Below, in pieces: positions 1 to 64,000 of a DNA stretch of 64,000 bases. The stretch lies in contig NZ_KB849727.1 of assembly GCF_000368865.1 (NCBI RefSeq), positions 489,194-553,193 on the forward strand, in the 5' to 3' direction. Position 1 is the first letter of the stretch, and each line of letters starts with the position of its first letter. A program made the translations under genes and the position numbers. The DNA is from Acinetobacter bouvetii DSM 14964 = CIP 107468. GTDB taxonomy: Bacteria; Pseudomonadota; Gammaproteobacteria; Pseudomonadales; Moraxellaceae. The notes under the pieces were generated by a model. The model saw nothing but the letters and a program-made list of their open reading frames with translations. It made no database searches and was not told the origin of the DNA.

Positions 1-59
1 AATGTATGCCAATGATTTTTTAAACCTCTTTAGGCATAAGAATAGATGCTGTTCAAAAA

Positions 60-1103
60 TTAATGATCCAATAAATTTACAGCTTCTGCTTGCACATCAC
101 TCATAATTTCGCCATGCGCTAAAAGATGGTCAAAATATTCTTCAACAACTTTGTATTGATCGGCTGTGGATTCCACCTTGTACATATTTTGACGGAATTC
201 ATTGCTGGAACGCAGGCCTTTGGTATACCAGGCAATATGCTTGCGCGAAATCCGGCAGCCTGAGTATTCGCCATAAAACTCATACAGCTCGCTTAAATGG
301 CCAAGCAATACAGTTTTGACTTCTTCAATATTAGGTGCAGTCAAATACTCGCCTGTTTCCAGATAATGGGCAATTTCACGGAAAATCCACGGACGCCCCT
401 GCGCAGCGCGGCCAATCATCACGGCATCCGCACCTGTATAATCCAGCACATATTTAGCTTTTTCAGGGCTGTCAATATCGCCATTGGCAATCACTGGAAT
501 GTTCAGCATGCTTTTCACGTCTTTAATCAGCGAATAGCGAGCCGTGTTTAAATACATGTCTTCACGGGTCCGGCCATGCAAGGCTAAGGCGGCAATACCC
601 GCTTCTTCTGCGCGCTTTGCAACACGCATAATATTTTCATGTCCATTTAAATAGCCCAAGCGTGTTTTCAGCGTGACCGGAACATCTACAGCTGCCACAA
701 CCGTATCCAAGATACGCGCAACCAAATCTTCATCCTGCAGCAAAGCGGAACCTGCCAGCTTATTGCAGACTTTTTTTGCAGGGCAGCCCATATTAATATC
801 AACAATCTGCGCACCATTAGCAACTTGATAGCGCGCTGCTTCAGCAAGCTCTTGCGGATCTGAACCGGCAATTTGCGCTGAAATTGGCGCAATTTCACCA
901 TCAAAATTCGCGCGGTATAAACTCTTTTTGCTCATACGCAGCGTTTTATCTGCAGTCATCATTTCACTGACTGCATGGCCTGCACCAAAGTATTTGCACA
1001 ATGTTCTGAATGGGCGGTCAGTGACGCCCGCCATCGGCGCAACCCATAGTTTTTTCCCAATAGGTTTATCAAACAATTCTTTGATTACAATATGCTGAGT
1101 CAT
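60..1103 (-). CDS. dusB: tRNA-dihydrouridine synthase DusB
   Basis: This 347-residue flavoenzyme reduces uridine to dihydrouridine in the tRNA D-loop using FMN and NADPH. The N-terminal part has the family signature VAPMAGVTDRPFR at about residues 21-33, followed by DINMGCPAKKVCNK at about 102-115, which carries the active-site Cys of the MGCP motif, and by the phosphate-binding TGADAVMIGRAAQGRPW. The length is normal for DusB. The gene starts at ATG 1103. In many gammaproteobacteria dusB is followed by fis; only 59 bases follow the stop here, so that cannot be checked. Bases 1104-1385 upstream hold no convincing gene. The Dus family call is very secure; the DusB subgroup is slightly less so. 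Confidence 0.95.
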   Translation of the reverse strand: MTQHIVIKELFDKPIGKKLWVAPMAGVTDRPFRTLCKYFGAGHAVSEMMTADKTLRMSKKSLYRANFDGEIAPISAQIAGSDPQELAEAARYQVANGAQIVDINMGCPAKKVCNKLAGSALLQDEDLVARILDTVVAAVDVPVTLKTRLGYLNGHENIMRVAKRAEEAGIAALALHGRTREDMYLNTARYSLIKDVKSMLNIPVIANGDIDSPEKAKYVLDYTGADAVMIGRAAQGRPWIFREIAHYLETGEYLTAPNIEEVKTVLLGHLSELYEFYGEYSGCRISRKHIAWYTKGLRSSNEFRQNMYKVESTADQYKVVEEYFDHLLAHGEIMSDVQAEAVNLLDH

Positions 1104-1385
1104 GCAAAAGTGTCCACGCGCGATGATGATGCTGTACGTTGTGCAAAATGCCTTGCTGAATGGCCAAATAGAAAACGCCGTTTTCTAAATAGCCTGCAAA
1201 GGAAACCGCCATGCTGATATACAAGCAAAGAGAACGTGACAGCCCTTGAAGGAGAAATTTCAATGGGAAGCAAGTCTAAAACTTTCTGCACAAAAACTCT
1301 AGCCAATGCTGAGCAAATATAATAAGCCCTGACTGTGAAAGTTTTGGATGCAGCAGTCAGGACATTCAGCCAAGCGATTCAAAAT

Positions 1386-1802
1386 TTAAGTTTCAATGCG
1401 CACAATTTTTCCCTGTTCATCATGATGAACAATACTGATTTTCTGCTGGCGCCCTTGCTCCACTTCCTGTACAGGCACATTAAAATGATGCACATAATCG
1501 GTCATGGTTTTTTGCTGTGTTTTTTGCACAGTCTTAGCAGGCATATAGTTAGACCACAGCAGTAAAGCTGCTGCGCAGGCCAGCAATGCGGTTATGCCGT
1601 GCTCTAGGCCCAAACCAAAAGCGCCGAATAAATGCTGCAATACATGGTGCTTTTGCAGGCTGATGAAACCTGCAACCAGCAGCACCGGACGCCACAGCAG
1701 CAGCCATACCGCCCACATCACGGCCGTACTGGTACTGGATGCATAGCGCTTATGCCATGGCAGATGACGGCGCAAATCAATAATTAAGCCGTTATTTTTC
1801 AT
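1386..1802 (-). CDS. pgaD: PNAG synthesis membrane protein PgaD
   Basis: Small inner-membrane partner of the PgaC glycosyltransferase, needed for poly-beta-1,6-N-acetyl-D-glucosamine polymerisation and export; in E. coli the PgaC-PgaD complex responds to cyclic di-GMP. The 138-residue protein has two hydrophobic stretches, at about residues 28-48 (AVWLLLWRPVLLVAGF) and 65-85 (HGITALLACAAALLLW), with a basic soluble tail, matching PgaD size and topology. Its start overlaps the end of pgaC by 11 bases, which points to translational coupling. PgaD diverges strongly in sequence, so the call leans on position, size and topology. Confidence 0.85.
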   Translation of the reverse strand: MKNNGLIIDLRRHLPWHKRYASSTSTAVMWAVWLLLWRPVLLVAGFISLQKHHVLQHLFGAFGLGLEHGITALLACAAALLLWSNYMPAKTVQKTQQKTMTDYVHHFNVPVQEVEQGRQQKISIVHHDEQGKIVRIET

Positions 1803-3084
1803 TTGTTTTATTCTCTAATGAATTGTTGATGCGTATGCCGCGGTCTGGACTGACCCAGCGCGCACGCTGCCCCGTACCTAATTTTAAAACTTTTGGAAAA
1901 GCCACAATGCTTGCGGTGATGGTAATCAGCCAAAATACAAAGGGGTACCAAATCATCCAATAATAATTCTTCGCTAAGGCGGGCTCATAACGGCTGTCCA
2001 TCCATTTGCTGACCGCAAATTGGAGCAGGCAGGTTGCCCCCAGCAACATCCCCGTTCCATACGGCAAAAATGGTGAACCGACATCTCCAACACCGGTGAT
2101 AGGCACAATAAAATGCACTAGCCAGACCACGGCCAAGAGGAGCATCAAATAGGACCAAACCAGAGTCAAAATAAGTTCCATCATCAACGGCCATAAGAAA
2201 TTCAGCTGCGGCTTCATCAAGACATCAATATTTTTCAGCAGCACTTGCGCCCCGCCCATGGCCCAGCGCAGGCGCTGTTTCCATAAGCCATTCAATGTTT
2301 CAGGCATCAGGATCCAAACCAGTGCATTGGGTTCAAAATGGATATTCCAGCCTGCCCGCTGCAGCTTCCAAGTGATGTCGATATCTTCAGTCAGCATATC
2401 TGGCGACCAATATCCAACAGAGTGCACAGCGCTTTTACGAAAAGCGGTAATGACCCCCGATACCGTAAACAGCCTGCCAAAGCTTTGCTGCGCACGTTTA
2501 ATCATGCCGACAATGGAGGAAAATTCACCGACCTGAATCCGCCCGATTAATGTGGAACGGGTGCGGATACGCGGATTTCCGGTTACAGCGGCCACGGTTT
2601 CATCTTCAAGAAAGTGGCGCATCATCCATGACGCCGCATGCGGGTCGAGCAGCGCATCACCATCAATGCCAATTAAATATTCGGCATCCGTCAATAAACT
2701 GCCCGCCTGCAAGGCCATCGCTTTGCCTTGGTTTTGCGCCAAATGCACCACGCGCAGCTTTTCATGCTGCAGGGCGAGGCGGTTTAAAACCTCTGCCGTA
2801 TTGTCAGAACTGCCATCATTGATCGCAATCACTTCAAAATTCGGGTACTGCAGCGCCAGCGCATGGCTGAGTGTTTCTTCCGCATTGTCACCTTCATTAA
2901 AGCAAGGCACCAAAACTGCAACTTTGGGATATTCCGTTAAAGCTGCAGGCTGCTGATACGGCGGATCTTTGCGCTCTTTCCAGTAGAAAATCAGTGCCCC
3001 AACCATCCAAAGGTATGACATAAACAATGGATAATAAAAAACAAAGTGCAAAGCCGAATGCCAAAAATGCTGAAATGCCGACAT
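1792..3084 (-). CDS. pgaC: poly-beta-1,6-N-acetyl-D-glucosamine synthase PgaC
   Basis: Processive family-2 glycosyltransferase in the inner membrane that polymerises UDP-GlcNAc into PNAG, the biofilm exopolysaccharide. Visible motifs are VLVPCFNEGDNAEETL for nucleotide-sugar binding, the DGDALLDPHA metal-binding DxD, the TEDIDITWKL acceptor motif and QRLRWAMGG, which is the QxxRW signature of processive enzymes. One hydrophobic segment precedes the catalytic domain and several follow it. I place the start at ATG 3084, not at the TTG two codons upstream, because AGAGGAA lies about 8 bases before the ATG. The start lies 12 bases after the pgaB stop, so the two genes form an operon with pgaD. 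Confidence 0.95.
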   Translation of the reverse strand: MSAFQHFWHSALHFVFYYPLFMSYLWMVGALIFYWKERKDPPYQQPAALTEYPKVAVLVPCFNEGDNAEETLSHALALQYPNFEVIAINDGSSDNTAEVLNRLALQHEKLRVVHLAQNQGKAMALQAGSLLTDAEYLIGIDGDALLDPHAASWMMRHFLEDETVAAVTGNPRIRTRSTLIGRIQVGEFSSIVGMIKRAQQSFGRLFTVSGVITAFRKSAVHSVGYWSPDMLTEDIDITWKLQRAGWNIHFEPNALVWILMPETLNGLWKQRLRWAMGGAQVLLKNIDVLMKPQLNFLWPLMMELILTLVWSYLMLLLAVVWLVHFIVPITGVGDVGSPFLPYGTGMLLGATCLLQFAVSKWMDSRYEPALAKNYYWMIWYPFVFWLITITASIVAFPKVLKLGTGQRARWVSPDRGIRINNSLENKTNEK

Positions 3085-3095
3085 AATCAATTCCT

Positions 3096-5084
3096 CTAAG
3101 GAATAAGTTTGCTTGATTTCAAATCAAAGGCTTTGCGCATTACGCTGCTGTCTGGATGATCTTTAATCGGATCATCCGGATAATAGGCAACATGCATTGC
3201 ACCCTGTTCATACAAGGACTGAATGGTTTTAGCCATCTCATCGGATGGAATCTTTTGATTGCTGCGCCAATCTACCGCCTGCAGTTCAAATACAGTCTTC
3301 TTAATGCCATTTGGATATTTTTCAACCCGATTGACAATATCCTGATAAAACTGCGCGGTATTCGGCGCCTGCTCCATATATGGCATCGCCATAATGGCCG
3401 TGAAATCATAGCGTCTTAAAGATTCCTCTAAAGACTGCGAATACCAGTTTTCCGCATAAGGCTTTAGCGCAACCTGCGCATACAGGTTACGCGCAGTCAG
3501 CAGAAATGGCTGATACTGGCGGACATCCGCAGCCAAAGACAAAGCAAAGTCATCAATCGATTTTGTTTTAAACGCGGTCCATTTCTGCAAATCGGCATCA
3601 TTGCTGCGGATTACGGCCAGATCACTTGGCAGCCCAATAGACGCATAGGCTTGCATGGCTTGAGGACTGGCATCCTCATAATCGGACAAAGTCGTATCGT
3701 CGTGGAACAGAATTCCATTAAAAGGCACAGACTTTGCCAAATCTGTATAAATGCCGGCAATGGTTTTACGCGCATCTGAAGAAAAAGGGCTGAGGCGCTT
3801 ATAGCCCATATTTAAATGTGCGCTGTCGCCGCTTTGCTGCGTGACGACAACATCATCCGCCACCGGATTATTTTTTGGCAGCTCCCACGCCAGCAAAGGC
3901 ATCCACGCATATACACGGCTGACATGGGTGCGGGTTTGAATCTGCCAAGCCACCCGGTTGAATAAGTCCGCACGCATTGGCAAATAGCGGTTCGGGAAGT
4001 ACACCATATCCGCAGAGCCATTCGCATCAGGATCTGAAAACGCCTGCAAATACACTGTATTCACTTTCATGGTTTCTATGCGGTCCAGCAGGTTGCTGAG
4101 ATTCCGCTCCTGCTGTGCAGGATTCGAATCATAGATATAGTCCAAATCAATATGCATGATTTTCTGCGGGCGGTTGTTATCACCCAAATTCTTCTGCCGG
4201 TTTTCAATTTCCTGCGCCAAATCACTGGTGGACATATTGCCGTCTACCAAGATCCGGTTTAATTGGTTCAGCGCGCTTTTTGCAGAGTCAGCGCCATCAT
4301 CCAGGCTAATGGCTATCGGCATGCCCAAATGCTTGGCAATAGACACTGTTTGCAAATTATAGCGTCCGTAAGGCCAAACCATCACACGCGGTGATTGAAT
4401 GCCATGCGCTTTCAAAAGCTGATTGTTGTGCCTTAAATCTTCAGTAATGCGCTGCTGATAATGCAGGTCATCTTCATAAGAGGCTGTTTTCGGGTCATAG
4501 AGGCGTGTTACCGCAGCCGGCTCTGAATTGCCTTGCGGGTTGCCTAAAATACCGCGGTGCAGATTGTAGCTGTGGCTGGCAATTTCAACCAAACCGCTGT
4601 TTTGCATTTCTTTCAGCTGTTCCCACGACAGCATTGCATTGCGCGGAATGATCTCATCTGAGAAATTGACTTTCTGATTTTCCGCCGGTTCCAGCCAAGA
4701 GCCGACCACAGCCAGCACTGCAGGTATTTTATTGGCCTTAATGATTGGGTAAGCATTTTGATAAAAAGACTCATAGCCGTCATCTACGGTCAATAATACC
4801 GGTTTAACGGGCAAGCGTGCTTTGCCTGCATGCGCCTGCAGCAATTGATCGACACTGATAAAATGATAGCCATTCTTTTTCAGCCATTCGATATGCTTTT
4901 CAAATTGAGCCGAACTTACAGCATACTCAGGAATGAGCGCATTTTGCTTATTGATAATTTCATGATAGCCAATCACAGTCAAAGTTTGGTCGCTGGATGC
5001 TGCTTTCGCCCATGCCATAGGGGTGTAAAATACAGAGGCTGAAAGTGATGCTGCAAGAATATTAAGAAGAAAACGAATTTTCAT
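3096..5084 (-). CDS. pgaB: PNAG N-deacetylase PgaB
   Basis: Periplasmic enzyme that partly de-N-acetylates PNAG before export. The 662 residues split into an N-terminal polysaccharide deacetylase domain (GYHEI near residue 39, the metal-site TVDDGYESF near 99-107, and SHSYNLH carrying the two metal His) and a C-terminal glycoside-hydrolase-like domain starting near IMHIDLDYIYDSN at about 310. A signal peptide is present (hydrophobic residues 6-26 ending AWAKA), but I see no lipobox Cys; the E. coli protein is a lipoprotein. The gene is first in pgaBCD. No pgaA porin gene precedes it: the next upstream gene is a divergent lipoprotein. Confidence 0.93.
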   Translation of the reverse strand: MKIRFLLNILAASLSASVFYTPMAWAKAASSDQTLTVIGYHEIINKQNALIPEYAVSSAQFEKHIEWLKKNGYHFISVDQLLQAHAGKARLPVKPVLLTVDDGYESFYQNAYPIIKANKIPAVLAVVGSWLEPAENQKVNFSDEIIPRNAMLSWEQLKEMQNSGLVEIASHSYNLHRGILGNPQGNSEPAAVTRLYDPKTASYEDDLHYQQRITEDLRHNNQLLKAHGIQSPRVMVWPYGRYNLQTVSIAKHLGMPIAISLDDGADSAKSALNQLNRILVDGNMSTSDLAQEIENRQKNLGDNNRPQKIMHIDLDYIYDSNPAQQERNLSNLLDRIETMKVNTVYLQAFSDPDANGSADMVYFPNRYLPMRADLFNRVAWQIQTRTHVSRVYAWMPLLAWELPKNNPVADDVVVTQQSGDSAHLNMGYKRLSPFSSDARKTIAGIYTDLAKSVPFNGILFHDDTTLSDYEDASPQAMQAYASIGLPSDLAVIRSNDADLQKWTAFKTKSIDDFALSLAADVRQYQPFLLTARNLYAQVALKPYAENWYSQSLEESLRRYDFTAIMAMPYMEQAPNTAQFYQDIVNRVEKYPNGIKKTVFELQAVDWRSNQKIPSDEMAKTIQSLYEQGAMHVAYYPDDPIKDHPDSSVMRKAFDLKSSKLIP

Positions 5085-5621
5085 GGAGATTTGCTCAAAA
5101 TTAAAAGCAGAAACTGAATCTTGAACTTACATCATCCAGATATTTTCGTTTTCCTTAACAAAAATTCAAGTTCAGTTTCCGTTTATACTTTTTACCAACT
5201 CAAGATGAAATGAATCTTAAAATCACCATGCAGAAGAGCAATTTAGACTGAAAATCCTATTTAACAAACCACCTATACCCACTGCAGGCATGAAACACTC
5301 AAACTGTATTATTTTATTCGTTGGCGCCTCATCGCGCTGCGGCATTTTCACAGGTATGTGAATGTCCGCTTTCTGCACTTCAAGCTTCTGACAAGCCTTA
5401 GAACCTGCAAATCATTGCCGATATGATAAGCCGCATTAACTGCCGAATAACCTGAAGATATGCAACAAAACAGCACCAATAAAATAGTTGCTCAGCAGCA
5501 TAGACAAAGGCCAAAAACTTGCTGTATTTTCAAGAAGGATACAAGATTAGTTCATCCTTTTGCCAGCAGCCATAGTATACTGCCCCTGCGGCTCATCTTT
5601 TCGGAACATGCTTTCTACGAT
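5085..5621. other. intergenic region between divergent pgaB and DUF1615 gene
   Basis: This 537-base divergent spacer should carry the promoters for pgaBCD and for the lipoprotein gene at 5622. An open frame extends upstream from 5622 back to 5460, but it has no ribosome-binding site and precedes the lipoprotein signal peptide, so I treat it as untranslated. I found no readable trace of a pgaA gene on either strand. Confidence 0.5.
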
Positions 5622-6830
5622 ATGAAAAAAACTTTTGCATACTCTGCCAGTGTTAGAACAATATCTGTTTTGGCCCTCTCAATCAGTTTAGCGGCTTGCG
5701 GCAATGGGTCTTGGTGGTCTAAAAATGATGAGCCCACCTTAAATGCAGAACAAATCCGCAAGGCGATTCCGCCGCGTGTGCAAAACCGCTCATCCTGGGC
5801 GCAAGATATTTACGACATTACTGATCAGCTGGGCATTCCTCAGACCAAGCAAAACATCTGCTCGATTGTGGCTGTGATTGATCAGGAATCCAACTTTGTT
5901 GCTGACCCGCAAGTGCCGGGCCTCGGTGAAAAAGCGGTTAAAGAAGTGCAAACCCGTTTGGACGAGAAGTTTAAAGAAAAATTAGGCGACGGTATTGGCG
6001 GTACAATGGCGGGCTATTTTGAAGAAGTCCTGAAAACCCAGCCCAGCCCAGACAATAACTATTTAAGCCAAATGCGCAAAGTCACAACAGAACGTCAGCT
6101 GGACGAGCTGTACCGCGAAATTTTTGACTATATGTCTAAGCACTACCATGTCAGCGCATTAACCGGCGCAGCCAAGCTGGTCGGTCAGGACATTGGTGAA
6201 AAAATGAACCCTATTACCACTCTGGGTTCTATGCAGGTTCATATTGGCTATGCCAAAGCGCATAAACGCCAAGGCGGCAGTATCGCTGAACTGCGTTCAG
6301 ATATGTATACCCAGTACGGCGGCATGTATTACGGCATCCACCGCCTCATGATGTACCCGGCTGATTATGATAAGCCTATTTACCGCTTTGCCGACTACAA
6401 CTCAGGGCGCTATTCGAGCCGCAATGCGGCCTTTCAAAGCATGCTGAATGATTTGACAGAAGCCGAATTAAGTCTGGATGGTGACTTATTGCTGTATGAT
6501 AAAGACGGCTCGCCGCGTTCAGCAAAAAGTGAATCTGAACGCGAATTGCTTAAAGTCTTTTCGGCCAATAACGTGATTTTGACGCCGCGCCAAATCAGAG
6601 CTGATTTAAAGAAAGAAAAAGACCAAGATTTTGAAGATACAGCCACCTACCGTGCTGTCACCAAGTTGTACAAAGAAAAAACCGGCAAAGAGCCTTTTTA
6701 TGCCATGATGCCGGAGGTTGTCATTTCGGGGCCAAAACTGAGCAGAGAATACAACACCAATTGGTTCGCGAGCAGAGTAAACGGACGCTATCAAACATGC
6801 ATGAACAGAATAAAGCATCTAAAAATTTAG
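5622..6830 (+). CDS. DUF1615-family lipoprotein
   Basis: Predicted outer-membrane or periplasmic lipoprotein of 402 residues. The signal peptide ends in the lipobox LAAC at about residues 24-27, which fixes the start at ATG 5622, not the in-frame ATG at 5460. The mature protein has a lysozyme-like stretch (NICSIVAVIDQESNF, with Gln-Glu-Ser as in soluble lytic transglycosylases, then later TTLGSMQVHIGYA and YRFADYNSGRYSSRNAAFQ). This resembles DUF1615 proteins, whose fold suggests peptidoglycan binding or cleavage; activity is not established. The 3' end overlaps the downstream HAD-phosphatase gene by 34 bases, so the two are probably co-transcribed. Confidence 0.8.
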   Translation: MKKTFAYSASVRTISVLALSISLAACGNGSWWSKNDEPTLNAEQIRKAIPPRVQNRSSWAQDIYDITDQLGIPQTKQNICSIVAVIDQESNFVADPQVPGLGEKAVKEVQTRLDEKFKEKLGDGIGGTMAGYFEEVLKTQPSPDNNYLSQMRKVTTERQLDELYREIFDYMSKHYHVSALTGAAKLVGQDIGEKMNPITTLGSMQVHIGYAKAHKRQGGSIAELRSDMYTQYGGMYYGIHRLMMYPADYDKPIYRFADYNSGRYSSRNAAFQSMLNDLTEAELSLDGDLLLYDKDGSPRSAKSESERELLKVFSANNVILTPRQIRADLKKEKDQDFEDTATYRAVTKLYKEKTGKEPFYAMMPEVVISGPKLSREYNTNWFASRVNGRYQTCMNRIKHLKI

Positions 6831-7459
6831 CACTTTTTGATTTTGATGGAACCCTGTGCAGCAAAGACAGTTTTACAGGGTTTATTTTTTATTCGCTTCG
6901 GAAGCGGCATATTGTCCGTCAAGGGATTAAAATCCTGCCGTGGATTCAAGGCTACTATTTAAATCTTTACCCCGCGCATGCCATGCGCCCAAAACTGTAC
7001 CGCGCCATGTTCAGCAATTCGGATGCGCTTGATGTACAGCGCATCGCGGAAGAATATGCCGAAAAACTGCTGGACTCACTGAACCCTGCCCTGCTCAAGC
7101 AGCTGCGCGAACATCAAAATTTAGGACATGATGTCGCGCTGGTTTCCGCGTCAGTCGATCTGTATTTAAAACCCATCTGCCAATTATTAGGCATAGACCT
7201 AATCTGCTCTGAAGTCGAAATTAAAAACCAAAAAATTACAGGGCACTATCAGACTGCAGACTGCAGCGGTGAACAGAAAAAACTGCGCATTTTAGAAAAA
7301 TTCAATCTGCAGGATTACGCCAATATCTATGCCTATGGCAACAGTTTTGAAGATCAGGAAATGCTGGAACTGGCAAACCACCGCTTTATGGTTGGAAACG
7401 ATGCAGATCTGCCAAAATTGACTCATCCTCCCTCAAGCAGCTATGCCCATACACCTTAA
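6797..7459 (+). CDS. HAD-IB family phosphatase
   Basis: Cytoplasmic haloacid-dehalogenase-type phosphatase of subfamily IB (the SerB/CicA-like group), 220 residues from ATG 6797. Motif I is LFDFDGTLCSKDSF at about residues 13-26, where the first Asp is the nucleophile. Motif II is ALVSASVDLYLKP (the catalytic Ser) and motif III/IV is the acidic NSFEDQEM near residue 192. The substrate cannot be told from sequence; serine phosphate or a lipid phosphate are both possible for this group. The start overlaps the lipoprotein gene by 34 bases. An in-frame ATG at 6761 would lengthen the overlap and has no better ribosome-binding site. A strong bidirectional terminator follows at 7501. Confidence 0.85.
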   Translation: MHEQNKASKNLALFDFDGTLCSKDSFTGFIFYSLRKRHIVRQGIKILPWIQGYYLNLYPAHAMRPKLYRAMFSNSDALDVQRIAEEYAEKLLDSLNPALLKQLREHQNLGHDVALVSASVDLYLKPICQLLGIDLICSEVEIKNQKITGHYQTADCSGEQKKLRILEKFNLQDYANIYAYGNSFEDQEMLELANHRFMVGNDADLPKLTHPPSSSYAHTP

Positions 7460-7500
7460 ATCATTCCTAAACTGATTCAATCTTAAAACAACGTAATTCT

Positions 7501-7544
7501 GCACAATAAAAAAGCCATGCATTGCATGGCTTTTTTATTGTGCA
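7501..7544. terminator. bidirectional rho-independent terminator
   Basis: A long perfect inverted repeat with GCACAATAAAAAAGCCATGC as its left arm and a short central loop forms a GC stem flanked by A and T runs. It separates the HAD gene (+) from the convergent desaturase gene (-) and can serve both. Confidence 0.9.
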
Positions 7545-7562
7545 ATTTATATTGCATACGGC

Positions 7563-8657
7563 TTACTTTTTAAATGGAAACGCATATTTCACAATACGCT
7601 TAATGACGCTGCCATACTGTTTAACCAGACTGGCATTGTTATAGTTCAAGCCATATTTTTCACAAACTGCCTGCACTTTTGGCGCCATTTTGCGGTAACG
7701 GCGCGCCGGAACATCCGGGTATAAGTGATGCTCAATTTGATGGCTTAAATGGCCAGTTAAAATATGGAAGGCCTCTGAACCTGTTAAGTTTGAAGAACCA
7801 CGGATTTGACGCATGTACCAGTGACCGCGGCTTTCATTTTGCAGTACAGATTTAGGGAACACTTCCACATCTTTGGTAAAGTGGCCGCAGAAAATAATGC
7901 TGAAAGTCCAAATATTTCGGATTCCGTTTGCAACCAAGTTTCCAGTAAAGACCGGTAAAGCCGCTGGTCCGGCAATTAATGGAAAAAAGACATAGTCCTT
8001 AAACAATTGCTTGGTGATTTTTTTCTGCATCGGCTTCCATTCTTCTTTGGCCTGCGCTTTAGTCTTGCGTCCATACAGCAGTTTGCCGATTTCTAGGTTC
8101 TGAATGGCAACCCCCCATTGGAACAGCAAACAAAATGGAATGCTGTACAGCGGCTGTAGAAGATAGCCCGGTTTCCAGCGCTGCTCAGGGAACAGGCGCA
8201 CCATACCATAACCGATGTCATCATCCATGCCTTTAATATTGGTATAAGTATGATGCTTATAGTTGTGGGTTTGACGCCAGTTGTCTGAAGTGCCGACAAT
8301 ATCCCACTCGTAGCTCGGCCCATGGAACTTCGGATCATTCATCCAGTCATATTGGCCATGCATGACATTATGGCCCAATTCCATATTTTCCATAATTTTG
8401 GCAAAGCCAAGAAGGCCTGTGCCCAGTACCCACGCCGGCGGAAACCATCCTGCAAATAACAGCGCGCGGCCTGCCAATGACGAATAGCGGATCGTTGAAT
8501 ACACGCGGCGGATATATTTGGCATCTTTTTCACCAATATCATCCAGCACTTCTTGCTTAATGGCATCCAGCTCAAGCGCAAGATTATCCAAGTCAGCCTG
8601 GCTCAGCTCACGATTTTTCGGGTTTTTAAAATATTCAAATTTTACAGGCATATTCAT
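7563..8657 (-). CDS. membrane fatty acid (acyl-CoA) desaturase, DesB-like
   Basis: Membrane di-iron desaturase of 364 residues that inserts a cis double bond into a saturated acyl chain. All three histidine boxes are present: GHNVMH at residues 95-100, HNYKHH at 131-136 and HQIEHH at 306-311. Hydrophobic segments lie near residues 62-90 and 170-185 and around 225-260. The partner ferredoxin reductase gene ends 15 bases upstream on the same strand, and a FabR/DesT-type repressor is divergent to both. The layout matches the Pseudomonas aeruginosa desT-desC-desB locus, from which I infer a delta-9 acyl-CoA desaturase under repressor control. Exact regiospecificity is not visible. Confidence 0.9.
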   Translation of the reverse strand: MNMPVKFEYFKNPKNRELSQADLDNLALELDAIKQEVLDDIGEKDAKYIRRVYSTIRYSSLAGRALLFAGWFPPAWVLGTGLLGFAKIMENMELGHNVMHGQYDWMNDPKFHGPSYEWDIVGTSDNWRQTHNYKHHTYTNIKGMDDDIGYGMVRLFPEQRWKPGYLLQPLYSIPFCLLFQWGVAIQNLEIGKLLYGRKTKAQAKEEWKPMQKKITKQLFKDYVFFPLIAGPAALPVFTGNLVANGIRNIWTFSIIFCGHFTKDVEVFPKSVLQNESRGHWYMRQIRGSSNLTGSEAFHILTGHLSHQIEHHLYPDVPARRYRKMAPKVQAVCEKYGLNYNNASLVKQYGSVIKRIVKYAFPFKK

Positions 8658-8672
8658 GTTAATTGTCCTACC

Positions 8673-9752
8673 TTATAAATCAATCACGAGATCGGACTGG
8701 GCCGAGTTCACGCAAATTTTCAATGCATTGCCAGGCTCTGAGTTTTGTGCGCCGTTCAGTAAATTTTTAGTTGCGCCTTCAGCCTTGTTGCACACGCATT
8801 TATTGCAGATGCCCATCCGGCAGCCATGTGTCGGCTTAAGATTCTGCTGTTCCAAGCCCGCTAAAATAGACTGGCCTTTTGGAATGCTGACCACTTTATT
8901 GGATTGCGTTAATGTAACATTCACAAAGCCAATATCGTCAGTTTGCGCAAGGCTCATACTGAATGCTTCACTTTTAAACACTTGCGCAGTTTGAGCAAAT
9001 AATTCTTCTGCTTTGCCAGAAAAGCCTGAAGGCCCGCAAGCAAAGACTGCGCTTTCCTCTAAATCTGCAATTTCAGCCGCATGAGCTTCATTCAAGCGCG
9101 CATCGTGATCCGCTTCTTGTGTATAGAAAATCTGAACACTGAAATTTGGGTTTATTTCCGCCCACTGTTCAAAAATCGCTTTAAACGCCGCATCTTCATA
9201 ATGCTTTACCCAATACATCAATTGGATCGGCTGTGCGTTGAGCTGATTGTTTTGGTTCAAGGATTTCAGCAAACTGTACATCGGCGTAATGCCGCTGCCT
9301 GCCGCCAGCAAAACCAAAGGTTTATCCATTGGAACGGTCATGTCACCGAATGGAATGCCAAATTCAAGAATATCGCCTGCTTTTGCCTGCTCTGTCAGCC
9401 ATGTGCTAACTTTGCCTGCTTCTACTTTTTTTACACTCAGCAGCACATGCTGATGATCCAATTGAGTCAAACTGTAAGTCCGTTCATAACGCACGCCATT
9501 GACCGTTACAAATATTGGATGATGCTGACCTGCTTCACCGAATTTAAAATGGCGGTTGACCTGCAAAGTCAAACTGACCATGTCATCCGCGGCAAATTCC
9601 TTATGCACGACTTTCGCCAAAGCTTGATTGCTTGACCAAAGCGGATTGAATTTCTGCAGCCAAAAATTGACAGCATTGAAGTCGATAACGCTTTCTGTAA
9701 AGAAACTCAAAGGCTGTTTCGTTTTCTGAAGTGCATGCATTGTCATAGACAT
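8673..9752 (-). CDS. ferredoxin reductase with C-terminal 2Fe-2S domain (desaturase electron donor)
   Basis: A 359-residue electron-transfer protein that passes electrons from NAD(P)H through FAD and a 2Fe-2S cluster, most likely to the desaturase encoded next to it. Visible elements are the FAD-binding RTYSLTQ near residue 110, the nucleotide-binding AAGSGITPMYSLLK, a terminal CGPSGF-type motif and a plant-type ferredoxin domain with CRMGICNKCVC plus a later Cys (LKICVNSA). Three candidate ATGs lie within five codons (MSMTM); the third codon has slightly better spacing from a GAG, so the start is uncertain by a few residues. Co-transcribed with the desaturase. Confidence 0.9.
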   Translation of the reverse strand: MSMTMHALQKTKQPLSFFTESVIDFNAVNFWLQKFNPLWSSNQALAKVVHKEFAADDMVSLTLQVNRHFKFGEAGQHHPIFVTVNGVRYERTYSLTQLDHQHVLLSVKKVEAGKVSTWLTEQAKAGDILEFGIPFGDMTVPMDKPLVLLAAGSGITPMYSLLKSLNQNNQLNAQPIQLMYWVKHYEDAAFKAIFEQWAEINPNFSVQIFYTQEADHDARLNEAHAAEIADLEESAVFACGPSGFSGKAEELFAQTAQVFKSEAFSMSLAQTDDIGFVNVTLTQSNKVVSIPKGQSILAGLEQQNLKPTHGCRMGICNKCVCNKAEGATKNLLNGAQNSEPGNALKICVNSAQSDLVIDL

Positions 9753-9774
9753 CTCATTGCGGTTTTATAATTAT

Positions 9775-9788
9775 TATACACATGTATA
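9775..9788. promoter_or_regulatory. candidate FabR/DesT-type operator
   Basis: TATACA-CA-TGTATA is a 6-bp perfect inverted repeat with a 2-base centre. It lies in the 107-base divergent gap between the desaturase-reductase operon and its TetR-family regulator. The TACA-nn-TGTA core is of the kind bound by FabR-type repressors. The surrounding sequence is very AT-rich, so some palindromy is expected by chance. Confidence 0.5.
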
Positions 9789-9859
9789 TATATTTGTATA
9801 TATATTCGTTCATTTTATCTAAACCCTACAAAAACTGTAAGCTTTTGCGATAATATGGT

Positions 9860-10576
9860 ATGGTTTCTAATCCCTTGAAAAATATGACTCCGTCTGCATT
9901 GAAAGCGAAAATAGGTACTATGCTCCAAGAACAAGCAATCCCTGAAACAAATGCTGTCCGCACAGTTGGCCGTAAAGCGACCATTACAAAAGAAGAACTG
10001 TTTCAAGCAGCATTGCATTTAATTGGTCCGCAAAAAAGCATCGCCTCATTGAGCCTGCGTGAAGTCGCACGGGAAGCCGGCATTGCGCCAAATAGCTTTT
10101 ACCGCCATTTCAAAGATATTGATGAGCTGGCTATTGAACTGATTGACCGTTCAGGCTTGGTGCTGCGTCAAATTCTGCATGAAGCGCGGCTGAAAGCATC
10201 TAAACAGAACAGTATTATCCGCAGTTCTGTTGAAGTCTTTATAGAGCAGCTCAATATTGATAAAGGCAATTTAAGCCTATTGCTGCGCGAAGGCTATACA
10301 GGTTCAGCATCGTACAAGCAGGCGGTCGAACGCCAGCTGAACTTTTTCCAGCAAGAGCTGAAAGAAGACCTGATTGTTCTGGAAAGGCTCAACCAAAGCA
10401 AATTGGCGCATCCGGACATTGTCGCCAAGGGCATTACGCAGCTGGTATTTAATATGGGCGCAAAAGTGATTGATTTGCCGGCAGATGAACGCAAAGAAGT
10501 GGCCGAACAAACCATGATTATGATTCGGATGATTCTGGAAGGCGCTCGCCATCTGGATGAAGCGAAGATTCGTTAG
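9860..10576 (+). CDS. TetR-family repressor, FabR/DesT-like
   Basis: A 238-residue TetR-family regulator. An unstructured N-terminus of about 40 residues precedes the helix-turn-helix (EELFQAALHLIG, then SLREVAREAGIAPNSFYRHFKDIDEL at about residues 75-100). The sequence after the HTH (ELIDRSGLVLRQIL) is typical of FabR, the regulator of unsaturated fatty acid synthesis. It is divergent from a desaturase and reductase pair, as DesT is in Pseudomonas, so I infer that it senses the acyl-CoA saturation ratio and represses that operon and perhaps itself. The start is ATG 9860; later in-frame ATGs before the HTH could shorten the tail. Confidence 0.88.
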   Translation: MVSNPLKNMTPSALKAKIGTMLQEQAIPETNAVRTVGRKATITKEELFQAALHLIGPQKSIASLSLREVAREAGIAPNSFYRHFKDIDELAIELIDRSGLVLRQILHEARLKASKQNSIIRSSVEVFIEQLNIDKGNLSLLLREGYTGSASYKQAVERQLNFFQQELKEDLIVLERLNQSKLAHPDIVAKGITQLVFNMGAKVIDLPADERKEVAEQTMIMIRMILEGARHLDEAKIR

Positions 10577-10594
10577 ATTGTAAATAGCGCAGCC

Positions 10595-11275
10595 TTAATG
10601 GATTAATCCAATCTGCTTGGCTGCGTGAATAGCTTTAGTTCTAGAATTCACAGCTAATTTCTGATAAATATTTTTTACATGCACATCTACCGTAAATTTT
10701 GAAATATTGAGTTCGGCACCAATTTCACGGTTGCTTAAGCCTGTTGCTACGCAAGCCAATATCTCCCTTTCTCTCGCTGATAAATTAAAATCATTTTTTT
10801 CATTTTGCTCTAATGATGGAATAGTAGTTGAGGTTAAATTTTTTAAAATTTTCTTTGCAATCACCGGATCAATAATTGCACCGCCATTTAGCATGGTCCG
10901 TATAGAGAACATGAGTTCAAAATCATCTTTTTCTTTCAAAACATAGCCTGTTGCACCCGCATGCAAAGCTTTATAAATAACATCGAATGTATTCCATGAA
11001 GAAAACACCATAATTGGAACAGTGCTTGCAATTTTATCCCGAATGCTTTGAATAAAATCAATACCGCTGCCATCAGGCAGATTTAAATCTACCAGCATAA
11101 ATTCAACTGGATTTGAACGGCAGATATTTTTAGCAAAATCAATTGTTTGAGAAAATAAAATATCCTGCTTTTCATAACCAAAACTTTCCAAAATGTTATA
11201 AATTCTAGACTGATGTGCTGGATCATCTTCCAGAATCAGTATTGGCTTAAGTAAAGGGAAGTTCAGATTCAGCAT
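10595..11275 (-). CDS. NarL/FixJ-family response regulator (orphan)
   Basis: A 226-residue two-component response regulator. The N-terminal receiver has the acidic pocket E16-D17-D18, the phospho-acceptor D63 in LVDLNLPDG, and the conserved Lys in GYVLKEKDD near residue 112. The C-terminal LuxR-type HTH (LSAREREILACVATGLSNREI, then TVDVHVKNIYQKL) is complete. No histidine kinase lies nearby. A 13/18 match to the 18-bp inverted repeat found in front of the neighbouring pilus and cystatin-like genes lies 54 bases upstream of its start. I infer that it may regulate that cluster and itself; this is untested. Confidence 0.93.
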   Translation of the reverse strand: MLNLNFPLLKPILILEDDPAHQSRIYNILESFGYEKQDILFSQTIDFAKNICRSNPVEFMLVDLNLPDGSGIDFIQSIRDKIASTVPIMVFSSWNTFDVIYKALHAGATGYVLKEKDDFELMFSIRTMLNGGAIIDPVIAKKILKNLTSTTIPSLEQNEKNDFNLSAREREILACVATGLSNREIGAELNISKFTVDVHVKNIYQKLAVNSRTKAIHAAKQIGLIH

Positions 11276-11328
11276 TTTACTGTCCGATATATTTTTTTAT
11301 ATTTTTTGCTATATTTTGTAAAATTCCT

Positions 11329-11346
11329 ATCCCTAGAATTGGGGAT
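11329..11346. promoter_or_regulatory. degenerate copy of the 18-bp inverted-repeat site, upstream of the response regulator
   Basis: ATCCCTAGAATTGGGGAT matches 13 of 18 positions of the perfect site at 12031-12048. It keeps the ATnCCT...GGnAT inverted-repeat frame and lies 54 bases before the response-regulator start, where an autoregulatory site would be expected. Confidence 0.4.
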
Positions 11347-11376
11347 TTATTGATTAGGCATTCACTCTTTTTTTAG

Positions 11377-11535
11377 ATAATTTTTAGCAGCTTAGCAAGC
11401 CAAAAGGCGGAAATTCAACTGAACAGCTTAGGCGGATTCTCGCGTGTCGCCGCATTGAATCATGACTGGGCTAGAAAGGCCTTTTTCCAAATAGAAACTT
11501 TATTAAAAAAATATCAGGCTGCTGTACAGTTCTGA
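11377..11535 (+). pseudogene. unidentified gene-end remnant
   Basis: An open stretch of 52 codons runs from a stop at 11374 to TGA at 11533-11535, reading ...LGGFSRVAALNHDWARKAFFQIETLLKKYQAAVQF with a protein-like amphipathic helix at the end. It has no start codon or ribosome-binding site. I do not recognise the family. It looks like the 3' end of a lost gene inside the 328-base gap between the response regulator and the cystatin-like gene. Confidence 0.3.
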
Positions 11536-11558
11536 TTTTTTATGCAGCTCAGCGGATC

Positions 11559-11594
11559 AGAAATACTAAAAGCTGCGCAGCCTTTAGTATTTCT
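11559..11594 (-). terminator. hairpin terminator of the cystatin-like gene
   Basis: The arms AGAAATACTAAA and TTTAGTATTTCT enclose a GCTG/CAGC inner stem. It starts 10 bases past the stop codon of the minus-strand cystatin-like gene. There is no long T run, so terminator strength is uncertain. Confidence 0.65.
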
Positions 11595-11603
11595 TCAAGC
11601 AGC

Positions 11604-11885
11604 TTACTTGATTGGCAGCGTATCGTAGAAGCCTTCCAATACTGCAGCGCCTTCCAGCGGTTTAAAAACTAAAGCCCACTTAGTTGTATTAACAGCATTC
11701 GGGTAAATTGGCTTAACTTCCACCTCAAAGCAGTAATGCGTTCCAGCAACAACCTGCTCATAATAAGCCGTTAAGGTATATTCACAGCCCAGAAGCTTTG
11801 AAAAAATTTCATCAAATGTTTTCCATACTGGACTGCCCAACAGTGGAGTTTTTTTCGCACTCCAAGCGCCAACTGCATGATTCAT
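11604..11885 (-). CDS. small cystatin-like protein (QVVAG motif)
   Basis: A 93-residue protein with no signal peptide, starting at ATG 11885 behind AAGGAAA. Residues 44-48 read QVVAG and continue THYCFEVEV, the same pattern as the first hairpin loop of stefin/cystatin cysteine-protease inhibitors (QxVxG followed by a beta strand). An N-terminal AVGAW and an upstream helix-like stretch (VWKTFDEIFSKLL) before the motif also fit the cystatin order of N-terminal glycine, helix, QxVxG hairpin. Function in this bacterium is unknown. The gene is divergent from the pilus cluster and shares with it the inverted-repeat sites at 11984 and 12031, so co-regulation is likely. Confidence 0.65.
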   Translation of the reverse strand: MNHAVGAWSAKKTPLLGSPVWKTFDEIFSKLLGCEYTLTAYYEQVVAGTHYCFEVEVKPIYPNAVNTTKWALVFKPLEGAAVLEGFYDTLPIK

Positions 11886-11983
11886 AATATTTTCCTTGTT
11901 ATCATAATGCTTTATAAGCGTTAAATACTGCCTGATGGAATACTTAACGCTTATTTTTATAGTCATTTTAATTTTTCATGGGC

Positions 11984-12001
11984 ATACCTAAAAATAAGTA
12001 T
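11984..12001. promoter_or_regulatory. 18-bp inverted-repeat site, copy upstream of the cystatin-like gene
   Basis: ATACCTAAAAATAAGTAT matches the perfect site at 12031-12048 at 15 of 18 positions. Its first base is 99 bases upstream of the cystatin-like start, and the two sites are 47 bases apart centre to centre. Confidence 0.55.
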
Positions 12002-12030
12002 TTTTCATGCGGGCCGAAAATTCATGATAT

Positions 12031-12048
12031 ATACCTAAATTTAGGTAT
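12031..12048. promoter_or_regulatory. perfect 18-bp palindrome, candidate NarL-type operator
   Basis: ATACCTAAATTTAGGTAT is its own reverse complement. The inner 16 bases can be read as two 7-mers around 2 bases (TACCTAA-AT-TTAGGTA), the 7-2-7 layout bound by NarL-type regulators. It lies 65 bases before the first pilin-like gene, in the divergent gap with the cystatin-like gene. Confidence 0.65.
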
Positions 12049-12112
12049 CGCTAAAACTGCATTGCAGCAGCATAGTTTCACTTACTATGAAATAAGTTAA
12101 AGCTGACTGCTC

Positions 12113-12598
12113 ATGCTCAAAATTAAAAATTTAGCTTTTTTAAGCGCAATACTCAGCTGCACGTTTACATTGAACAGCTACGCCGACAACTGCACCGTTA
12201 CGGCGCCAGTCACAAATGTTAATTTAAATTACGCTCAAGCTGGGCGCGTATCTGCAAATTTTAAAAATTGTAAAATTCGAGTGCGCCCTTCTTTTCAATG
12301 GTCTAATCCCGCAGGCAATAGTTCAGTCTTCCGTTTAGACGGCAAACCCGATGTTTATATTCCGGTCAGCTTCTATTCCAGAATCGGAGGAGATTGGGAT
12401 GGCAACTATCCTGTCGTAGGTGCATCAATGACCGCCGCAAATGCTTATGCAGATTTCAACGTCCACTTCAACAGCTCAAGCCAAACCAAAAACCTGAACA
12501 CTTATGCAGAACTTTCTTCCTCTCACTATAAAGATTTAGCACAATATCCAGTCGGCACTTACAGAGCCAGCCTCACTTTATCCGCAGTTGAATGGTAG
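12113..12598 (+). CDS. secreted pilin-like subunit
   Basis: A 161-residue exported protein with signal peptide cleavage predicted after NSYA (mature DNCTVTAPV...). It has paired cysteines (DNC and NCKI), an Ig-like beta-rich pattern and the closing PVGTYRASLTLSAVEW. That ending is what is expected of the C-terminal strand of chaperone-usher subunits, in particular the spore-coat-U-like subunits of archaic pili. It is the first gene of a pilus cluster (second subunit, chaperone, usher). It is a single domain, so it is not an obvious two-domain tip adhesin. The ribosome-binding site is weak. Which of the two subunits builds the shaft is unknown. Confidence 0.7.
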   Translation: MLKIKNLAFLSAILSCTFTLNSYADNCTVTAPVTNVNLNYAQAGRVSANFKNCKIRVRPSFQWSNPAGNSSVFRLDGKPDVYIPVSFYSRIGGDWDGNYPVVGASMTAANAYADFNVHFNSSSQTKNLNTYAELSSSHYKDLAQYPVGTYRASLTLSAVEW

Positions 12599-12684
12599 CG
12601 CTGCGTCATTCAATATTAAGGTTTTGGGTTATTAGGTTTTATTCATCAGGCTGATGATCAAACAATGCGCCGAATGAATTCAAA

Positions 12685-12702
12685 ATACCTAAATTTAGTT
12701 AT
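12685..12702. promoter_or_regulatory. 18-bp inverted-repeat site upstream of second pilin gene
   Basis: ATACCTAAATTTAGTTAT matches 17 of 18 bases of the perfect site at 12031-12048. It lies 111 bases before the second subunit gene, suggesting separate regulated transcription of that gene. Confidence 0.6.
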
Positions 12703-12812
12703 TCCCTAAAAATCATTCAAATCTAAACTCAATCATATATTTAACATTTTATAAATATATTTTTATTCAGCTATAACACAGCCCGTTTTTTAAGCCTTGG
12801 GAAATTAAAAAC

Positions 12813-13304
12813 ATGAAATTACTATTCAAACTAACCAGCGCCTTGCTGCTTGGAACAAGCGCTTTTGCAGCGCATGCAGCAACACAAAGTGTCACTGTGC
12901 AGTATACATTGACTGTTCCAACCGCATGTACGCTCTCCAAAGCCGGCACGACAGTTGCAAAGTCGCTGCCAGTTGATGGCACGCCTGTAAACGAAACTTT
13001 CAGCGTCATGTGCAATGCGGATTATACAATTTCGGCCCAAACCAAGAACTCTAGCGGTTCTGTAAATCAATCATGGCTGCGCTATGCCGGCCCTAAAGGA
13101 ACCTCACTTATTTCATATCCAATTACCTTATCCAGCCCTTTACGCAATGTGCCTGTGAATAATGCGGCAGGCACTAAAGTTACAGCGGGGCTGTCAGCCA
13201 CGCCTGAAATTTACACATTAACCGCAAGCGCTCCAGCTTTTTCGCTGTCCTCATTACTTGCAACAGACTACACCGACGAAGTTACGATTGAAATATCCTA
13301 TTAA
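12813..13304 (+). CDS. chaperone-usher pilin subunit (spore-coat-U-like)
   Basis: A 163-residue exported subunit; the signal peptide ends in AAHA and the mature part begins ATQSVTVQYTL. Cysteines at TACTLS and VMCNA would form the disulfide typical of this fold, and the end, DEVTIEISY, matches the beta-rich C-terminal strand donated to the next subunit. It has its own upstream regulatory site (12685) and a strong hairpin just downstream, so it is probably the abundant shaft subunit. The ribosome-binding site is GGGAA before ATG 12813. No two-domain adhesin is found in the cluster. Confidence 0.8.
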   Translation: MKLLFKLTSALLLGTSAFAAHAATQSVTVQYTLTVPTACTLSKAGTTVAKSLPVDGTPVNETFSVMCNADYTISAQTKNSSGSVNQSWLRYAGPKGTSLISYPITLSSPLRNVPVNNAAGTKVTAGLSATPEIYTLTASAPAFSLSSLLATDYTDEVTIEISY

Positions 13305-13313
13305 TTGGTTTTA

Positions 13314-13346
13314 TTAAGAAACATAAATTCATTTTATGTTTCTTAA
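13314..13346 (+). terminator. hairpin after the pilin gene
   Basis: A perfect 14-bp inverted repeat (TTAAGAAACATAAA and its complement, 5-base loop) starts 9 bases after the pilin stop codon. It lacks a clean T run. It may stabilise the pilin mRNA or partly terminate transcription so that less chaperone and usher are made. The rest of the gap to 13609 holds no gene; AGGGGA precedes the chaperone start. Confidence 0.6.
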
Positions 13347-13609
13347 CTTATGTATTTTTAAGCCATGCTGCCTCAAAATATTTTAGCTGGCAAGCCTGTA
13401 ATTGAACCGAACTGATTTTAAATAAATCATCTGAAGTCATGAGTAAATTAAATCTGCGCTGCGGAATGTTTAATTTATTTTGTTTATAAAATCATATACT
13501 TCCATCAAGCCGATTCATTCTCCCGAAGGGCTTTTTATGTGCCAGAAAAGACCTGCAGCTGTTTTTGAATTGCTTTGATTTTTAGATTTATTAGGGGAAA
13601 AAAGAATAA

Positions 13610-14338
13610 ATGCCTTCCATCTTGAACAAATTATCGTGCCTGCTTATTGCTTCAATCGGGGCAGTCAGCATCCCCGCACATGCTGATTTGTCTATTTTTC
13701 CAATCAAGCTTTTCATCACTGGCGATAATGGGCAGCGCACAACCACGATGAATGTGATTTCTTCAAATGAAGAACCGCCGCAAAGCTATGAAGTTCATGT
13801 ATTCCGCTGGACGCAGGATGACAAGGGCCATGAACTCTTAACTCCAGATACAGAGTTGATGATCAATCCGCTTACTTTTATGCTTGAACCGAACAGCAAG
13901 CGCATTATCCGCATGGGGTTCAAGCAGCCTATTGCGTCCATGCAGCTGCAGCAAGAAGCCGCCTGGCGGATCAAATTTATTCCCCTTCCTGATGCCGAGA
14001 AAGCTAAAGGCTTAAAATATGCTTACAGTTTTAATGTCCCATTATTTGCTGGTACGAACTTTAAGCCTGAGATGTCTTTTCAGCTGGCGAAAAACAATAA
14101 AAATCAGCCAGTGCTGCTGGCAAAAAATTCAGGTACCGCCCATTTTCAAATCACGGGTTTCAAACTACAGAATGCTGCTGGAAAAGAAATTTTTAATTCC
14201 CAAGAACTGAAGTATGTTTTGCCGCATAAACAAGTTGCATTTGATTTAAATACATTGGCTGTTAAGCCTGATTCAAACCTTAAGCTTATTGTTCAAACAG
14301 CAGACTCTAAAACACTGCAATTTGATGTGTCGGAGTAA
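13610..14338 (+). CDS. periplasmic pilus chaperone
   Basis: A 242-residue periplasmic chaperone with a signal peptide ending IPAHA. It has the two-domain Ig-like layout of PapD-family chaperones: an N-terminal SIFPIKLFI strand, NVISSNEEPPQSYEVHVFRW, and the ILEPNSKRIIRMGF-like stretch (here MLEPNSKRIIRMGF), then the FNVPLFAGTNF hinge. These proteins cap pilin subunits by donor-strand complementation and deliver them to the usher. AGGGGA precedes the ATG. Its stop codon overlaps the usher start (TAATG), so the two are translationally coupled. No copy of the 18-bp site is seen directly upstream. Confidence 0.9.
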   Translation: MPSILNKLSCLLIASIGAVSIPAHADLSIFPIKLFITGDNGQRTTTMNVISSNEEPPQSYEVHVFRWTQDDKGHELLTPDTELMINPLTFMLEPNSKRIIRMGFKQPIASMQLQQEAAWRIKFIPLPDAEKAKGLKYAYSFNVPLFAGTNFKPEMSFQLAKNNKNQPVLLAKNSGTAHFQITGFKLQNAAGKEIFNSQELKYVLPHKQVAFDLNTLAVKPDSNLKLIVQTADSKTLQFDVSE

Positions 14339-16728
14339 TGACAATGCTGATAAGACAATTATGCAAGATCCGCAAATCCCCGCCTGTGCTGATCCTGCTG
14401 CTGTGCTGCATTCAGTTAGAACATACGCAAGCGCAGGACGTTTCGCCTGCATCCGTAGCAAAGCCGCCTGTAAGCAGCCCAAATTCAGAAAATGCAATTT
14501 TGGGGCTTTGGATTAATGGTGTAGACCTGAAGCAGGATGCATTTATTTTAAGGGAAAACGGCCAGACCTATATCGAATGCAGCCTTTTAAAGGGCGGATT
14601 TGTCGATATATCCAAATTTATCCATTTAAATAAAGACAATCTGCAATATTGTTTAATTGACCGCCCGGATATCAGCAGTCAAATGGATGAACAGCATCAA
14701 TTATTCAAGCTCAGCATTCCTGCGCAATATATGCTGGCGCAAAAGCTGTCATCTCAGCAGCCATACCTGCCGGATCTGCCCAATTTAGGCGGTTTTGTAA
14801 ACTACAATCTCTATTTTCAAGATGGGGATTTTAATAAGCAGGCAAATGCCTCTACAGACTTAAATCTCTTCTGGAAAAATATACTCTTCAACAGCAGCCA
14901 TGTTTTCCGGAAAAACTATAATCATGAGCAGGCTAATGTCCAGAACAGCAGCCGTTTAAATACCTCATTGAGTTTTGAGTTTCCAAAACAGATGAGCAGT
15001 TTAAAACTGGGCGATAATATCAGCACCTATACCGGCTTAAACCAGTCCTTCTATTTTGGCGGATTCAGCTTTGGCACCAACTTTACCAGCCGCCCCAATT
15101 ATATCTATTGGAACACACCCTCGATTGAAGGCAGCGCGCTGACTCAATCCAGCGTCGATTTAATTATTAATGGCACACAAGCCTATAATGCCAAAGTCAA
15201 TCCAGGCCAGTTCAATATAGACAGCAATCTTGGCTTTAATGGCCTCGGCAATGCTGAAATTGTCGTAAAGGACATACTAGGCAATACAACGGTTAAAAGC
15301 ATACCGATCTTTGTCAATCAGCGCCTGCTGCGCCCCGGATTGACGGATTATAATATTTCCGCCGGCAAGCTCCGCTATAACTATGCCTATGATGACAATG
15401 ATTACCGCGACTGGTTCGGAAGCGCCTATATCCGCAGAGGCATCAGCTCATCCACGACATTGGGCGCTGTTGCCGACTACAGCAAAAAACTGGAAAGCGC
15501 CGGGCTGTTATGGAGTCAGTATCTGTATAAGCTTGGCTTGCTGGAAGTGAATTCTTCCTATAGCCATGCAGATGGCCTCGGTTTAGAAGGCTATACCGTC
15601 AATACTGAATTTAAGCGTGATACGCAATCGTACAGTATTGGCTTGCGCGCTCAGTATTACAGCCCAGAATTCCGCATGCTGGGTTTAGATGACTATACAG
15701 CCAGTTACCTGCCTAAACAGGAAAGCCAAATCTACTTATCCAGAAATCAAATTCCATTCATTAACAACTTATCGTTAAGCTATGTTGAAAGAAAATACCG
15801 CGAAGGCACTGACCGGCAGGATCAGCGGATTTTCAACTTAAGAACCAGCCAATCCCTCGCAAAAGGGCTTTTTGGCAGCTTCGGCGTGGCCTATGATGCA
15901 GAAAGCGGCGACCGCGCCAGTGTCGATTTGATGCTGAGCTATAACTTTGATGACCGCAAGCATTCCGTCACCTTCTCACAGCATGATGATGACGAGACCA
16001 GCCTGCAGTTCAACAAGTATTCTTATGAAAACACAGGTTTTGACTACACGGTCGGCGCAAGCCGCTCACATGATGTATATTCCGGCAATCTCAGTACACG
16101 CTTTAAAACCAACGCCGGCGACTTGAATTTACAGTATTTGCAAACAGATGATCAAAAATATTACACCGCAAGCTATATGGGGTCACTCGTTTGGCTGGGC
16201 AATCGCTTTGACCTGAGCAAATACATCAACAACAGCTTTTCGCTCGTCCGCTTAGAAAATACGCCAAACATTGATGTGTACAGCAATGGCTCATATATAG
16301 GAAAAACCGATAAAAATGGGGAGATTTTCAGCTACAACTTAGCAGGCTATACCAAAAACAGCATTGCCTTTGATGAAAGCCAAGTCGGCATTGATGCCAA
16401 TATTGCCGAAACATTCCATACCTTTATGCCAATGAATCAGCGCGGCTACATCGTTGATTTTCCAATTAGCAATCATCAAAGCAGAGATGTAACCTTCAGG
16501 TTTATTGATGTAAATCAGCAGGCTTTAGCCAGTGGCAGCGTGGTCCATATTTTAGGCATTCCAAATGCGAAATATCCGATTGCCAGCAGCAGTCTCGTTA
16601 CATTCTATGACTTGATGCCTAGAGATTACAGTTTGGAAGTTCAAACTGCGGATAAAGTCTGTAAAAGTGAATTTACCTTGGGTCCCGATACAAAGGTCGA
16701 TGAGCCAATTACCCTCACTTGCCAATAA
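14338..16728 (+). CDS. outer-membrane pilus usher
   Basis: A 796-residue outer-membrane usher that forms the secretion pore and assembly platform of a chaperone-usher pilus. An exported N-terminal domain (LWINGVDLKQDAFILRENGQTYIECSLL) is followed by a long beta-barrel and plug region (SSVDLIINGTQAYNAKVNPGQF is the typical plug-domain strand) and a C-terminal domain ending ITLTCQ with two Cys. Length and gene order resemble Csu-type archaic systems. The start, ATG 14338, overlaps the chaperone stop. No subunit or tip-adhesin gene follows: the next gene is convergent and the terminator is 16 bases downstream. Confidence 0.9.
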   Translation: MTMLIRQLCKIRKSPPVLILLLCCIQLEHTQAQDVSPASVAKPPVSSPNSENAILGLWINGVDLKQDAFILRENGQTYIECSLLKGGFVDISKFIHLNKDNLQYCLIDRPDISSQMDEQHQLFKLSIPAQYMLAQKLSSQQPYLPDLPNLGGFVNYNLYFQDGDFNKQANASTDLNLFWKNILFNSSHVFRKNYNHEQANVQNSSRLNTSLSFEFPKQMSSLKLGDNISTYTGLNQSFYFGGFSFGTNFTSRPNYIYWNTPSIEGSALTQSSVDLIINGTQAYNAKVNPGQFNIDSNLGFNGLGNAEIVVKDILGNTTVKSIPIFVNQRLLRPGLTDYNISAGKLRYNYAYDDNDYRDWFGSAYIRRGISSSTTLGAVADYSKKLESAGLLWSQYLYKLGLLEVNSSYSHADGLGLEGYTVNTEFKRDTQSYSIGLRAQYYSPEFRMLGLDDYTASYLPKQESQIYLSRNQIPFINNLSLSYVERKYREGTDRQDQRIFNLRTSQSLAKGLFGSFGVAYDAESGDRASVDLMLSYNFDDRKHSVTFSQHDDDETSLQFNKYSYENTGFDYTVGASRSHDVYSGNLSTRFKTNAGDLNLQYLQTDDQKYYTASYMGSLVWLGNRFDLSKYINNSFSLVRLENTPNIDVYSNGSYIGKTDKNGEIFSYNLAGYTKNSIAFDESQVGIDANIAETFHTFMPMNQRGYIVDFPISNHQSRDVTFRFIDVNQQALASGSVVHILGIPNAKYPIASSSLVTFYDLMPRDYSLEVQTADKVCKSEFTLGPDTKVDEPITLTCQ

Positions 16729-16743
16729 CACTCAAAAAACATT

Positions 16744-16771
16744 AAAAGGAGATTCTTAAGAATCTCCTTTT
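16744..16771. terminator. rho-independent terminator shared by usher and hydrolase
   Basis: AAAAGGAGATTC-TTAA-GAATCTCCTTTT is a perfect 12-bp stem followed by T residues on the plus strand. The convergent hydrolase gene ends inside it: the right arm encodes its last residues and stop codon. Confidence 0.9.
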
Positions 16772-17577
16772 TTTACGGCCTGTAAATTTATTATTTTTTG
16801 CACACATTGAGCAGTTACTTCCGGCTGTTCCAGCGGGAACATATGCCCGCCATTAACAACACTAAACTCAATACCATACGTTTTTTTCATGCCTTGCGGC
16901 AATCCCTGCTTATAAAAATGGCTTTGATCTGCTGTGATGAGGTGTACAGGCATATTCGGCGCTTTACGCGGCGTCCGCCACCACCAAGCCGGTACAGTAC
17001 GGAAAATATGCGCTTCTACATGCTTAGGAATGCTCAATGTCACGCCGCCGCGCTGTTCATCAGCCTGAATGCCATGTGCAAAATAATCATCAAAACATTC
17101 CTGATCAAAATTTTTAAACAAACGGTTATGGCGCAGTGCAACATAAGCTTCATCAAAACTTTGCCAGCAATCATTGCGCTTGAGCGTGATCGCTGCAGGC
17201 GTGATTTTATCAACCGCTTTCAGCCTTAACTTTTGCATGCCTTCAAAAATAGCCGATTTGGGACCAATTACAAAAGGCGGGTCCATAATGACCAATTGCG
17301 AAAACAGATCGGGACGCTGATACGCCGCCATTAAAGTCACCAAAGAGCCAAAGGAATGTCCTAAACCAATGACCTGCTGATTTGGAAACTGCTGTTCAAT
17401 ATCTTGAATCACTTGGCTGACCAAATGGCTCCATGTATACGTCACAGGAAATTGAGCACTCATTCCCAGCACAGGAATGGCTTTTATTTTATATTTTGCA
17501 TCAAATGCCTGAAAAAATTTAGCATAGCTGCCAGCAGGAATACCGTTGGCGTGAGTAAAATGTATAGGCTGAAACAT
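16756..17577 (-). CDS. alpha/beta-fold hydrolase
   Basis: A 273-residue cytoplasmic alpha/beta hydrolase. The nucleophile elbow is GHSFGS near residue 73; an acidic residue within VHLITADQSHFYK and the late His in NGGHMFPLEQPE complete a plausible catalytic triad, and PIHFTHANGIPAGSYAKF near the N-terminus supplies the oxyanion HANG motif. The substrate is unknown; lipase or esterase activity is the usual annotation. The gene's final codons (VKKGDS) lie in the arm of the convergent pilus-usher terminator. No close operon partner is seen. Confidence 0.85.
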   Translation of the reverse strand: MFQPIHFTHANGIPAGSYAKFFQAFDAKYKIKAIPVLGMSAQFPVTYTWSHLVSQVIQDIEQQFPNQQVIGLGHSFGSLVTLMAAYQRPDLFSQLVIMDPPFVIGPKSAIFEGMQKLRLKAVDKITPAAITLKRNDCWQSFDEAYVALRHNRLFKNFDQECFDDYFAHGIQADEQRGGVTLSIPKHVEAHIFRTVPAWWWRTPRKAPNMPVHLITADQSHFYKQGLPQGMKKTYGIEFSVVNGGHMFPLEQPEVTAQCVQKIINLQAVKKGDS

Positions 17578-17704
17578 AAAATTTAAAGAACAGGAATCAT
17601 TGCTAGTAGCCTATCGCGTTATGCATTTTTTAGTAATTGCATTTCTGCATATTCATCTGAATGTTCAGTCATTCTTCCATCTCAATACACCAGCAGGCAA
17701 TCTG

Positions 17705-17971
17705 CTACTTTGCAGAAACCACCAAATTTTGATTTGGCATAAATGTTGCGCCGCAGGTGGTTTGATCTCCAGCAATGACCACCGCCCGCCCTTTAACCAC
17801 CGTAGTTTGATTGGATGCAATCGCGACGGTCATCACGTTGCATTTTGGACAAAAATGCTTCATGCCGTTCAAATGCACAGCAATGCCATTAATTGTAAAG
17901 GTATTTTCGCATTCAGAGACCACGCCGCCATGTGAAGTTTGTGAGCCTAAAGTCACCAGTGCTTTTGCCAT
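17705..17971 (-). CDS. PAAR-domain protein
   Basis: An 88-residue protein starting at ATG 17971 behind GAGGA. It has the PAAR pattern: a glycine-rich strand (LVTLGSQTSHGGVV), repeated short beta turns and metal-ligand Cys/His (HFCPKC, TTCGATF). PAAR proteins sit on the tip of the type VI secretion spike formed by VgrG and can carry effectors. Here no VgrG, effector or immunity gene lies beside it; neighbours are a hydrolase and a small hypothetical gene. It is probably an orphan tip protein used by a T6SS encoded elsewhere. Confidence 0.85.
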   Translation of the reverse strand: MAKALVTLGSQTSHGGVVSECENTFTINGIAVHLNGMKHFCPKCNVMTVAIASNQTTVVKGRAVVIAGDQTTCGATFMPNQNLVVSAK

Positions 17972-18168
17972 TCTTTTTATCCTCACTATATCCATTGTTT
18001 TAATTATGCGTGCATTTTAGCTGAATTGATCTCCAGCCTCCAGTCTCTGCACAATGTGCAGCTCTCATTTTATCAGGATAAGTGCCATATCTTGGCAATG
18101 ATTAAGTTTTTAGCTGTATTCCAGCTATAATGTTTTTCAAACCATATGTTCCATTTTATGAGGCTTTC

Positions 18169-18456
18169 ATGAATTCCGAAGAACGTTCTGAGTTATTTAT
18201 TCAGCAAATTCAAAACGTATTGCTGCATGACTGGGATCCATTAAACATCCGCAAAGATGCATCGATGCAAGACGAATACGATGCGTATATTGTTGATGTC
18301 TTGGATGTGCTCGAAGATGAAAGCGCAGCAGCTGCTGAAATAGCCCGCTGCCTGCAGGAAATTGAACATGAATTTTTAGGCATAAAAAAGCAAACTGACC
18401 GCGCTGAAAAGGCCGCGGCCAAAATTTGGCAGCATTTTGAAAATTTTATCGCTTAA
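18169..18456 (+). CDS. small hypothetical protein, DUF1871-like
   Basis: A 95-residue acidic, helical protein starting at ATG 18169 behind ATGAGG; a longer in-frame start at 18130 lacks a ribosome-binding site. The stretch LLHDWDPLNIRKDASMQDEYDAYI resembles the DWDP...DEYD pattern of DUF1871 proteins, which have no assigned function. A long C-terminal helix is rich in Ala and Glu. A terminator follows at 18513. Confidence that it is a gene is higher than in the family label. Confidence 0.7.
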   Translation: MNSEERSELFIQQIQNVLLHDWDPLNIRKDASMQDEYDAYIVDVLDVLEDESAAAAEIARCLQEIEHEFLGIKKQTDRAEKAAAKIWQHFENFIA

Positions 18457-18512
18457 CCAATATCAGCTTTTTACTTTGGCAAAATAGCCTGAATTATTTT
18501 CTAGCAGCTCAT

Positions 18513-18538
18513 AAAAAAGCGCCCATAGGCGCTTTTTA
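18513..18538. terminator. rho-independent terminator between convergent genes
   Basis: AAAAAGCGCC-CATA-GGCGCTTTTT with T run on both strands lies between the DUF1871-like gene (+) and rapA (-). Confidence 0.9.
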
Positions 18539-18569
18539 AAAAAAATGATACGGCATTGAAAGCCTTGAA

Positions 18570-21398
18570 TTAAGGCTTCACTACAACCATGACTTGAATC
18601 GCTTCCGGCGTAACAGACAGACCATCCAGCAAGCCCAAGCCTTCTTTTTGGAATTTCTGCAGACGCGTAATTTCATCTTCACGAATGCTTGGATTGAACT
18701 GCTTCAGGTAGCTTAAACGGTCAATTTCATACTGCCATTTACTGCCATACAATTCTTTAGCCTGCTGCTTGAAGTTTGGCAATGCTTCTTTCGCAATCTC
18801 CAGCGCTTGGTTATACCGCTCTTCAATCACATCACGGCGCGCTTTCACCACTTGACGGCAGCTGTTGCTGTCTAAATGATGCAAATAAGGCTTCAAAATT
18901 TCTGGCGCAATTTTTTGCGATAAATCTTGGCCTTTTTCACTCAGAAGCACACGCACCAATTGCTGCGGCAAGCTCGACGGCAAGTTCAGCGCTTTCGGCG
19001 CAATCACATCCACCTTAAACCACACTTCAATCAGCACAGAACCTTGCGGCAGCGCTGCCGATTTCAGCACAGCCACATTGGTGCTGCCGAAACCTTGAGT
19101 ATTGATCATTTCCATCACGCTTTCTGTGAATGGATGTTCCAAAGTCAGATACTGCGCATCTTCACGCAGCTGCGCTTGGTCGCGGTAGAATGTCGCCGTC
19201 ATGCCGTCTTCATCCAAGGTCAGGCCTTGAACCTGCATTTGATCAGTCGGCTTAATAATCACCGTGCCATTGCTTTGCTCATCAAAATCAATATTGGTTG
19301 CCGCCATAAAGCGCTTCATGAACATCGGCAAAGTGGTATTGTCGTCGTAATCTTCTAATGCAGTGACAATTTCCTGCGCGACGATTGGACGGCAAGAGTT
19401 GTATTCCAGCAAGCGGTCACGGCCGGCCTGCAGCTCGGCCTCCAGCGCTTCACGCTGTACAGACACTTCTTCCAGCAAATCTTCAAACTGCTGCCCTAAA
19501 TCTGCCAATAAGCAGTCTTTTAAGCTCACAATGAAGTTTTCCTGCAAAGTTTGCGCCGTTGGCGAAATATTGCTGAAAATGTTCAGGCCTTCGTTGTACC
19601 AGCGGAACATGCGCTCTTGCGCAGTGCCTGCTAAGTACGGCACATGAATTTGAATGCGGTTTTGCTGGCCAATACGGTCTAAACGGCCAATACGCTGTTC
19701 CAGCACGTCAGGGTTTGCAGGCAAATCAAACAAAATTAAATCTGAGGCAAACTGGAAGTTGCGGCCTTCAGAACCAATTTCTGAACACAGTAAAATCTGC
19801 GCGCCATAAGACTCCTCTGCAAAGTATGCAGCCGCTTGGTCACGTTCCAGCAGGCTCATGCCTTCATGGAACATCGCTGTGCGGATACCGGCATGCAGGC
19901 GAAGTACATTTTCCAAGGCTTCAACCACTGGGCCGCTGCGGGCGATCAGCAAGACTTTATTGTGTTTTAAATCTGTTCGCAGTTTTTCCATCAGCCACAT
20001 CACGCGCGGATCATGCTCCATCCAAGCGCCATCCAGCTGCGCTTCTTCTGGCCACATCTGTTCACGCAGCTTGCCGTCTTTAGACCAGTTTTCCGGCGCC
20101 GGCAATGGTGCAGGCTGACAGTCACGGCCTGGGAAGCCTTGAATCGCTTCACGCGTGTTGCGGAACAAAATGCGGCCTGTGCCATGACGGTCTAAAATTT
20201 CATGAATCGCGCGGAAGCGCTGTTCAGGCGTATCGTCTATACGCTGCCCCAGCAGCGCTTCAACCGCATCTAAATGCATTGCTTCTAACGGCATATCCGA
20301 CATCAGCACTTCTGCAATTTTTGCAGTTTGCTGATACTGCTCTTCTTCATCCAAGAAACGGTCAAGTGAGTTGAACCGTGAAGGATCGAGCAAACGCAAG
20401 CGCGCAAAATGGCTTTCTACGCCCAGCTGCTCTGGCGTTGCAGTTAACAGCAGTACACCAGCCGTTTGCTGCGCCAATTCTTCAACCAGATCATAACGGT
20501 CATTGCCACCTTCTTCTTCGCTCCACATCAAATGATGCGCTTCATCGACCACCAGCAGATCGAAACCGGCCTCTAAAGCTTGTTCGCGCAAGTCATCGTG
20601 GTCAATCATTAAGTCAATGCTGGCAATAATGCGCTGTTCAGTTAAGAACGGATTCTGTTCTGGATCATGCTCTTTAATTGATGCGGTTCGGGTCAAATCA
20701 AACAAAGAGAATTCAAGATTGAAGCGGCGGCGCATTTCAATCATCCACTGATATTGCAGTGAATCCGGCACTAAAATCAGGATGCGCTCTGAACGGCCCG
20801 TTTTTAACTGCTGATGGATGATTAAGCCGGCTTCAATGGTTTTACCCAGACCCACTTCATCTGCCAGTAAAACACGCGGCGCGAAACGCTTGCCGACTTC
20901 ATGCGCAATATACAGTTGATGCGGAATCAGGCCAACGCGTGAACCGACCAAACCGCGCAATGGGCTGGACTGCATATTGGCCTGCATCAGCAGTGACTCA
21001 ATACGCAGGTCATACCATTCTTTGTAGTCAATTTGGCTGGCCAGCAGGCGGTCTAAAGGCTTAGACAGCTGAATGTTGGCGCCAATACGGGTTTCGTTCA
21101 GCGCTTTGCGCTCTTCAGTGCCATCCGCCAATGTCCGGATCACGTTGTAGCGCAATACGCCATGGCGGTCTTCTGCAGACTCAACTGACCATACTGTGCC
21201 TTCCTGATCCTGAAGTTCATCACCTGAGTTAAAAACAATACGGGATAAAGGCGCGTTGTGGCGTGCATACACACGGGTTTCATCGCTTTTGGGAAATAAA
21301 ATGCTGACCGATCGTTCATCTACATCAATAAGAACCCCTAAGCCAAGTTCTGTTTCTGTGTCCGATAACCAACGTTGACCAATAGCGAACTGCTGCAA
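18570..21398 (-). CDS. rapA: RNA polymerase recycling ATPase RapA
   Basis: SWI2/SNF2-family ATPase that binds core RNA polymerase and helps recycle it after termination. The N-terminal FAIGQRWLSDTETELGLG matches RapA. Helicase motifs are present: Walker A-like ADEVGLGKTIEAG near residue 180, DEAHH, TATPEQLG, and the C-lobe RIGRLDRIGQQNRIQ. The long reading frame begins at a TTG at 21431, but AAGGTGG lies five bases before a second TTG at 21398, and starting there gives MQQFAIGQRW, which aligns with the E. coli start. I chose 21398 (942 residues). It stands alone, convergent with the DUF1871-like gene. Confidence 0.95.
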   Translation of the reverse strand: MQQFAIGQRWLSDTETELGLGVLIDVDERSVSILFPKSDETRVYARHNAPLSRIVFNSGDELQDQEGTVWSVESAEDRHGVLRYNVIRTLADGTEERKALNETRIGANIQLSKPLDRLLASQIDYKEWYDLRIESLLMQANMQSSPLRGLVGSRVGLIPHQLYIAHEVGKRFAPRVLLADEVGLGKTIEAGLIIHQQLKTGRSERILILVPDSLQYQWMIEMRRRFNLEFSLFDLTRTASIKEHDPEQNPFLTEQRIIASIDLMIDHDDLREQALEAGFDLLVVDEAHHLMWSEEEGGNDRYDLVEELAQQTAGVLLLTATPEQLGVESHFARLRLLDPSRFNSLDRFLDEEEQYQQTAKIAEVLMSDMPLEAMHLDAVEALLGQRIDDTPEQRFRAIHEILDRHGTGRILFRNTREAIQGFPGRDCQPAPLPAPENWSKDGKLREQMWPEEAQLDGAWMEHDPRVMWLMEKLRTDLKHNKVLLIARSGPVVEALENVLRLHAGIRTAMFHEGMSLLERDQAAAYFAEESYGAQILLCSEIGSEGRNFQFASDLILFDLPANPDVLEQRIGRLDRIGQQNRIQIHVPYLAGTAQERMFRWYNEGLNIFSNISPTAQTLQENFIVSLKDCLLADLGQQFEDLLEEVSVQREALEAELQAGRDRLLEYNSCRPIVAQEIVTALEDYDDNTTLPMFMKRFMAATNIDFDEQSNGTVIIKPTDQMQVQGLTLDEDGMTATFYRDQAQLREDAQYLTLEHPFTESVMEMINTQGFGSTNVAVLKSAALPQGSVLIEVWFKVDVIAPKALNLPSSLPQQLVRVLLSEKGQDLSQKIAPEILKPYLHHLDSNSCRQVVKARRDVIEERYNQALEIAKEALPNFKQQAKELYGSKWQYEIDRLSYLKQFNPSIREDEITRLQKFQKEGLGLLDGLSVTPEAIQVMVVVKP

Positions 21399-21548
21399 TT
21401 TTTCCACCTTTATCTTTAGTAAGGACTGCAAATTTATGACCCAAATCCTGTTGGATATTTGAGCAAAAATTCACACCGAATAGCAATGTATTTTGACATA
21501 AAGCCCACTAAAAAGTGAGCCTCATTTTGAATGTTTAATCAGTATTTT

Positions 21549-22193
21549 CTAGAATGGCGCCGGACAATGAAATTCAATGACCTGATCTGTCACAGGATGC
21601 TGAAAACTCAAGCGTTCCGCATGCAGGCAAAGACGAGGCATGAGCGCTTGATGCGGTTCATCAGCATACAGCGTATCCCCTACAATCGGATGACCTAAAT
21701 ATTGCATATGCACCCGCAGCTGATGTGAGCGGCCTGTAATGGGCGTCAATTTTACACGTGTTACTGGCACACCATTAATTTGAAATTTTTCAATAACTTC
21801 CCAATGCGTGAGTGCTGGCTTATTGTGCGCTGGGTCTGCAATATGCAAGGGCGGACGGCTCGGATCATAAACCACGGGAACATCAACAGTGCCTTCACCT
21901 TCTAAAGTACCCGCCACAACAGCATGATAAGTTTTAGACGTTTGGCGCTCTTGAAATTGACGGGAGATGCGGTTTTGACCTAAGCGGGATAGACCAAAAA
22001 CCAGAATACCTGATGTATCGCGGTCTAAGCGGTGAATCAGTAAGGTTTTTGGTTCTTCTTGGAGCAGACGGCTGATCAAGCAATCCTGCAAGTCTGGTGT
22101 TTTCCCTGGAACAGTGAGCAAGCCTGCTGGCTTGTGGATTACCATAAAATCCTCATCACGATGAATCAGATGTTCCGTCAGAAAACTATTCAA
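21549..22193 (-). CDS. rluA: RluA-family pseudouridine synthase
   Basis: A 214-residue pseudouridine synthase. The catalytic motif HRLDRDTSG has its active Asp at residue 57, and the C-terminal PITGRSHQLRVHMQYLGHPIVGDTLY is the conserved family block. There is no N-terminal S4 domain and the size matches RluA, the dual-specificity enzyme for 23S rRNA U746 and tRNA U32. The start codon is TTG at 22193 with GGA about 8 bases before it. The preceding 150 bases upstream are empty. Confidence 0.92.
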   Translation of the reverse strand: MNSFLTEHLIHRDEDFMVIHKPAGLLTVPGKTPDLQDCLISRLLQEEPKTLLIHRLDRDTSGILVFGLSRLGQNRISRQFQERQTSKTYHAVVAGTLEGEGTVDVPVVYDPSRPPLHIADPAHNKPALTHWEVIEKFQINGVPVTRVKLTPITGRSHQLRVHMQYLGHPIVGDTLYADEPHQALMPRLCLHAERLSFQHPVTDQVIEFHCPAPF

Positions 22194-22346
22194 TGTTTAA
22201 TCCAGGCCAATCGCGAAAACAAGGGCGCAATGATAAAAAGCTTAGCCAAGAAATACAATGCGAAATGTCAGATTTAATACCGTTTTTTACGATTTTAGAA
22301 AAAAAAAATTCCAATTGGCCTAAATTAAATTTTTAGGCATCAATAT

Positions 22347-22565
22347 TTACAGCAATTCATACGGAGTTGCATGCTTTAATAAATCTTCAAAGCTGATATT
22401 TGCCTCATTTTCGCGCCATAATCCCGCCAAGCTGACCATTGCTGTGGAGTCTAATCCGTACTGCAGCAAAGAACTGCAGCAAATGTACTGAAAGATCGGT
22501 TTCAATAAATGGAGAACCCGATCTTTGAGCAAAATCATTGAGGCATGCAATATGCTCATTGACAT
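22347..22565 (-). pseudogene. remnant of an aryl carrier protein domain (EntB/BasF-like C-terminus)
   Basis: The C-terminal half of a 72-residue reading frame reads SSLLQYGLDSTAMVSLAG then WRENEANISFEDLLKHAT. The GLDS motif (Ser at residue 40) is the phosphopantetheine attachment site, and the following helix pattern is that of the aryl carrier domain at the end of isochorismatases used for catecholate siderophores such as enterobactin or acinetobactin. The isochorismatase domain and all other siderophore genes are missing. The first 30 residues do not fit, and another frame is open there for about 50 codons, so a frameshift is likely. I treat it as a decayed fragment. Confidence 0.5.
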
Positions 22566-22871
22566 CTAATAAATAGAGATACCGTGTTAATAAAAGAGAA
22601 CATCATAAATCCCCTAAATAATCTGCTCTCTGAAAGCTAGGCAGTTTGATTAAGCCACTTTCAAGAACTGTATTCTTTGAATTTGACCTTATTCTTAATG
22701 GCTGTAATATTGGTTTACTTTTCAAGTAACATTATTGCTGTTTAATAGCTATTGCTTTTATTTTCGGTTGAATTATATTCTGATAGACGAGGTTTTAAAT
22801 GCAACCCGTTTTTTATCAAAACTTTTAAATAATATATAAATATCATTAACTTAATATTCAGGAAATCAATT
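22566..22871. other. AT-rich gap before dps
   Basis: This gap of 306 bases contains no gene. Its first part continues, in another frame of the minus strand, an open stretch (RYLYLLDVNEHIACLNDF) that I could not identify and that may belong to the same decayed gene as the carrier-domain remnant. CAGGAAAT before position 22872 is the dps ribosome-binding site. Confidence 0.4.
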
Positions 22872-23372
22872 ATGACTCCCCCTAATAAAGAAGTAAAAGC
22901 AATGAAAATTGATATTGGTATTTCTCACAATGATCGAGAAAAGATTGTCGAAGGTTTATCTAAATTACTTGCTGATAGCTATACTTTGTATCTAATGACA
23001 CATAATTTTCACTGGAATGTTACAGGGCTACAGTTCAACAGTTTACATACCATGTTTATGGATCAGTATACTGAACAATGGAATGCTTTAGATACAATAG
23101 CTGAGCGTATTAGAGCCTTGGGATTTCCTGCCCCTGGAACCTACAAACAGTTTGTTAAATTGACAGCAATTCAGGAAGTTGAGGGTGTCCCAAAAGCAGA
23201 AGAAATGGTTAGCTTATTGGTGAATGCTCACGAAACTGTTGCAAAAACAGCCAGAGGGATTTTCCCAATTGTCGATGAAGTTAATGATCAGCCTACAGCA
23301 GACTTAATTACGCAACGACTTGAAATACATGAAAAAACTGCATGGATGTTAAGAAGCACTCTAGAATATTAA
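22872..23372 (+). CDS. dps: Dps-family ferritin-like DNA protection protein
   Basis: A 166-residue Dps/bacterioferritin-like protein that forms a 12-subunit cage, oxidises and stores iron, and can shield DNA during oxidative stress or starvation. The ferroxidase ligands are seen in [12 protein letters not shown] near residue 43 and in [22 protein letters not shown] near 65-85, and the four-helix pattern is complete. The start is ATG 22872 after CAGGAAAT; a second ATG at 22902 is possible. Codon use and base content are more AT-rich than in neighbours such as rapA, consistent with acquisition. A perfect hairpin follows. Confidence 0.92.
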
Positions 23373-23382
23373 TAAATATGCA

Positions 23383-23412
23383 TATAACTCTTAAATATTT
23401 AAGAGTTATATC
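23383..23412 (+). terminator. hairpin after dps
   Basis: The arms ATATAACTCTTAAAT and ATTTAAGAGTTATAT form a 15-bp perfect palindrome 11 bases after the dps stop. The stem is AT-rich and no long T run follows. Confidence 0.6.
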
Positions 23413-23843
23413 AAAACAGAGCATCACATAGAATCGAGCTGTCCCCCCAACTGAACATACATAGACCACAGCCTTGTGGTCTTGGATTTAACTTAGATTT
23501 ACCCCATACGGCTTATTCAAAATAAAATTTGAGAGATAAAGTTCATCTTGCTGCTCTGCAACTGCAAGCATTTCTGTGCAGAAGCGCCTCTCTACCGCCT
23601 TTATCACCAATGGCTGGTAAAAGATCGAATGCAAAAAAATTCTGAGCGGTATTTACCACGATACTAAACACGCTGTCCTTTCATGTTCTTTAGAGTCATA
23701 GACAGTATTATGCCCCCTACGGCTTTAGAGCAGCCAAAGCTGCTAGGGCTTTCTCTTGTGTTGATTCATCTTATTGTTCAAGCCATTCATTAAACCGATC
23801 TATCGAAATTTATGATGTTGGCAAATGAGCAATTTAAGACAAT

Positions 23844-23874
23844 AAAAAGGCCCAACATCCTGTTGGGCCTTTTT
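23844..23874. terminator. rho-independent terminator
   Basis: A perfect 14-bp stem with A and T runs (AAAAAGGCCCAACA and its complement around TCC). There is no gene end immediately upstream on the plus strand. Confidence 0.85.
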
Positions 23875-24171
23875 ACATATCAGTTGCGTTGGCATAACTC
23901 CTGTCGTACCTTCGTCCTTGTTCTTTGTTTTCTTATTCTTGTCTGGAGCATCCTGCTCTCTATGTCTCCATGATAGGAAATCAGTGTGAGATCGTATAGC
24001 GGCAAAGGGCGGGAATTGTTGTAAGCCAATGCGTACAAGGCTGATCACTTTTCCCTCTAAGAGTTGTCCGCAGAAATTGAAGGATGGTTTGAGCCATGGA
24101 TGGGTTGATAATGCACAACAAAACATTAATTCAATTAAATATTGATCTGTTTTAATGGCTGAATATATCAA
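23844..24171 (-). ncRNA. possible untranslated transcript ending in a strong terminator
   Basis: On the minus strand the sequence ends in AAAAAGGCCCAACA-GGA-TGTTGGGCCTTTTT, a textbook rho-independent terminator, but no credible gene precedes it. The upstream 250 bases are purine-rich near the end (GACAAGAATAAGAAAACAAA) and of unlike composition to the flanks. I suspect a small RNA or a multi-copy element of the genus; the 5' end is arbitrary. Confidence 0.35.
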
Positions 24172-24314
24172 AATCGCTCACAAAAAAACCAATTTGTTTC
24201 TAAGTCGGCTTTTTGAGGTTTTTTCAGGTCGCTCACAAAATTTTAACAAACTGAAAAACAACAATATTTTAAATTTTCGTTTCGTATAGCAACCTTATGT
24301 TAAATGGATGTAGT

Positions 24315-24341
24315 TTGACACATCAGAATACATTGTATAAA
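24315..24341 (+). promoter_or_regulatory. promoter of the TetR gene
   Basis: TTGACA at 24315-24320 and TATAAA at 24336-24341 with a 15-base spacer. The operator at 24348 lies just downstream, where bound repressor would block transcription. Confidence 0.6.
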
Positions 24342-24347
24342 TTAACA

Positions 24348-24361
24348 GGAACGATTGTTCC
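24348..24361. promoter_or_regulatory. TetR-family operator 1
   Basis: GGAACGATTGTTCC is an inverted repeat differing by one base from the perfect palindrome at 25017-25030. It lies between the promoter and the ATG of the TetR gene. Confidence 0.75.
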
Positions 24362-24372
24362 AGTATGAATTT

Positions 24373-24954
24373 ATGCGTGTTAAAGAATTTGATCCAGAAA
24401 AAGTTACTGAGTCTGCTATGGACGTCTTTTGGCGTAAAGGTTTTGCGGCTACTTCTATTCAGGATCTGGTTGAAGAGACTGGTTTATCACGCAGTAGTTT
24501 ATATAGTACGTTTAAAAATAAAGAGGAATTGTACCAAAAAGCTCTACACCATTATCAAATCAAAACAAAAGCTAATATTGAATTATTATCTAGTCCAGGT
24601 TCAGTAAAAGATTTAATTAGCCAACTTTTATTTCAAATTATTAAAGATGAATTAACAGATTCACAGCATCGTGGCTGTCTAATTGCTAATGCTAGCCTAG
24701 AACTAGCAGGACAGGATGAAAAAATTGCTAAAACAGTAATTTATAACTTTGAAAGACTAAAAAAAGCATTGGAAAGCTTAATCATGAGAGGGCAAGAAAG
24801 TGGTGAAATTTCTATACATCATTCACCGCTCGCACTAGCTCTTTTTTTTGTGAATACAATTCAAGGGATAAGAGTTTTAAGTAAGGGCTGTACTGAAGAA
24901 ACTCGTCAAGAATATCTGACTAATGTCGCTAAAGTTGCTTTAAATATATTGTAA
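24373..24954 (+). CDS. TetR/AcrR-family regulator of the adjacent MFS pump
   Basis: A 193-residue TetR-family repressor starting at ATG 24373; an in-frame TTG at 24355 lies inside the operator and is not credible. The HTH spans about residues 10-50 (AMDVFWRKGFAATSIQDLVEETGLSRSSLYSTFKNKEELY). The C-terminal ligand domain has SQHRGCLIANASLELAG, a Cys-containing stretch common to regulators of the YxaF/LmrA or NemR type. The MFS gene follows 108 bases downstream with the same operator, so I infer repression of both genes and release by a pump substrate. Base content is AT-rich relative to flanking housekeeping genes, suggesting acquisition as a unit. Confidence 0.9.
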   Translation: MRVKEFDPEKVTESAMDVFWRKGFAATSIQDLVEETGLSRSSLYSTFKNKEELYQKALHHYQIKTKANIELLSSPGSVKDLISQLLFQIIKDELTDSQHRGCLIANASLELAGQDEKIAKTVIYNFERLKKALESLIMRGQESGEISIHHSPLALALFFVNTIQGIRVLSKGCTEETRQEYLTNVAKVALNIL

Positions 24955-24967
24955 TAATTATTAATCG

Positions 24968-24999
24968 ATCCTTAGCTAATATCGATGATAGCTAAGGAT
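24968..24999 (+). terminator. hairpin between TetR and MFS genes
   Basis: The arms ATCCTTAGCTA and TAGCTAAGGAT form an 11-bp stem with a 10-base loop, 13 bases after the TetR stop. This fits independent transcription of the pump gene from its own operator-controlled promoter. Confidence 0.7.
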
Positions 25000-25016
25000 T
25001 TCATTTATCACCTATT

Positions 25017-25030
25017 GGAACGATCGTTCC
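25017..25030. promoter_or_regulatory. TetR-family operator 2 (perfect palindrome)
   Basis: GGAACGATCGTTCC is fully self-complementary and lies 32 bases before the MFS start. It nearly equals the site in front of the TetR gene. Confidence 0.8.
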
Positions 25031-25062
25031 TTTATAAATAAAAGTCTAGAGATATTTTCTAT

Positions 25063-26256
25063 ATGAACAGCGTCAATACCTTCACAACAGAGCACTTACC
25101 AATTGGGAAATTACTAGCATTCACACTTGCTGGCTTTATTACAATTATGACTGAAATTATCCCAGCAGGTTTATTGCCTTTGATAAGTAAAGACTTAGGT
25201 ATTTCAGAGTCTTTAGCGGGACAATTAATTTCAGTATATGCATTAGGATCTGTAGTTACAGCAATCCCTATCGTTTCTGCAACACGCAGTTGGTCAAGAA
25301 AATCACTATTCTTATTAGCAATTAGTGGCTTATTTATTTTTAATAGTCTTACAGCGATATCCTCAAACTATATCGTCATATTATTACTAAGGTTTTTCGC
25401 AGGAATGTCTGCTGGAGTTATATGGGGAATTTTAGCTGGTTATGCTCGCAATATGGTATCTGGCAATCTACAAGGCAGAGCTATGGCGATCGTTGGCGTT
25501 GGTCAACCGATTGCTTTATGCATGGGAGTGCCTATAGCAACATGGCTAGGGAGTATGTTTGATTGGCGTGGCGTTTTCTTTATGATTTCTAGCTTAGCTT
25601 TGTGTTTAATCATTTGGGTACAAACAAAGTTACCTAATATCCAAGGGCAGTCGGTTGATAAAAAAACATCGGTAAAGGAAGTTTTCTACTATCCTGGAAT
25701 ACGTTCAATTTTAGCTGTTATTTTTTTATGGATATTTGCTCATAATATTTTGTATACCTTTATTGCTCCTTATCTTAGTTCAGTCCATCTCAATGAATCC
25801 CTTGATTTTATACTGTTAGTATTCGGTTTATCTTCAATTTTAGGTATTTGGATTACAGGTGTTTTTATTGATAAAGCATTAAGAAAATTAGTTTTAATTA
25901 ATTTATTAGGTTTTGCTTTTGCCGCTATTTTTATGGGGCTGTTTAGTGGTCACACTTTGATGGTCATAATAGGTATAGCCTTATGGGGAGTTACCTTCGG
26001 CGGTGCTCCAACACTATTGCAAACGGCTATTGCAGATACTTCAGGGAATAATGTCGATATTGCTCAGTCTATGTTAGTGACTGTTTTTAACTTAGCTGTT
26101 GCAGGTGGCGGTATTGCAGGTGGAATTCTTCTCAAAGAAATAGGCATTAGTTCTTTTTTTGTCAGCATGACCTTTTTATCCTTGATTGGACTATTTATTG
26201 TATTTTCAGCACATAAAAATGGCTTTAAATCAGGTTCTCGACTTAGTATTGAATAA
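25063..26256 (+). CDS. MFS efflux transporter (DHA1 family)
   Basis: A 397-residue inner-membrane major facilitator with about 12 hydrophobic segments. MTEIIPAGLLPLISKDLGISESLAGQLISVYALGSVV is the start typical of DHA1 drug/sugar efflux proteins, and RFFAGMSAGVIWGILAGYARNM resembles motif C-type sequence of the AraJ/SotB/Cml group. Likely a proton-driven exporter; the substrate could be a sugar, an antibiotic or another toxic compound. It is controlled by the upstream TetR gene through the palindrome at 25017. AT-rich composition matches that regulator. A terminator follows at 26321. Confidence 0.9.
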   Translation: MNSVNTFTTEHLPIGKLLAFTLAGFITIMTEIIPAGLLPLISKDLGISESLAGQLISVYALGSVVTAIPIVSATRSWSRKSLFLLAISGLFIFNSLTAISSNYIVILLLRFFAGMSAGVIWGILAGYARNMVSGNLQGRAMAIVGVGQPIALCMGVPIATWLGSMFDWRGVFFMISSLALCLIIWVQTKLPNIQGQSVDKKTSVKEVFYYPGIRSILAVIFLWIFAHNILYTFIAPYLSSVHLNESLDFILLVFGLSSILGIWITGVFIDKALRKLVLINLLGFAFAAIFMGLFSGHTLMVIIGIALWGVTFGGAPTLLQTAIADTSGNNVDIAQSMLVTVFNLAVAGGGIAGGILLKEIGISSFFVSMTFLSLIGLFIVFSAHKNGFKSGSRLSIE

Positions 26257-26320
26257 AATTAACATAATGCACCTTATACGAATTGCTTGAAGTTTTTTTA
26301 TAAGCATCAATATTCTATAT

Positions 26321-26357
26321 GAAACCATGATGGGGTTCAGCGCACTATCATGGTTTC
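26321..26357 (+). terminator. hairpin after the MFS gene
   Basis: The arms GAAACCATGAT and ATCATGGTTTC pair perfectly around a 15-base loop and are followed by CTTTG. Confidence 0.65.
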
Positions 26358-26458
26358 TTTGTGACTATTCACGTTACACGCCTATTATTTAATACGCGCT
26401 CCGCAAGTTTGTAGAATTTACCTTAGGAATGCTTTGCACATTCCTAAACATAAAACCG

Positions 26459-26875
26459 TTAATGCACTTGCACTAAAAACTTTTCAATCGCCTGCTGCGC
26501 AATTTCCGCATCTTGAAAAGACTTCACGCCAGATACACCTACTGCCCCAACCAGCTGACCGTCATACACAATTGGTTCTCCGCCTTCCAGCATGCCATTA
26601 AAGGTATTCATGGTTAGAAAGCCCATCTGCCCGCCTTTAATCAAATCTTCAAACAGCTTTGACGGGCGTTTACTCATGGCAGAACACTTGGCTTTTTCTA
26701 AGCATAAGTTTGCCGTCATGGGTGAAGCGCCATCCATACGTTTCATCGCCAGCAAATTACCGGTTTCATCTGTAACCGCAATGCTGACATTAAAGCTGTT
26801 TTCAATTGCATATTGATGCGCCTGATTCAGCAAAAACTCAGCGTCTGCAAGTGTTAGATAATGTTTGGTTTTCAT
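26459..26875 (-). CDS. GlcG/HbpS-family protein
   Basis: A 138-residue protein of the GlcG/HbpS (DUF336) family starting at ATG 26875. The conserved pattern is visible: VSIAVTDETGNLLAMKRMDGASPMTANLCLEKAKCSAM and GGEPIVYDGQLVGAVGVSG near the C-terminus. Members bind haem (HbpS) or occur with glycolate and propanediol metabolism genes; the role is not established here. No signal peptide is evident after the chosen start. A terminator upstream at 26914 separates it from hemL, so it is likely its own transcript. Closeness to hemL is suggestive of haem biology but is not evidence. Confidence 0.85.
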   Translation of the reverse strand: MKTKHYLTLADAEFLLNQAHQYAIENSFNVSIAVTDETGNLLAMKRMDGASPMTANLCLEKAKCSAMSKRPSKLFEDLIKGGQMGFLTMNTFNGMLEGGEPIVYDGQLVGAVGVSGVKSFQDAEIAQQAIEKFLVQVH

Positions 26876-26913
26876 TGGCTCATTCCCTGTGCATTTATTT
26901 GCAAATTCATATA

Positions 26914-26942
26914 AAAAAGCCCGCAATATTATGCGGGCTTTT
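26914..26942 (-). terminator. rho-independent terminator of hemL
   Basis: AAAAAGCCCGCA-ATATTA-TGCGGGCTTTT with T runs; it follows the hemL stop on the minus strand. Confidence 0.9.
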
Positions 26943-26962
26943 AGTGTACTGGATTTCAGCGC

Positions 26963-28267
26963 TTATGCATTTTTCATTTCAGCAAAAGTTTCTTTCGCCA
27001 TTTCAATGGTAAATGCAATATCTTCATCACTGTGCGCGCTAGAGAAGAAACCGGCTTCAAAAGCGGACGGCGCCAAGTTTACGCCGCGTTGCAGCATGCC
27101 ATGGAAGAACTTGCGGAAAGCATCGACGTCACATTTTAAAATGGCATCAAAACTGGTGATTTCTTCTTGATCGGTAAAATAAAGCCCAAACATGCCGCCG
27201 ACTTGCTGGGTAAAGAATGGAATGCCCGCTTCATCTGCTGCAGACTGTAAGCCTGCCAGCAAGCCTGCCAATTTTTCAGTTAGGGTTTCATAGAAGCCTG
27301 GCTGACGCAGATGCTTAAACATTTCAATGCCGGCACGCATGGCTAATGGGTTGCCCGACAATGTGCCTGCTTGATACACCTTGCCTAAAGGCGCAATGCA
27401 TTCCATCACTTCACGCTTGCCGCCAAATGCGCCAACCGGCAAACCTGCACCAATAATTTTACCCAACGTGGTTAAATCAGGTGTCACGCCATAATGCGCC
27501 TGCGCACCGCCAAGACCTACACGGAAACCCGTCATTACTTCATCAATAATGAACACTGAACCATGTTCATCACAGACATCACGAATGGCTTGCAAGAAAC
27601 CTTCAATCGGTTTCACTAAATTCATGTTGCCTGCAACAGGTTCTACAATCACGCCTGCAATTTCAGAGCCGAATTTTGCAAAGCACTCTTTTAACATCGC
27701 AATATCGTTATACGGCAGCGTTAAAGTATGCTTGGCAAAATCTGCAGGCACACCAGCCGAAGTTGCTTCGCCTTCACCTTTGGTCAGCAAGCCAGAACCG
27801 GCTTTCACTAAAAGTGAGTCTGAATGGCCGTGATAACAGCCTTCAAATTTCACAATCTTGTCACGGCCTGTATAGCCGCGCGCCAGACGGATCGCGGTCA
27901 TGGTGGCTTCTGTGCCTGAATTGGTCATTCGCACCAATTCAATTGACGGCATAATTTCACAGATAATATCCGCCAGAGTCGTTTCATGCACGGTAGGCGC
28001 GCCAAAACTTAAACCATCGACCGCGGCTTCTTGAACAGCCTTAATAATGTCTGGCTGGGCGTGGCCTAAAATCATTGGCCCCCATGAACCCACATAATCC
28101 ACATAGCGTTTACCGTCTACATCATACAAGTATGCGCCTTGTGCTTTTTCAATAAATACTGGCGTACCGCCCACGCCGTTGAACGCACGTACAGGTGAGT
28201 TCACACCGCCGGGAATATGCTTGCTGGCTTGTTTAAACAGCTGTTCTTGCTTTGGAGATAAGCTCAT
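26963..28267 (-). CDS. hemL: glutamate-1-semialdehyde 2,1-aminomutase
   Basis: PLP-dependent enzyme that converts glutamate-1-semialdehyde to 5-aminolevulinate in the C5 pathway to haem. The protein is 434 residues from ATG 28267 ([12 protein letters not shown]); an upstream in-frame start at 28279 adds only four residues. Motifs include [11 protein letters not shown] near the N-terminus, FVNSGTEA-type substrate/PLP loop ([18 protein letters not shown]), the [10 protein letters not shown] metal-like Asp region and [17 protein letters not shown], which holds the PLP-binding Lys. thiE starts upstream with a gap of about 40 bases, so they may share a transcript. Confidence 0.97.
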
Positions 28268-28308
28268 GAAATGTCTCAACTAAAAATAAAGCCGCATCAA
28301 AAAAAAGC

Positions 28309-28929
28309 TTACGCTTTTGATGCAAATAAATCAGACCACTCTTCGATTCGTGCAGGAACTGCAGACATTGACCGGTTCAATATATCACTAATCACGGCGC
28401 AAAGGTCAGCGCCCGCTTCAATCACATCACCTGAATTTTCAACGGTTAAACCGCCAATCGCGCAAATTGGCACGTTAAATTTTGCTTTGGCTTGCTTTAA
28501 CGTTTCTATACCGATATTGCCCGCTTCCGGCTTGGTATCCGTAGCATAAATTGCACCAAACGCCACATATGTCGCGCCTTGTGCAATAGCCTGTTCTGCA
28601 AGCTCTACCGAATTATTGCAGCTGCTGCCAATCAGCACATTTTTTGGCAACCGCGCTGCCGCTTCTGCAACTGAGCCGTCTTCTTGCCCTAGATGCACAC
28701 CCACGCCATAGTGCACTGCCGCTTCAAGATCATCATTGATGACAAAAGGCACTTTATATTGCGCACATAGATGTTTCATGTACTCAATTTCATAAGCCTG
28801 ATTTTCTTTAGGCACTTTTTTCCGGCGGTACTGCAATACTGCAACATCATAGGTCGCCATAGCCCCTTCAAGCTTAGCTAGAAGCAATTCAATAGGATCA
28901 TCATTGGTAATTAGATATAAACCGCGCAT
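28309..28929 (-). CDS. thiE: thiamine phosphate synthase
   Basis: A 206-residue TIM-barrel enzyme that joins HMP diphosphate and thiazole phosphate to form thiamine monophosphate. The family pattern is clear: MRGLYLITND at the start, VLQYRRKK, FVINDDLEAAVHYGVGVHLGQED, IGSSCNNSVELAEQA, and YVAFGAIYATDTKPEA, then VPICAIGGLTVEN for phosphate binding. The D-rich HLGQED corresponds to the usual HxGQxD. The gene ends 42 bases before hemL, so co-transcription is possible. No TPP riboswitch could be recognised upstream. Confidence 0.95.
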   Translation of the reverse strand: MRGLYLITNDDPIELLLAKLEGAMATYDVAVLQYRRKKVPKENQAYEIEYMKHLCAQYKVPFVINDDLEAAVHYGVGVHLGQEDGSVAEAAARLPKNVLIGSSCNNSVELAEQAIAQGATYVAFGAIYATDTKPEAGNIGIETLKQAKAKFNVPICAIGGLTVENSGDVIEAGADLCAVISDILNRSMSAVPARIEEWSDLFASKA

Positions 28930-29188
28930 ACAACATTCACATCAATTAAATTTTTTCTATTATAGGCAAAGCGTGAATAATATTAAGCAGTTCTCATGTG
29001 AAATATTGTTTAAACCCGCTACAGACAATGCTGAACAAATAAAATTACGACCAGAAAGTTATGTAATGCCAATTTTAGAGTGAAAAATACCAAATTCTGG
29101 GGATAGCCTTGCTTTGGGTTAATTGTAAAATAACAGATATAGCGATAAAAAAATAAACTTAATAATTATAAATCACACCGCGCAAGAT

Positions 29189-29246
29189 TAGGCCTTTTAA
29201 TGATTTAAGATAAACGCATGGGGAGCGTAAATCATTAAAAGGCCTA
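29189..29246. repeat. 19-bp perfect inverted repeat with 20-base loop
   Basis: TAGGCCTTTTAATGATTTA at 29189-29207 is exactly complementary to 29228-29246. The loop contains GCATGGGGAGCG. There is no gene within 250 bases on either side, so this is not an ordinary terminator. Confidence 0.8.
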
Positions 29247-29298
29247 CCCTATTTTCAGAAAATCAAAACTTCTTAAAAAAACCGAAACCTTATAATAA

Positions 29299-29328
29299 AA
29301 AAAGCCTAGAGAAAGGTCGCTCTAGGCT
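29299..29328. terminator. terminator-like hairpin
   Basis: AAGCCTAGAG-AAAGGTCG-CTCTAGGCTT (28 bp) preceded by AAAAAAA, so it acts best on the minus strand. It also follows the larger inverted repeat on the plus strand by about 50 bases. Confidence 0.6.
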
Positions 29329-29564
29329 TGGAAAGCATTGATCTTGCAAATGCTGTTCATCTTTTTCAAATATCAATCTTAATATTATTAGAACAATTAC
29401 TTAAAAAATGCAATATTAAAATCTGAACAAAATTCAAGTTATTGATTCAGCAATAAATATATGCATATTTTTTAATCAGACGTCTGCAAACTCTGCATAA
29501 TTATAACCATCATGCAGAATCCGCGATGAATTTCTCCATGGCAGCCCGCTTAGGTAGTTGAAAT

Positions 29565-29948
29565 TCAGCTTTCAATTTTATCTCGACTGCGGTCTGCCAA
29601 GCTCAAATTGCCGCAAAGCACATCTGCAAGCATGCGCCAGTCAGATATAAAGCTGTAGATTGGCTGTTTAAAACTGGCAGGCTTATTCTTTTCAAATACA
29701 AAATGCCCTATCCATGCACAGGCATAGCCTGAAACCAAGCCGTAAACAAAATATTTAGCTTTGCGCTGGCGTACAGCCTTGGAAAAAAAATACAGCCCAA
29801 TCGTGCTGCCAGCCACATGCAAGCGCCTGCTCATAATATTTCTGTGCTCAGTTAGATAAAAACGGTAAAAATCTGAATAGTTACGGATTGGCAATTCAAA
29901 AAACGGTTCTGATGAGGGCTCAATTGAAACTGGCGCTTGGACATTCAT
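29565..29948 (-). CDS. Mpo1-like (DUF962) membrane protein
   Basis: A 127-residue membrane protein of the Mpo1/DUF962 family. The two signature blocks are present: FYLTEHRNIMSRRLHVAGS near residues 33-52 and AWIGHFVFEKNKPASFKQPIYSFISDWRML toward the C-terminus; their conserved His residues are the proposed iron ligands. In yeast Mpo1 is an Fe(II) dioxygenase that acts on 2-hydroxy fatty acids; bacterial function is unproven. An in-frame ATG three codons upstream (29957) abuts AGGAAG, so the start is uncertain by three residues. The gene lies alone, with 317 bases before the next. Confidence 0.85.
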   Translation of the reverse strand: MNVQAPVSIEPSSEPFFELPIRNYSDFYRFYLTEHRNIMSRRLHVAGSTIGLYFFSKAVRQRKAKYFVYGLVSGYACAWIGHFVFEKNKPASFKQPIYSFISDWRMLADVLCGNLSLADRSRDKIES

Positions 29949-30265
29949 TTTTCGCATCTTCCTGATGATTTTCAATCACCATAGCGCAAATTTCAAGCAA
30001 TGAAAAGCCAGTACAGCTGGAGCGTAAATATTTATTGCATGGCTATTTCATTGCCCTATGCTTGCGTGTTTTTCAGAAAATTGGTGCTAATCTCTGTTCA
30101 ATTAAGCACTTTAGCATCGCGTCAAGTCTTACATGCATTTTGTTTTTGGTTAAAATCAAAAGCTAAAAAATGACATATGCATATTGCTGCAGGCATTTGA
30201 TCAAGTGCTCCAAGCGCTGCGCCGATTAAATTGCCGACATAGATCTTATCAATTAGGACATAAAC
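29949..30265. other. intergenic region between divergent Mpo1-like and CYTH-CHAD genes
   Basis: This 317-base divergent spacer should carry two promoters. I saw no hairpin, repeat or reading frame that stands out. Confidence 0.4.
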
Positions 30266-31726
30266 ATGGTTGAAGTTGAATTGAAATTTCAAATTCCCGA
30301 AGCGCGCCGCACCGCGTTGCTGAAGGCGCTTGATCCAAAAAAATCACAGCAGATTCAACTGAAAGCTAAATATTACGATACGCCTGACCGATTAATGGCT
30401 CAAAAACATGCCGCTCTGCGTCAACGCTTGGAAGGCAGCCGCTGGATTCAAACTTTAAAAGCAGCCGGCAAAAGCCACATTGAACGCTTTGAACATAATG
30501 TAGATCTGGGTGAATCAGAACAAGCCCCCGAACTGAATCTGGAAATTTACGCACAGCACGCCGAGGCTCAAGCGGTACTGCAGAATGCTTTAGGCAATCA
30601 GCAGGATCAGCTCACTCTGCAATTTGAAACCGATATCGCCCGTACTTTACGGGTTATTCAGTATCAAGATGCAGAAATTGAAGTCAGCTTGGATATCGGC
30701 TGCATCCGTACCGGGCAAGCGGAACAGGAAGTGCATGAAATTGAGTTTGAACTGAAAAGCGGATCTATTCAGTCTTTATTGGCGTTTAGTTTTGAATGGG
30801 TGAAAAAATATCAGCTGTGGCTGGATGTGCGCAGCAAAGCCGAGCTTGGCAATTTATTAGCAATGCATCAGGCAGCCAGTCCTGCCACAAAAGCCAAAGA
30901 ATTTGTACTGAGCAAAAAGGAAGCCGCCAATAAAAACTTACGGCAGCTGGTTGGCCAGCAGCTGCAGCACTTATTGCCAAATATTGCAGCAATGTCCGCG
31001 CAAACAGCTGCGCCAGAACATATAGAAGAAGCGCAACTGGCGCTGCAGCATTTGCAGCTGACTATTTCATTGCTGAAAGACTGGAACAGCGATATCTCCG
31101 ATAAATGGGGCTATCAGCTGGAAGCATTTGAACAGCAGTTTGAACAATTGCATCATTTCGAACATATGCAAAATACGCTGGGCGCTTTTTTACAGAACCG
31201 GACCACCTCTGAAAATTTAGCCAAAGATATTTTATATGCTCAAGAAAAACTGCATAACTTGGTCAAGTCGACACTGAATGTGCATCACTATTTAGAACTG
31301 CTGATGTTCAGTTTAAATCCGCAAGACCAGCCGCAGCAGCATGATTTAAAATGGTTTGCGCAAAACACCCTGCAAAGCCAATATAAAGCGCTGCAAGACA
31401 GTTTAAATGATGCTGATATTGCCAATTTTGAAAGTTTGGATGTACTGGCAGCCAAAATTAAGGAGCTGAAATTCAGCTTTCCGATTTTGACATCCATTTA
31501 TGATGTCAAAAATCTGCAAAAATACAGCAAGGCCTTAAATGATGCGCAATTGGCCGCCAAGGAATACCAAGTATTAGCCTCATCAGCAGCCTATATCCAG
31601 CAAACTGAGCTGGAAGCCAGCGACTGGTTTGTATTGGGCTGGCTGACGGCAAAGCAGGAAGTTTATGCGCAAAAACTGTTAGAAGCGACAGAACAATTTT
31701 TGGTGAGCCGTAAATTTATGAAATAG
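30266..31726 (+). CDS. CYTH-CHAD protein 1, CHAD domain eroded
   Basis: A 486-residue protein with an N-terminal CYTH domain: the ExExK motif is E3-V-E5-L-K7, and the barrel continues through YYDTPDRLMAQKHAALRQR, WIQTLKA and the HEIEFELKSG strand. CYTH enzymes such as E. coli YgiF hydrolyse inorganic triphosphate. The C-terminal helical part aligns in length with the CHAD domain of its neighbour, but the His/Arg clusters that bind polyphosphate are missing: the expected HxxRVxxRRxR position reads EEAQLALQHLQL. I infer a CYTH triphosphatase with a non-binding CHAD. It is the first of two tandem paralogues. Confidence 0.88.
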   Translation: MVEVELKFQIPEARRTALLKALDPKKSQQIQLKAKYYDTPDRLMAQKHAALRQRLEGSRWIQTLKAAGKSHIERFEHNVDLGESEQAPELNLEIYAQHAEAQAVLQNALGNQQDQLTLQFETDIARTLRVIQYQDAEIEVSLDIGCIRTGQAEQEVHEIEFELKSGSIQSLLAFSFEWVKKYQLWLDVRSKAELGNLLAMHQAASPATKAKEFVLSKKEAANKNLRQLVGQQLQHLLPNIAAMSAQTAAPEHIEEAQLALQHLQLTISLLKDWNSDISDKWGYQLEAFEQQFEQLHHFEHMQNTLGAFLQNRTTSENLAKDILYAQEKLHNLVKSTLNVHHYLELLMFSLNPQDQPQQHDLKWFAQNTLQSQYKALQDSLNDADIANFESLDVLAAKIKELKFSFPILTSIYDVKNLQKYSKALNDAQLAAKEYQVLASSAAYIQQTELEASDWFVLGWLTAKQEVYAQKLLEATEQFLVSRKFMK

Positions 31727-31872
31727 CTTCGGCTGAAAGAACCGTCCAGATGCAATACGGGCTGCCGCACACCCGCATTGCATCAATCTGTATATTTTTC
31801 AACCGCTTTGTTTTATAGTCAATACTCAAGATGTAATGCTGCTTTTAACTTACTGGGAAAGGTTGTTTTGCA

Positions 31873-33321
31873 ATGTCCGAGATTGAACTTAAATTCCAAA
31901 TTCCTCAGGCTAAACTGAAAGCCTTAAGCCGCTATGTGCAGCAGCAGAGCCCTAAGCGCTTGCAGCTGCATGCCAAATATTTTGATACTGCAGATTTATA
32001 TTTACAGCAGCACCAGATTTCATTGCGCCAGCGCCTAGAAAATGAAAAATGGCTGCAGACCTTGAAAGCGCCTAAAAATAATATCGAACGGATTGAAATT
32101 GAAACCGAACTGAATCCGCACGAATCCAATTCAATCGGCTTAGAGCCCTATCTTCAGGAAAAGAGCCTGCAAGCCATACTTTTGCCTGCCCTGCAATCCC
32201 CATTATCTGTTCAATTTGAAACACAAATTCAGCGTCAGCAGATTCTGCAGTCATTCAATGGCAGTGAAATTGAAATTGCTTTTGACCAAGGACAAATCAC
32301 AGCCAATGACCACGCCCTTCAGATTCATGAAATCGAATTTGAACTCAAGCAGGGCGATATACGCGATTTGATTCAAGCTATTCTGCCGTGGATTAAAAAA
32401 TATCACATCTGGCTGGACAGCGGCAGTAAAGCGCTTAAAGGGCAAATGCTGCAGCAGTCGTGTTCAGCAGCGCCGGTTCAGTATCAATCTGCCCTTAAAC
32501 TGAATGCGGCAGATGACTGCGATACGGCCCTGAAGAAAATCATCGCCAATTGCCTGGAACACCTGCTGCCAAATTCCAGCGCAATCGCTTCAGGTCAATT
32601 CAGTTCAGAGCATGTGCATCAAACCCGCGTTGCCATACGGCGCCTGCGCAGCGCGCTGAAAACCTTTGCTTTTGAATCGCCTGCGGTATCTAAAGCGGCC
32701 CTTTGGCAGCAAAAGCTGGCTGATTTGTTTCGGCAGTTTGGCACTACCCGCGACCGTGATGCCTTGTCTGAAAGCTTCATGCCCCAGTTAATTGCCGCTG
32801 GTTCACCGATTGTGCAATTGCCGCTGCTTCAAGAAACTGAAACTGTAAATATCCCTGATATATTTCAAACATCAGCAACAACGCTGCTTTTACTGGAGCT
32901 GATTGAATTTGCCTATTCACCGCCTCAGAAAAGCCCAAAACTCAAAAAACCGCTGAATAAACGGCTCGATAAAATGCATGCGCATATTTGCCGTGCGCAA
33001 ACGCAATTTGCGCACATGCAGGATGCAGAAAAACACCAATTGCGCAAACGGGTAAAAACACTGCGTTATAGTGTAGAGTTTGCATCCTCACTCTATTCCA
33101 AAACCAAGGTAAAAACCTATTTAAAGGCCCTTAAGCCGTTGCAGGATAACTTAGGACGCTTTAATGACTTATCTGTCGCGTATTCATTATTTGAAAAAAA
33201 TACACAGCAGCAGCCTGAAGCATGGTTTGTTCTCGGCTGGATCACAGCTGAAAAACAGCAGCTTGAAAAGCATATTGTTAAAAGTTTGAAACGCTTTAGC
33301 CAAGCGCAGCCCTTTTGGTAA
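31873..33321 (+). CDS. CYTH-CHAD inorganic triphosphatase, YgiF-like
   Basis: A 482-residue paralogue of the preceding gene, 146 bases downstream on the same strand. CYTH residues E3, E5 and K7 (EIELK) and HEIEFELKQG are intact. The CHAD domain, starting near residue 215, keeps both basic helices: VHQTRVAIRRLRSALK near 255 and LRKRVKTLRYSVEF near 390, which form the polyphosphate-binding surface. Known relatives hydrolyse inorganic triphosphate and bind polyphosphate granules. It and its neighbour share HxWLD and the AWFVLGW ending, which confirms duplication. The ribosome-binding site is GGGAAAGG before ATG 31873. Confidence 0.92.
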   Translation: MSEIELKFQIPQAKLKALSRYVQQQSPKRLQLHAKYFDTADLYLQQHQISLRQRLENEKWLQTLKAPKNNIERIEIETELNPHESNSIGLEPYLQEKSLQAILLPALQSPLSVQFETQIQRQQILQSFNGSEIEIAFDQGQITANDHALQIHEIEFELKQGDIRDLIQAILPWIKKYHIWLDSGSKALKGQMLQQSCSAAPVQYQSALKLNAADDCDTALKKIIANCLEHLLPNSSAIASGQFSSEHVHQTRVAIRRLRSALKTFAFESPAVSKAALWQQKLADLFRQFGTTRDRDALSESFMPQLIAAGSPIVQLPLLQETETVNIPDIFQTSATTLLLLELIEFAYSPPQKSPKLKKPLNKRLDKMHAHICRAQTQFAHMQDAEKHQLRKRVKTLRYSVEFASSLYSKTKVKTYLKALKPLQDNLGRFNDLSVAYSLFEKNTQQQPEAWFVLGWITAEKQQLEKHIVKSLKRFSQAQPFW

Positions 33322-33411
33322 ATGTGCAAATGCATTTTTCGAATAAATCCGAAGCATCAGACCGGCTTCATTGATGCCATTCACCAAAGCGCATCTGAAA
33401 TGAACTGATAA

Positions 33412-34044
33412 TTAACGGTATTTGCCAAAAACTTTCCAAGTATGATTGTCAGCCAAGGGATCGCTATAACTGTCATTGCGCTGCTTGCGCGGTTTATCCC
33501 GAGCATCAACCAGCTGGAAATCATTTTCAACACTCAGCACAATGCCATTCACATAAAACCGTGTACGGGTATATTCGCTCTGCCCAAACTGAAAGACATA
33601 AGTGCGCAAGTCGATAAATTCACGGTGCGCAACCAAGGCCGCTGTATCATCTGCGTCCAGCCAGTGATGCATGGCGGATATTTCCTGAGGTTCAAACTGG
33701 CCGCATTTTTCCACTAAGCTTGCAATGCCGCGAAACGTTTTTGACTCTTTGGCGCGGGTTTTATTAATCCGGATGCGGTCTACATGAAAATAAAATAACG
33801 GCAAATTTAAATGGCTTGGCAAATGAATGGCGTCGATGACTTCATCTTCCATAAAAGGCTGGAACAGCACTTGCGCCCGCTCTATCAGCCCTTCCCATTG
33901 CTGATAATATTCATCAACTTGCTCTTTGCTGCCGTAGTAAATGGGCAAGCCTTCAACATTGGCTAAATTTGCCGGCGGCCAAATATTTTGACGCAATAAC
34001 GCAATGTCGCTTTTTAAACTTTGTACTGCAATTGCATCTTGCAT
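33412..34044 (-). CDS. hypothetical protein
   Basis: A 210-residue soluble protein with no recognised domain. It starts at ATG 34044 with GGA 9 bases upstream; a TTG four codons earlier is less likely. Notable features are a Trp/Pro-rich N-terminus (RQNIWPPANLANVEGLPIYYG), a central KTRAKESKTFRGIASLVEKCG, and a C-terminus with alternating strands (TYVFQFGQSEYTRTRFYVNGIVLSVEND). It lacks a signal peptide or membrane segment. It is convergent with the CYTH-CHAD gene and divergent from the DUF3144 gene. Codon use looks like the rest of the chromosome, so it is very probably real. Confidence 0.75.
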   Translation of the reverse strand: MQDAIAVQSLKSDIALLRQNIWPPANLANVEGLPIYYGSKEQVDEYYQQWEGLIERAQVLFQPFMEDEVIDAIHLPSHLNLPLFYFHVDRIRINKTRAKESKTFRGIASLVEKCGQFEPQEISAMHHWLDADDTAALVAHREFIDLRTYVFQFGQSEYTRTRFYVNGIVLSVENDFQLVDARDKPRKQRNDSYSDPLADNHTWKVFGKYR

Positions 34045-34152
34045 GGCGGTTTCCAATTTGCTTAGGCTATTTTTAGATTAAGTCAATGGTTTTGTTTCTG
34101 CAAGGCTTTGCCTATAATTAACCTTTAAGATTTTAGATGTCAGGAAAAATTC

Positions 34153-34548
34153 ATGGTTCAAAAGATTGATGCGACCGATGTAACTGAAGAAGAAGCGTTA
34201 AATGCGGCTTTCTTTGAACGTGCTGATGAATTTATTAAACTTGCAAATGAATTTAGCCGCGTAGAAAAAGGTAGCCAAGAAAAGCCTGCTGAAAAACGCG
34301 CGCAAATCAGCGCTGCGATGCTGTTTGGCACAGCCCGTTTCAACACTTGGGTAGCAGCCAATAACTTCAAAGATGGCAATGAAATGCGCGATGCCAAAGA
34401 TCAAGTCATGTCATATATCTTGCAGCAATTCCAAATGATGCTGGAAGACAACTACGATGAATACTGTGAACAGTTCGAAAACTATTTGCGCTTCCGCCAT
34501 AATGAAGAATTCCATGCCAACAAGCATGATCACGATCATAAGCACTGA
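34153..34548 (+). CDS. DUF3144 protein with His-rich tail
   Basis: A 131-residue, acidic helical protein of the DUF3144 family. The core FFERADEFIKLANEFSRVEK and ISAAMLFGTARFNTWVAA is the family signature. The C-terminus ends in a short histidine/aspartate run (HANKHDHDHKH), which could bind metal. The role of the family is unknown. The start at ATG 34153 follows CAGGAAAA. It is divergent from the hypothetical gene at 33412 and is followed by a terminator at 34604. No operon partner is apparent. Confidence 0.85.
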   Translation: MVQKIDATDVTEEEALNAAFFERADEFIKLANEFSRVEKGSQEKPAEKRAQISAAMLFGTARFNTWVAANNFKDGNEMRDAKDQVMSYILQQFQMMLEDNYDEYCEQFENYLRFRHNEEFHANKHDHDHKH

Positions 34549-34603
34549 ACGCCTTGAGTTTTGACCAAGTCATTCAGTCCTGCTGAATGCACGCAAACGC
34601 ATT

Positions 34604-34627
34604 TAAAAGCCCTTCGGGGCTTTTATT
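34604..34627 (+). terminator. rho-independent terminator
   Basis: AAAAGCCC-TTC-GGGGCTTTTATT has a short GC stem with T run, 56 bases after the DUF3144 stop. Confidence 0.8.
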
Positions 34628-34752
34628 GTTTTGATTGAATAGCATTCACCGCCTTAAAATACGCAGCGTTTTGTCATCTTTTTTGCAGATCTGCGGCTTT
34701 TTTATGATAAAAGTTTTGTTCAACACCACAATACTGCACATTAGGGAACGCC

Positions 34753-35817
34753 ATGCAGCAGCTCGATTTTGGCATCATTGATGCGCACATTCACCAATGG
34801 GACCCCTACAGCACACCGCATGCGGCAGCCACCGCGGTAAAACTGCTGGGCAAGCACCCCAAGCTGCTGGACAAAATGATGCGCATGCTGAAACCCAGCG
34901 ATCTGATAGAAACACTCGGACTGACCCAGCATGTCACATCGCCCTATTTACCTGCCGATTATAAAGCGGATATTGGCCGCTATGCCGTAGAGCAAGTGGT
35001 GCATGTTGAAGCCAGCTGGCATGACCATAAGGGCAAAGGCGTCATTGGCGAAACTGAGTTTATCTCTAAACTGCCTTTTGCACAGGAAGGCTTGAAGCTT
35101 GGCGCAATTGTCGGCACAGCAGACCCGAGAGACAGCAGCTTTAAGAAAATTTTAAAATTGCATCAAAAAGCGTCGCCAAAATTCCGCGGCATACGCAAAA
35201 TGGCGGCGGCGCATGAAGACCGTCAAATTCATGCTTGGGCTGATGAGCCGCATTTATATGTCAATAAAAAATTCATGAAGGGTTTTGAAGCACTGGCGGC
35301 TCTAGATTTAAGCTTTGACGCATGGGTCTATTCCACTCAGCTGCCAGATTTAATCAAACTGGCTAAAGCGTTTCCTGAGACGTCAATTATATTAGATCAC
35401 TTTGGCACACCTGCCGGCCTGTTTGGCCCTGTTGGCGCGCATACAGGCATCACCCAAACAGCTCGGGAAAATATTTTATTCCGCTGGCAGGATGATACCG
35501 CGGAACTGTCGCGCTGTCCCAATGTCTACACTAAAATGTCCGGCTTATTTATGCCGATCTTAGGCCACGGTTTTCATAAAGAACGCCGTTTAGCCAGCAA
35601 AGATGAAGTTTTTGATTTGGCATATCCGATGATTCATCATGTGCTGAACTGCTTTGGCAAATACCGTGTCATTTTTGCGTCCAATTTTCCTATGGACAGC
35701 GTCAGCACGTCACTGGTGAATATTATCGATGCATTCAGTGATGCCGTTGCAGCTTATGATCCAGATGCGCTTTCACACGTTTTTAGACATAATGCCAAAC
35801 AGTTTTACCGTATGTAA
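34753..35817 (+). CDS. amidohydrolase-family metal-dependent hydrolase
   Basis: A 354-residue TIM-barrel hydrolase of the amidohydrolase-2 group. IIDAHIHQWDPY near residue 8 is the HxH metal motif, VVHVEASWHDHKG and SIILDHFGTPAGLFG supply later His/Asp ligands, and FASNFPMDS near the C-terminus is the conserved FxSNxP motif. Members hydrolyse lactones or decarboxylate aromatic acids; the substrate here is unknown. The gene stands alone between two strong terminators, so it is a single transcript. Confidence 0.88.
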   Translation: MQQLDFGIIDAHIHQWDPYSTPHAAATAVKLLGKHPKLLDKMMRMLKPSDLIETLGLTQHVTSPYLPADYKADIGRYAVEQVVHVEASWHDHKGKGVIGETEFISKLPFAQEGLKLGAIVGTADPRDSSFKKILKLHQKASPKFRGIRKMAAAHEDRQIHAWADEPHLYVNKKFMKGFEALAALDLSFDAWVYSTQLPDLIKLAKAFPETSIILDHFGTPAGLFGPVGAHTGITQTARENILFRWQDDTAELSRCPNVYTKMSGLFMPILGHGFHKERRLASKDEVFDLAYPMIHHVLNCFGKYRVIFASNFPMDSVSTSLVNIIDAFSDAVAAYDPDALSHVFRHNAKQFYRM

Positions 35818-35884
35818 ATTTGCGGCGGGCTGACTGCCGCTTCAAATGCACAAGCTATAAAACAGAAACTTCAGCAGCAGAAGT

Positions 35885-35923
35885 AAAAAAACTCCCAGAG
35901 CGTCAAGCTCTGGGAGTTTTTTG
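35885..35923. terminator. bidirectional rho-independent terminator
   Basis: A GC-rich stem with arms AACTCCCAGAGC and GCTCTGGGAGTT, flanked by A and T runs, between the convergent amidohydrolase and M16 protease genes. Confidence 0.92.
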
Positions 35924-35949
35924 CTGAATGCAATGAACATTGTATCAAA

Positions 35950-38718
35950 TTATTTTTTATTGGGCGTTTGCGCTTTACCGTACTGATCCGCCATCACCTC
36001 GACCAGCTGATCTAGACGGATGTATTTTTTAATCGCAGCATCAACATCTGCCTTGGTTAATTTCGCAATGTCTTGATCACGCTTTTCGCGGTCAAGCAAA
36101 TCACGCCCTTTTTCAAGCTGAGGAATCAGCATGCTGTGAATACGGCGTTCATCTTCCAAAGCAGTCACGCGCTTTTTCAGCATAGACGCTTTTGCAGACT
36201 CCAGCTCCTGCTCCGTCACACCCTTGTCCAATAAAGCCTGCAGCACTTTATGCACCGTCTGCGAAACTTGCGCTGATTTCCCAGCCGTATAATTTGCGCT
36301 GATCATTAAGGCGCCGGAATCTGTCCAGCTGTCAAAATTCATATTTGCGCCAAAGCCGTAAACCAGCGCGTTTTTCTCACGCAGCTCCTGCGCCAACCGT
36401 GACGATAGCTGCGAATCGCCTAAAATGTGCCGGAAAATTTGCAATGCAGGCATGTCTGGATGATCACTGCCGACAGGAACGGTTAGCAGAGCTTGATAGC
36501 TGCCGAACTCGCGCTGCTCTGACAGCGCATGCACTTTCTGCCCGCTATAGGCGGTATAGTCATCACTTAGGCGCTCATAAGGCTCCGCTGTAGTCCAGCT
36601 GCCAAATTCAGATTTCAATAATTTTTGAATTTTCTTGGCATCAAAATCACCAGTAATGGCAATTTGACCATGATTGGTTTTAAAGAATTGCTGATACAGC
36701 TGCTGCACCTGCTCGCGTGTCGCCGCCTGATACTGCTTTTTCACCAGTTCCGGCTCAAAGTGGTAGCGCAAATCACCCGGCTGATGCGTTTCAATTAAAC
36801 GCGCCATGTTTAAAGCAGCAACCGTATCGGGCTCTGTATAGGGACGGTCTAAGCTAGACAAGCTTTGTGACTTAATCAAGTCAAACTGCGCCTGCTCAAA
36901 AACAGGGGTCTTCACCGCCTCTAAGAAATATTTAAAGAATTCTTCAAATTTGTCTTTTTTGGCAGAAATTTGAATAGTGAAACCATTGCCGCTGGCGCTG
37001 ACACTGGCTGAACCGCCTGATTCAATAATCTTGTCCGCAATCTGCTGCAAGCTCTTGCCTTCCGATGCGCGGAACAGCAAATAAGCGGTCAAATCCAAAG
37101 TCACATCTTTATTCATCAGCGACTCTGCCGTGCCAAAATCCAAAGCAATCGAGGCATAGGTTTTGTCGTCACGCGTCGTTGTCGGGTACAGCGCATATTG
37201 AATGCCATTTTTAAGCTTGCCGCGCTGAATCTGTTTTTCTTTCTGCTCTAGGTATGTTTTTGACTGCTGAACATATTGCTTCACTTCCTCTTTATAAGCA
37301 CTGGCATCTTTCAGCGGCTCTTCTGCAGCATCCTGCTGACCCAGTGTTTTAGCGGGCTGAGCTTTTTTCTGCTCCATTGCCTTTTTCTGATCTTCCGGTG
37401 TCGGCAGAATATTCCCGCTAATACGGTATTCAGGCTTTAAAAAGGCTTTATAAGTTTGATTCACCTCGGCTGGCGTCAGCTTTTGAATATCCTCTAAATC
37501 TTTAAAATAACGCGTCCAGTCGCCATTATACGCCGCATAATAATCACTGAGGCGGGAACCTAATGCCGCTGCATTATTTTTAATGCTGTCGGCCTGATTT
37601 CGGGTCATGCTTTTTACCCGATTCAGCTCTGTATCATCAAAGGCTTTGCTCTGCTCTACCCCTTGATTCAACTGCGCTTGAACTTTGGCGGCATCATGAT
37701 TGGGCGCATACACAGCGCCTAAAAAGACCAAGTTAAAATCCTTATCCAGCCACGTTGATGCCGCAACACCTGTCGCTAAACCAGTTTCTACGATACTTTG
37801 ATATAGATGGCCGCTGGGCTGCAGCGTATAAAGCGCGGGGGATACTGACAGCGCAGGCACAATGGCCTGATCTACGCCATTCAGATAAATATTGAATTTG
37901 GCGAAATCACTGCCTTTTTGCACGCTGAACTGGCGCTGTTTGATCTTGCTGCCATCCAGTTTAGGCACAACCGCTTGCGCAGGCACAGCGCGTGATGCGA
38001 TTGGGCTGAATTGCGCATCAATTTGCTTCAGCACCGCAGCTTTATCAAACTTGCCGGAAAGCACCATGACCGCATTGTTCGGCGCATACCACGCACGGTA
38101 GAACTGATTCAGCTCCTGCATGTTGATGGACTGCAGTTCTTTCAGATCGCCAATGGGCAAACGCCCCAAGTGCTGATTGCCATATGCGCTTTTAAACACC
38201 TGATCCATCAACACAGCAAAAGGTTGGTCTAAACGCACTTCACGTTCCCGCTTCACAATCGAAATTTCAGAAGGAACATATTTTTCCTGCAGCACCAGTT
38301 TATCCATGCGCTCCGCTTCAAGATGAATCACTTCATTCAAAGCCGCCTGTTCTGGGCGCACAATATTGGTGTACTTGGTCGAATAATAGTCCGTGCTGGC
38401 ATTGGTCATTAAGGTGTACTGATCCAGTCTGCGCTGAAACTCATCGCCTTTGACATTCTGCGTGCCCTTAAAAGCCAAATGCTCCAGCAAATGCGCCAAG
38501 CCGCCTTTGCCTTGCGGATCATTCAATGAACCAGTCTTATAAACCGTGTTCATAAAAATTTTATTTTCTTTATTATTCTGCGCCAGAATAATACGAAAAC
38601 CGTTGTCTAATTTATATTCTTCAATATCCTGTTCTGTTTTAACCAAAACCGGCTGTGCAAAAATTGCTGAGCTGCAGCCAAGAAAAAAAAGTGAGAGAGT
38701 AAGCTGTTTAAAACGCAT
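35950..38718 (-). CDS. periplasmic M16-family zinc protease, PqqL-like
   Basis: A 922-residue secreted metalloprotease with two M16 units. The signal peptide ends around SAIFA. The zinc motif HLLEH is at residues 76-80 (HxxEH), with the distal Glu in EAERM about 70 residues later. The second unit (AIALDFGTAESLM onward) lacks the motif, as in other two-domain M16 enzymes. The size and domain order match E. coli PqqL and Pectobacterium FusC; FusC processes imported ferredoxin for iron. I start at ATG 38718 with GGAAAG upstream; the TTG at 38739 is less likely. A Fur-box-like site lies 52 bases upstream, so iron control is plausible. Confidence 0.9.
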   Translation of the reverse strand: MRFKQLTLSLFFLGCSSAIFAQPVLVKTEQDIEEYKLDNGFRIILAQNNKENKIFMNTVYKTGSLNDPQGKGGLAHLLEHLAFKGTQNVKGDEFQRRLDQYTLMTNASTDYYSTKYTNIVRPEQAALNEVIHLEAERMDKLVLQEKYVPSEISIVKREREVRLDQPFAVLMDQVFKSAYGNQHLGRLPIGDLKELQSINMQELNQFYRAWYAPNNAVMVLSGKFDKAAVLKQIDAQFSPIASRAVPAQAVVPKLDGSKIKQRQFSVQKGSDFAKFNIYLNGVDQAIVPALSVSPALYTLQPSGHLYQSIVETGLATGVAASTWLDKDFNLVFLGAVYAPNHDAAKVQAQLNQGVEQSKAFDDTELNRVKSMTRNQADSIKNNAAALGSRLSDYYAAYNGDWTRYFKDLEDIQKLTPAEVNQTYKAFLKPEYRISGNILPTPEDQKKAMEQKKAQPAKTLGQQDAAEEPLKDASAYKEEVKQYVQQSKTYLEQKEKQIQRGKLKNGIQYALYPTTTRDDKTYASIALDFGTAESLMNKDVTLDLTAYLLFRASEGKSLQQIADKIIESGGSASVSASGNGFTIQISAKKDKFEEFFKYFLEAVKTPVFEQAQFDLIKSQSLSSLDRPYTEPDTVAALNMARLIETHQPGDLRYHFEPELVKKQYQAATREQVQQLYQQFFKTNHGQIAITGDFDAKKIQKLLKSEFGSWTTAEPYERLSDDYTAYSGQKVHALSEQREFGSYQALLTVPVGSDHPDMPALQIFRHILGDSQLSSRLAQELREKNALVYGFGANMNFDSWTDSGALMISANYTAGKSAQVSQTVHKVLQALLDKGVTEQELESAKASMLKKRVTALEDERRIHSMLIPQLEKGRDLLDREKRDQDIAKLTKADVDAAIKKYIRLDQLVEVMADQYGKAQTPNKK

Positions 38719-38769
38719 GGATAAAATCTTTCCAATCAAGTCTATTAATTTGTAATGCTGTTTATTTTA

Positions 38770-38788
38770 GAGAATGATTCTCATTATA
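38770..38788. promoter_or_regulatory. Fur-box-like site overlapping a -10 element
   Basis: GAGAATGATTCTCATTATA matches the 19-bp Fur consensus at 15 of 19 positions. On the minus strand it overlaps TATAAT (38783-38788), 52 bases from the M16 protease start, where Fur binding would block transcription. Confidence 0.7.
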
Positions 38789-38896
38789 TACAGAATTTTT
38801 TTAAATCTGCCGTACTTTTAATACATTTGCCATATGAATCCAGCACACATCAAGCTATCAAGCAAAATTGAATGCCTGCTTAAGCTTTAGCGAAAG

Positions 38897-39730
38897 CTAG
38901 CAATCCGTAAAAATTTCTGCCTGCATGTACAGCTTGGCATAGCCCGAAATCTCGATACGGTCATTTTCCAAAATGCGGCAATACAGCTCACCGCCCCGCG
39001 CCGAAGCCTGATACGCAGTAAGTTCTTTTTTGCCCAATTTATCGGCCCAAATCGGGACAATCCCTGTATGAATAGAACCGGTCACAGGGTCTTCATTAAT
39101 GCCGTTGCCAGGAGCAAAATAGCGGGATACACAATCATACTGCTGATTGCCTGATGTAATTGCAACATCCACACAAACATCGCCATCTGAAGCGGTAATA
39201 GCTGTACGGATGCGGCCTAACTGTTTCAGCAATTCAAAATCAGGCTGCTCATCCAAGATATCCTGAACATTTTCATATTCAACAATATAAGCTTGGGCAT
39301 TCAAATACACTTGCTTAAAGGGTTTAGTCAACGCTTGCCTTAAAAGATCAGGATATTCCGTCACTGCCTGCGCCCGGCGCATGGGGAAATTCATCTGAAT
39401 TTGGCCGTCATCTGCCTGTACTACAGTAAAGATGCCCAATTTTTTAACGTGAAACTGAATCGTTTGAGCGTCGGTAAAATCTTTAAAAATGACATAGCTA
39501 CTGGCCAATGTCGCATGCCCGCAAAAATCGACTTCTGTCGTGGGGGTAAACCAGCGGATTTCATAATTCAACGAATCCAGCATTTTCACAAATGCTGTTT
39601 CAGAGAGGTTATTTTCCAAAGCAATATTCTGCATGGCTGCTTCATCCAGCCAATGATCCAATACAATTACCGCTGCCGGATTGCCCTTAAACAGCTGCTT
39701 GGTGAATGCATCGACCTGATACATTTTCAT
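38897..39730 (-). CDS. PhzF-family isomerase
   Basis: A 277-residue member of the PhzF (diaminopimelate-epimerase-like) family. Residues MYQVDAFTKQLFKGNPAAVIVLD and ENNLSETAFV form the first half, with the catalytic Glu in LSETAF, and NPVTGSIHTG (here DPVTGSIHTG) occurs in the second. The fold is two symmetrical halves. PhzF isomerises an intermediate in phenazine synthesis, but most homologues, including this one without phenazine genes nearby, have unknown substrates. The start is ATG 39730 after CAGGGAAAAG; an in-frame codon at 39805 is far upstream without support. Confidence 0.9.
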   Translation of the reverse strand: MKMYQVDAFTKQLFKGNPAAVIVLDHWLDEAAMQNIALENNLSETAFVKMLDSLNYEIRWFTPTTEVDFCGHATLASSYVIFKDFTDAQTIQFHVKKLGIFTVVQADDGQIQMNFPMRRAQAVTEYPDLLRQALTKPFKQVYLNAQAYIVEYENVQDILDEQPDFELLKQLGRIRTAITASDGDVCVDVAITSGNQQYDCVSRYFAPGNGINEDPVTGSIHTGIVPIWADKLGKKELTAYQASARGGELYCRILENDRIEISGYAKLYMQAEIFTDC

Positions 39731-39842
39731 CTGTGCTTTTCCCTGATTGATCACTGATTTTTCATCATCTTTGATATGTATGTGAAAAAGCCAACACGGA
39801 TGCATTGGCTTTTAAATTTAACCTTATAGTCAGATTGTGTCT

Positions 39843-41231
39843 TTAAACGTGTGTTAAATCTACATCTTCTTGATTGAAAATTGTTTTATTCGTTTGCCCC
39901 AGCAGCTGGCTGGTCACTGTGCCTGCCGTCATCGACCCGCTGACATTCAGCGCAGTCCGCCCCATATCAATCAAAGGCTCAATCGAGATCAGCAGCGCCA
40001 CCAAAGTCACAGGCAAGCCCATAATGGGCAGGACAATTAAAGCCGCAAAAGTCGCTCCGCCGCCCACACCCGCAACACCAATTGAACTGAGTGTCACCAC
40101 ACAGATTAAAGTCAGTATCCATAATGGGTCTAAAGGATTGATGCCAACCGTCGGCGCGACCATCACAGCCAGCATCGCTGGATACAGTCCTGCGCAGCCA
40201 TTTTGACCAATGGTGGTGCCAAATGACGCAGAAAAGCTGGCGATTGACTCAGGCACGCCAATACGGCGGGTTTGCGCTTCAATATTCAAGGGGATGCTGG
40301 CTGCACTGGAACGGCTGGTAAAAGCAAAGGCCAAGACCGGCATGACTTTTTTAAAGAATTTAAAAGGATTCATGCCTGTAAGCGCCAAAATGACCGCATG
40401 CACCGCAAACATAATCGCAAGGCCAATATAAGACGCGACCAAGAACCCGCCGAGATTCAAAATATCCGCCAAATTTGAACTGGCGACCACTTTGGTAATT
40501 AAAGCAAATACACCATATGGCGTCAGCAGCATGACAATCCGCACCAGCTTCATCACCCAGCCTTGCAGCGTTTCAATGGCAGTTAATACACGGCGCCCTT
40601 TTTCAGGCTCTTCATTAATGAGCTTGATCCCTGCTATCCCCAGCATCACCGCAAAAATCACTACACTGATGATGGATGTCGGGTTCGCGCCTGTCAGTTC
40701 AGCAAAAGGATTGCTTGGAATAAATGACAGCACCAAATCCGGCACGCTTAAATCTGTCACTTTCGAGATGTATTCTGTATTCAGCTGGTTTAAACGCGCG
40801 GTCTCTTGAGTACCCTGCACCAAACCGGCAGCGCTTAAGCCAAATAAGTTGGTTACCATCACCCCGACAAAAGCGGCAATAAAAGTAGTCAGCAGCAGTG
40901 TGCCGATACTTAAAATACTGATTTTGCCTAATGAGCTGGCATCATGCAGCCTAATAACCGCCCCTAAAATGGAAATAAACACCAGCGGCATCACCACCAT
41001 CTGCAGCAGCTTGACATAACCATTGCCAACAATATTGAACCACTGTATCGAGTCTTTTAAAATATCAGGTGAACTGCTGTAAACGGCATGCAGTCCTAAA
41101 CCAAAAATCACACCTAGCCCTAAACCGGCAAAAACTTTCTTTGACAGGCTCCATTGGGTTTTATGCATCTGCGCAAGCAACAACAAGAGTGCAATAAATA
41201 CTGCGATATTCAGCATTATTGGTGTATTCAT
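39843..41231 (-). CDS. tcyP: L-cystine/dicarboxylate:cation symporter, TcyP-like
   Basis: A 462-residue inner-membrane sodium- or proton-coupled symporter of the DAACS family. Eight or more hydrophobic segments are visible. The signature [11 protein letters not shown] near residue 309 is the serine-rich loop, followed by [15 protein letters not shown] and the later [23 protein letters not shown]. The length and the N-terminal [28 protein letters not shown] are typical of TcyP/YdjN cystine transporters. Substrate assignment is by family resemblance; a dicarboxylate or other amino acid is possible. It ends about 110 bases upstream of the PhzF start on the same strand. Confidence 0.88.
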
Positions 41232-41470
41232 GAGCTTTCCTTTAAATTTCTAGCTCTATTATACGCTTTCAGCTCAACGTTGCCCAAGAGCACCCATTCA
41301 GCCGGCCACAGCTATTTTGTATTTATTCCCCGCCTCTTGATGATATCTTCTTCAGCTTCATGTTTATGCGCAGTGCAGAATTACAAGCTTTGCAGTCCCT
41401 GCTTGATGGTTTAAGCTTCAATCAGCGTTCCCTCAGTTTATTAAATCCATTTAGATTTCAGGTTCACTGC

Positions 41471-42055
41471 ATGCTTACACATCTTCTTCCCGTTGAATTA
41501 GAAAAATCATACCGCCTGCTCAATCATGGGCCAACAGTGCTGGTTTCGGCTCAGGATCATGAACATACCGATGTCATGACAGCCGCTTGGGCCTGCGCGC
41601 TGGAGTTCAGCCCCGCTAAAATCACAGTCGTGCTGGATAAGAGCACAAAAACCCGGGAAATTATTGAAAATTCAGGATACTTCGCACTGCAAGTTCCCAC
41701 GCTAAAACAGCTGAAAATGGTGTATGCCTTAGGCATGATCAGCCTCAAGGATGCACCTGAGAAACTGCGCCATTCTGGGGCTGAACTGTTTAAATTTCCG
41801 CATTCCAATATTCCTGTTGTTGAAGGATGCGCCGCCTGGCTTCTATGCGAACTCATTCCAGAACCGCATAATCAGCAGACGCATGATTTATTTATTGGCA
41901 AGGTGATCGGCGCTTATGCAGATGAGCGGGTTTTCAGGGATGGCCATTGGCACTATCAGGATGCCGCAGATGAATGGAAAAGCCTGCATCATGTGGCTGG
42001 CGGGCATTTTTACACCATCGGCGATGCCGTCAGCGTTTACACGGATCAAGAATGA
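41471..42055 (+). CDS. flavin reductase family protein
   Basis: A 194-residue split-barrel flavoprotein with FMN-binding features: GPTVLVSAQDHEHTDVMTAAWACALEFSPAKITVVLDK near the N-terminus is the classic flavoredoxin/flavin-reductase block. Such proteins reduce or bind FMN and may serve a monooxygenase or another electron acceptor. The start is ATG 41471; an in-frame ATG at 41360 would add 37 residues that do not resemble the family. gloB lies 141 bases downstream on the same strand, with no terminator obvious between them. Confidence 0.85.
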   Translation: MLTHLLPVELEKSYRLLNHGPTVLVSAQDHEHTDVMTAAWACALEFSPAKITVVLDKSTKTREIIENSGYFALQVPTLKQLKMVYALGMISLKDAPEKLRHSGAELFKFPHSNIPVVEGCAAWLLCELIPEPHNQQTHDLFIGKVIGAYADERVFRDGHWHYQDAADEWKSLHHVAGGHFYTIGDAVSVYTDQE

Positions 42056-42196
42056 AGCGGATTCAGCAGAATGCCGATGCCGGACAGTTTCCGTATTTTT
42101 TGATATTAACACCCGCAAATATTCAATTTTTGCAGTATTAGCAATGCGCTTTACATGATAAGTTGAATTTATGCAAAAAATTAAGAAGTAAGCCCT

Positions 42197-42928
42197 ATGT
42201 CTTTTAAAATTCACTGCATAGATGTTAAAAATGCGCTTCAAAATTACATCTGGCTTTTAGAACATAAAGATTCTCAAGATGTTATTGCCATCGATCCGAC
42301 AGAAGCGGGCTTGGTTGAACAATACTGCCAAGCGCATCAGCTGAACTTAGCGCAAATTTGGCTGACACACTGGCACAAAGACCATGTTGGCGGCGTGCCG
42401 GAGCTGATCAGTGAGCGCAATATACCTGTTTATGGCCCGCGGGATGAATTATCTAAAATTCCATTTATCACTCACCCCTTGGCAGATGAAGACCATTTTG
42501 AATTTCACGGCTTAAAGATCGATATTATCGCTGTTCCAGGCCATACCCTTGGGCATATTGTGTATTTTATTGATGCTTTAGATGTGCTGTTCTGCGGTGA
42601 TACACTGTTTGCAATGGGCTGCGGGCGCGTCTTTGAAGGAACCCATCCGCAAATGTTCCACTCATTAAACCGGCTGGCTGCCCTGCCGCCGCGGACCAAG
42701 GTCTATTGCACGCATGAATATACATTATCCAATGCGCAGTTTGCACTGCATGCAGAGCCCGACAATATGGCCATCAGAGAGCGTTTTGATCGTGTTGAAG
42801 CGCTGCGCATGCTGGGACAGTGCACTCTGCCCAGCACAATTGAATTAGAACTTGAAACCAATCCTTTTCTCCGAGCGGACAATGCAGAAGAGTTTCAGCG
42901 CTTAAGAGAAATGAAAGATCAGTTCTAA
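42197..42928 (+). CDS. gloB: hydroxyacylglutathione hydrolase (glyoxalase II)
   Basis: A 243-residue metallo-beta-lactamase-fold enzyme that splits S-lactoylglutathione into lactate and glutathione, the second step of methylglyoxal detoxification. The metal motif THWHKDHVGG spans residues 57-66 (THxHxDH), followed by PGHTLGH near 115, FCGDTLFAMGCGRVFEG near 135 and YCTHEYTLSNAQFA near 175; all ligands are present. Length is close to the usual 250 residues. No glyoxalase I gene lies nearby. Confidence 0.95.
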   Translation: MSFKIHCIDVKNALQNYIWLLEHKDSQDVIAIDPTEAGLVEQYCQAHQLNLAQIWLTHWHKDHVGGVPELISERNIPVYGPRDELSKIPFITHPLADEDHFEFHGLKIDIIAVPGHTLGHIVYFIDALDVLFCGDTLFAMGCGRVFEGTHPQMFHSLNRLAALPPRTKVYCTHEYTLSNAQFALHAEPDNMAIRERFDRVEALRMLGQCTLPSTIELELETNPFLRADNAEEFQRLREMKDQF

Positions 42929-42983
42929 GGAAAAAGACTCGGACTTTAAGCAATATCCAAGTGCTAAAACTCGAATTTTTCTA

Positions 42984-43256
42984 TCATAAAATTTGATTTG
43001 TTTCAGCGAATGCATCCAGTTCCGCCTGTGTCACCACACGGACTGCATGCATTTCATCCACACGGACCAAAAGCAGCCCACCCAATGCCGGCTGATAACG
43101 GCGCGCACTGCCAAATGGCGTATAGGCGACCTTCGATTCAGCAGAAAAAATCAGCCAGTCTTCATGGCCCAGCATCACCGCGGCTGGATCTTTATCACTT
43201 TGCGTCATTCTGTCAATTTGATTGGCAACGAATTGTTCAATGGTTTCAGACCGCAT
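42984..43256 (-). CDS. hypothetical small protein
   Basis: A 90-residue soluble protein starting at ATG 43256 with GAGGGGAAA as a strong ribosome-binding site; a longer in-frame reading to 43298 crosses that site. Sequence elements are FVANQIDRMTQSDKDPAAVMLGHEDWLIFSAE and RRYQPALGGLLLVRVDEMHAVRVVTQAELDAF. There is no recognised domain, signal peptide or membrane segment. It is convergent with gloB, whose end is 55 bases away. The ribosome-binding site and codon use make it a probable gene. Confidence 0.7.
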   Translation of the reverse strand: MRSETIEQFVANQIDRMTQSDKDPAAVMLGHEDWLIFSAESKVAYTPFGSARRYQPALGGLLLVRVDEMHAVRVVTQAELDAFAETNQIL

Positions 43257-43699
43257 GACTATTTCCCCTCTTCGGTTTGGCTTTACTTGCAAACTCAAAT
43301 ATACAGCGCAAAAAATCCTGCATCATGCTGAAAGAATGATGCCTTGATCAAAGACCGCATTTTAGCGCTAACTGCATACTTTATTCTTTTTATCGCGTTT
43401 TATCGCGTTTTGATTTTGATCAGCTGTATGATTTACATTCAGATTTAATACAGCATAACCTTGAATAATATATTTTTCATTGCATTTAAGTTTGTTTTAC
43501 CAATGCAATCATAATTAGTTACACTCTATAAAATAGATTATAAATTATATATTTAATTTAAAATCCTTATCATTTTAACCAATTTCATTGTTTATTTATT
43601 CAGCAAAAAAATGTAATTTTATAAAAAGTTCCATTTTGCCCTTTAAAAAATATTTAACCATCCCTATTAAATATTTATCAATGAATAAGGAGTTCTCTC
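43257..43699. other. AT-rich intergenic region
   Basis: This stretch is very AT-rich, with a short direct repeat TTTTATCGCG (two copies at about 43387-43411). The only functional element I can identify is the TAAGGAG at 43686-43692 before the small gene at 43700. Confidence 0.4.
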
Positions 43700-43903
43700 G
43701 TGAAAAAAGTGGTTAAAGCAAAAAATCTGATCGCATTTCGTCTTTGGCTTGAAAAATTAGGCTATAACGTCCGCAGCTTAGCAGACAACCGCGGCTTCTC
43801 ATTCAGTTTTAAAAAAGAATACGGCTTAGTCACCTGTGACCTCTCCGGCAATGCTTTGGCCATGCAGCTGGGCGAAGAATTTGAGGATCACTTAAAAGCA
43901 TAA
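43700..43903 (+). CDS. small basic/acidic hypothetical protein, GTG start
   Basis: A 67-residue protein starting at GTG 43700 with an excellent ribosome-binding site (TAAGGAG, 7 bases before). It begins with a lysine-rich stretch (MKKVVKAKNLIAFRLWLEKLG) and has a short beta-rich middle (GFSFSFKKEYGLVTCDLSGN). No known domain is recognised. It lies alone, with AT-rich gaps on both sides. The ribosome-binding site and protein-like composition support it as a real gene. Confidence 0.65.
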   Translation: MKKVVKAKNLIAFRLWLEKLGYNVRSLADNRGFSFSFKKEYGLVTCDLSGNALAMQLGEEFEDHLKA

Positions 43904-44610
43904 TTCATCTGCCAATTTTTGATCGAGAAAAATGGATTTTTCGAACCTAGGCCCTCCACTGTGAGGGCTTATATTTTACAGCACTGCAGCTTTATCTTGC
44001 CTCAGGCAATAAAACACAAGGCTATAAACTCTGCCTCTGACTTTGTTGTACAAACCAATCATCAGTGTTTATTGAACTTTATCATTTATAAATAAATCTT
44101 CCCGCGCCTAACAATGAATGGGGGGCTTCTTAATGCGCTTTGATTAATCACAGAAATATAATATTGAGTTTGATCTCCGCACCCTATGGTACACCGAATC
44201 TACAGGCGGCCAGGGCAAAAACCATACTTATTCAGATACAGCCACCCCATCCTGCAGGGTGTTCAAGGCTTTATTTAGATTATCTTTGCATATGGCCGCA
44301 AGCTTTGTTCCAAGCATGATGAAATTTTGCAAGTTGAATTAGGCAGCGCCTGATTACCCAGCCCTTTGCAGACTGATGTGTGCTGATAAAAAAAGAAAAC
44401 GTTGAATAGCCGCCAAAAATTTAGACACCTATTGCCCGTTTTATACGGCTGTCACTTGCACTAAGAAAGAGTATTTCAATAGATTCAACAAGATCTAATT
44501 TTGCTTCAATTCCCGATGCATCAGTTTTCTTTTTATTTCATCCCAAGTTTAACCGTTAAAATCGGTTGAACTTCAGCCTAATCAACGGCGTCCCAAACAT
44601 TAAATTAAGC
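43904..44610. other. 707-base region without a gene
   Basis: I find no ORF with a start, ribosome-binding site and protein-like composition on either strand, no repeat, and no recognisable RNA gene. The terminator of the tRNA array begins just beyond it. Confidence 0.5.
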
Positions 44611-44615
44611 AATAA

Positions 44616-44649
44616 AAAAAGCCTTAATTCTTTTGAATTAAGGCTTTTT
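44616..44649 (-). terminator. rho-independent terminator of the tRNA-Leu(CAG) transcript
   Basis: AAAAAGCCTTAATTC-TTTT-GAATTAAGGCTTTTT forms a 15-bp perfect stem 32 bases past the 3' end of tRNA-Leu(CAG), in the direction of tRNA transcription. Confidence 0.85.
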
Positions 44650-44680
44650 ACTTCATATAAGGCTATATGAAGTTAAATTC

Positions 44681-44766
44681 TGGTGGGGATAGAGAGACTC
44701 GAACTCTCACGCCCAGAAGGCGCTGCGACCTGAACACAGTGCGTCTACCAATTCCGCCATATCCCC
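44681..44766 (-). tRNA. tRNA-Leu (anticodon CAG)
   Basis: An 86-base tRNA gene with encoded CCA. The anticodon stem CTGTG/CGCAG encloses loop TTCAGGT, giving anticodon CAG. A long variable arm (class II) is present, and the T arm reads GAGAGTTCGAGTCTCTC. It reads CUG codons. It is the last tRNA of the array, with its own -10 element upstream at 44778. Confidence 0.95.
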
Positions 44767-44777
44767 TTAGGTCGCCA

Positions 44778-44783
44778 ATTATA
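44778..44783 (-). promoter_or_regulatory. -10 element of tRNA-Leu(CAG)
   Basis: TATAAT on the minus strand, 12 bases before the tRNA 5' end. The surrounding sequence (CCAATTATA...GGACTT) matches the spacers at 45196 and 45622, so these promoters share descent. Confidence 0.6.
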
Positions 44784-44814
44784 ACAAGATAAATGGACTT
44801 TTTCACATATTTCT

Positions 44815-44860
44815 GTTTAAAAAAACAGCTATTAAATCAATAATAAACCCATGATTTAAT
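44815..44860 (-). terminator. internal terminator upstream of tRNA-Leu(CAG)
   Basis: ATTAAATCA and TGATTTAAT form a stem, followed on the minus strand by a T run (GTTTTTTTAAA). It ends the Leu-Trp-Leu unit before tRNA-Leu(CAG). Confidence 0.55.
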
Positions 44861-44866
44861 ATTTGA

Positions 44867-44951
44867 TGGTGGGGACGGAGAGACTCGAACTCTCACACCT
44901 TGCGGCGCTGGAACCTAAATCCAGTGCGTCTACCAATTTCGCCACGTCCCC
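44867..44951 (-). tRNA. tRNA-Leu (UAG), copy 1
   Basis: An 85-base class II tRNA with encoded CCA. The anticodon stem CTGGA/TCCAG encloses TTTAGGT, giving UAG, which reads CUA codons (and CUG by wobble). Sequence is identical to most other Leu(UAG) copies of the array except a C/T difference in the variable arm of two of them. Confidence 0.95.
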
Positions 44952-44987
44952 ATCAGGGTGCTGACACAAAGTCAGTCTTTTAAAGCT

Positions 44988-45061
44988 TGGCAGAGGATCA
45001 AGGACTCGAACCTTGACGAACGGTTTTGGAGACCGTCATGCTACCATTACATCAATCCTCT
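44988..45061 (-). tRNA. tRNA-Trp-like (anticodon CCA), copy 1
   Basis: A 74-base tRNA with encoded CCA and G discriminator. The acceptor AGAGGAT/ATCCTCT pairs perfectly; the anticodon stem ACGGT/ACCGT encloses CTCCAAA, giving CCA. The D arm (ATGTAATGGTAGCAT) differs from the canonical tRNA-Trp D arm of gammaproteobacteria (GTTCAATTGGTAGAG). Position 10 is A in this copy. Confidence 0.88.
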
Positions 45062-45098
45062 ATTTTCTTAATGCTTAAACCTGAATCTAAGCTTTAAG

Positions 45099-45183
45099 TG
45101 GTGGGGACGGAGAGACTCGAACTCTCACACCTCGCGGCGCTGGAACCTAAATCCAGTGCGTCTACCAATTTCGCCACGTCCCC
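45099..45183 (-). tRNA. tRNA-Leu (UAG), copy 2
   Basis: Same anticodon loop TTTAGGT; variable arm carries CTCGCGG instead of CTTGCGG as in the copy at 45525. Encoded CCA is present. In transcription order this is the first gene of its unit, behind the -10 at 45196. Confidence 0.95.
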
Positions 45184-45195
45184 AGCTGGGTGCCA

Positions 45196-45201
45196 ATTAT
45201 A
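45196..45201 (-). promoter_or_regulatory. -10 element of tRNA unit 1
   Basis: TATAAT on the minus strand, 13 bases upstream of the tRNA-Leu at 45183. Its existence, with the terminator at 45253-45282, suggests each tandem unit is transcribed separately. Confidence 0.55.
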
Positions 45202-45252
45202 TACAATATAAGTGGACTTCTTTAACAACATACTGCCGCTTTAAAACTTGCA

Positions 45253-45282
45253 ATAAAAAAGCAAGGCCAACAACCTTGCTTT
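45253..45282 (-). terminator. terminator between tRNA units 2 and 1
   Basis: AAGCAAGG and CCTTGCTT pair; a T run follows on the minus strand, downstream of the tRNA-Leu at 45292. Confidence 0.7.
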
Positions 45283-45291
45283 AATACTTGA

Positions 45292-45376
45292 TGGTGGGGA
45301 CGGAGAGACTCGAACTCTCACACCTTGCGGCGCTGGAACCTAAATCCAGTGCGTCTACCAATTTCGCCACGTCCCC
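45292..45376 (-). tRNA. tRNA-Leu (UAG), copy 3
   Basis: Identical in the mature region to copy 1 (variable arm with CTTGCGG). Encoded CCA present; last gene of unit 2 in transcription order. Confidence 0.95.
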
Positions 45377-45413
45377 ATCAGGGTGCTGACACAAAGTCAG
45401 TCTTTTTAAAGCT

Positions 45414-45487
45414 TGGCAGAGGATCAAGGACTCGAACCTTGACGAACGGTTTTGGAGACCGTCATGCTACCATTACATCAATCCTCT
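45414..45487 (-). tRNA. tRNA-Trp-like (CCA), copy 2
   Basis: Same sequence as the copy at 44988, with A at position 10 and loop CTCCAAA. Encoded CCA present. Confidence 0.88.
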
Positions 45488-45524
45488 ATTTTCTTAATGC
45501 TTAAACCTGAATCTAAGCTTTAAG

Positions 45525-45609
45525 TGGTGGGGACGGAGAGACTCGAACTCTCACACCTCGCGGCGCTGGAACCTAAATCCAGTGCGTCTACCAATTTCGC
45601 CACGTCCCC
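45525..45609 (-). tRNA. tRNA-Leu (UAG), copy 4
   Basis: As copy 2 (CTCGCGG variable arm), first gene of unit 2. The -10 element lies at 45622. Confidence 0.95.
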
Positions 45610-45621
45610 AGCTGGGTGCCA

Positions 45622-45627
45622 ATTATA
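45622..45627 (-). promoter_or_regulatory. -10 element of tRNA unit 2
   Basis: TATAAT on the minus strand, 13 bases upstream of tRNA-Leu copy 4, in the same spacer context as at 45196. Confidence 0.55.
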
Positions 45628-45680
45628 TACAATATAAGTGGACTTCTTTAACAACATACTGCCGCTTTAAAACTTGCAAT

Positions 45681-45708
45681 AAAAAAGCAAGGCCAACAAC
45701 CTTGCTTT
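45681..45708 (-). terminator. terminator between tRNA units 3 and 2
   Basis: Second copy of the AAGCAAGG/CCTTGCTT hairpin with T run on the minus strand. Confidence 0.7.
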
Positions 45709-45717
45709 AATACTTGA

Positions 45718-45802
45718 TGGTGGGGACGGAGAGACTCGAACTCTCACACCTTGCGGCGCTGGAACCTAAATCCAGTGCGTCTACCAATTTCGCCACGTCC
45801 CC
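45718..45802 (-). tRNA. tRNA-Leu (UAG), copy 5
   Basis: Identical mature region to copies 1 and 3; last gene of unit 3. Confidence 0.95.
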
Positions 45803-45838
45803 ATCAGGGTGCTGACACAAAGTCAGTCTTTTAAAGCT

Positions 45839-45912
45839 TGGCAGAGGATCAAGGACTCGAACCTTGACGAACGGTTTTGGAGACCGTCATGCTACCATTA
45901 CACCAATCCTCT
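45839..45912 (-). tRNA. tRNA-Trp-like (CCA), copy 3 with G10
   Basis: As the other two copies but with G instead of A at position 10 of the D stem, giving GTGT against GCAT. G10 is the usual tRNA base. Loop CTCCAAA and encoded CCA are unchanged. Confidence 0.88.
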
Positions 45913-45949
45913 ATTTTCTTAATGCTTAAACTTAAATCTAAGCTTTAAG

Positions 45950-46034
45950 TGGTGGGGACGGAGAGACTCGAACTCTCACACCTTGCGGCGCTGGAACCTA
46001 AATCCAGTGCGTCTACCAATTTCGCCACGTCCCC
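45950..46034 (-). tRNA. tRNA-Leu (UAG), copy 6
   Basis: First gene of the array in transcription order. Unlike the matching genes of the other units it has CTTGCGG in the variable arm. Encoded CCA present. Confidence 0.95.
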
Positions 46035-46047
46035 AATGGCTGTGTAT

Positions 46048-46074
46048 ATTATAGAGATCACCTGTACATGACAA
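46048..46074 (-). promoter_or_regulatory. leading promoter of the tRNA array
   Basis: On the minus strand, TTGTCA and TATAAT with a 15-base spacer lie just upstream of the first tRNA-Leu. The sequence differs from the internal spacers, so it is the array's own unduplicated promoter. Confidence 0.55.
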
Positions 46075-46140
46075 GCCTTTTTTAGAAAAAAGCATTTTGA
46101 TTGCTTAAATAAAAATCAAAAAAGATAATTTGGAGATTTC

Positions 46141-47001
46141 TTAAACATTTTCAGATATTAAGCGCATTTTTATTTGCGAAAAATCACGCATTCTCTGCGT
46201 TTTTTGCTTCGCAAGCATATCTCGCAATATCGGTTCGAAAAATATAAATTGCTGTGGAAGATCAATTGTTAACCGCTGACAATGCAAAACAGCCCAATCT
46301 TCATATGTATGGGCCTGCAAACGCTGAGCTGTCAGCCATTCCAGCAGCACAATGCCTAAGGCGTAAAGATCACTTTGCACACTTTTGAGCTGCCCGTGGA
46401 ATAACTCCGGCGCCATATAGCGCGGTGTTGCGTTCATAGCCGGGCGCTTTGCAGACGCTATCGGCACGGCCTGTTCAAAATCCAGCAGCCTCACCTGCCC
46501 TTGATAGCGCACAAAGTGCGCTGCTTTTAGATCTGCATGCAGCCACCCGAACTCAGTTAACTGCGCTAAGGCGCTAACAATCTCTATCATCAGCGCTTTA
46601 ATTTGGCTTAAATTGAATTGATTCGAATCCCGACTAAAAATCGATTCTGCATGAGGCAACAGCAATAGTTGCGGATGCAGATGGTCTGCTTGAATTAACT
46701 GCCGGTGATCCAGCTGATTGACCGAGATAATGCGATGCGGCAGCAAAAAACTGTGACGCTGCAGAGACCACTGCTGATACAGCGCAAGTTCCTGTAAAAA
46801 CCCTTGCTGTGCATGTTCAAAGCCATCTTCCCGCATGGACTGCCCTTTGAGCCAAAAACAGGAGGAATTAACTTGATCACCGTTAGACGCATTTTGCAGC
46901 TGATACAAGTACCGTCCAAAATTCAAACTCTGGGCTTTGGCTTTTAAGCGATATACAGCTGTCTGCAATAAATCCTGATCACACTGCAATAAATTCTGCA
47001 T
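46141..47001 (-). CDS. protein-kinase-like protein with altered motifs
   Basis: A 286-residue protein with a Ser/Thr kinase C-lobe. The catalytic loop reads LHADLKAAHF: Asp157 and Lys159 of the HxDLKxxN motif are kept, but the Asn is replaced by His162. The DFG motif reads DFE (174-176) and APE is present at 197-199, followed by the SDLYALGIVLLEWLT helix. The N-lobe is weak: no clear glycine loop, and Lys52 in FWLKG is the only candidate ATP Lys. It may be an active atypical kinase, an aminoglycoside/small-molecule kinase relative, or a pseudokinase. Its start overlaps the patatin gene by 23 bases, so they are translated together. Confidence 0.8.
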   Translation of the reverse strand: MQNLLQCDQDLLQTAVYRLKAKAQSLNFGRYLYQLQNASNGDQVNSSCFWLKGQSMREDGFEHAQQGFLQELALYQQWSLQRHSFLLPHRIISVNQLDHRQLIQADHLHPQLLLLPHAESIFSRDSNQFNLSQIKALMIEIVSALAQLTEFGWLHADLKAAHFVRYQGQVRLLDFEQAVPIASAKRPAMNATPRYMAPELFHGQLKSVQSDLYALGIVLLEWLTAQRLQAHTYEDWAVLHCQRLTIDLPQQFIFFEPILRDMLAKQKTQRMRDFSQIKMRLISENV

Positions 47002-48496
47002 GCTGCTTTTCAGGTGATTTTTGATAATGCAGCAGCTCTAAACAATGCTGAATGGTTTTTCCAACCCGCGCATGGGTTTCAATCAGTGAAATTTTCGGCC
47101 AAGTCGCCCGTTCACCCTCTCGCTGCAACACTTTAAATAAATATGGGCGCGGGTTTTGCAGCATATAGCTGTAATGGCGCAGGCTCTGCTTACCGACAAT
47201 ATTTACATCGCCATAATAACGCTGATCAACCACGCCATAGCCATGATCCAGCAAACGGCGTATCGGCGGCACACTGCCTACACGTTCACGGGCAAAATCC
47301 ATCACCCCTTTAGTAATCACCTTGCCCTGCCGGCGGATAATCCGCTCAGGCCAGCTCAGCATGTCTTTGCGGAAGCGGGAAATATCATTTTGCATAAAGG
47401 GCACAATATGCGGATTCACCTGACTGGCAATCGTATAATTGATGTTGTATAAGCGCGCCATTTTCTCCTGCGGAAAATCACTGCGCACACTGCCATCCAC
47501 CCAGCGGGTAGATGCCATATAAGGCGTGAATTGACCATCATAGCGCTTGCTTGTCAGCTTAACTGGCGGAAATAGAATTGGCACTGCGCAAGAAGCCAGA
47601 ACAGCACTCCACACCAGCAAATCCGGCGCAGTATATGCGTTCATAATGCGCGCATCCTGCGAAGCATCATAGGGCGCAACCGCAATATTGATATTCAGCC
47701 CAGAGGTTTTTTTCGCCTCTGCAAAGGTCATATCCCCTAAATTTTCTTTGAGAAAATTCTTTAAATATTTTACATCCGCCAATCCGCCATTGCCGCGCAG
47801 CAAATCGCTGAGCTTTCTAAAGTGAAAGGCTTCACTGTAAAAATTATGCCCCTTCAAAATTTCCATAAACTCAGACGGCTTTGACACGCCCAGCATGCCG
47901 GTCATGATGGCGCCGGCACTCGAACCAGACAGCACTTTAGGCATTAAATCCTGTTCCATCAGCGCCTTGCAGACGCCTGTATGAAACAGGCCGAGGGTTG
48001 ACCCGCCAGAGAACATCATGGCAGGCTGTCCAAAAGCTTTTTGGCACTGTTCAAAGAAACCAATTTTTTCTTCTGATGTTAAACATTCACAGTCTTCGGA
48101 AGCGATAAAAGCCAAGCCTTCACTGACTTCCGAAACATAATCTTCAATAATTTTTTTTGTCCCGACATGCGTTACGGAAAAGAGCAATGGATGGCCAATA
48201 TTCGCAATATCGTAAGTTAAGCCTTCACTCAAAATATACATCAGATCGCGAGTGCGCTTTTGCTGGCGGTAGCGCCTCAGCAAAGCCAAACGGTGCACAA
48301 TAATTTCTGCATCAAAGTAGGGAGAGCAATTATCCAGCTTCCACTCTTGAGCGCCAGATTCCTCATCAATTTTCAGCGCAATGCTTTTCCACTCGGCATA
48401 GCTTTCTGCAGTTTCCAGTTGCCGGCTTAGTTTTTTTATTCTGTACGCCTGGTGCGGATTTACATCCCTTGCAAAGTCTTTAAATAGCATATCCAT
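46979..48496 (-). CDS. patatin-like phospholipase with DUF3336 domain
   Basis: A 505-residue lipolytic enzyme. The N-terminal DUF3336 region (about residues 1-150) is followed by the patatin domain: the oxyanion loop SGGSTLGLFHTGV at 163-175, the nucleophile elbow GSSAG at 191-195 with Ser193, and the catalytic Asp in WVDGS near 332. This architecture is found in yeast and plant triacylglycerol lipases (Tgl3/4/5, SDP1) and in bacterial homologues, so the substrate could be storage triacylglycerol or a phospholipid. The gene overlaps the downstream kinase-like gene, suggesting the kinase acts on or with it. Confidence 0.9.
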   Translation of the reverse strand: MDMLFKDFARDVNPHQAYRIKKLSRQLETAESYAEWKSIALKIDEESGAQEWKLDNCSPYFDAEIIVHRLALLRRYRQQKRTRDLMYILSEGLTYDIANIGHPLLFSVTHVGTKKIIEDYVSEVSEGLAFIASEDCECLTSEEKIGFFEQCQKAFGQPAMMFSGGSTLGLFHTGVCKALMEQDLMPKVLSGSSAGAIMTGMLGVSKPSEFMEILKGHNFYSEAFHFRKLSDLLRGNGGLADVKYLKNFLKENLGDMTFAEAKKTSGLNINIAVAPYDASQDARIMNAYTAPDLLVWSAVLASCAVPILFPPVKLTSKRYDGQFTPYMASTRWVDGSVRSDFPQEKMARLYNINYTIASQVNPHIVPFMQNDISRFRKDMLSWPERIIRRQGKVITKGVMDFARERVGSVPPIRRLLDHGYGVVDQRYYGDVNIVGKQSLRHYSYMLQNPRPYLFKVLQREGERATWPKISLIETHARVGKTIQHCLELLHYQKSPEKQHAEFIAV

Positions 48497-48679
48497 CCCT
48501 CAGCGCTGGCTTTTATCTGCTGCATAATCATTAGATTCTTATGCAGCTTAAACTTTTGCAAAATTTGATCATTAATTCAATAGGCAAAAGTTGCTTCCGT
48601 TGGCATATCATGCCGAAATACTATACATTGTTGTTGTAAAATTACATCTATTCATCGATTAATCACAAGCTGAATACCC

Positions 48680-49552
48680 ATGCCAACCTTAGATTTACCA
48701 GATAATATTTTAGAGTCCCTGTCCAGCGTTCTTTTGCAATTGCAGCAAACGCTTCCTGAACTTAGAAAAGCGCCAGACTTTACCGCTGCTGCCTATAAAT
48801 GGCAGGATAAACAGCTGAAAGCAATTCAGCAATCAAAAAAAATGTATCTGGAAGATTTAAAAGGCATTGAGCGCCAAAAAGAAAAAGTCATCCAAAACAC
48901 TTTGCAGTTTTTAAAAGGCTTCCCTGCCAATGACGTTTTGCTTACAGGTTCACGCGGCACGGGCAAGTCGTCTATCGTGCGCGCGCTACTGACTGAATAC
49001 GAATCTCAAGGCCTGCGCTTAATTGAAATTGAACGTGATGATTTGTCTGATCTGCCTGAAATTCAAAAACTCATTGCCGGCCGTCCGGAAAAATTTATTG
49101 TCTATTGTGATGATTTGGCCTTTAACGCAGAAGATGAAAATTACCGCAGCTTAAAAAGTGTTTTAGATGGCTCACTGCAGTCAGGTTCAAGCAATTTCAT
49201 TATTTACGCCACCAGCAACCGCCGCCATTTGCTGCCTGAATTTATGCATGAAAACACGCCTGTAACCAAGGTGGATGTCCCTCAATATACAGAACTGCAT
49301 CCGCAGGAAGCCATTGAAGAAAAAATCTCTCTGTCTGACCGTTTTGGCATGTGGCTGTCATTCTACCCCATGGACCAAAAGCTGTATCTGGAAATTGCTG
49401 AACATTATTTAGCGAAAGCCAATCTGCCATGGACCGAAGATGCCCGGACAGCGGCTTTAAGATGGTCTCAAGGACGCGGACAGCGTTCGGGGCGCGCAGC
49501 GTATCAATTTTCTAAACACTGGATTGGTTCACAGCAGTTATTGAATCTATAA
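48680..49552 (+). CDS. DUF815-family P-loop ATPase
   Basis: A 290-residue AAA-type ATPase of the DUF815 family. Walker A is TGSRGTGKSS (Lys96), Walker B is FIVYCDDLAF near 150, and an arginine-finger-like NRRHLLPEF follows; the C-terminal helical lid has RWSQGRGQRSGRAAYQF. DUF815 proteins are related to DnaA/IstB-type ATPases, but their role is unknown. The gene is divergent from the patatin-kinase pair, 183 bases away. Confidence 0.88.
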   Translation: MPTLDLPDNILESLSSVLLQLQQTLPELRKAPDFTAAAYKWQDKQLKAIQQSKKMYLEDLKGIERQKEKVIQNTLQFLKGFPANDVLLTGSRGTGKSSIVRALLTEYESQGLRLIEIERDDLSDLPEIQKLIAGRPEKFIVYCDDLAFNAEDENYRSLKSVLDGSLQSGSSNFIIYATSNRRHLLPEFMHENTPVTKVDVPQYTELHPQEAIEEKISLSDRFGMWLSFYPMDQKLYLEIAEHYLAKANLPWTEDARTAALRWSQGRGQRSGRAAYQFSKHWIGSQQLLNL

Positions 49553-50058
49553 CTCTGTTTTTAAGTTTTAATTTCCTTCATACGGCAATAAAATAAAGGC
49601 CCTGTTTATTTTGAATAGAGCCTTTTTTCACAAAAACATGTTGATATTACAGGTCTTACCCACAAAATAAGCATAATTAAGATACTGACTTAAATACTTT
49701 TATGATTCATCAGCACATTATTTTTATCCCCTTTCCACCCCATAAATAGCGAACGTAGACTGCAGAGACAACGGTTATTTTTTTGAAAAACCCCTCTTGA
49801 ATTAATCGATTGGCAGAATTTATAAAACTAAAATTCCATTTTCATCTTCTTAACGAAAAATACAGTCAATCCAACTATCTTTAAAATTTTTATCCACTAT
49901 TCGTATCTAAACCGATTTCACTCCTCAGCGAGCTTGCATTTACTTCAACTGCCTTTCGCATCAAGAAATCAATTTCCCTAAAATAGTCTTATAACCGATA
50001 TAAAAAAGCCCAGATCTCATGTCTGGGCTTTTTTATATCGGTTTGTGTGATTCAGTAC
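49553..50058. other. AT-rich region between DUF815 gene and tsaD
   Basis: About 500 bases without a gene. A weak hairpin (AAAGGC ... GCCTTT near 49590-49626) may end the DUF815 transcript, and the strong tsaD terminator lies at 49994. The middle, 49630-49990, shows nothing I can interpret. Confidence 0.5.
49994..50042. terminator. rho-independent terminator of tsaD
   Basis: A very long perfect hairpin: arms ACCGATATAAAAAAGCCCAG-A and complement around a 7-base loop, with A/T runs within the stem. It follows the tsaD stop on the minus strand by about 17 bases. Confidence 0.92.
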
Positions 50059-51075
50059 TTAACCTTGTTCAGGATTGCTCAATTCCGTCATCGGCCAGCG
50101 CGGTGTTGTGGTTACCGCCAAGCCATCATGCTGTCCTGCTTTTAAGCGCTGATAACCCGCAAAAGCAATCATGGCGCCATTATCGGTACACAATGCAGGC
50201 TCTGCATAAAACACATGGGCACGAATTTTAGCCAGGTCGGCTTCTAAGCGTTCTCTCAGGCGGCTGTTGGCACTTACACCGCCAGCAATCACCAAACGCC
50301 GCAAGCCGGTTTGCTTTAATGCTTTCACTGATTTTTTCACCAGTGTATCCACCAATGCTTCTTGGAATGAAGCCGCAATATCGGCTTCGCGGCCTTCGCC
50401 TTCCACTTTTTTCAATTGCACAGATACTGCTGTTTTCAAACCACTGAAAGAAAAATCTAAACCTTGATGCAGCATTGGGCGTGGAAATGCAAATGCATTC
50501 ATGTCACCAGCTGCAGCCAGCTTAGAAATATTCGGCCCGCCCGGATAAGGCAGACCCATCATTTTCGCGACTTTATCAAAGGCTTCGCCTGCTGCATCAT
50601 CAATAGATTCGCCCAACAGTTCATATTGGCCAATGCCATACGCAGCCATGAGCTGTGTATGGCCGCCCGACACCAGCAAAGCGACAAATGGAAATTCTGG
50701 CGGAGTTTTGGACAGCAATGGCGCCAGCATATGACCTTCCATATGATGCACGCCAATCGCCGGCTTATTCAGCGCAAAGGCTAAAGTTCGGCCAAACAGC
50801 GCGCCTGTCATGAGCGCGCCCATCAGACCTGGCCCGCGGGTATAGGCAATGGCGTCAATTTCAGATTTTTTAATGCCGCTGTCTGCCAGCAATTGGGTGA
50901 TTAAAGGAATTAATTTGCGCACATGGTCACGCGAAGCCAGCTCCGGCACGACGCCGCCATATTCTGCATGCAGTTTAATTTGGCTATACAGCACTTGCCC
51001 GCGCAAACCCAACTCGCTGTCATACAATGCGAGCCCTGTTTCATCACAAGATGTTTCTAAGCCTAAAACGATCAT
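50059..51075 (-). CDS. tsaD: tRNA N6-adenosine threonylcarbamoyltransferase TsaD
   Basis: A 338-residue essential enzyme that transfers threonylcarbamoyl to A37 of ANN-decoding tRNAs, working with TsaB, TsaE and TsaC. The start is ATG 51075 giving [19 protein letters not shown], the family's invariant N-terminus; a longer reading frame to 51165 adds 30 residues unlike the family. [11 protein letters not shown] near 110 holds the metal His pair, LVSGGHTQL and [18 protein letters not shown] follow, and [10 protein letters not shown] near the C-terminus binds nucleotide. rpsU is divergent, the usual arrangement. Confidence 0.97.
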
Positions 51076-51124
51076 TAAACTGCCTATAACCTGTATCAAA
51101 TCTATTGCGAAGCCTATTATAGAC

Positions 51125-51153
51125 TTGTGGTATGAGATGTAAATGAGTAAAAT
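51125..51153 (+). promoter_or_regulatory. likely rpsU promoter
   Basis: TTGTGG and TAAAAT separated by 17 bases, 70 bases upstream of the rpsU start, in the tsaD-rpsU divergent gap. Confidence 0.5.
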
Positions 51154-51222
51154 ACTGACCTTCACTTGTGATCGAAGGCAATTTCGCCCTAGATCTTATC
51201 CATAACTTAATGAGGATTCTTC

Positions 51223-51438
51223 ATGCCACAAGTTAAATTGAAAGAAGGCGAACCAGTAGACGTAGCTATCCGTCGTTTCAAACGTTCATGCGAAAAAGCG
51301 GGTGTTCTTGCTGATGTTCGTAAACGCGAATTCTACGAAAAACCTACTCAAGAACGTAAGCGCAAAAAAGCTGCTGCTGTTAAACGCTACCAAAAGAAAT
51401 TGGCGCGTGAATCAGTACGCACGACTCGCCTTTACTAA
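51223..51438 (+). CDS. rpsU: 30S ribosomal protein S21
   Basis: A 71-residue basic ribosomal protein. [49 protein letters not shown] sequence and the Arg/Lys-rich C-terminus are those of S21, which helps base-pairing of the mRNA leader with the 16S 3' end. A TGAGGA ribosome-binding region precedes the ATG. yqeY follows 39 bases downstream, so the two are co-transcribed, as is usual near tsaD. Confidence 0.98.
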
Positions 51439-51477
51439 GATTAATTTGTGATTGATTGACTAACCTGGACAAAATAA

Positions 51478-51924
51478 ATGACTACTTTAAAAAACCAAAT
51501 AACTGATGTTTTGAAAGCAACTATGCGTGCTAAAGAAATGGGCAAGTTAACGGTAATTCGTAGTCTACAGGCAGCAATCAAGCAAATTGAAGTCGATGAA
51601 CGCATTGAGCTTGACGATACTCAGGTTCTTGCGGTCATTGAAAAGCAAATCAAACAACGTAAAGAATCGATCAAAGCCTTTGAAGGCGCTGGTCGAGAAG
51701 ATTTAGCTAGTAAGGAACAAGCCGAACTTGAGGTTTTATCTCAATTTCTACCAGAAGCTATGACTGAGGAAGAACTTGATTCCATCATTGCACAGACTAT
51801 TACTGCGCAAGAAGCTACTAGCATGAAAGATATGGGTAAGGTGATGAACTCTCTGCGTCCGCTCATAGCCGGGCGCGCCGATCCTTCTCAAGTTTCTGCA
51901 AAAATTAAAGCAAAACTTGCTTAA
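51478..51924 (+). CDS. GatB/YqeY-domain protein
   Basis: A 148-residue protein with the YqeY domain: an N-terminal helical part (LKNQITDVLKATMRAKEMGKLTVIRSLQAAIKQIEVDERIELDD) and the C-terminal EEELDSIIAQTITAQEATSMKDMGKVMNSLRPLIAGRADPSQV, which resembles the GatB tail that binds tRNA. Function is not established; tRNA binding has been suggested. It lies immediately after rpsU. In many gammaproteobacteria dnaG and rpoD follow, but here the next genes are the minus-strand Hint-like pair. Confidence 0.92.
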   Translation: MTTLKNQITDVLKATMRAKEMGKLTVIRSLQAAIKQIEVDERIELDDTQVLAVIEKQIKQRKESIKAFEGAGREDLASKEQAELEVLSQFLPEAMTEEELDSIIAQTITAQEATSMKDMGKVMNSLRPLIAGRADPSQVSAKIKAKLA

Positions 51925-52029
51925 TACCCACACCGTTAAATCTTGTTTTGAGTATTTTTAATATTCAAAAATATGTTTGATTTGGTCTATTTGATTTAAT
52001 TATTTTCTACATATAAATCAAATAGCCAA

Positions 52030-52731
52030 TTAACTATGCACCCATAAACCATCCTCTCCAATAAAATAAGAATTATATCCGTCAATTTCTAAATTATATG
52101 TTCTCACTGCTAATTTCTTTGGTTTTGGTACATTCCAATGTGTATTATAGATATAATCCACTGCCCTATCATTAATGTAATCTGATTTTATAATTTGCGA
52201 TTCCAATATATAGTAATCTGAATTGTATTTATTATGATTAACAAAGTAATAATTATCATCTGTAAACTGAATAATCATATCAAGTTCACGAGTTTCCTCA
52301 AATGTGAGTTCAAAACAACCACCCACACTCAAACCACCCTCCAAGCAACCATACCAAACAGTATGTGAATCCAAAAATCTTAAACTCTTTTCGTCACTTA
52401 TATTTGACAACAAACTACAACCATCAAGCTTTGAAGCAACAATCCATTTTCGAAATGCCTGAACTTCAACAGTAGATTCCACCCAAAACAATTGTGATGC
52501 AGCTGCAAATTGAGTATAAATTACTGGGTAAGATTCTTCTATTTGAGCATTTTTAAAGCAACTTATACGTAAAATTTCTTCGGAAAGTAAACCACTTACT
52601 TCTGTCACATTTCTATATTCAATAACGCTACTATCAGATTTAGATAATACCAAATCACCGACTTTAATATTCTGAATCGGAAGAAGCCCCTGATCTGTAT
52701 GAATTAAAGTACCAGCCACAAATCCAGACAT
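52030..52731 (-). CDS. orphan Hint (Hedgehog/intein)-like protein lacking catalytic Cys
   Basis: A 233-residue protein whose whole length looks like a Hint domain. It starts MSGFVAGTLIHTDQGLLPIQNIKVGDLVLS, which matches the first intein block, and ends RTYNLEIDGYNSYFIGEDGLWVHS, which matches the last block. In self-splicing or autoprocessing Hint domains of polymorphic toxins the block begins with Cys (CFVAGT) and ends in VHN. Here the Cys is Gly3 and the final Asn is Ser, so autocleavage is unlikely. No upstream toxin or secretion region is fused. AT-rich composition suggests acquisition. A small exported protein is encoded just upstream and ends 7 bases before this start. Confidence 0.75.
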   Translation of the reverse strand: MSGFVAGTLIHTDQGLLPIQNIKVGDLVLSKSDSSVIEYRNVTEVSGLLSEEILRISCFKNAQIEESYPVIYTQFAAASQLFWVESTVEVQAFRKWIVASKLDGCSLLSNISDEKSLRFLDSHTVWYGCLEGGLSVGGCFELTFEETRELDMIIQFTDDNYYFVNHNKYNSDYYILESQIIKSDYINDRAVDYIYNTHWNVPKPKKLAVRTYNLEIDGYNSYFIGEDGLWVHS

Positions 52732-52738
52732 TTTTCAC

Positions 52739-53101
52739 CTATTTCAAATCACACTGAATATTATATTTTTTCAATAATTGCATTTCTGGTGACACTATCA
52801 CTTTATCGATCACTGTTTGCTTAGTCATAGATTGTGCAGAAGGTGGTAAGTACGCACGGTTTTGATCTGTAGTTTGATACAAATCGTCGACGTATTTTTT
52901 GACAATTCCACAAAATTGCTGCTGTTGTTGTGCTGAAAATTGAGAAGTTTTAGCATCTAAACTGCGTAAAAATAACTTCATATCCACACTATATTGACTA
53001 GAAATTTTTTCTACATCACGAGCATACTGTTCAGCACTCGCGGCTTGCACTGCCTGTACAGCTATTCCCAAACCCAACAGGGTAAATATTAATTTTTTCA
53101 T
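52739..53101 (-). CDS. small periplasmic protein, partner of the Hint-like gene
   Basis: A 120-residue protein with a signal peptide (MKKLIFTLLGLGIAVQAVQA) and a helical mature part of about 100 residues with two Cys (FCGIV and IQCDLK) that could form a disulfide. The start is ATG 53101; the TTG at 53104 is adjacent. No family is recognised. It lies 7 bases upstream of the Hint-like gene, and the two share AT-rich composition, so they probably form a transferred operon. Roles such as immunity or chaperone are guesses. Confidence 0.72.
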   Translation of the reverse strand: MKKLIFTLLGLGIAVQAVQAASAEQYARDVEKISSQYSVDMKLFLRSLDAKTSQFSAQQQQQFCGIVKKYVDDLYQTTDQNRAYLPPSAQSMTKQTVIDKVIVSPEMQLLKKYNIQCDLK

Positions 53102-53181
53102 CAATTCAATCTTTATCGTTTATCTAAAGGCGCGCTTACAATTGTATCACCAGCCAACTTTCCAAACTATTTTAAATGTGT

Positions 53182-53556
53182 CTATGATAATGAATTTATA
53201 CAAATAAATTCAGGCTGATATTCTTTATAAGCCAGTTCTTCAGGCGCAGGCAATGCGCCTTGTGTGACCGTTCCCAAACGCAGCCGCAAGACATCCGGCA
53301 AATCCGTACGGTACGAATACATCGGGCTGCCGCATTGACTGCAAAATACACGAGCCTTATTAGCTGTATGAAAATATTCCTTTAAAGCCTCACCACCTTG
53401 CAGCAGCTGAAACTTGGATTTATCAATTGGAGAGTTCCAGCCGAACAGCGCACCTTGCGCCAGCCTGCAATGCTGACAAAAACACAAAATGCTCCGTTCC
53501 AGTTCGGCCTCATACTGATATTTTACAGCACCGCACAAACACTGTCCCTGAATCAT
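53182..53556 (-). CDS. GFA/CENP-V-family zinc-binding protein
   Basis: A 124-residue protein of the glutathione-dependent formaldehyde-activating enzyme family. The zinc Cys pattern is complete: CLCGAVKY at 5-12, CFCQHCR near 31 and VFCSQCGSPMY near 90. The name comes from Gfa, which joins formaldehyde to glutathione, but most homologues act on unknown substrates. It is separated by 81 bases from the exported protein and by 112 from the BepA-like gene. Confidence 0.88.
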   Translation of the reverse strand: MIQGQCLCGAVKYQYEAELERSILCFCQHCRLAQGALFGWNSPIDKSKFQLLQGGEALKEYFHTANKARVFCSQCGSPMYSYRTDLPDVLRLRLGTVTQGALPAPEELAYKEYQPEFICINSLS

Positions 53557-53667
53557 TACAGCACTCCATTATTTTGAATTATTATGCTTTAAATTGCGTT
53601 TGCTTAATCTTCACCCCTGCTGATCAATGCAGTGAAGACACCTTATGGAGAACTCCAGCGCTTTCAC

Positions 53668-55107
53668 CTAGACAGCCAATTGCCAATCTTTCTGCATTTC
53701 TTTTAAGCGCTGGTCTATTACCGTTTCAAGTGACTTGCGCTCTTTGGCTAAACGCTTAGCATGCAATAAAGACTTTATGGCATTTTCTTCATTGCCGGTC
53801 CAAAATTCCACTTCCGCACGGTAGCGCAATACATTCACAGACCGCAGCGCAGAAGAATTATCAGCATTTGCAGACTGCTGCATTAGACGCCAGCCGGATA
53901 CATCACGCGGGTTATTGCGTAAAAATTGACGCACCGTCAACTCCGCTTGAGCCGGCTGCTTATTAAGGATAAGCACTTCTGCATATTTATAATTTAACGC
54001 GCGGTTCTCTGGCATAACCGCCGCAGCACTGCTCATTAAACTGAATGCATTTTCAATTTTATTCTGCCCTAAGTAAACATCTGCCTGCAGCAGCGTCATC
54101 AGCACATGGCTGGATTTAATATTTTTAGCTTTATCAAGCGCGGTTTGTGCAGCCGAAAAATCACCATGCTGTATGTGAAAAGCAGCCAAGCCCATTAAAC
54201 CCGCAAAATTATTTTGATTAGCCAACGCCTGCAGCTGCTGTTCGCTGCTCTGGCCAGACAGAACTCGGCTATATTGCTTAATTATTTCAAAATCTTCATT
54301 GTCTAAATTTGGCTTTACTTTCGGCAGCTGATTTGCCCTCAGGCGCGCCTCACTCATACGCTGTGTCGTGAGTGGGTGCGTCAGCCAAAAGTCCGGCAAA
54401 AAACTGACCTGACTTGTAGCGCGGTTCATGACTTCAAAAAAATCGGCCATGCTTTGCGGGTTATAGCCTGCAGCATACATATACTGCATCCCTATGCGGT
54501 CAGCTTCACGTTCTTGGTTTCGGCTATATGTCAGCTGCTTATCCAGCAGTGCCGCCTGCGAACCCAGCATCACAGCAGCGCCCGCATCACCATCCGCCTT
54601 GGAAGCAACCAATGCCCCTACCAGAATACCCGCCAATGAAAGCAAGCCCTGCCCCTTAAAGGCTTCTTGAGAGCGGCTATAATGGCGCTGTGTGACATGC
54701 GCAATTTCATGCGCCATTACACCAGCCATCTCATCCATGTTACGCGCAGAGTTAATCAAACCCGCATTCAGGGCAAATAATCCGCCAGGCACAGCAAAAG
54801 CATTAATTTGCGGATCATTAATAATTAAAAGGCCGACCGGCTGACTGAGCTGTGTCTGGCTTAAAATATGGGAAAATACTGCATACAAACGATCTTCAAG
54901 CCAAGGATTTTGCAGAACCGGCATCTGCTTATTGACTTCACGGAATACTTTTTCGCCAATGGCCTTTTCTTTTTGCTGATCAAGCAAACCAACGCCGCTG
55001 CCAATATCCGGCACAGCAAATTGAGCTGCCGAATTAAATTCTACCGTTTGACTCTGCGCGAGCATCGAACACAGTCCCAGACTGCAAGCCAGTAAAGTTT
55101 TTTTCAA
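53668..55107 (-). CDS. bepA: periplasmic M48 metalloprotease with TPR, BepA-like
   Basis: A 479-residue periplasmic zinc protease and chaperone, comparable to BepA (YfgC), which controls outer-membrane protein quality, notably LptD. The signal peptide ends near AQS. The zinc motif HEIAH is at residues 133-137 with the third ligand Glu in NQEREADRIG. The C-terminal half is helical TPR-like repeats (SHVLMTLLQADVYLGQNKIENAF). The start is TTG 55107 (GGGACG about 11 bases upstream), giving MKKTLLACSLG; no ATG offers an alternative signal peptide. A rare-codon start may keep expression low. Confidence 0.9.
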   Translation of the reverse strand: MKKTLLACSLGLCSMLAQSQTVEFNSAAQFAVPDIGSGVGLLDQQKEKAIGEKVFREVNKQMPVLQNPWLEDRLYAVFSHILSQTQLSQPVGLLIINDPQINAFAVPGGLFALNAGLINSARNMDEMAGVMAHEIAHVTQRHYSRSQEAFKGQGLLSLAGILVGALVASKADGDAGAAVMLGSQAALLDKQLTYSRNQEREADRIGMQYMYAAGYNPQSMADFFEVMNRATSQVSFLPDFWLTHPLTTQRMSEARLRANQLPKVKPNLDNEDFEIIKQYSRVLSGQSSEQQLQALANQNNFAGLMGLAAFHIQHGDFSAAQTALDKAKNIKSSHVLMTLLQADVYLGQNKIENAFSLMSSAAAVMPENRALNYKYAEVLILNKQPAQAELTVRQFLRNNPRDVSGWRLMQQSANADNSSALRSVNVLRYRAEVEFWTGNEENAIKSLLHAKRLAKERKSLETVIDQRLKEMQKDWQLAV

Positions 55108-55201
55108 TGCCGCGTCCCAATCAAATCTATTTGCTTATCTATTCAGAAATATAGCATTGAAAAATGAGCCATTATGAAAGAAAGTGTTATTAAATTTTTA
55201 A

Positions 55202-56167
55202 TTAATCCGCTTTCTTAACAGCGTAGCGAGGCTGCCTGCCCTCCAAAGCATCGACCAAATTCTCATATGCCAATTCAGCCATCCGCTTGCGGGTTTGTGC
55301 AGTTGCAGATCCGACATGCGGCAAGGTGACTGCATTATCCAGCTCAAATAACTCTGAAGCCTGCAGCGGCTCCTTTTCATATACATCCAATCCAGCTGCG
55401 AAAATACTGCGCGACTTTAAAGCATCAATAAGCGCCTTTTCATCAACCACGGAACCGCGCGAAATATTGACCAGCACCGCATGCGGCTGCATAAGCTGCA
55501 ATTCGCGCGCGCCAATTAATGATTTGGATGCCGCATTTAAATCAACCGCAATTACAACAAAATCGGAACGGCTTAATAAATCATCCAGACTGCAGAATTC
55601 AGCTTTAAACTGTTCGGCTATTTCAAGTTTTTCATGACGGTTATGGTACAGCACATTCATATTGAATCCGTAAAAACCGCGTCTCGCAATCGCAGCGCCG
55701 ATAGAGCCTAAACCGATAATGCCTAAGGTTTTCCCATAAATATCAACACCAAATTGCTCTGGGCCTGCCGTTCTGGACCATTGCCCCTGCTTCATCCAGG
55801 CATCCAATGATGGAACTTTTCTTGCTGCGCTCATTAAAAGCGTAAACGCCAAGTCTGCTGTCGTTTCAGTCAAAACGTGCGGGGTATGCGTCAGCCAAAT
55901 ATGCTTTTGATTTAGATATGACACATCATAATTGTCGTACCCCACACTCACACTGGAAATAATCTTGAGTTTTTCTGCATGTTTTAAATTGCTTTCATTC
56001 AGCCTCCGGCCAGCGCCGATCATCCCATCCGCATCACGGCTTTCTTCTAAAATTTGCTGATTGATATCGCCTTTTTTCGGATTAATTTGAACAACATGAT
56101 ATTGCTGTTCCAGTCTCATCAAAATTTCATTATCGATTTGGCTAAAAACAACAACTTTCTTTTTCAT
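55202..56167 (-). CDS. D-2-hydroxyacid dehydrogenase, GhrB-like
   Basis: A 321-residue NAD(P)H-dependent dehydrogenase. The Rossmann glycine motif is GLGSIGAAIARRG near 155, and the catalytic residues appear in NISRGSVVDEKALIDAL (Arg) and LPHVGSATAQTRKRMAELAY (His). Sequence is closest to glyoxylate/hydroxypyruvate reductases (GhrB), which remove glyoxylate. The next gene upstream ends 4 bases before this start, so the two are coupled. Substrate range is inferred from family. Confidence 0.88.
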   Translation of the reverse strand: MKKKVVVFSQIDNEILMRLEQQYHVVQINPKKGDINQQILEESRDADGMIGAGRRLNESNLKHAEKLKIISSVSVGYDNYDVSYLNQKHIWLTHTPHVLTETTADLAFTLLMSAARKVPSLDAWMKQGQWSRTAGPEQFGVDIYGKTLGIIGLGSIGAAIARRGFYGFNMNVLYHNRHEKLEIAEQFKAEFCSLDDLLSRSDFVVIAVDLNAASKSLIGARELQLMQPHAVLVNISRGSVVDEKALIDALKSRSIFAAGLDVYEKEPLQASELFELDNAVTLPHVGSATAQTRKRMAELAYENLVDALEGRQPRYAVKKAD

Positions 56168-56171
56168 GTAT

Positions 56172-56816
56172 TCATGATTCCTTCATTTTATTTTGCATAA
56201 ATTGCCAAAGGCGTTTTTTCAACAAAGGCTGAATCAGCATTTCCTGCAATGAAGCCAGCTGAATAGAATGGGATGCCTGCAGGTGCGGAATTTCCCCTAA
56301 GCACAGCACATTTTTTTCTGTACTGAACACATCTAAAAAGCCTTGTATATAAGATGATGCACCGCGGCCATCCTGCATGTTCTGCCAAGCAAATGGCCAT
56401 TGCAGATGATGAAATTCTGCAGAAACGGCACGCTGAATATTGCGCCATAATTGCTGCTGATCAGCCGTGATCGCAGTTGCGTCAACCAGCAGCACGCATT
56501 GCGGCAACACCATTGCCTCAATTGAAAAAGCGGGAATGTGAACTGCCGAAACTAAGGCTTCTTGCACTGCAGCGGGTGCTGTTTGCTGTTGTTCCGCCTC
56601 AGGGGCTGAAAGCACAGGCTCCTGATGGACAGGCGGCTGAGGCCGTTCCGGCTGTTCAGCCACCGCAGGCATGTGCGGCAGGATGATTTCCGAAATAGCT
56701 TCTTCAGGCGCCTGATCACGCCATATAGCAGGCTGATGCTGCTGACACAGAGCATCCTTAGGAATCCAAATATCAATTCCCAACGCCGCCATTATGTCAC
56801 GCTGATGCCCCATCAT
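56172..56816 (-). CDS. hypothetical protein with Pro/Gln-rich linker
   Basis: A 214-residue protein with no confident family. The N-terminus (MMGHQRDIMAALGIDIWIPKDALC) is a short helix plus a tryptophan motif, followed by a low-complexity Pro/Gln/Glu/Ala stretch (residues about 55-85) and a folded C-terminal half (QCVLLVDATAITADQQQLWRNIQRAVSAEFHHLQWPFAW). The N-terminal LGI..W resembles the psi subunit of DNA polymerase III (HolD), which binds chi through a short N-terminal segment, but I cannot confirm it. It lies 4 bases before the dehydrogenase start and is co-transcribed with it. Confidence 0.7.
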   Translation of the reverse strand: MMGHQRDIMAALGIDIWIPKDALCQQHQPAIWRDQAPEEAISEIILPHMPAVAEQPERPQPPVHQEPVLSAPEAEQQQTAPAAVQEALVSAVHIPAFSIEAMVLPQCVLLVDATAITADQQQLWRNIQRAVSAEFHHLQWPFAWQNMQDGRGASSYIQGFLDVFSTEKNVLCLGEIPHLQASHSIQLASLQEMLIQPLLKKRLWQFMQNKMKES

Positions 56817-56985
56817 GCTTTCATCATCACCAAAATTCTAGCCAATATTCTATCGAGATTAGGCGCACTTTGCTGTACTTTTATTTTAATTCAGCTTAAA
56901 TGGTGCGCATCGTCAATTGTTAAACCGGATCGCCGCAGTCAAAACCCATTTGACGGATACCAACGCCACAGCTTAAACCCATCAT

Positions 56986-58875
56986 TTAGATAATCATCAA
57001 GCTGTTTTTCTTTTGCATTAAATCAATCATTTCATCAGTTTCAAAACCTAAGCGCCAATACAGCAGCTCCAGCACATCCAGCTCATCCTGCGTGATAATC
57101 CGGTCATTCCATAAGCAAATTTCTGCAACAGCCAAAATACTGAATCGGTCGCGAAGCAAAAGCCCTGCAATATCATTTAGAATTTCCGCTAAATCAATGG
57201 GTTCATCTGAAATTTCGCTGTAACGCTCCAGCTCTTTTGAACTTAAAATACGCTTAAGAATTTTTTCACGCACTTCCAGCTGACTGTCACTGTTAATTTG
57301 CTGCACATGCAGCAAGGCATCAATCAAACGCACAATACTGGGCTTTACATCCTCTAAAGCTGTCGCTGTATGAATAGGCATCAGGTTCAGCTCAAACTTT
57401 ACCCGCTCGAGCAGCAAAGCATCCAGCAGCCCAATTTCACCATCTTCCTGAATAATGAGCGCCAGCTTCATAAGGAACTGTCTTGCAATTGTTGCCGGCA
57501 TACCGCCAATGTTTTTACAGGCTTCTTTAAAAATAGCAATATGGACCCGGCCATCCAAATTCAACAATGAATCGACAATAGCGCGGCTGACTTCCGCTTC
57601 CGTCGGAATAAATTCCCGATACTGACGAATCATTAAAATCGCCACCATCACTTCACGCGACCCCGTAGCCGTCTGCATCGCCCGGACAATCAATTCAGGT
57701 CGCTGCCAATTGGTGCGGATTTCAGGCTTTAAAGGTTTAATCGCATCTTTAATGGCAAAGCTGATTGGCGACAGCCGCAGCAAAGGCAAAGGCTGAGGTG
57801 AACTCCAAGGAATCGTAACATCCGGACTGACTTCTTCCAGCGAACGGAATAAGCTAAACAGCAGCTGATTTTTTAATTTTTTTAGATTTTCCAGCTGTAA
57901 ATCCTGAATGACACCCGGATTCAACTCAAAAATGCGCTGCGCAATACTGGGATGAATATTCATCCAGTTTTGCGGGCTTAATGCGTTGGCAAAACACATA
58001 TGAGAGATGGATTCAGCATATTCACTGTGAATTTGAGAACCCGAGTGATGGACATATATCCGCAGCAACGTTTGAATATTGGCATCATTTTGAATTAGAC
58101 GCTTGGTCTTTTGGTCATTTCGGTATGTGCGCCCGCCCAAGGTAATAAACTTAATAAAGCGGGTAATCAGTATTCCTAAACTCCCTGTAAGCCAAATCAG
58201 CGCGCCAATGGCTACAAATACAGTTTCAAATTTATTTTCACGCACATAGCCGTTACGGTAAAAACCGCGTTTCGCAATTTTACTGCCCCACTGGCTGAAT
58301 GTTGTCAAACCGCTGTATAAAATTTTAAGGCGGGTATTTTCAGCAGCTTCACCCGACAAAATTTTATTAAATTCATGGCTGAGCAAACCATACAACTCCA
58401 TTTCATCTAAATTCTGCATTGCCCCCCATGTTAAAATGATAGCGGTATCTCGCGGGTAAAAACCCGCAGTTAAGGCATTCACCCCAACTTCATACGGCAG
58501 CACATATAAAGCCGGCATATCAATTAAAAATGTATCCGCCAGCTGTTCTGTAATTTTAAGCGCTGCGCTTTCTTCAGGAATGCTTTCTATCAGGCTTAAT
58601 CGGCGCGCACCCAGCTGCTTTGCCAACGAATGTCCGCCCATTCTAAAAACATAAAATTCATAAATAACAGAAACCGACATGATCAAGATCAGCAGCGCAA
58701 TTAAATATGGGCTGAGCATATGCCAATAAATTGATTGGGTTGAATCTACATAAAAAACCAATAAGCCGACAATTGTATTAATCAGCACAATCGTTAAAAG
58801 CACAGCAACCGCACAAATAGAAGCGGACCAAAACATATTTTTGTTTTTTATAAAAGCATAGCCGACTTTTCTCAA
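56986..58875 (-). CDS. M48-like membrane protein with broken zinc motif (HExxK)
   Basis: A 629-residue membrane protein with two N-terminal transmembrane segments (about 16-42 and 55-76) and a third at about 216-240, with an M48 protease-like region between them. LPYEVGVNALTAGFYPRDTAIILTWGAM matches the family, and the expected HExxH motif reads HEFNK at 167-171: His and Glu are kept but the second His is Lys. Without that ligand zinc binding should fail, so it is likely a pseudoprotease unless another residue substitutes. A helical C-terminal region of about 300 residues ends in a TerB-like acidic stretch. The start is TTG 58875 behind AAGGGA. Confidence 0.78.
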   Translation of the reverse strand: MRKVGYAFIKNKNMFWSASICAVAVLLTIVLINTIVGLLVFYVDSTQSIYWHMLSPYLIALLILIMSVSVIYEFYVFRMGGHSLAKQLGARRLSLIESIPEESAALKITEQLADTFLIDMPALYVLPYEVGVNALTAGFYPRDTAIILTWGAMQNLDEMELYGLLSHEFNKILSGEAAENTRLKILYSGLTTFSQWGSKIAKRGFYRNGYVRENKFETVFVAIGALIWLTGSLGILITRFIKFITLGGRTYRNDQKTKRLIQNDANIQTLLRIYVHHSGSQIHSEYAESISHMCFANALSPQNWMNIHPSIAQRIFELNPGVIQDLQLENLKKLKNQLLFSLFRSLEEVSPDVTIPWSSPQPLPLLRLSPISFAIKDAIKPLKPEIRTNWQRPELIVRAMQTATGSREVMVAILMIRQYREFIPTEAEVSRAIVDSLLNLDGRVHIAIFKEACKNIGGMPATIARQFLMKLALIIQEDGEIGLLDALLLERVKFELNLMPIHTATALEDVKPSIVRLIDALLHVQQINSDSQLEVREKILKRILSSKELERYSEISDEPIDLAEILNDIAGLLLRDRFSILAVAEICLWNDRIITQDELDVLELLYWRLGFETDEMIDLMQKKNSLMII

Positions 58876-58924
58876 TGCAATCCCTTAAAACAACATTGTC
58901 TTTTGTTTAACCATCATAAATGAA

Positions 58925-58949
58925 AAAAGCGGGAAATTCCCGCTTTTCA
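58925..58949 (-). terminator. rho-independent terminator of purF
   Basis: AAAAGCGGGAA-ATTCCCGCTTTT with a T run, 18 bases after the purF stop on the minus strand. Confidence 0.88.
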
Positions 58950-58966
58950 TAGAGTTTTTGAAGTGA

Positions 58967-60508
58967 TTACTCTTCGCGAACCCCTGTTAAGTCAACCGAT
59001 GCCGCGTCGATATTAACATCAATATACTTGTCATTGTTTTCCAGCTTCGCCGAATCGCTGCGCTGTTTCTCCAATGCGTCCAAGTAAGCTTCATCAATGC
59101 CGCCCGCAACATACACGCCATTGAATACAGAACAGTCAAACTCTTGAAGTTCAGGAACTTTCGTCGTGCGCACAGCCGCTTTTAAGTCTTCCAAATCCTG
59201 AAAGACCAACCGGTCCGCACCGATAATTTCACGGATTTCTTCAACACTGCGGTTTGATGCAATCAGCTCAGATTTAGCAGGCATATCAATGCCGTATACA
59301 TTTGGATATTTCACCATAGGCGCAGCAGAGGCAAAGAATACTTTTTTCGCACCTGCATCACGCGCCATCTGGATAATTTCGTTACATGTTGTGCCGCGGA
59401 CAATAGAGTCATCCACCAGCAAGACATTTTTGCCTTGGAACTCCAATTCAACCGGGTTCAATTTTTGGCGAACTGACTTTTTACGCAGCTGCTGACCCGG
59501 CATAATGAAGGTACGGCCGATATAACGGTTCTTCATGAAGCCTTCGCGGAATTTCACACCCAAGGTATTTGCCAGCTCAAGCGCAGAAGTGCGTGATGTA
59601 TCCGGAATTGGGATCACGACATCAATATCATGCTCTTCACCCCATTCACGCAAGATTTTCTGCGCAAGCTTCTCACCCATTTTTAAACGTGCTTTATACA
59701 CTGAAATGCCGTCAATGGTTGCATCTGGACGCGCAAAATAAACGTATTCAAAAATGCATGGGCGGTATTCAGGTTCTGATGCGCACTGTTTCGTGAACAT
59801 CTCACCCTGCGCCGTAATGAAGATCGCTTCGCCGGGCGCAATATCACGCTCAACTTTAAAGCCAAGGGCAGTAATCGCGACCGATTCAGAAGCAATAATA
59901 TACTCTTTGCCCTGCTCTGTTTCACGAGAGCCATAGATCAGCGGGCGAATACCATTTGGATCGCGGAAGCCCACCAAGCCTTGCCCGGTAATCATCGTGA
60001 CCACAGCATAGCCGCCCTTGCAGCGCTCATGCACGCGGGAAACCACATCAAAGATGTCTTCCGCTGACGCAGTCAATTTGCTGCGTTTTTGCAGCTCATG
60101 CGCAAAAACATTGAGCAGCACTTCTGAATCAGAATCCGTATTCATGTGGCGCAAATCTGTTTTAAACAGGTCCTCATGAATTTCCGCCGCATTGGTTAAG
60201 TTGCCGTTATGCGCCAATGTAATGCCGTAAGGCGAGTTTACATAAAATGGCTGGGCCTCAGCACTGCTTGAAGAACCCGCAGTTGGATAACGCACATGGC
60301 CAATACCGTAGTTCCCCTGCAAAGCGCGCATATGACGTGTATGAAACACATCACGCACCATACCGGTGTCCTTGCGAAGGAATAAGCGACCTTCATGGCA
60401 AGTTACGATCCCAGCGGCATCTTGTCCACGATGCTGTAACATCGTTAATGCATCAAACAACATTTGGTTAACGGGTGATTTACCAGCTATACCAACTACT
60501 CCACACAT
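58967..60508 (-). CDS. purF: amidophosphoribosyltransferase
   Basis: A 513-residue enzyme of the first committed step of purine synthesis, converting PRPP and glutamine to phosphoribosylamine. The N-terminal MCGVVGIAG exposes Cys2 as the glutamine amidotransferase nucleophile; there is no propeptide. [10 protein letters not shown] and the GNLTNA loop follow, and the C-terminal PRPP site [16 protein letters not shown] is intact. Preceded by cvpA on the same strand; pyrD lies beyond that, so a pyrD-cvpA-purF transcript is likely, ended by the hairpin at 58925. Confidence 0.97.
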
Positions 60509-60532
60509 AGCAACCTCGCAGACAAGCTAGGA

Positions 60533-61117
60533 TTAATAAAAAGGATTATTTGTTGACTTAACTTCAGACGGCGTTTTTTTAGCAGCCGCCTCAGATGAAA
60601 GTTCCGAAGACTTTGACTGGTCTTCAGAATGAATATGATGCATGGCCTCATTGGCAGCATCTTTGGACATTTGCGCAGCCCAAGGTGCATATGGCAATAA
60701 TGCTTGAATAAATTTTGATTGCTTCCAGTGCGGTGAACTTTCCACCCAAGGCCCGACGCCTTGAATTGTAATCAGCACCACCAGCAAGCCCTTTAGGCCT
60801 CCAAATACACCGCCTGCCAAACGGTTTAACGGGCCTAATTTCAGGCTTTTTAAAATACCGTTCAGCAAGGATGTGGCTATCCATGTGAGGACAACAATCA
60901 CCAGTACAATAAATGCAAAGGCCGCAATTTTTTGAACCACTGGATCCGAACTGAGCGCAAGCATCGAAGGCGCCAAAATGGATGCATATTTTGCCGCAAC
61001 AATTAATGCCAGAATCCATCCTGCCAAGTTCGCAAAGGCTTTAATAAATCCTTGACGCAAACCGTTAAGCCCTCCAATGAGCAATATAATCAGTATAAAG
61101 ATATCAATGGCATTCAT
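60533..61117 (-). CDS. cvpA: CvpA-family inner-membrane protein
   Basis: A 194-residue membrane protein with four hydrophobic segments: MNAIDIFILIILLIGGLNGLRQGFIKAFANLAGWILALIVAAKYASILAP contains two, and IAAFAFIVLVIVVLTW and GLKGLLVVLITIQGVG supply the others. CvpA is required for colicin V production in E. coli and affects bile-salt and envelope stress tolerance. The C-terminal tail is polar and likely cytoplasmic. The position just upstream of purF is typical; the spacing is 24 bases. Confidence 0.93.
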   Translation of the reverse strand: MNAIDIFILIILLIGGLNGLRQGFIKAFANLAGWILALIVAAKYASILAPSMLALSSDPVVQKIAAFAFIVLVIVVLTWIATSLLNGILKSLKLGPLNRLAGGVFGGLKGLLVVLITIQGVGPWVESSPHWKQSKFIQALLPYAPWAAQMSKDAANEAMHHIHSEDQSKSSELSSEAAAKKTPSEVKSTNNPFY

Positions 61118-61122
61118 AATCT

Positions 61123-62124
61123 TTATAGCGCGTCGACGCAGTCTTTAACAAGCCTAGGTCCAGTATATATGAGACCGCTGTAGACTTGTACAAGGGTGGC
61201 GCCGGCATTCTTTTTCGCCGCAGCATCTTCGCCTGACAAAATACCGCCCACGCCAATTAATGGAATTTGACCTTGCAGCGCTTTCGCAAAAGCCGCCAAA
61301 CATGCTGTGCTTTTTGCAAATACTGGAGCACCAGATAAACCGCCCGCTTCATCGCCATGTTTCAGGTTTTCAACGCCTTCGCGCGACAAAGTGGTGTTGG
61401 TTACAATCAAACCGTCTATTTTAAATTGCAGCAATTGATTGCTGATGAACTGAATATCTTCCTGTTCTAAATCAGGCGCGACTTTAAGCACTAAAGGAAC
61501 ATAATGCTGATATTCTTCAGCCAATTCAAGCTGGCGCTTTTTCAGGGTTTCCAGCAATTCTGTTAAAGCCTCGCCGCTTTGCAGGCTGCGCAGATTTTTA
61601 GTATTGGGGGATGAAATATTAACCGTAATATATGATGCGTAATTGTAAACTTTTTCGAGGCAAATCAAATAATCATCAACCGCATTTTCAACCGGTGTCG
61701 CTGCATTTTTTCCGATATTAATGCCCAGAACACCTTTAAATTTCGCGGCTTTGACATTTTCAATCAGCTGATCTACGCCATCATTATTAAAACCCATGCG
61801 GTTAATGATGGCTTTGGCTTCCGGCAAACGGAAAAGGCGGGGTTCAGGATTGCCAGGCTGAGGCTTTGGCGTAATGGTGCCAATTTCGATAAAACCAAAA
61901 CCCTGAGCTGCCAAGGCATCAATATAAGCGCCATTTTTATCCAGACCTGCCGCCAAACCGACCGGATTTGGAAACTCGATACCCATGCAGGTCACCGGTT
62001 TTGCAGCAACGGCCTGACGCATCAAGCCCATTTTATAGGATGATTTCAAAAGGGATAATGTCAGCTCATGTGCACGCTCTGGTGCTAAAGAAAACAACAA
62101 AGGGCGGGCAAGAGAATACAACAT
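61123..62124 (-). CDS. pyrD: dihydroorotate dehydrogenase (quinone)
   Basis: A 333-residue class 2 enzyme that oxidises dihydroorotate to orotate at the inner membrane with quinone as acceptor. The N-terminal hydrophobic helix ([19 protein letters not shown]) is typical of this class. [13 protein letters not shown] binds FMN, and [15 protein letters not shown] carries the catalytic Ser. The length is as expected. It is followed by cvpA with a gap of 5 bases. Confidence 0.96.
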
Positions 62125-62673
62125 ATCGGCAAAAGTCTACTGCTTTTTAAGTCGCCATATTATAGGCATAGCCACACTAAAACACCATGCTTGATAAAAG
62201 CTTATTTGATAAAGTTCTGATTTTATTGTTTCAATAATATACAACTTCATTCGATATTCTTCGCGGCATAATGCCGGAAAGAATATCCATCCAATTTATC
62301 ACTGAATCCCAGCCGAGCAGCAGAACTCACACGATAGCTGGCATTTGCTGAAAAACCGCCTTTAAATACGCATTATGATCAATAGTTATACCTGACACAT
62401 CCGTCGCGATAGCCTGTTCGCCATTATAGATGAATGTGCCGATGGAGAACGACTCTTAGCGGCAAGCAGCTGGCTGCGTAAACTCCTATTGCTAAGGCCT
62501 TTGCTGGCTGACTAACACTGGAAAAACGGCTTTCCAGATCAGTCCTGCTGTCAATTTACTTTTGTGATGCAGCCAATGCATCCGCACTTTTCACCGCGGC
62601 TTCAGCCGCACCCAGCTCTTTAACCCCAAAAGCAGAAGAACCGTTCATGCACTTGATCAGGCATCAACACGCA
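62125..62673. other. intergenic region upstream of pyrD with pseudogene fragments
   Basis: This 549-base gap contains the decayed reading frames at 62247-62667. The part nearest pyrD, 62125-62246, should hold the pyrD promoter; I see no other element there. Confidence 0.5.
62247..62667 (-). pseudogene. remnant of a YadA-type trimeric autotransporter C-terminus
   Basis: On the minus strand, protein-like pieces occur in successive frames. The first ends KELGAAEAAVKSADALAASQK with a stop at 62556. The next is DLESRFSSVSQPAKALAIGVYAASC. Two more follow: GTFIYNGEQAIATDVSG and GGFSANASYRVSSAARLGF. The last two match the beta-strand pattern of the YadA membrane anchor (Y-x-G-E-x-A followed by a K/G-x-S-A-N-x-S strand and an aromatic ending). 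Frameshifts and a stop break the series, and no passenger region precedes it. I read it as the anchor end of a lost adhesin gene. Confidence 0.5.
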
Positions 62674-63153
62674 TTAATGCACAACCGCAGTCAATTTAAT
62701 CTGACCCGCTTCAGAATTTAACTCCATTTTTTCAATACTCAGGCCCATCTGCGCCATTTGGGTTAAAAAGTTAGCCAGTACAGCATAATTTTCATGCATG
62801 GCCGCAATTTGAATTTGATCGCCAGACTGCTGCGATGCAACTGACAGCCCCTGCTGCTGCGCGGCCCGCTGCACCTTATCTGCGGCAGATAAAACAGTAT
62901 CACCCGCTGGCTTCATCGTCACTGCATTACTTTGCATCCAGACCATCGTATCTTTCAAATCATTGAGGCGCTTTTGCTGATATTCCGCCGCTTTATGCAT
63001 ATAAAAAAGCGCAGAACCCGCCGCCGCAACAATGACAAAGGCCGCTGTAAATACCACCATCACCCGCTCGCGCACAGAAAGGCCATCCAGATAATCCGTA
63101 ACCTGTTCAACACGCTGATCAATACGGTGCTGTAAATTTTCTAATGCTTTCAT
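62674..63153 (-). CDS. gspM: type II secretion protein GspM
   Basis: A 159-residue bitopic inner-membrane protein. A cytoplasmic N-terminal helix precedes one transmembrane segment at about 28-48 (VMVVFTAAFVIVAAAGSALFYM), and the periplasmic part ends with a ferredoxin-like strand pattern (SIEKMELNSEAGQIKLTAVVH). GspM binds GspL in the T2SS assembly platform. The start overlaps the gspL stop (TAATG), as is usual. No gspN or other T2SS gene follows, only a pseudogene region. Confidence 0.9.
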   Translation of the reverse strand: MKALENLQHRIDQRVEQVTDYLDGLSVRERVMVVFTAAFVIVAAAGSALFYMHKAAEYQQKRLNDLKDTMVWMQSNAVTMKPAGDTVLSAADKVQRAAQQQGLSVASQQSGDQIQIAAMHENYAVLANFLTQMAQMGLSIEKMELNSEAGQIKLTAVVH

Positions 63154-64000
63154 TATTGTATTTTCACCAATCCCACCACACCGGAAGCGCTGGGCTGAAT
63201 ATTCCCCAATTCAGCTTTAAAGCCCTGCTGATTCAGCTGCTGGATTAAATTTTGCAGCAGTTCAGCTGAGCCTGCTTTCAGTTCCATATTTAAGGCCGAT
63301 GCGTCATAAGATACACGGTTTGCCGTAATCTGCTGCTGCATCAGCAAAGGCCCAACGCGGCTAAGCAAAGATAAAGCCTGCGTACTGCCTGTTTGGCTTT
63401 GACGCAATTGCGCCTCAAACTGGCTTTTCAAGGTTTGCTCTGTCACCGGATAGCTTTGGCCAAACCAATATTTAAACTGATCAACCGCTTGCACTGCCAT
63501 CGCATTCGCTACTTTTTTGTTTTGATGCCAGCGCACAGCATCATAACCAAACTGCACCACAAGCAGCCCAAGCAGTACAGCGGCGCAAGCTTTCCAATAA
63601 CCCGATACTCCCTGCTGGTTTTTCGCTTTCGGCAGCACATTAAATGGATGCTGCTTAGGCTTTTTAATAACCGGGACTTCATAGTGGAAACTTTCTATCT
63701 GCTCTGCCGTCACAACCGCCTGCAGGCTATTCATCTGCTCTGCCGTCAGATTCGCAACCTGATATAAAGGCTGGGCTTGCTGATAATCTAAAAACAAGGA
63801 TAAATCATCGACCGTTTTTCCCAAAAACTCATTTTCACGGACCAGCAAATGACCATTAATATTTGCTAAAACAGCTTGCCCCGCTTTCGGCTCAGGCAGC
63901 AGCAAAAAATCTGGCAGCAACGCGGTCACATTCATAGGAATTAAGGTCAAAGCATGCTGCAGGGTTTCTACTTTAGCATTCGCGATGCCAAAAACCGTTA
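63153..64000 (-). CDS. gspL: type II secretion protein GspL, 5' part outside the window
   Basis: The reading frame is open from the stop at 63153 to the window edge and continues past it (TVFGIANAKVETLQHALTLI...), so the gene is cut at its 5' end; GspL proteins are usually about 380 residues and about 280 are present. The cytoplasmic actin-like domain is followed by a transmembrane segment near YWKACAAVLLGLLVVQFG and a periplasmic ferredoxin-like domain (LNMELKAGSAELLQNLIQQLNQQGF). GspL links the GspE ATPase to the inner-membrane platform. Coupled to gspM by overlapping stop and start. Confidence 0.88.
   Translation of the reverse strand, partial: TVFGIANAKVETLQHALTLIPMNVTALLPDFLLLPEPKAGQAVLANINGHLLVRENEFLGKTVDDLSLFLDYQQAQPLYQVANLTAEQMNSLQAVVTAEQIESFHYEVPVIKKPKQHPFNVLPKAKNQQGVSGYWKACAAVLLGLLVVQFGYDAVRWHQNKKVANAMAVQAVDQFKYWFGQSYPVTEQTLKSQFEAQLRQSQTGSTQALSLLSRVGPLLMQQQITANRVSYDASALNMELKAGSAELLQNLIQQLNQQGFKAELGNIQPSASGVVGLVKIQ

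What the first reader, a model, noticed from the sequence alone, without database searches (positions are those of the whole stretch)
11329..12702. Four copies of an 18-bp inverted repeat link a response regulator, a cystatin-like gene and a pilus
Seen in sequence: ATACCTAAATTTAGGTAT at 12031 is perfect; copies at 12685 (17/18) and 11984 (15/18) and a degenerate one at 11329 (13/18) precede the second pilin gene, the cystatin-like gene and the response-regulator gene. Known: NarL-type regulators bind paired 7-mers in a 7-2-7 layout, which the palindrome can be read as. Inference: the orphan NarL-family regulator encoded here binds these sites and forms a local regulon controlling the pilus and the cystatin-like protein.
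Basis: partly seen in the sequence, partly recalled or inferred. Interest (0 to 1): 0.78.

Follow-up and report, generated by a model that had tools for sequence, protein, structure and literature searches.

The report
Conserved DNA switch for a pilus
In Acinetobacter, an 18-letter DNA palindrome is conserved in front of a surface-pilus operon and in front of a neighbouring response-regulator gene; the regulator likely binds these copies to control both itself and the pilus, probably on orders from a sensor kinase encoded 66 kb away.

Summary
Observation confirmed: four copies with 5, 3, 0 and 1 mismatches; the two near-perfect ones are the only such copies in the 3.39-Mb genome. The regulator-operator reading is well supported by comparison. 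Among all 16-mers in the 200 bp upstream of the first pilin, the palindrome core is by far the best conserved over eight loci. It lies there in 7 of 7 regulator-pilus loci, and a degenerate form lies upstream of 38 of 56 genes of this regulator family against 12 of 872 control ORFs. The 'orphan' regulator has a likely partner: its subclade co-occurs with a second 7TMR-type histidine kinase in 9 of 9 genomes, encoded 66 kb away here but beside the pilus in two relatives. The cystatin-like gene is the weak member (3 of 149 genomes). Against: the motif is not enriched genome- or genus-wide, only its places inform; one relative has sites, pilus and kinase but no close regulator. Binding, phosphotransfer and the sign of regulation are untested. 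The kind is known (LadS/PA0034-CupA, BfmSR-Csu, FimZ); this is a new member with a readable operator and a split kinase-regulator pair.

The parts
12031..12048 (.). Perfect operator palindrome, centre 73 bp upstream of the first pilin start codon
   Evidence: best conserved 16-mer upstream of the first pilin across 8 loci
11984..12001 (.). Second copy (3 mismatches), 47 bp upstream of the perfect one; probable tandem site of the first-pilin promoter, possibly shared with the divergent cystatin-like gene
   Evidence: second-best conserved block; tandem pair also in A. tianfuensis without the cystatin-like gene
12685..12702 (.). Third copy (1 mismatch), centre 119 bp upstream of the second pilin start codon
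   Evidence: a counterpart at <=3 mismatches in 4 of 7 regulator-pilus loci
11329..11346 (.). Degenerate copy (5 mismatches to the perfect one, full match to TMCCYRNNNNYRGGKA), centre 62 bp upstream of the response-regulator start codon; probable autoregulatory operator
10595..11275 (-). NarL/LuxR-type response regulator, 226 aa, intact receiver (E16 D17 D18, D63, K114) and GerE DNA-binding domain
11604..11885 (-). Cystatin-like small protein (93 aa from the start at 11885); doubtful member
   Evidence: Pfam Cystatin E 0.019, below cut-off
12113..12598 (+). First pilin-like gene (pil1), 161 aa, no Pfam hit
   Evidence: position and relatives
12813..13304 (+). Second pilin (pil2), 163 aa, Spore Coat Protein U domain
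   Evidence: PF05229, 24.5 bits, cut-off 22.4
13610..14338 (+). Periplasmic pilus chaperone, 242 aa
   Evidence: PapD_N, E 0.00039, 20.8 bits, just under cut-off 23
14338..16728 (+). Outer-membrane usher, 796 aa
   Evidence: PF00577, E 5.7e-32

Best explanation
The palindromes are most likely operators of the neighbouring NarL-type response regulator, which would bind them as a dimer to control its own gene and the adjacent chaperone-usher pilus. Shown by sequence: the copies, their conservation in front of the regulator and the first pilin, the intact receiver and DNA-binding domain, and the co-occurrence with a second kinase. Inferred: a 7TMR-type histidine kinase encoded about 66 kb away (contig C3:566391-568478, outside the window) phosphorylates the regulator; the phosphorylated regulator dimerises on inverted heptamers in a NarL-like 7-2-7 layout (TACCTAA-AT-TTAGGTA); bound about 60-75 bp upstream of the start codons it activates transcription of pil1, pil2-chaperone-usher and its own gene (positive feedback). 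The system is a duplicate of a kinase-regulator pair (own copy at C3:392008-394554) that uses the same kind of operator, so cross-control between the two is likely.
For: Unbiased footprint: of all 16-mers in the 200 bp upstream of pil1, TACCTAAATTTAGGTA has the lowest summed mismatch over 7 relatives (5; median 38; lowest of 200 letter shuffles 30), and the next separate block is the 11984 site (16). pil1 site in 7 of 7 regulator-pilus loci at <=3 mismatches to the 18-mer, centres 63-73 bp from the ATG, in at least three groups with dissimilar flanks. Exact 16-mer in 149 genus genomes: 6 places, 5 of them upstream of a pil1-type gene, 1 inside an ORF. Regulator upstream regions: 38 of 56 with a <=1-mismatch degenerate site vs 12 of 872 control ORFs; with the window palindrome alone (<=4 mismatches) 20 of 56 vs 9 of 872 (Fisher 4e-43 and 7e-20, kinship ignored); 0 of 10 unrelated LuxR-type regulator genes. 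Kinase: over 175 genus genomes the regulator subclade (>=60% identity) is in 9, and all 9 carry the second kinase at >=55%; 5 of the other 166 do (Fisher 6e-12, kinship ignored). Kinase directly after the usher in G135 and divergent from pil1 across an exact palindrome in G001. NarL engineered 7-2-7 site TACCCCTAAAGGGGTA for comparison (PMC4549865, passages seen).
Against: Genome-wide and genus-wide the motif is not enriched: <=3 mismatches in the own genome 9 vs 6 reversed control; <=1 mismatch in 149 genomes 16 places vs 46 for the reversed control (summed by hand), 8 of the 16 inside ORFs. G001 has two sites, pilus and kinase but no close regulator (best 27% identity). G039 lacks a <=1-mismatch site in front of its regulator, and 17 of 43 paired-paralogue genes lack one, including a near-identical group of 8. 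pil2 sites at <=4 mismatches are absent in 3 of 7 loci. Five genomes have the kinase (one with a stop codon) without the regulator subclade, and 5 of 14 regulator-clade genomes lack it. Each heptamer of the perfect site departs from the NarL consensus TACYYMT by one base. -10 boxes at a fixed distance were found in only a minority, so the activator geometry is not established.
Confidence: 0.72

Rival explanations
1. The operators are bound mainly by the kinase-paired paralogue (own genome C3:393889-394554, 46% identical) or interchangeably by both, and the window regulator is a secondary or competing binder.
For: The same degenerate site lies upstream of 26 of 43 paired-paralogue genes and four pili of another type carry a 1-mismatch site 51-69 bp upstream of the first pilin, two of them (G082, G086) in genomes that had no close relative of the window regulator.
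Against: Perfect copies upstream of pil1 track the window regulator's clade: 5 of the 6 genomes in which I found an exact copy there carry it (G000, G042, G059, G135, A. amyesii; the exception is G001, which has neither close regulator). G135 has the window-type regulator, pilus and site but no paired paralogue at E<=1e-12.
Confidence: 0.17
2. The regulator binds these sites but as a repressor of pilus and self, relieved by kinase signalling.
For: Sites lie 62-73 bp upstream of the start codons, where they could overlap a promoter; no -10 at a consistent activator distance was established.
Against: NarL-type and functionally parallel regulators of chaperone-usher pili seen in the papers act positively (PA0034 on cupA; BfmR on csu).
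Confidence: 0.2
3. The palindromes are operators of the neighbouring TetR-type regulator (9860-10576).
For: TetR proteins bind palindromes of this length (recalled), and the gene is adjacent in most loci.
Against: In G135 and G039 regulator, pilus and sites occur with no TetR homologue in the same 20 kb, while 5 loci with TetR-desaturase and the regulator but no pilus have no <=4-mismatch copy in the TetR region; no <=4-mismatch copy elsewhere in the window, hence none in the TetR-reductase interval.
Confidence: 0.03
4. Chance repeats or recombination sites (for example an invertible pilin segment between 12031 and 12685).
For: Two near-identical palindromes flank pil1.
Against: Expected 0.02 copies in the window; pil1 has the same orientation toward pil2 in the 7 loci (in G001 it is inverted relative to the rest), and copies precede regulator genes as well.
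Confidence: 0.02

Closest known systems
Pseudomonas aeruginosa LadS/PA0034 controlling the CupA pilus (PMC11237798, passages seen)
   Same: A kinase encoded apart from its regulator, a response regulator without local kinase, and a chaperone-usher pilus under positive control with regulator bound at the promoter by ChIP-qPCR. That LadS has a 7TMR sensor is recalled, not from a call.
   Different: LadS is a hybrid kinase, the Acinetobacter kinases here have no receiver hit; no operator sequence was seen in the passages read; PA0034 was not compared by sequence.
Escherichia coli NarL and its 7-2-7 sites (PMC4549865, passages seen)
   Same: Receiver plus GerE architecture; inverted heptamers with a 2-bp spacer; TACC...GGTA ends.
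   Different: Below NCBIfam's NarL cut-off (96.5 vs 250 bits); last heptamer position A instead of T; targets are pili, not nitrate respiration.
Burkholderia thailandensis BfmSR with csuFABCDE (PMC12124856, abstract and passages seen)
   Same: Two-component system and archaic chaperone-usher pilus in one cluster, with positive autoregulation proposed.
   Different: Unorthodox hybrid kinase with no obvious input domain, next to its regulator.
FimZ of enterobacteria (NCBIfam NF007403)
   Same: NarL-type regulator of fimbriae (family name only).
   Different: 84 bits against a cut-off of 271: not a FimZ.
A. baumannii Csu pilus (PMC10721868, passages seen)
   Same: Archaic chaperone-usher pilus with SCPU-type pilin in the same genus.
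   Different: The window operon has 4 pilus genes and no tip-adhesin gene after the usher; the Csu promoter sites listed in that paper are for other regulators.

Membership tests
NarL/LuxR-type response regulators | Receiver domain with phospho-acceptor Asp and acidic pocket, plus GerE helix-turn-helix | tested here: met
   PF00072 60.8 bits, PF00196 75.4 bits; E16 D17 D18, D63, K114
NarL equivalog (NF007935) | Score above curated cut-off | tested here: not met
   96.5 vs 250 bits
FimZ equivalog (NF007403) | Score above curated cut-off | tested here: not met
   84.1 vs 271 bits
NarL-type 7-2-7 binding site | Inverted TACYYMT heptamers 2 bp apart | tested here: inconclusive
   Layout fits; perfect site 1 mismatch per heptamer, 11985 has 1 and 0, 12686 1 and 2, 11330 2 and 2 (consensus recalled)
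NarL-type 7-2-7 binding site | Bound by the regulator | not testable with these tools
   needs gel-shift or footprint
7TMR-DISM histidine kinase (proposed partner) | 7TM sensor module and HATPase | tested here: inconclusive
   HATPase_c 46.2 bits above cut-off 26.4; 7TMR-DISM_7TM 27.9 bits, just under 29; HisKA_3 weak, E 0.028
Cognate kinase-regulator pair | Phosphotransfer | not testable with these tools
   only co-occurrence and synteny
Chaperone-usher pilus | Usher, chaperone and pilin in one operon | tested here: met
   Usher and SCPU above cut-off, PapD_N just below; order kept in 7 loci
Csu-type pilus | Two-domain tip adhesin gene after the usher | tested here: not met
   next gene is a reverse-strand hydrolase
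Cystatin | Pfam Cystatin domain or fold | tested here: inconclusive
   E 0.019, 15.6 bits vs cut-off 22.2; model pLDDT 52.5, not searched

The most novel reading that the evidence does not exclude
Acinetobacter runs a shared-operator adhesion network: duplicated 7TMR kinase-NarL regulator systems, split apart on the chromosome, together with a third regulator-like gene with a decayed receiver, all carry and compete for one 7-2-7 palindrome that sets which archaic pilus (and in some species trimeric adhesin) is made.
Probability: 0.3. Interest if true: 0.66.

Novelty: new member of a known kind. Interest (0 to 1): 0.5.

Why it matters
Regulators of archaic chaperone-usher pili, the main surface-attachment fibres of Acinetobacter, are poorly mapped outside Csu. 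Here a readable operator, a named regulator and a candidate kinase can be tested at once, and the duplicated pair offers a natural case of how paralogous two-component systems share or divide an operator. It also turns an apparent orphan regulator into one half of a predicted split pair.

Tried and rejected
TetR operator: rejected on synteny. Invertible element or chance: rejected. Cystatin-like gene as core regulon member: demoted. It is in 3 of 149 genomes, has 3 relatives in the protein collection and its fold model was too poor (pLDDT 52.5) to search. In its favour, G044 has one 1-mismatch site 71.5 bp upstream of its copy, where the regulator gene is cut by a transposase. Fixed -10 spacing: TANNNT at about +30 to +33 from the site centre in 4 of 8 pil1 (3 at 30, 1 at 32) and 9 of 39 regulator promoters; inconclusive. 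Extension to the second pilus beside ilvC: full-match site 494-495 bp upstream of the pilin in own genome and G042, none within 600 bp in the other 7 of 9 loci; mostly negative. Other own-genome matches of the degenerate pattern (10 vs 4 control): 5 are at regulator or pilus genes, the rest coding, convergent or unexplained. Looking in G001's relatives for the missing regulator: I searched the kinase there, not the regulator; it did not settle the question. Rows dropped: one search used 56 of 59 regulator rows (identity under 40%, or filters for length, upstream length and duplicates); one 50%-usher pilus (G073) had too short a contig to test. The regulator tree held two very long, likely unrelated rows and was a quick search.

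Papers: 8 searches. None of the listings shown described this regulator or operator in Acinetobacter; listings are capped and subscription papers are missing. Passages were seen in PMC10721868, PMC4549865, PMC11237798, PMC9146086, PMC5382811 and PMC12124856; the rest are listings only.

Full report
WHAT IS THERE. The window lies in a 3.39-Mb, 99.97% complete genome whose relatives in the searched genus are Acinetobacter (named loci). Between a TetR gene and a hydrolase gene are a NarL/LuxR-type response regulator (10595-11275, minus), a small cystatin-like gene (11604-11885, minus), and a pilus operon: pil1, pil2 (SCPU pilin), chaperone, usher (12113-16728, plus). The four palindrome copies are confirmed at the stated coordinates. 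Copies at <=1 mismatch occur nowhere else in the genome; at <=3 mismatches the genome total (9) hardly exceeds the reversed control (6).

CONSERVATION AT THE PILUS. Of 149 genus genomes, 13 including the own have a regulator of the window's clade; over all 175 held, 14 do. All 7 have a site at <=3 mismatches (0, 0, 0, 3, 0, 2, 0) upstream of pil1, centre 63-73 bp from the start codon; 4 of 7 have one at <=3 mismatches upstream of pil2. With no motif assumed, the palindrome core is the best conserved 16-mer in the 200 bp upstream of pil1 over eight loci (G001 included): summed mismatch 5, median 38, lowest of 200 shuffles 30. The eight are not independent: G000, G042 and A. amyesii have similar flanks, as do G059 with G135 and G039 with G088.

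GENUS-WIDE PLACES. The 16-base core at <=1 mismatch occurs at 16 places in 12 of 149 genomes, against 46 places for the reversed control (control summed by hand), so there is no overall enrichment. Seven of the 16 are upstream of pilin genes of this pilus type (G000 twice, G042 twice, G059, G135, G001), 8 lie inside ORFs and 1 (G123) lies upstream of an unrelated 145-aa ORF (the ORF caller's 5' extension of the G042 pil1 was discounted). Of the 6 exact matches, 5 are at pil1.

THE REGULATOR'S OWN OPERATOR. The copy at 11329 looks poor against the perfect palindrome but is a full match to the form TMCCYRNNNNYRGGKA. That form was written after seeing relatives, so it is partly circular; the palindrome of the window alone (<=4 mismatches) gives an independent test. 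In the 300 bp upstream: 38 of 56 regulator-family genes vs 12 of 872 control ORFs (degenerate form, <=1 mismatch); 20 of 56 vs 9 of 872 (window palindrome). By group the first count is 12 of 13 for the window's clade and 26 of 43 for the kinase-paired paralogues; A. amyesii adds one. In 39 of the rows examined a site centre lies 47-81 bp from the start codon (which kept only sites 40-90 bp away and counted 39 rows under slightly different filters). Ten unrelated LuxR-type regulator genes have no site at <=2 mismatches; an eleventh (G131, an LPVP-type relative of the third gene below) has a full-match site 220 bp upstream.

THE MISSING KINASE. The paired paralogue (46% identical) sits beside a ~630-aa membrane kinase with HATPase and 7TMR-DISM-like segments. 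The own genome has a second such kinase at C3:566391-568478, 66 kb from the window regulator. On the kinase tree it falls in an 11-row clade (SH-aLRT 100, quick tree) with the kinases of G042, G059, G088, G113, G074, G039, G135, G084, G041 and G001. In several genomes it keeps one neighbourhood, after a SulP-type transporter (names from recall). In G135 it is directly after the usher of the pilus, and in G001 it is divergent from pil1 with an exact core palindrome between. Over 175 genomes, all 9 genomes with the regulator subclade (>=60% identity) have this kinase at >=55% identity, against 5 of the other 166 (G084, G097 with a stop codon, G175, G041, G187; G001 at 46% is counted only by the tree). 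The test (6e-12) ignores kinship. The 5 remaining regulator-clade genomes (G087, G073, G005, G063, G123) have no pilus beside the regulator and no kinase of this clade; they still carry the regulator's own site. So the kinase partner is likely, not shown.

HOW IT LIKELY WORKS. The receiver has the acidic pocket, D63 and K114, and the DNA-binding domain is complete, so a phosphorylation-controlled dimer is expected. The perfect site reads as inverted heptamers TACCTAA-AT-TTAGGTA. The NarL 7-2-7 layout, and the engineered site TACCCCTAAAGGGGTA, are from PMC4549865. Each heptamer differs by one base from the recalled NarL consensus TACYYMT. I infer that the distant kinase phosphorylates the regulator, which then activates pil1, pil2 and its own gene. 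The sign of control is the least certain step: possible -10 boxes at a common distance occur in a minority. Activation is favoured because PA0034 with LadS activates cupA in P. aeruginosa and BfmSR activates csu in B. thailandensis with proposed positive feedback.

BEYOND THE LOCUS. Four pili of a related type (ushers 49-53% identical) have a 1-mismatch site 51-69 bp upstream of their first pilin; the four are one orthologous locus, so one event. The pilus beside ilvC has a site ~495 bp upstream in 2 of 9 loci only. In G044 a site lies between the paired regulator and a trimeric-adhesin-like ORF. The paired paralogue can therefore use the same operator type, and cross-control is a live rival.

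THE CYSTATIN-LIKE GENE. It occurs in 3 of 149 genomes (G000, G042, G044), has a sub-threshold Cystatin match and no usable fold model. The site beside it is better read as the second site of the pil1 promoter, because A. tianfuensis has a tandem pair without the gene. Its own regulation remains possible.

VERDICT. The kind is known; this is a new member, with no description found in the 8 paper searches (listings only).

Noticed in passing
own genome C2:248243-248896 (locus L226:773-1426, minus): A third gene resembling this regulator family with decayed receiver and DNA-binding matches (both under Pfam cut-offs); a full-match site lies 82 bp upstream and another about 450 bp upstream.
   Followed up: partly
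L042:6747-7749 (A. cumulans): Where relatives have the pilus, a 4-mismatch palindrome lies 70 bp upstream of a 307-aa gene with an NPP1 (necrosis-inducing protein) Pfam match.
   Followed up: partly
own genome C3:488913-488930, about 280 bp before the window: A 3-mismatch copy between two convergent genes, so probably not a promoter site.
   Followed up: partly
L091:6869-10426 (G044): Sites upstream of both the paired regulator and a divergent ESPR-type surface adhesin-like ORF.
   Followed up: no
L074:13400-16600 (G135): ORFs made of a repeated peptide (FLSCLHGSE and similar), which looks like a CRISPR array read as protein, near the pilus-regulator cluster and transposase-like ORFs.
   Followed up: no
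L204:9800-9817 (G123): A 1-mismatch palindrome upstream of an unrelated 145-aa ORF, a possible extra target.
   Followed up: no
L125:1-6820 (G001): Pilus, two sites and the kinase are present, but no close regulator in a 99% complete genome.
   Followed up: partly
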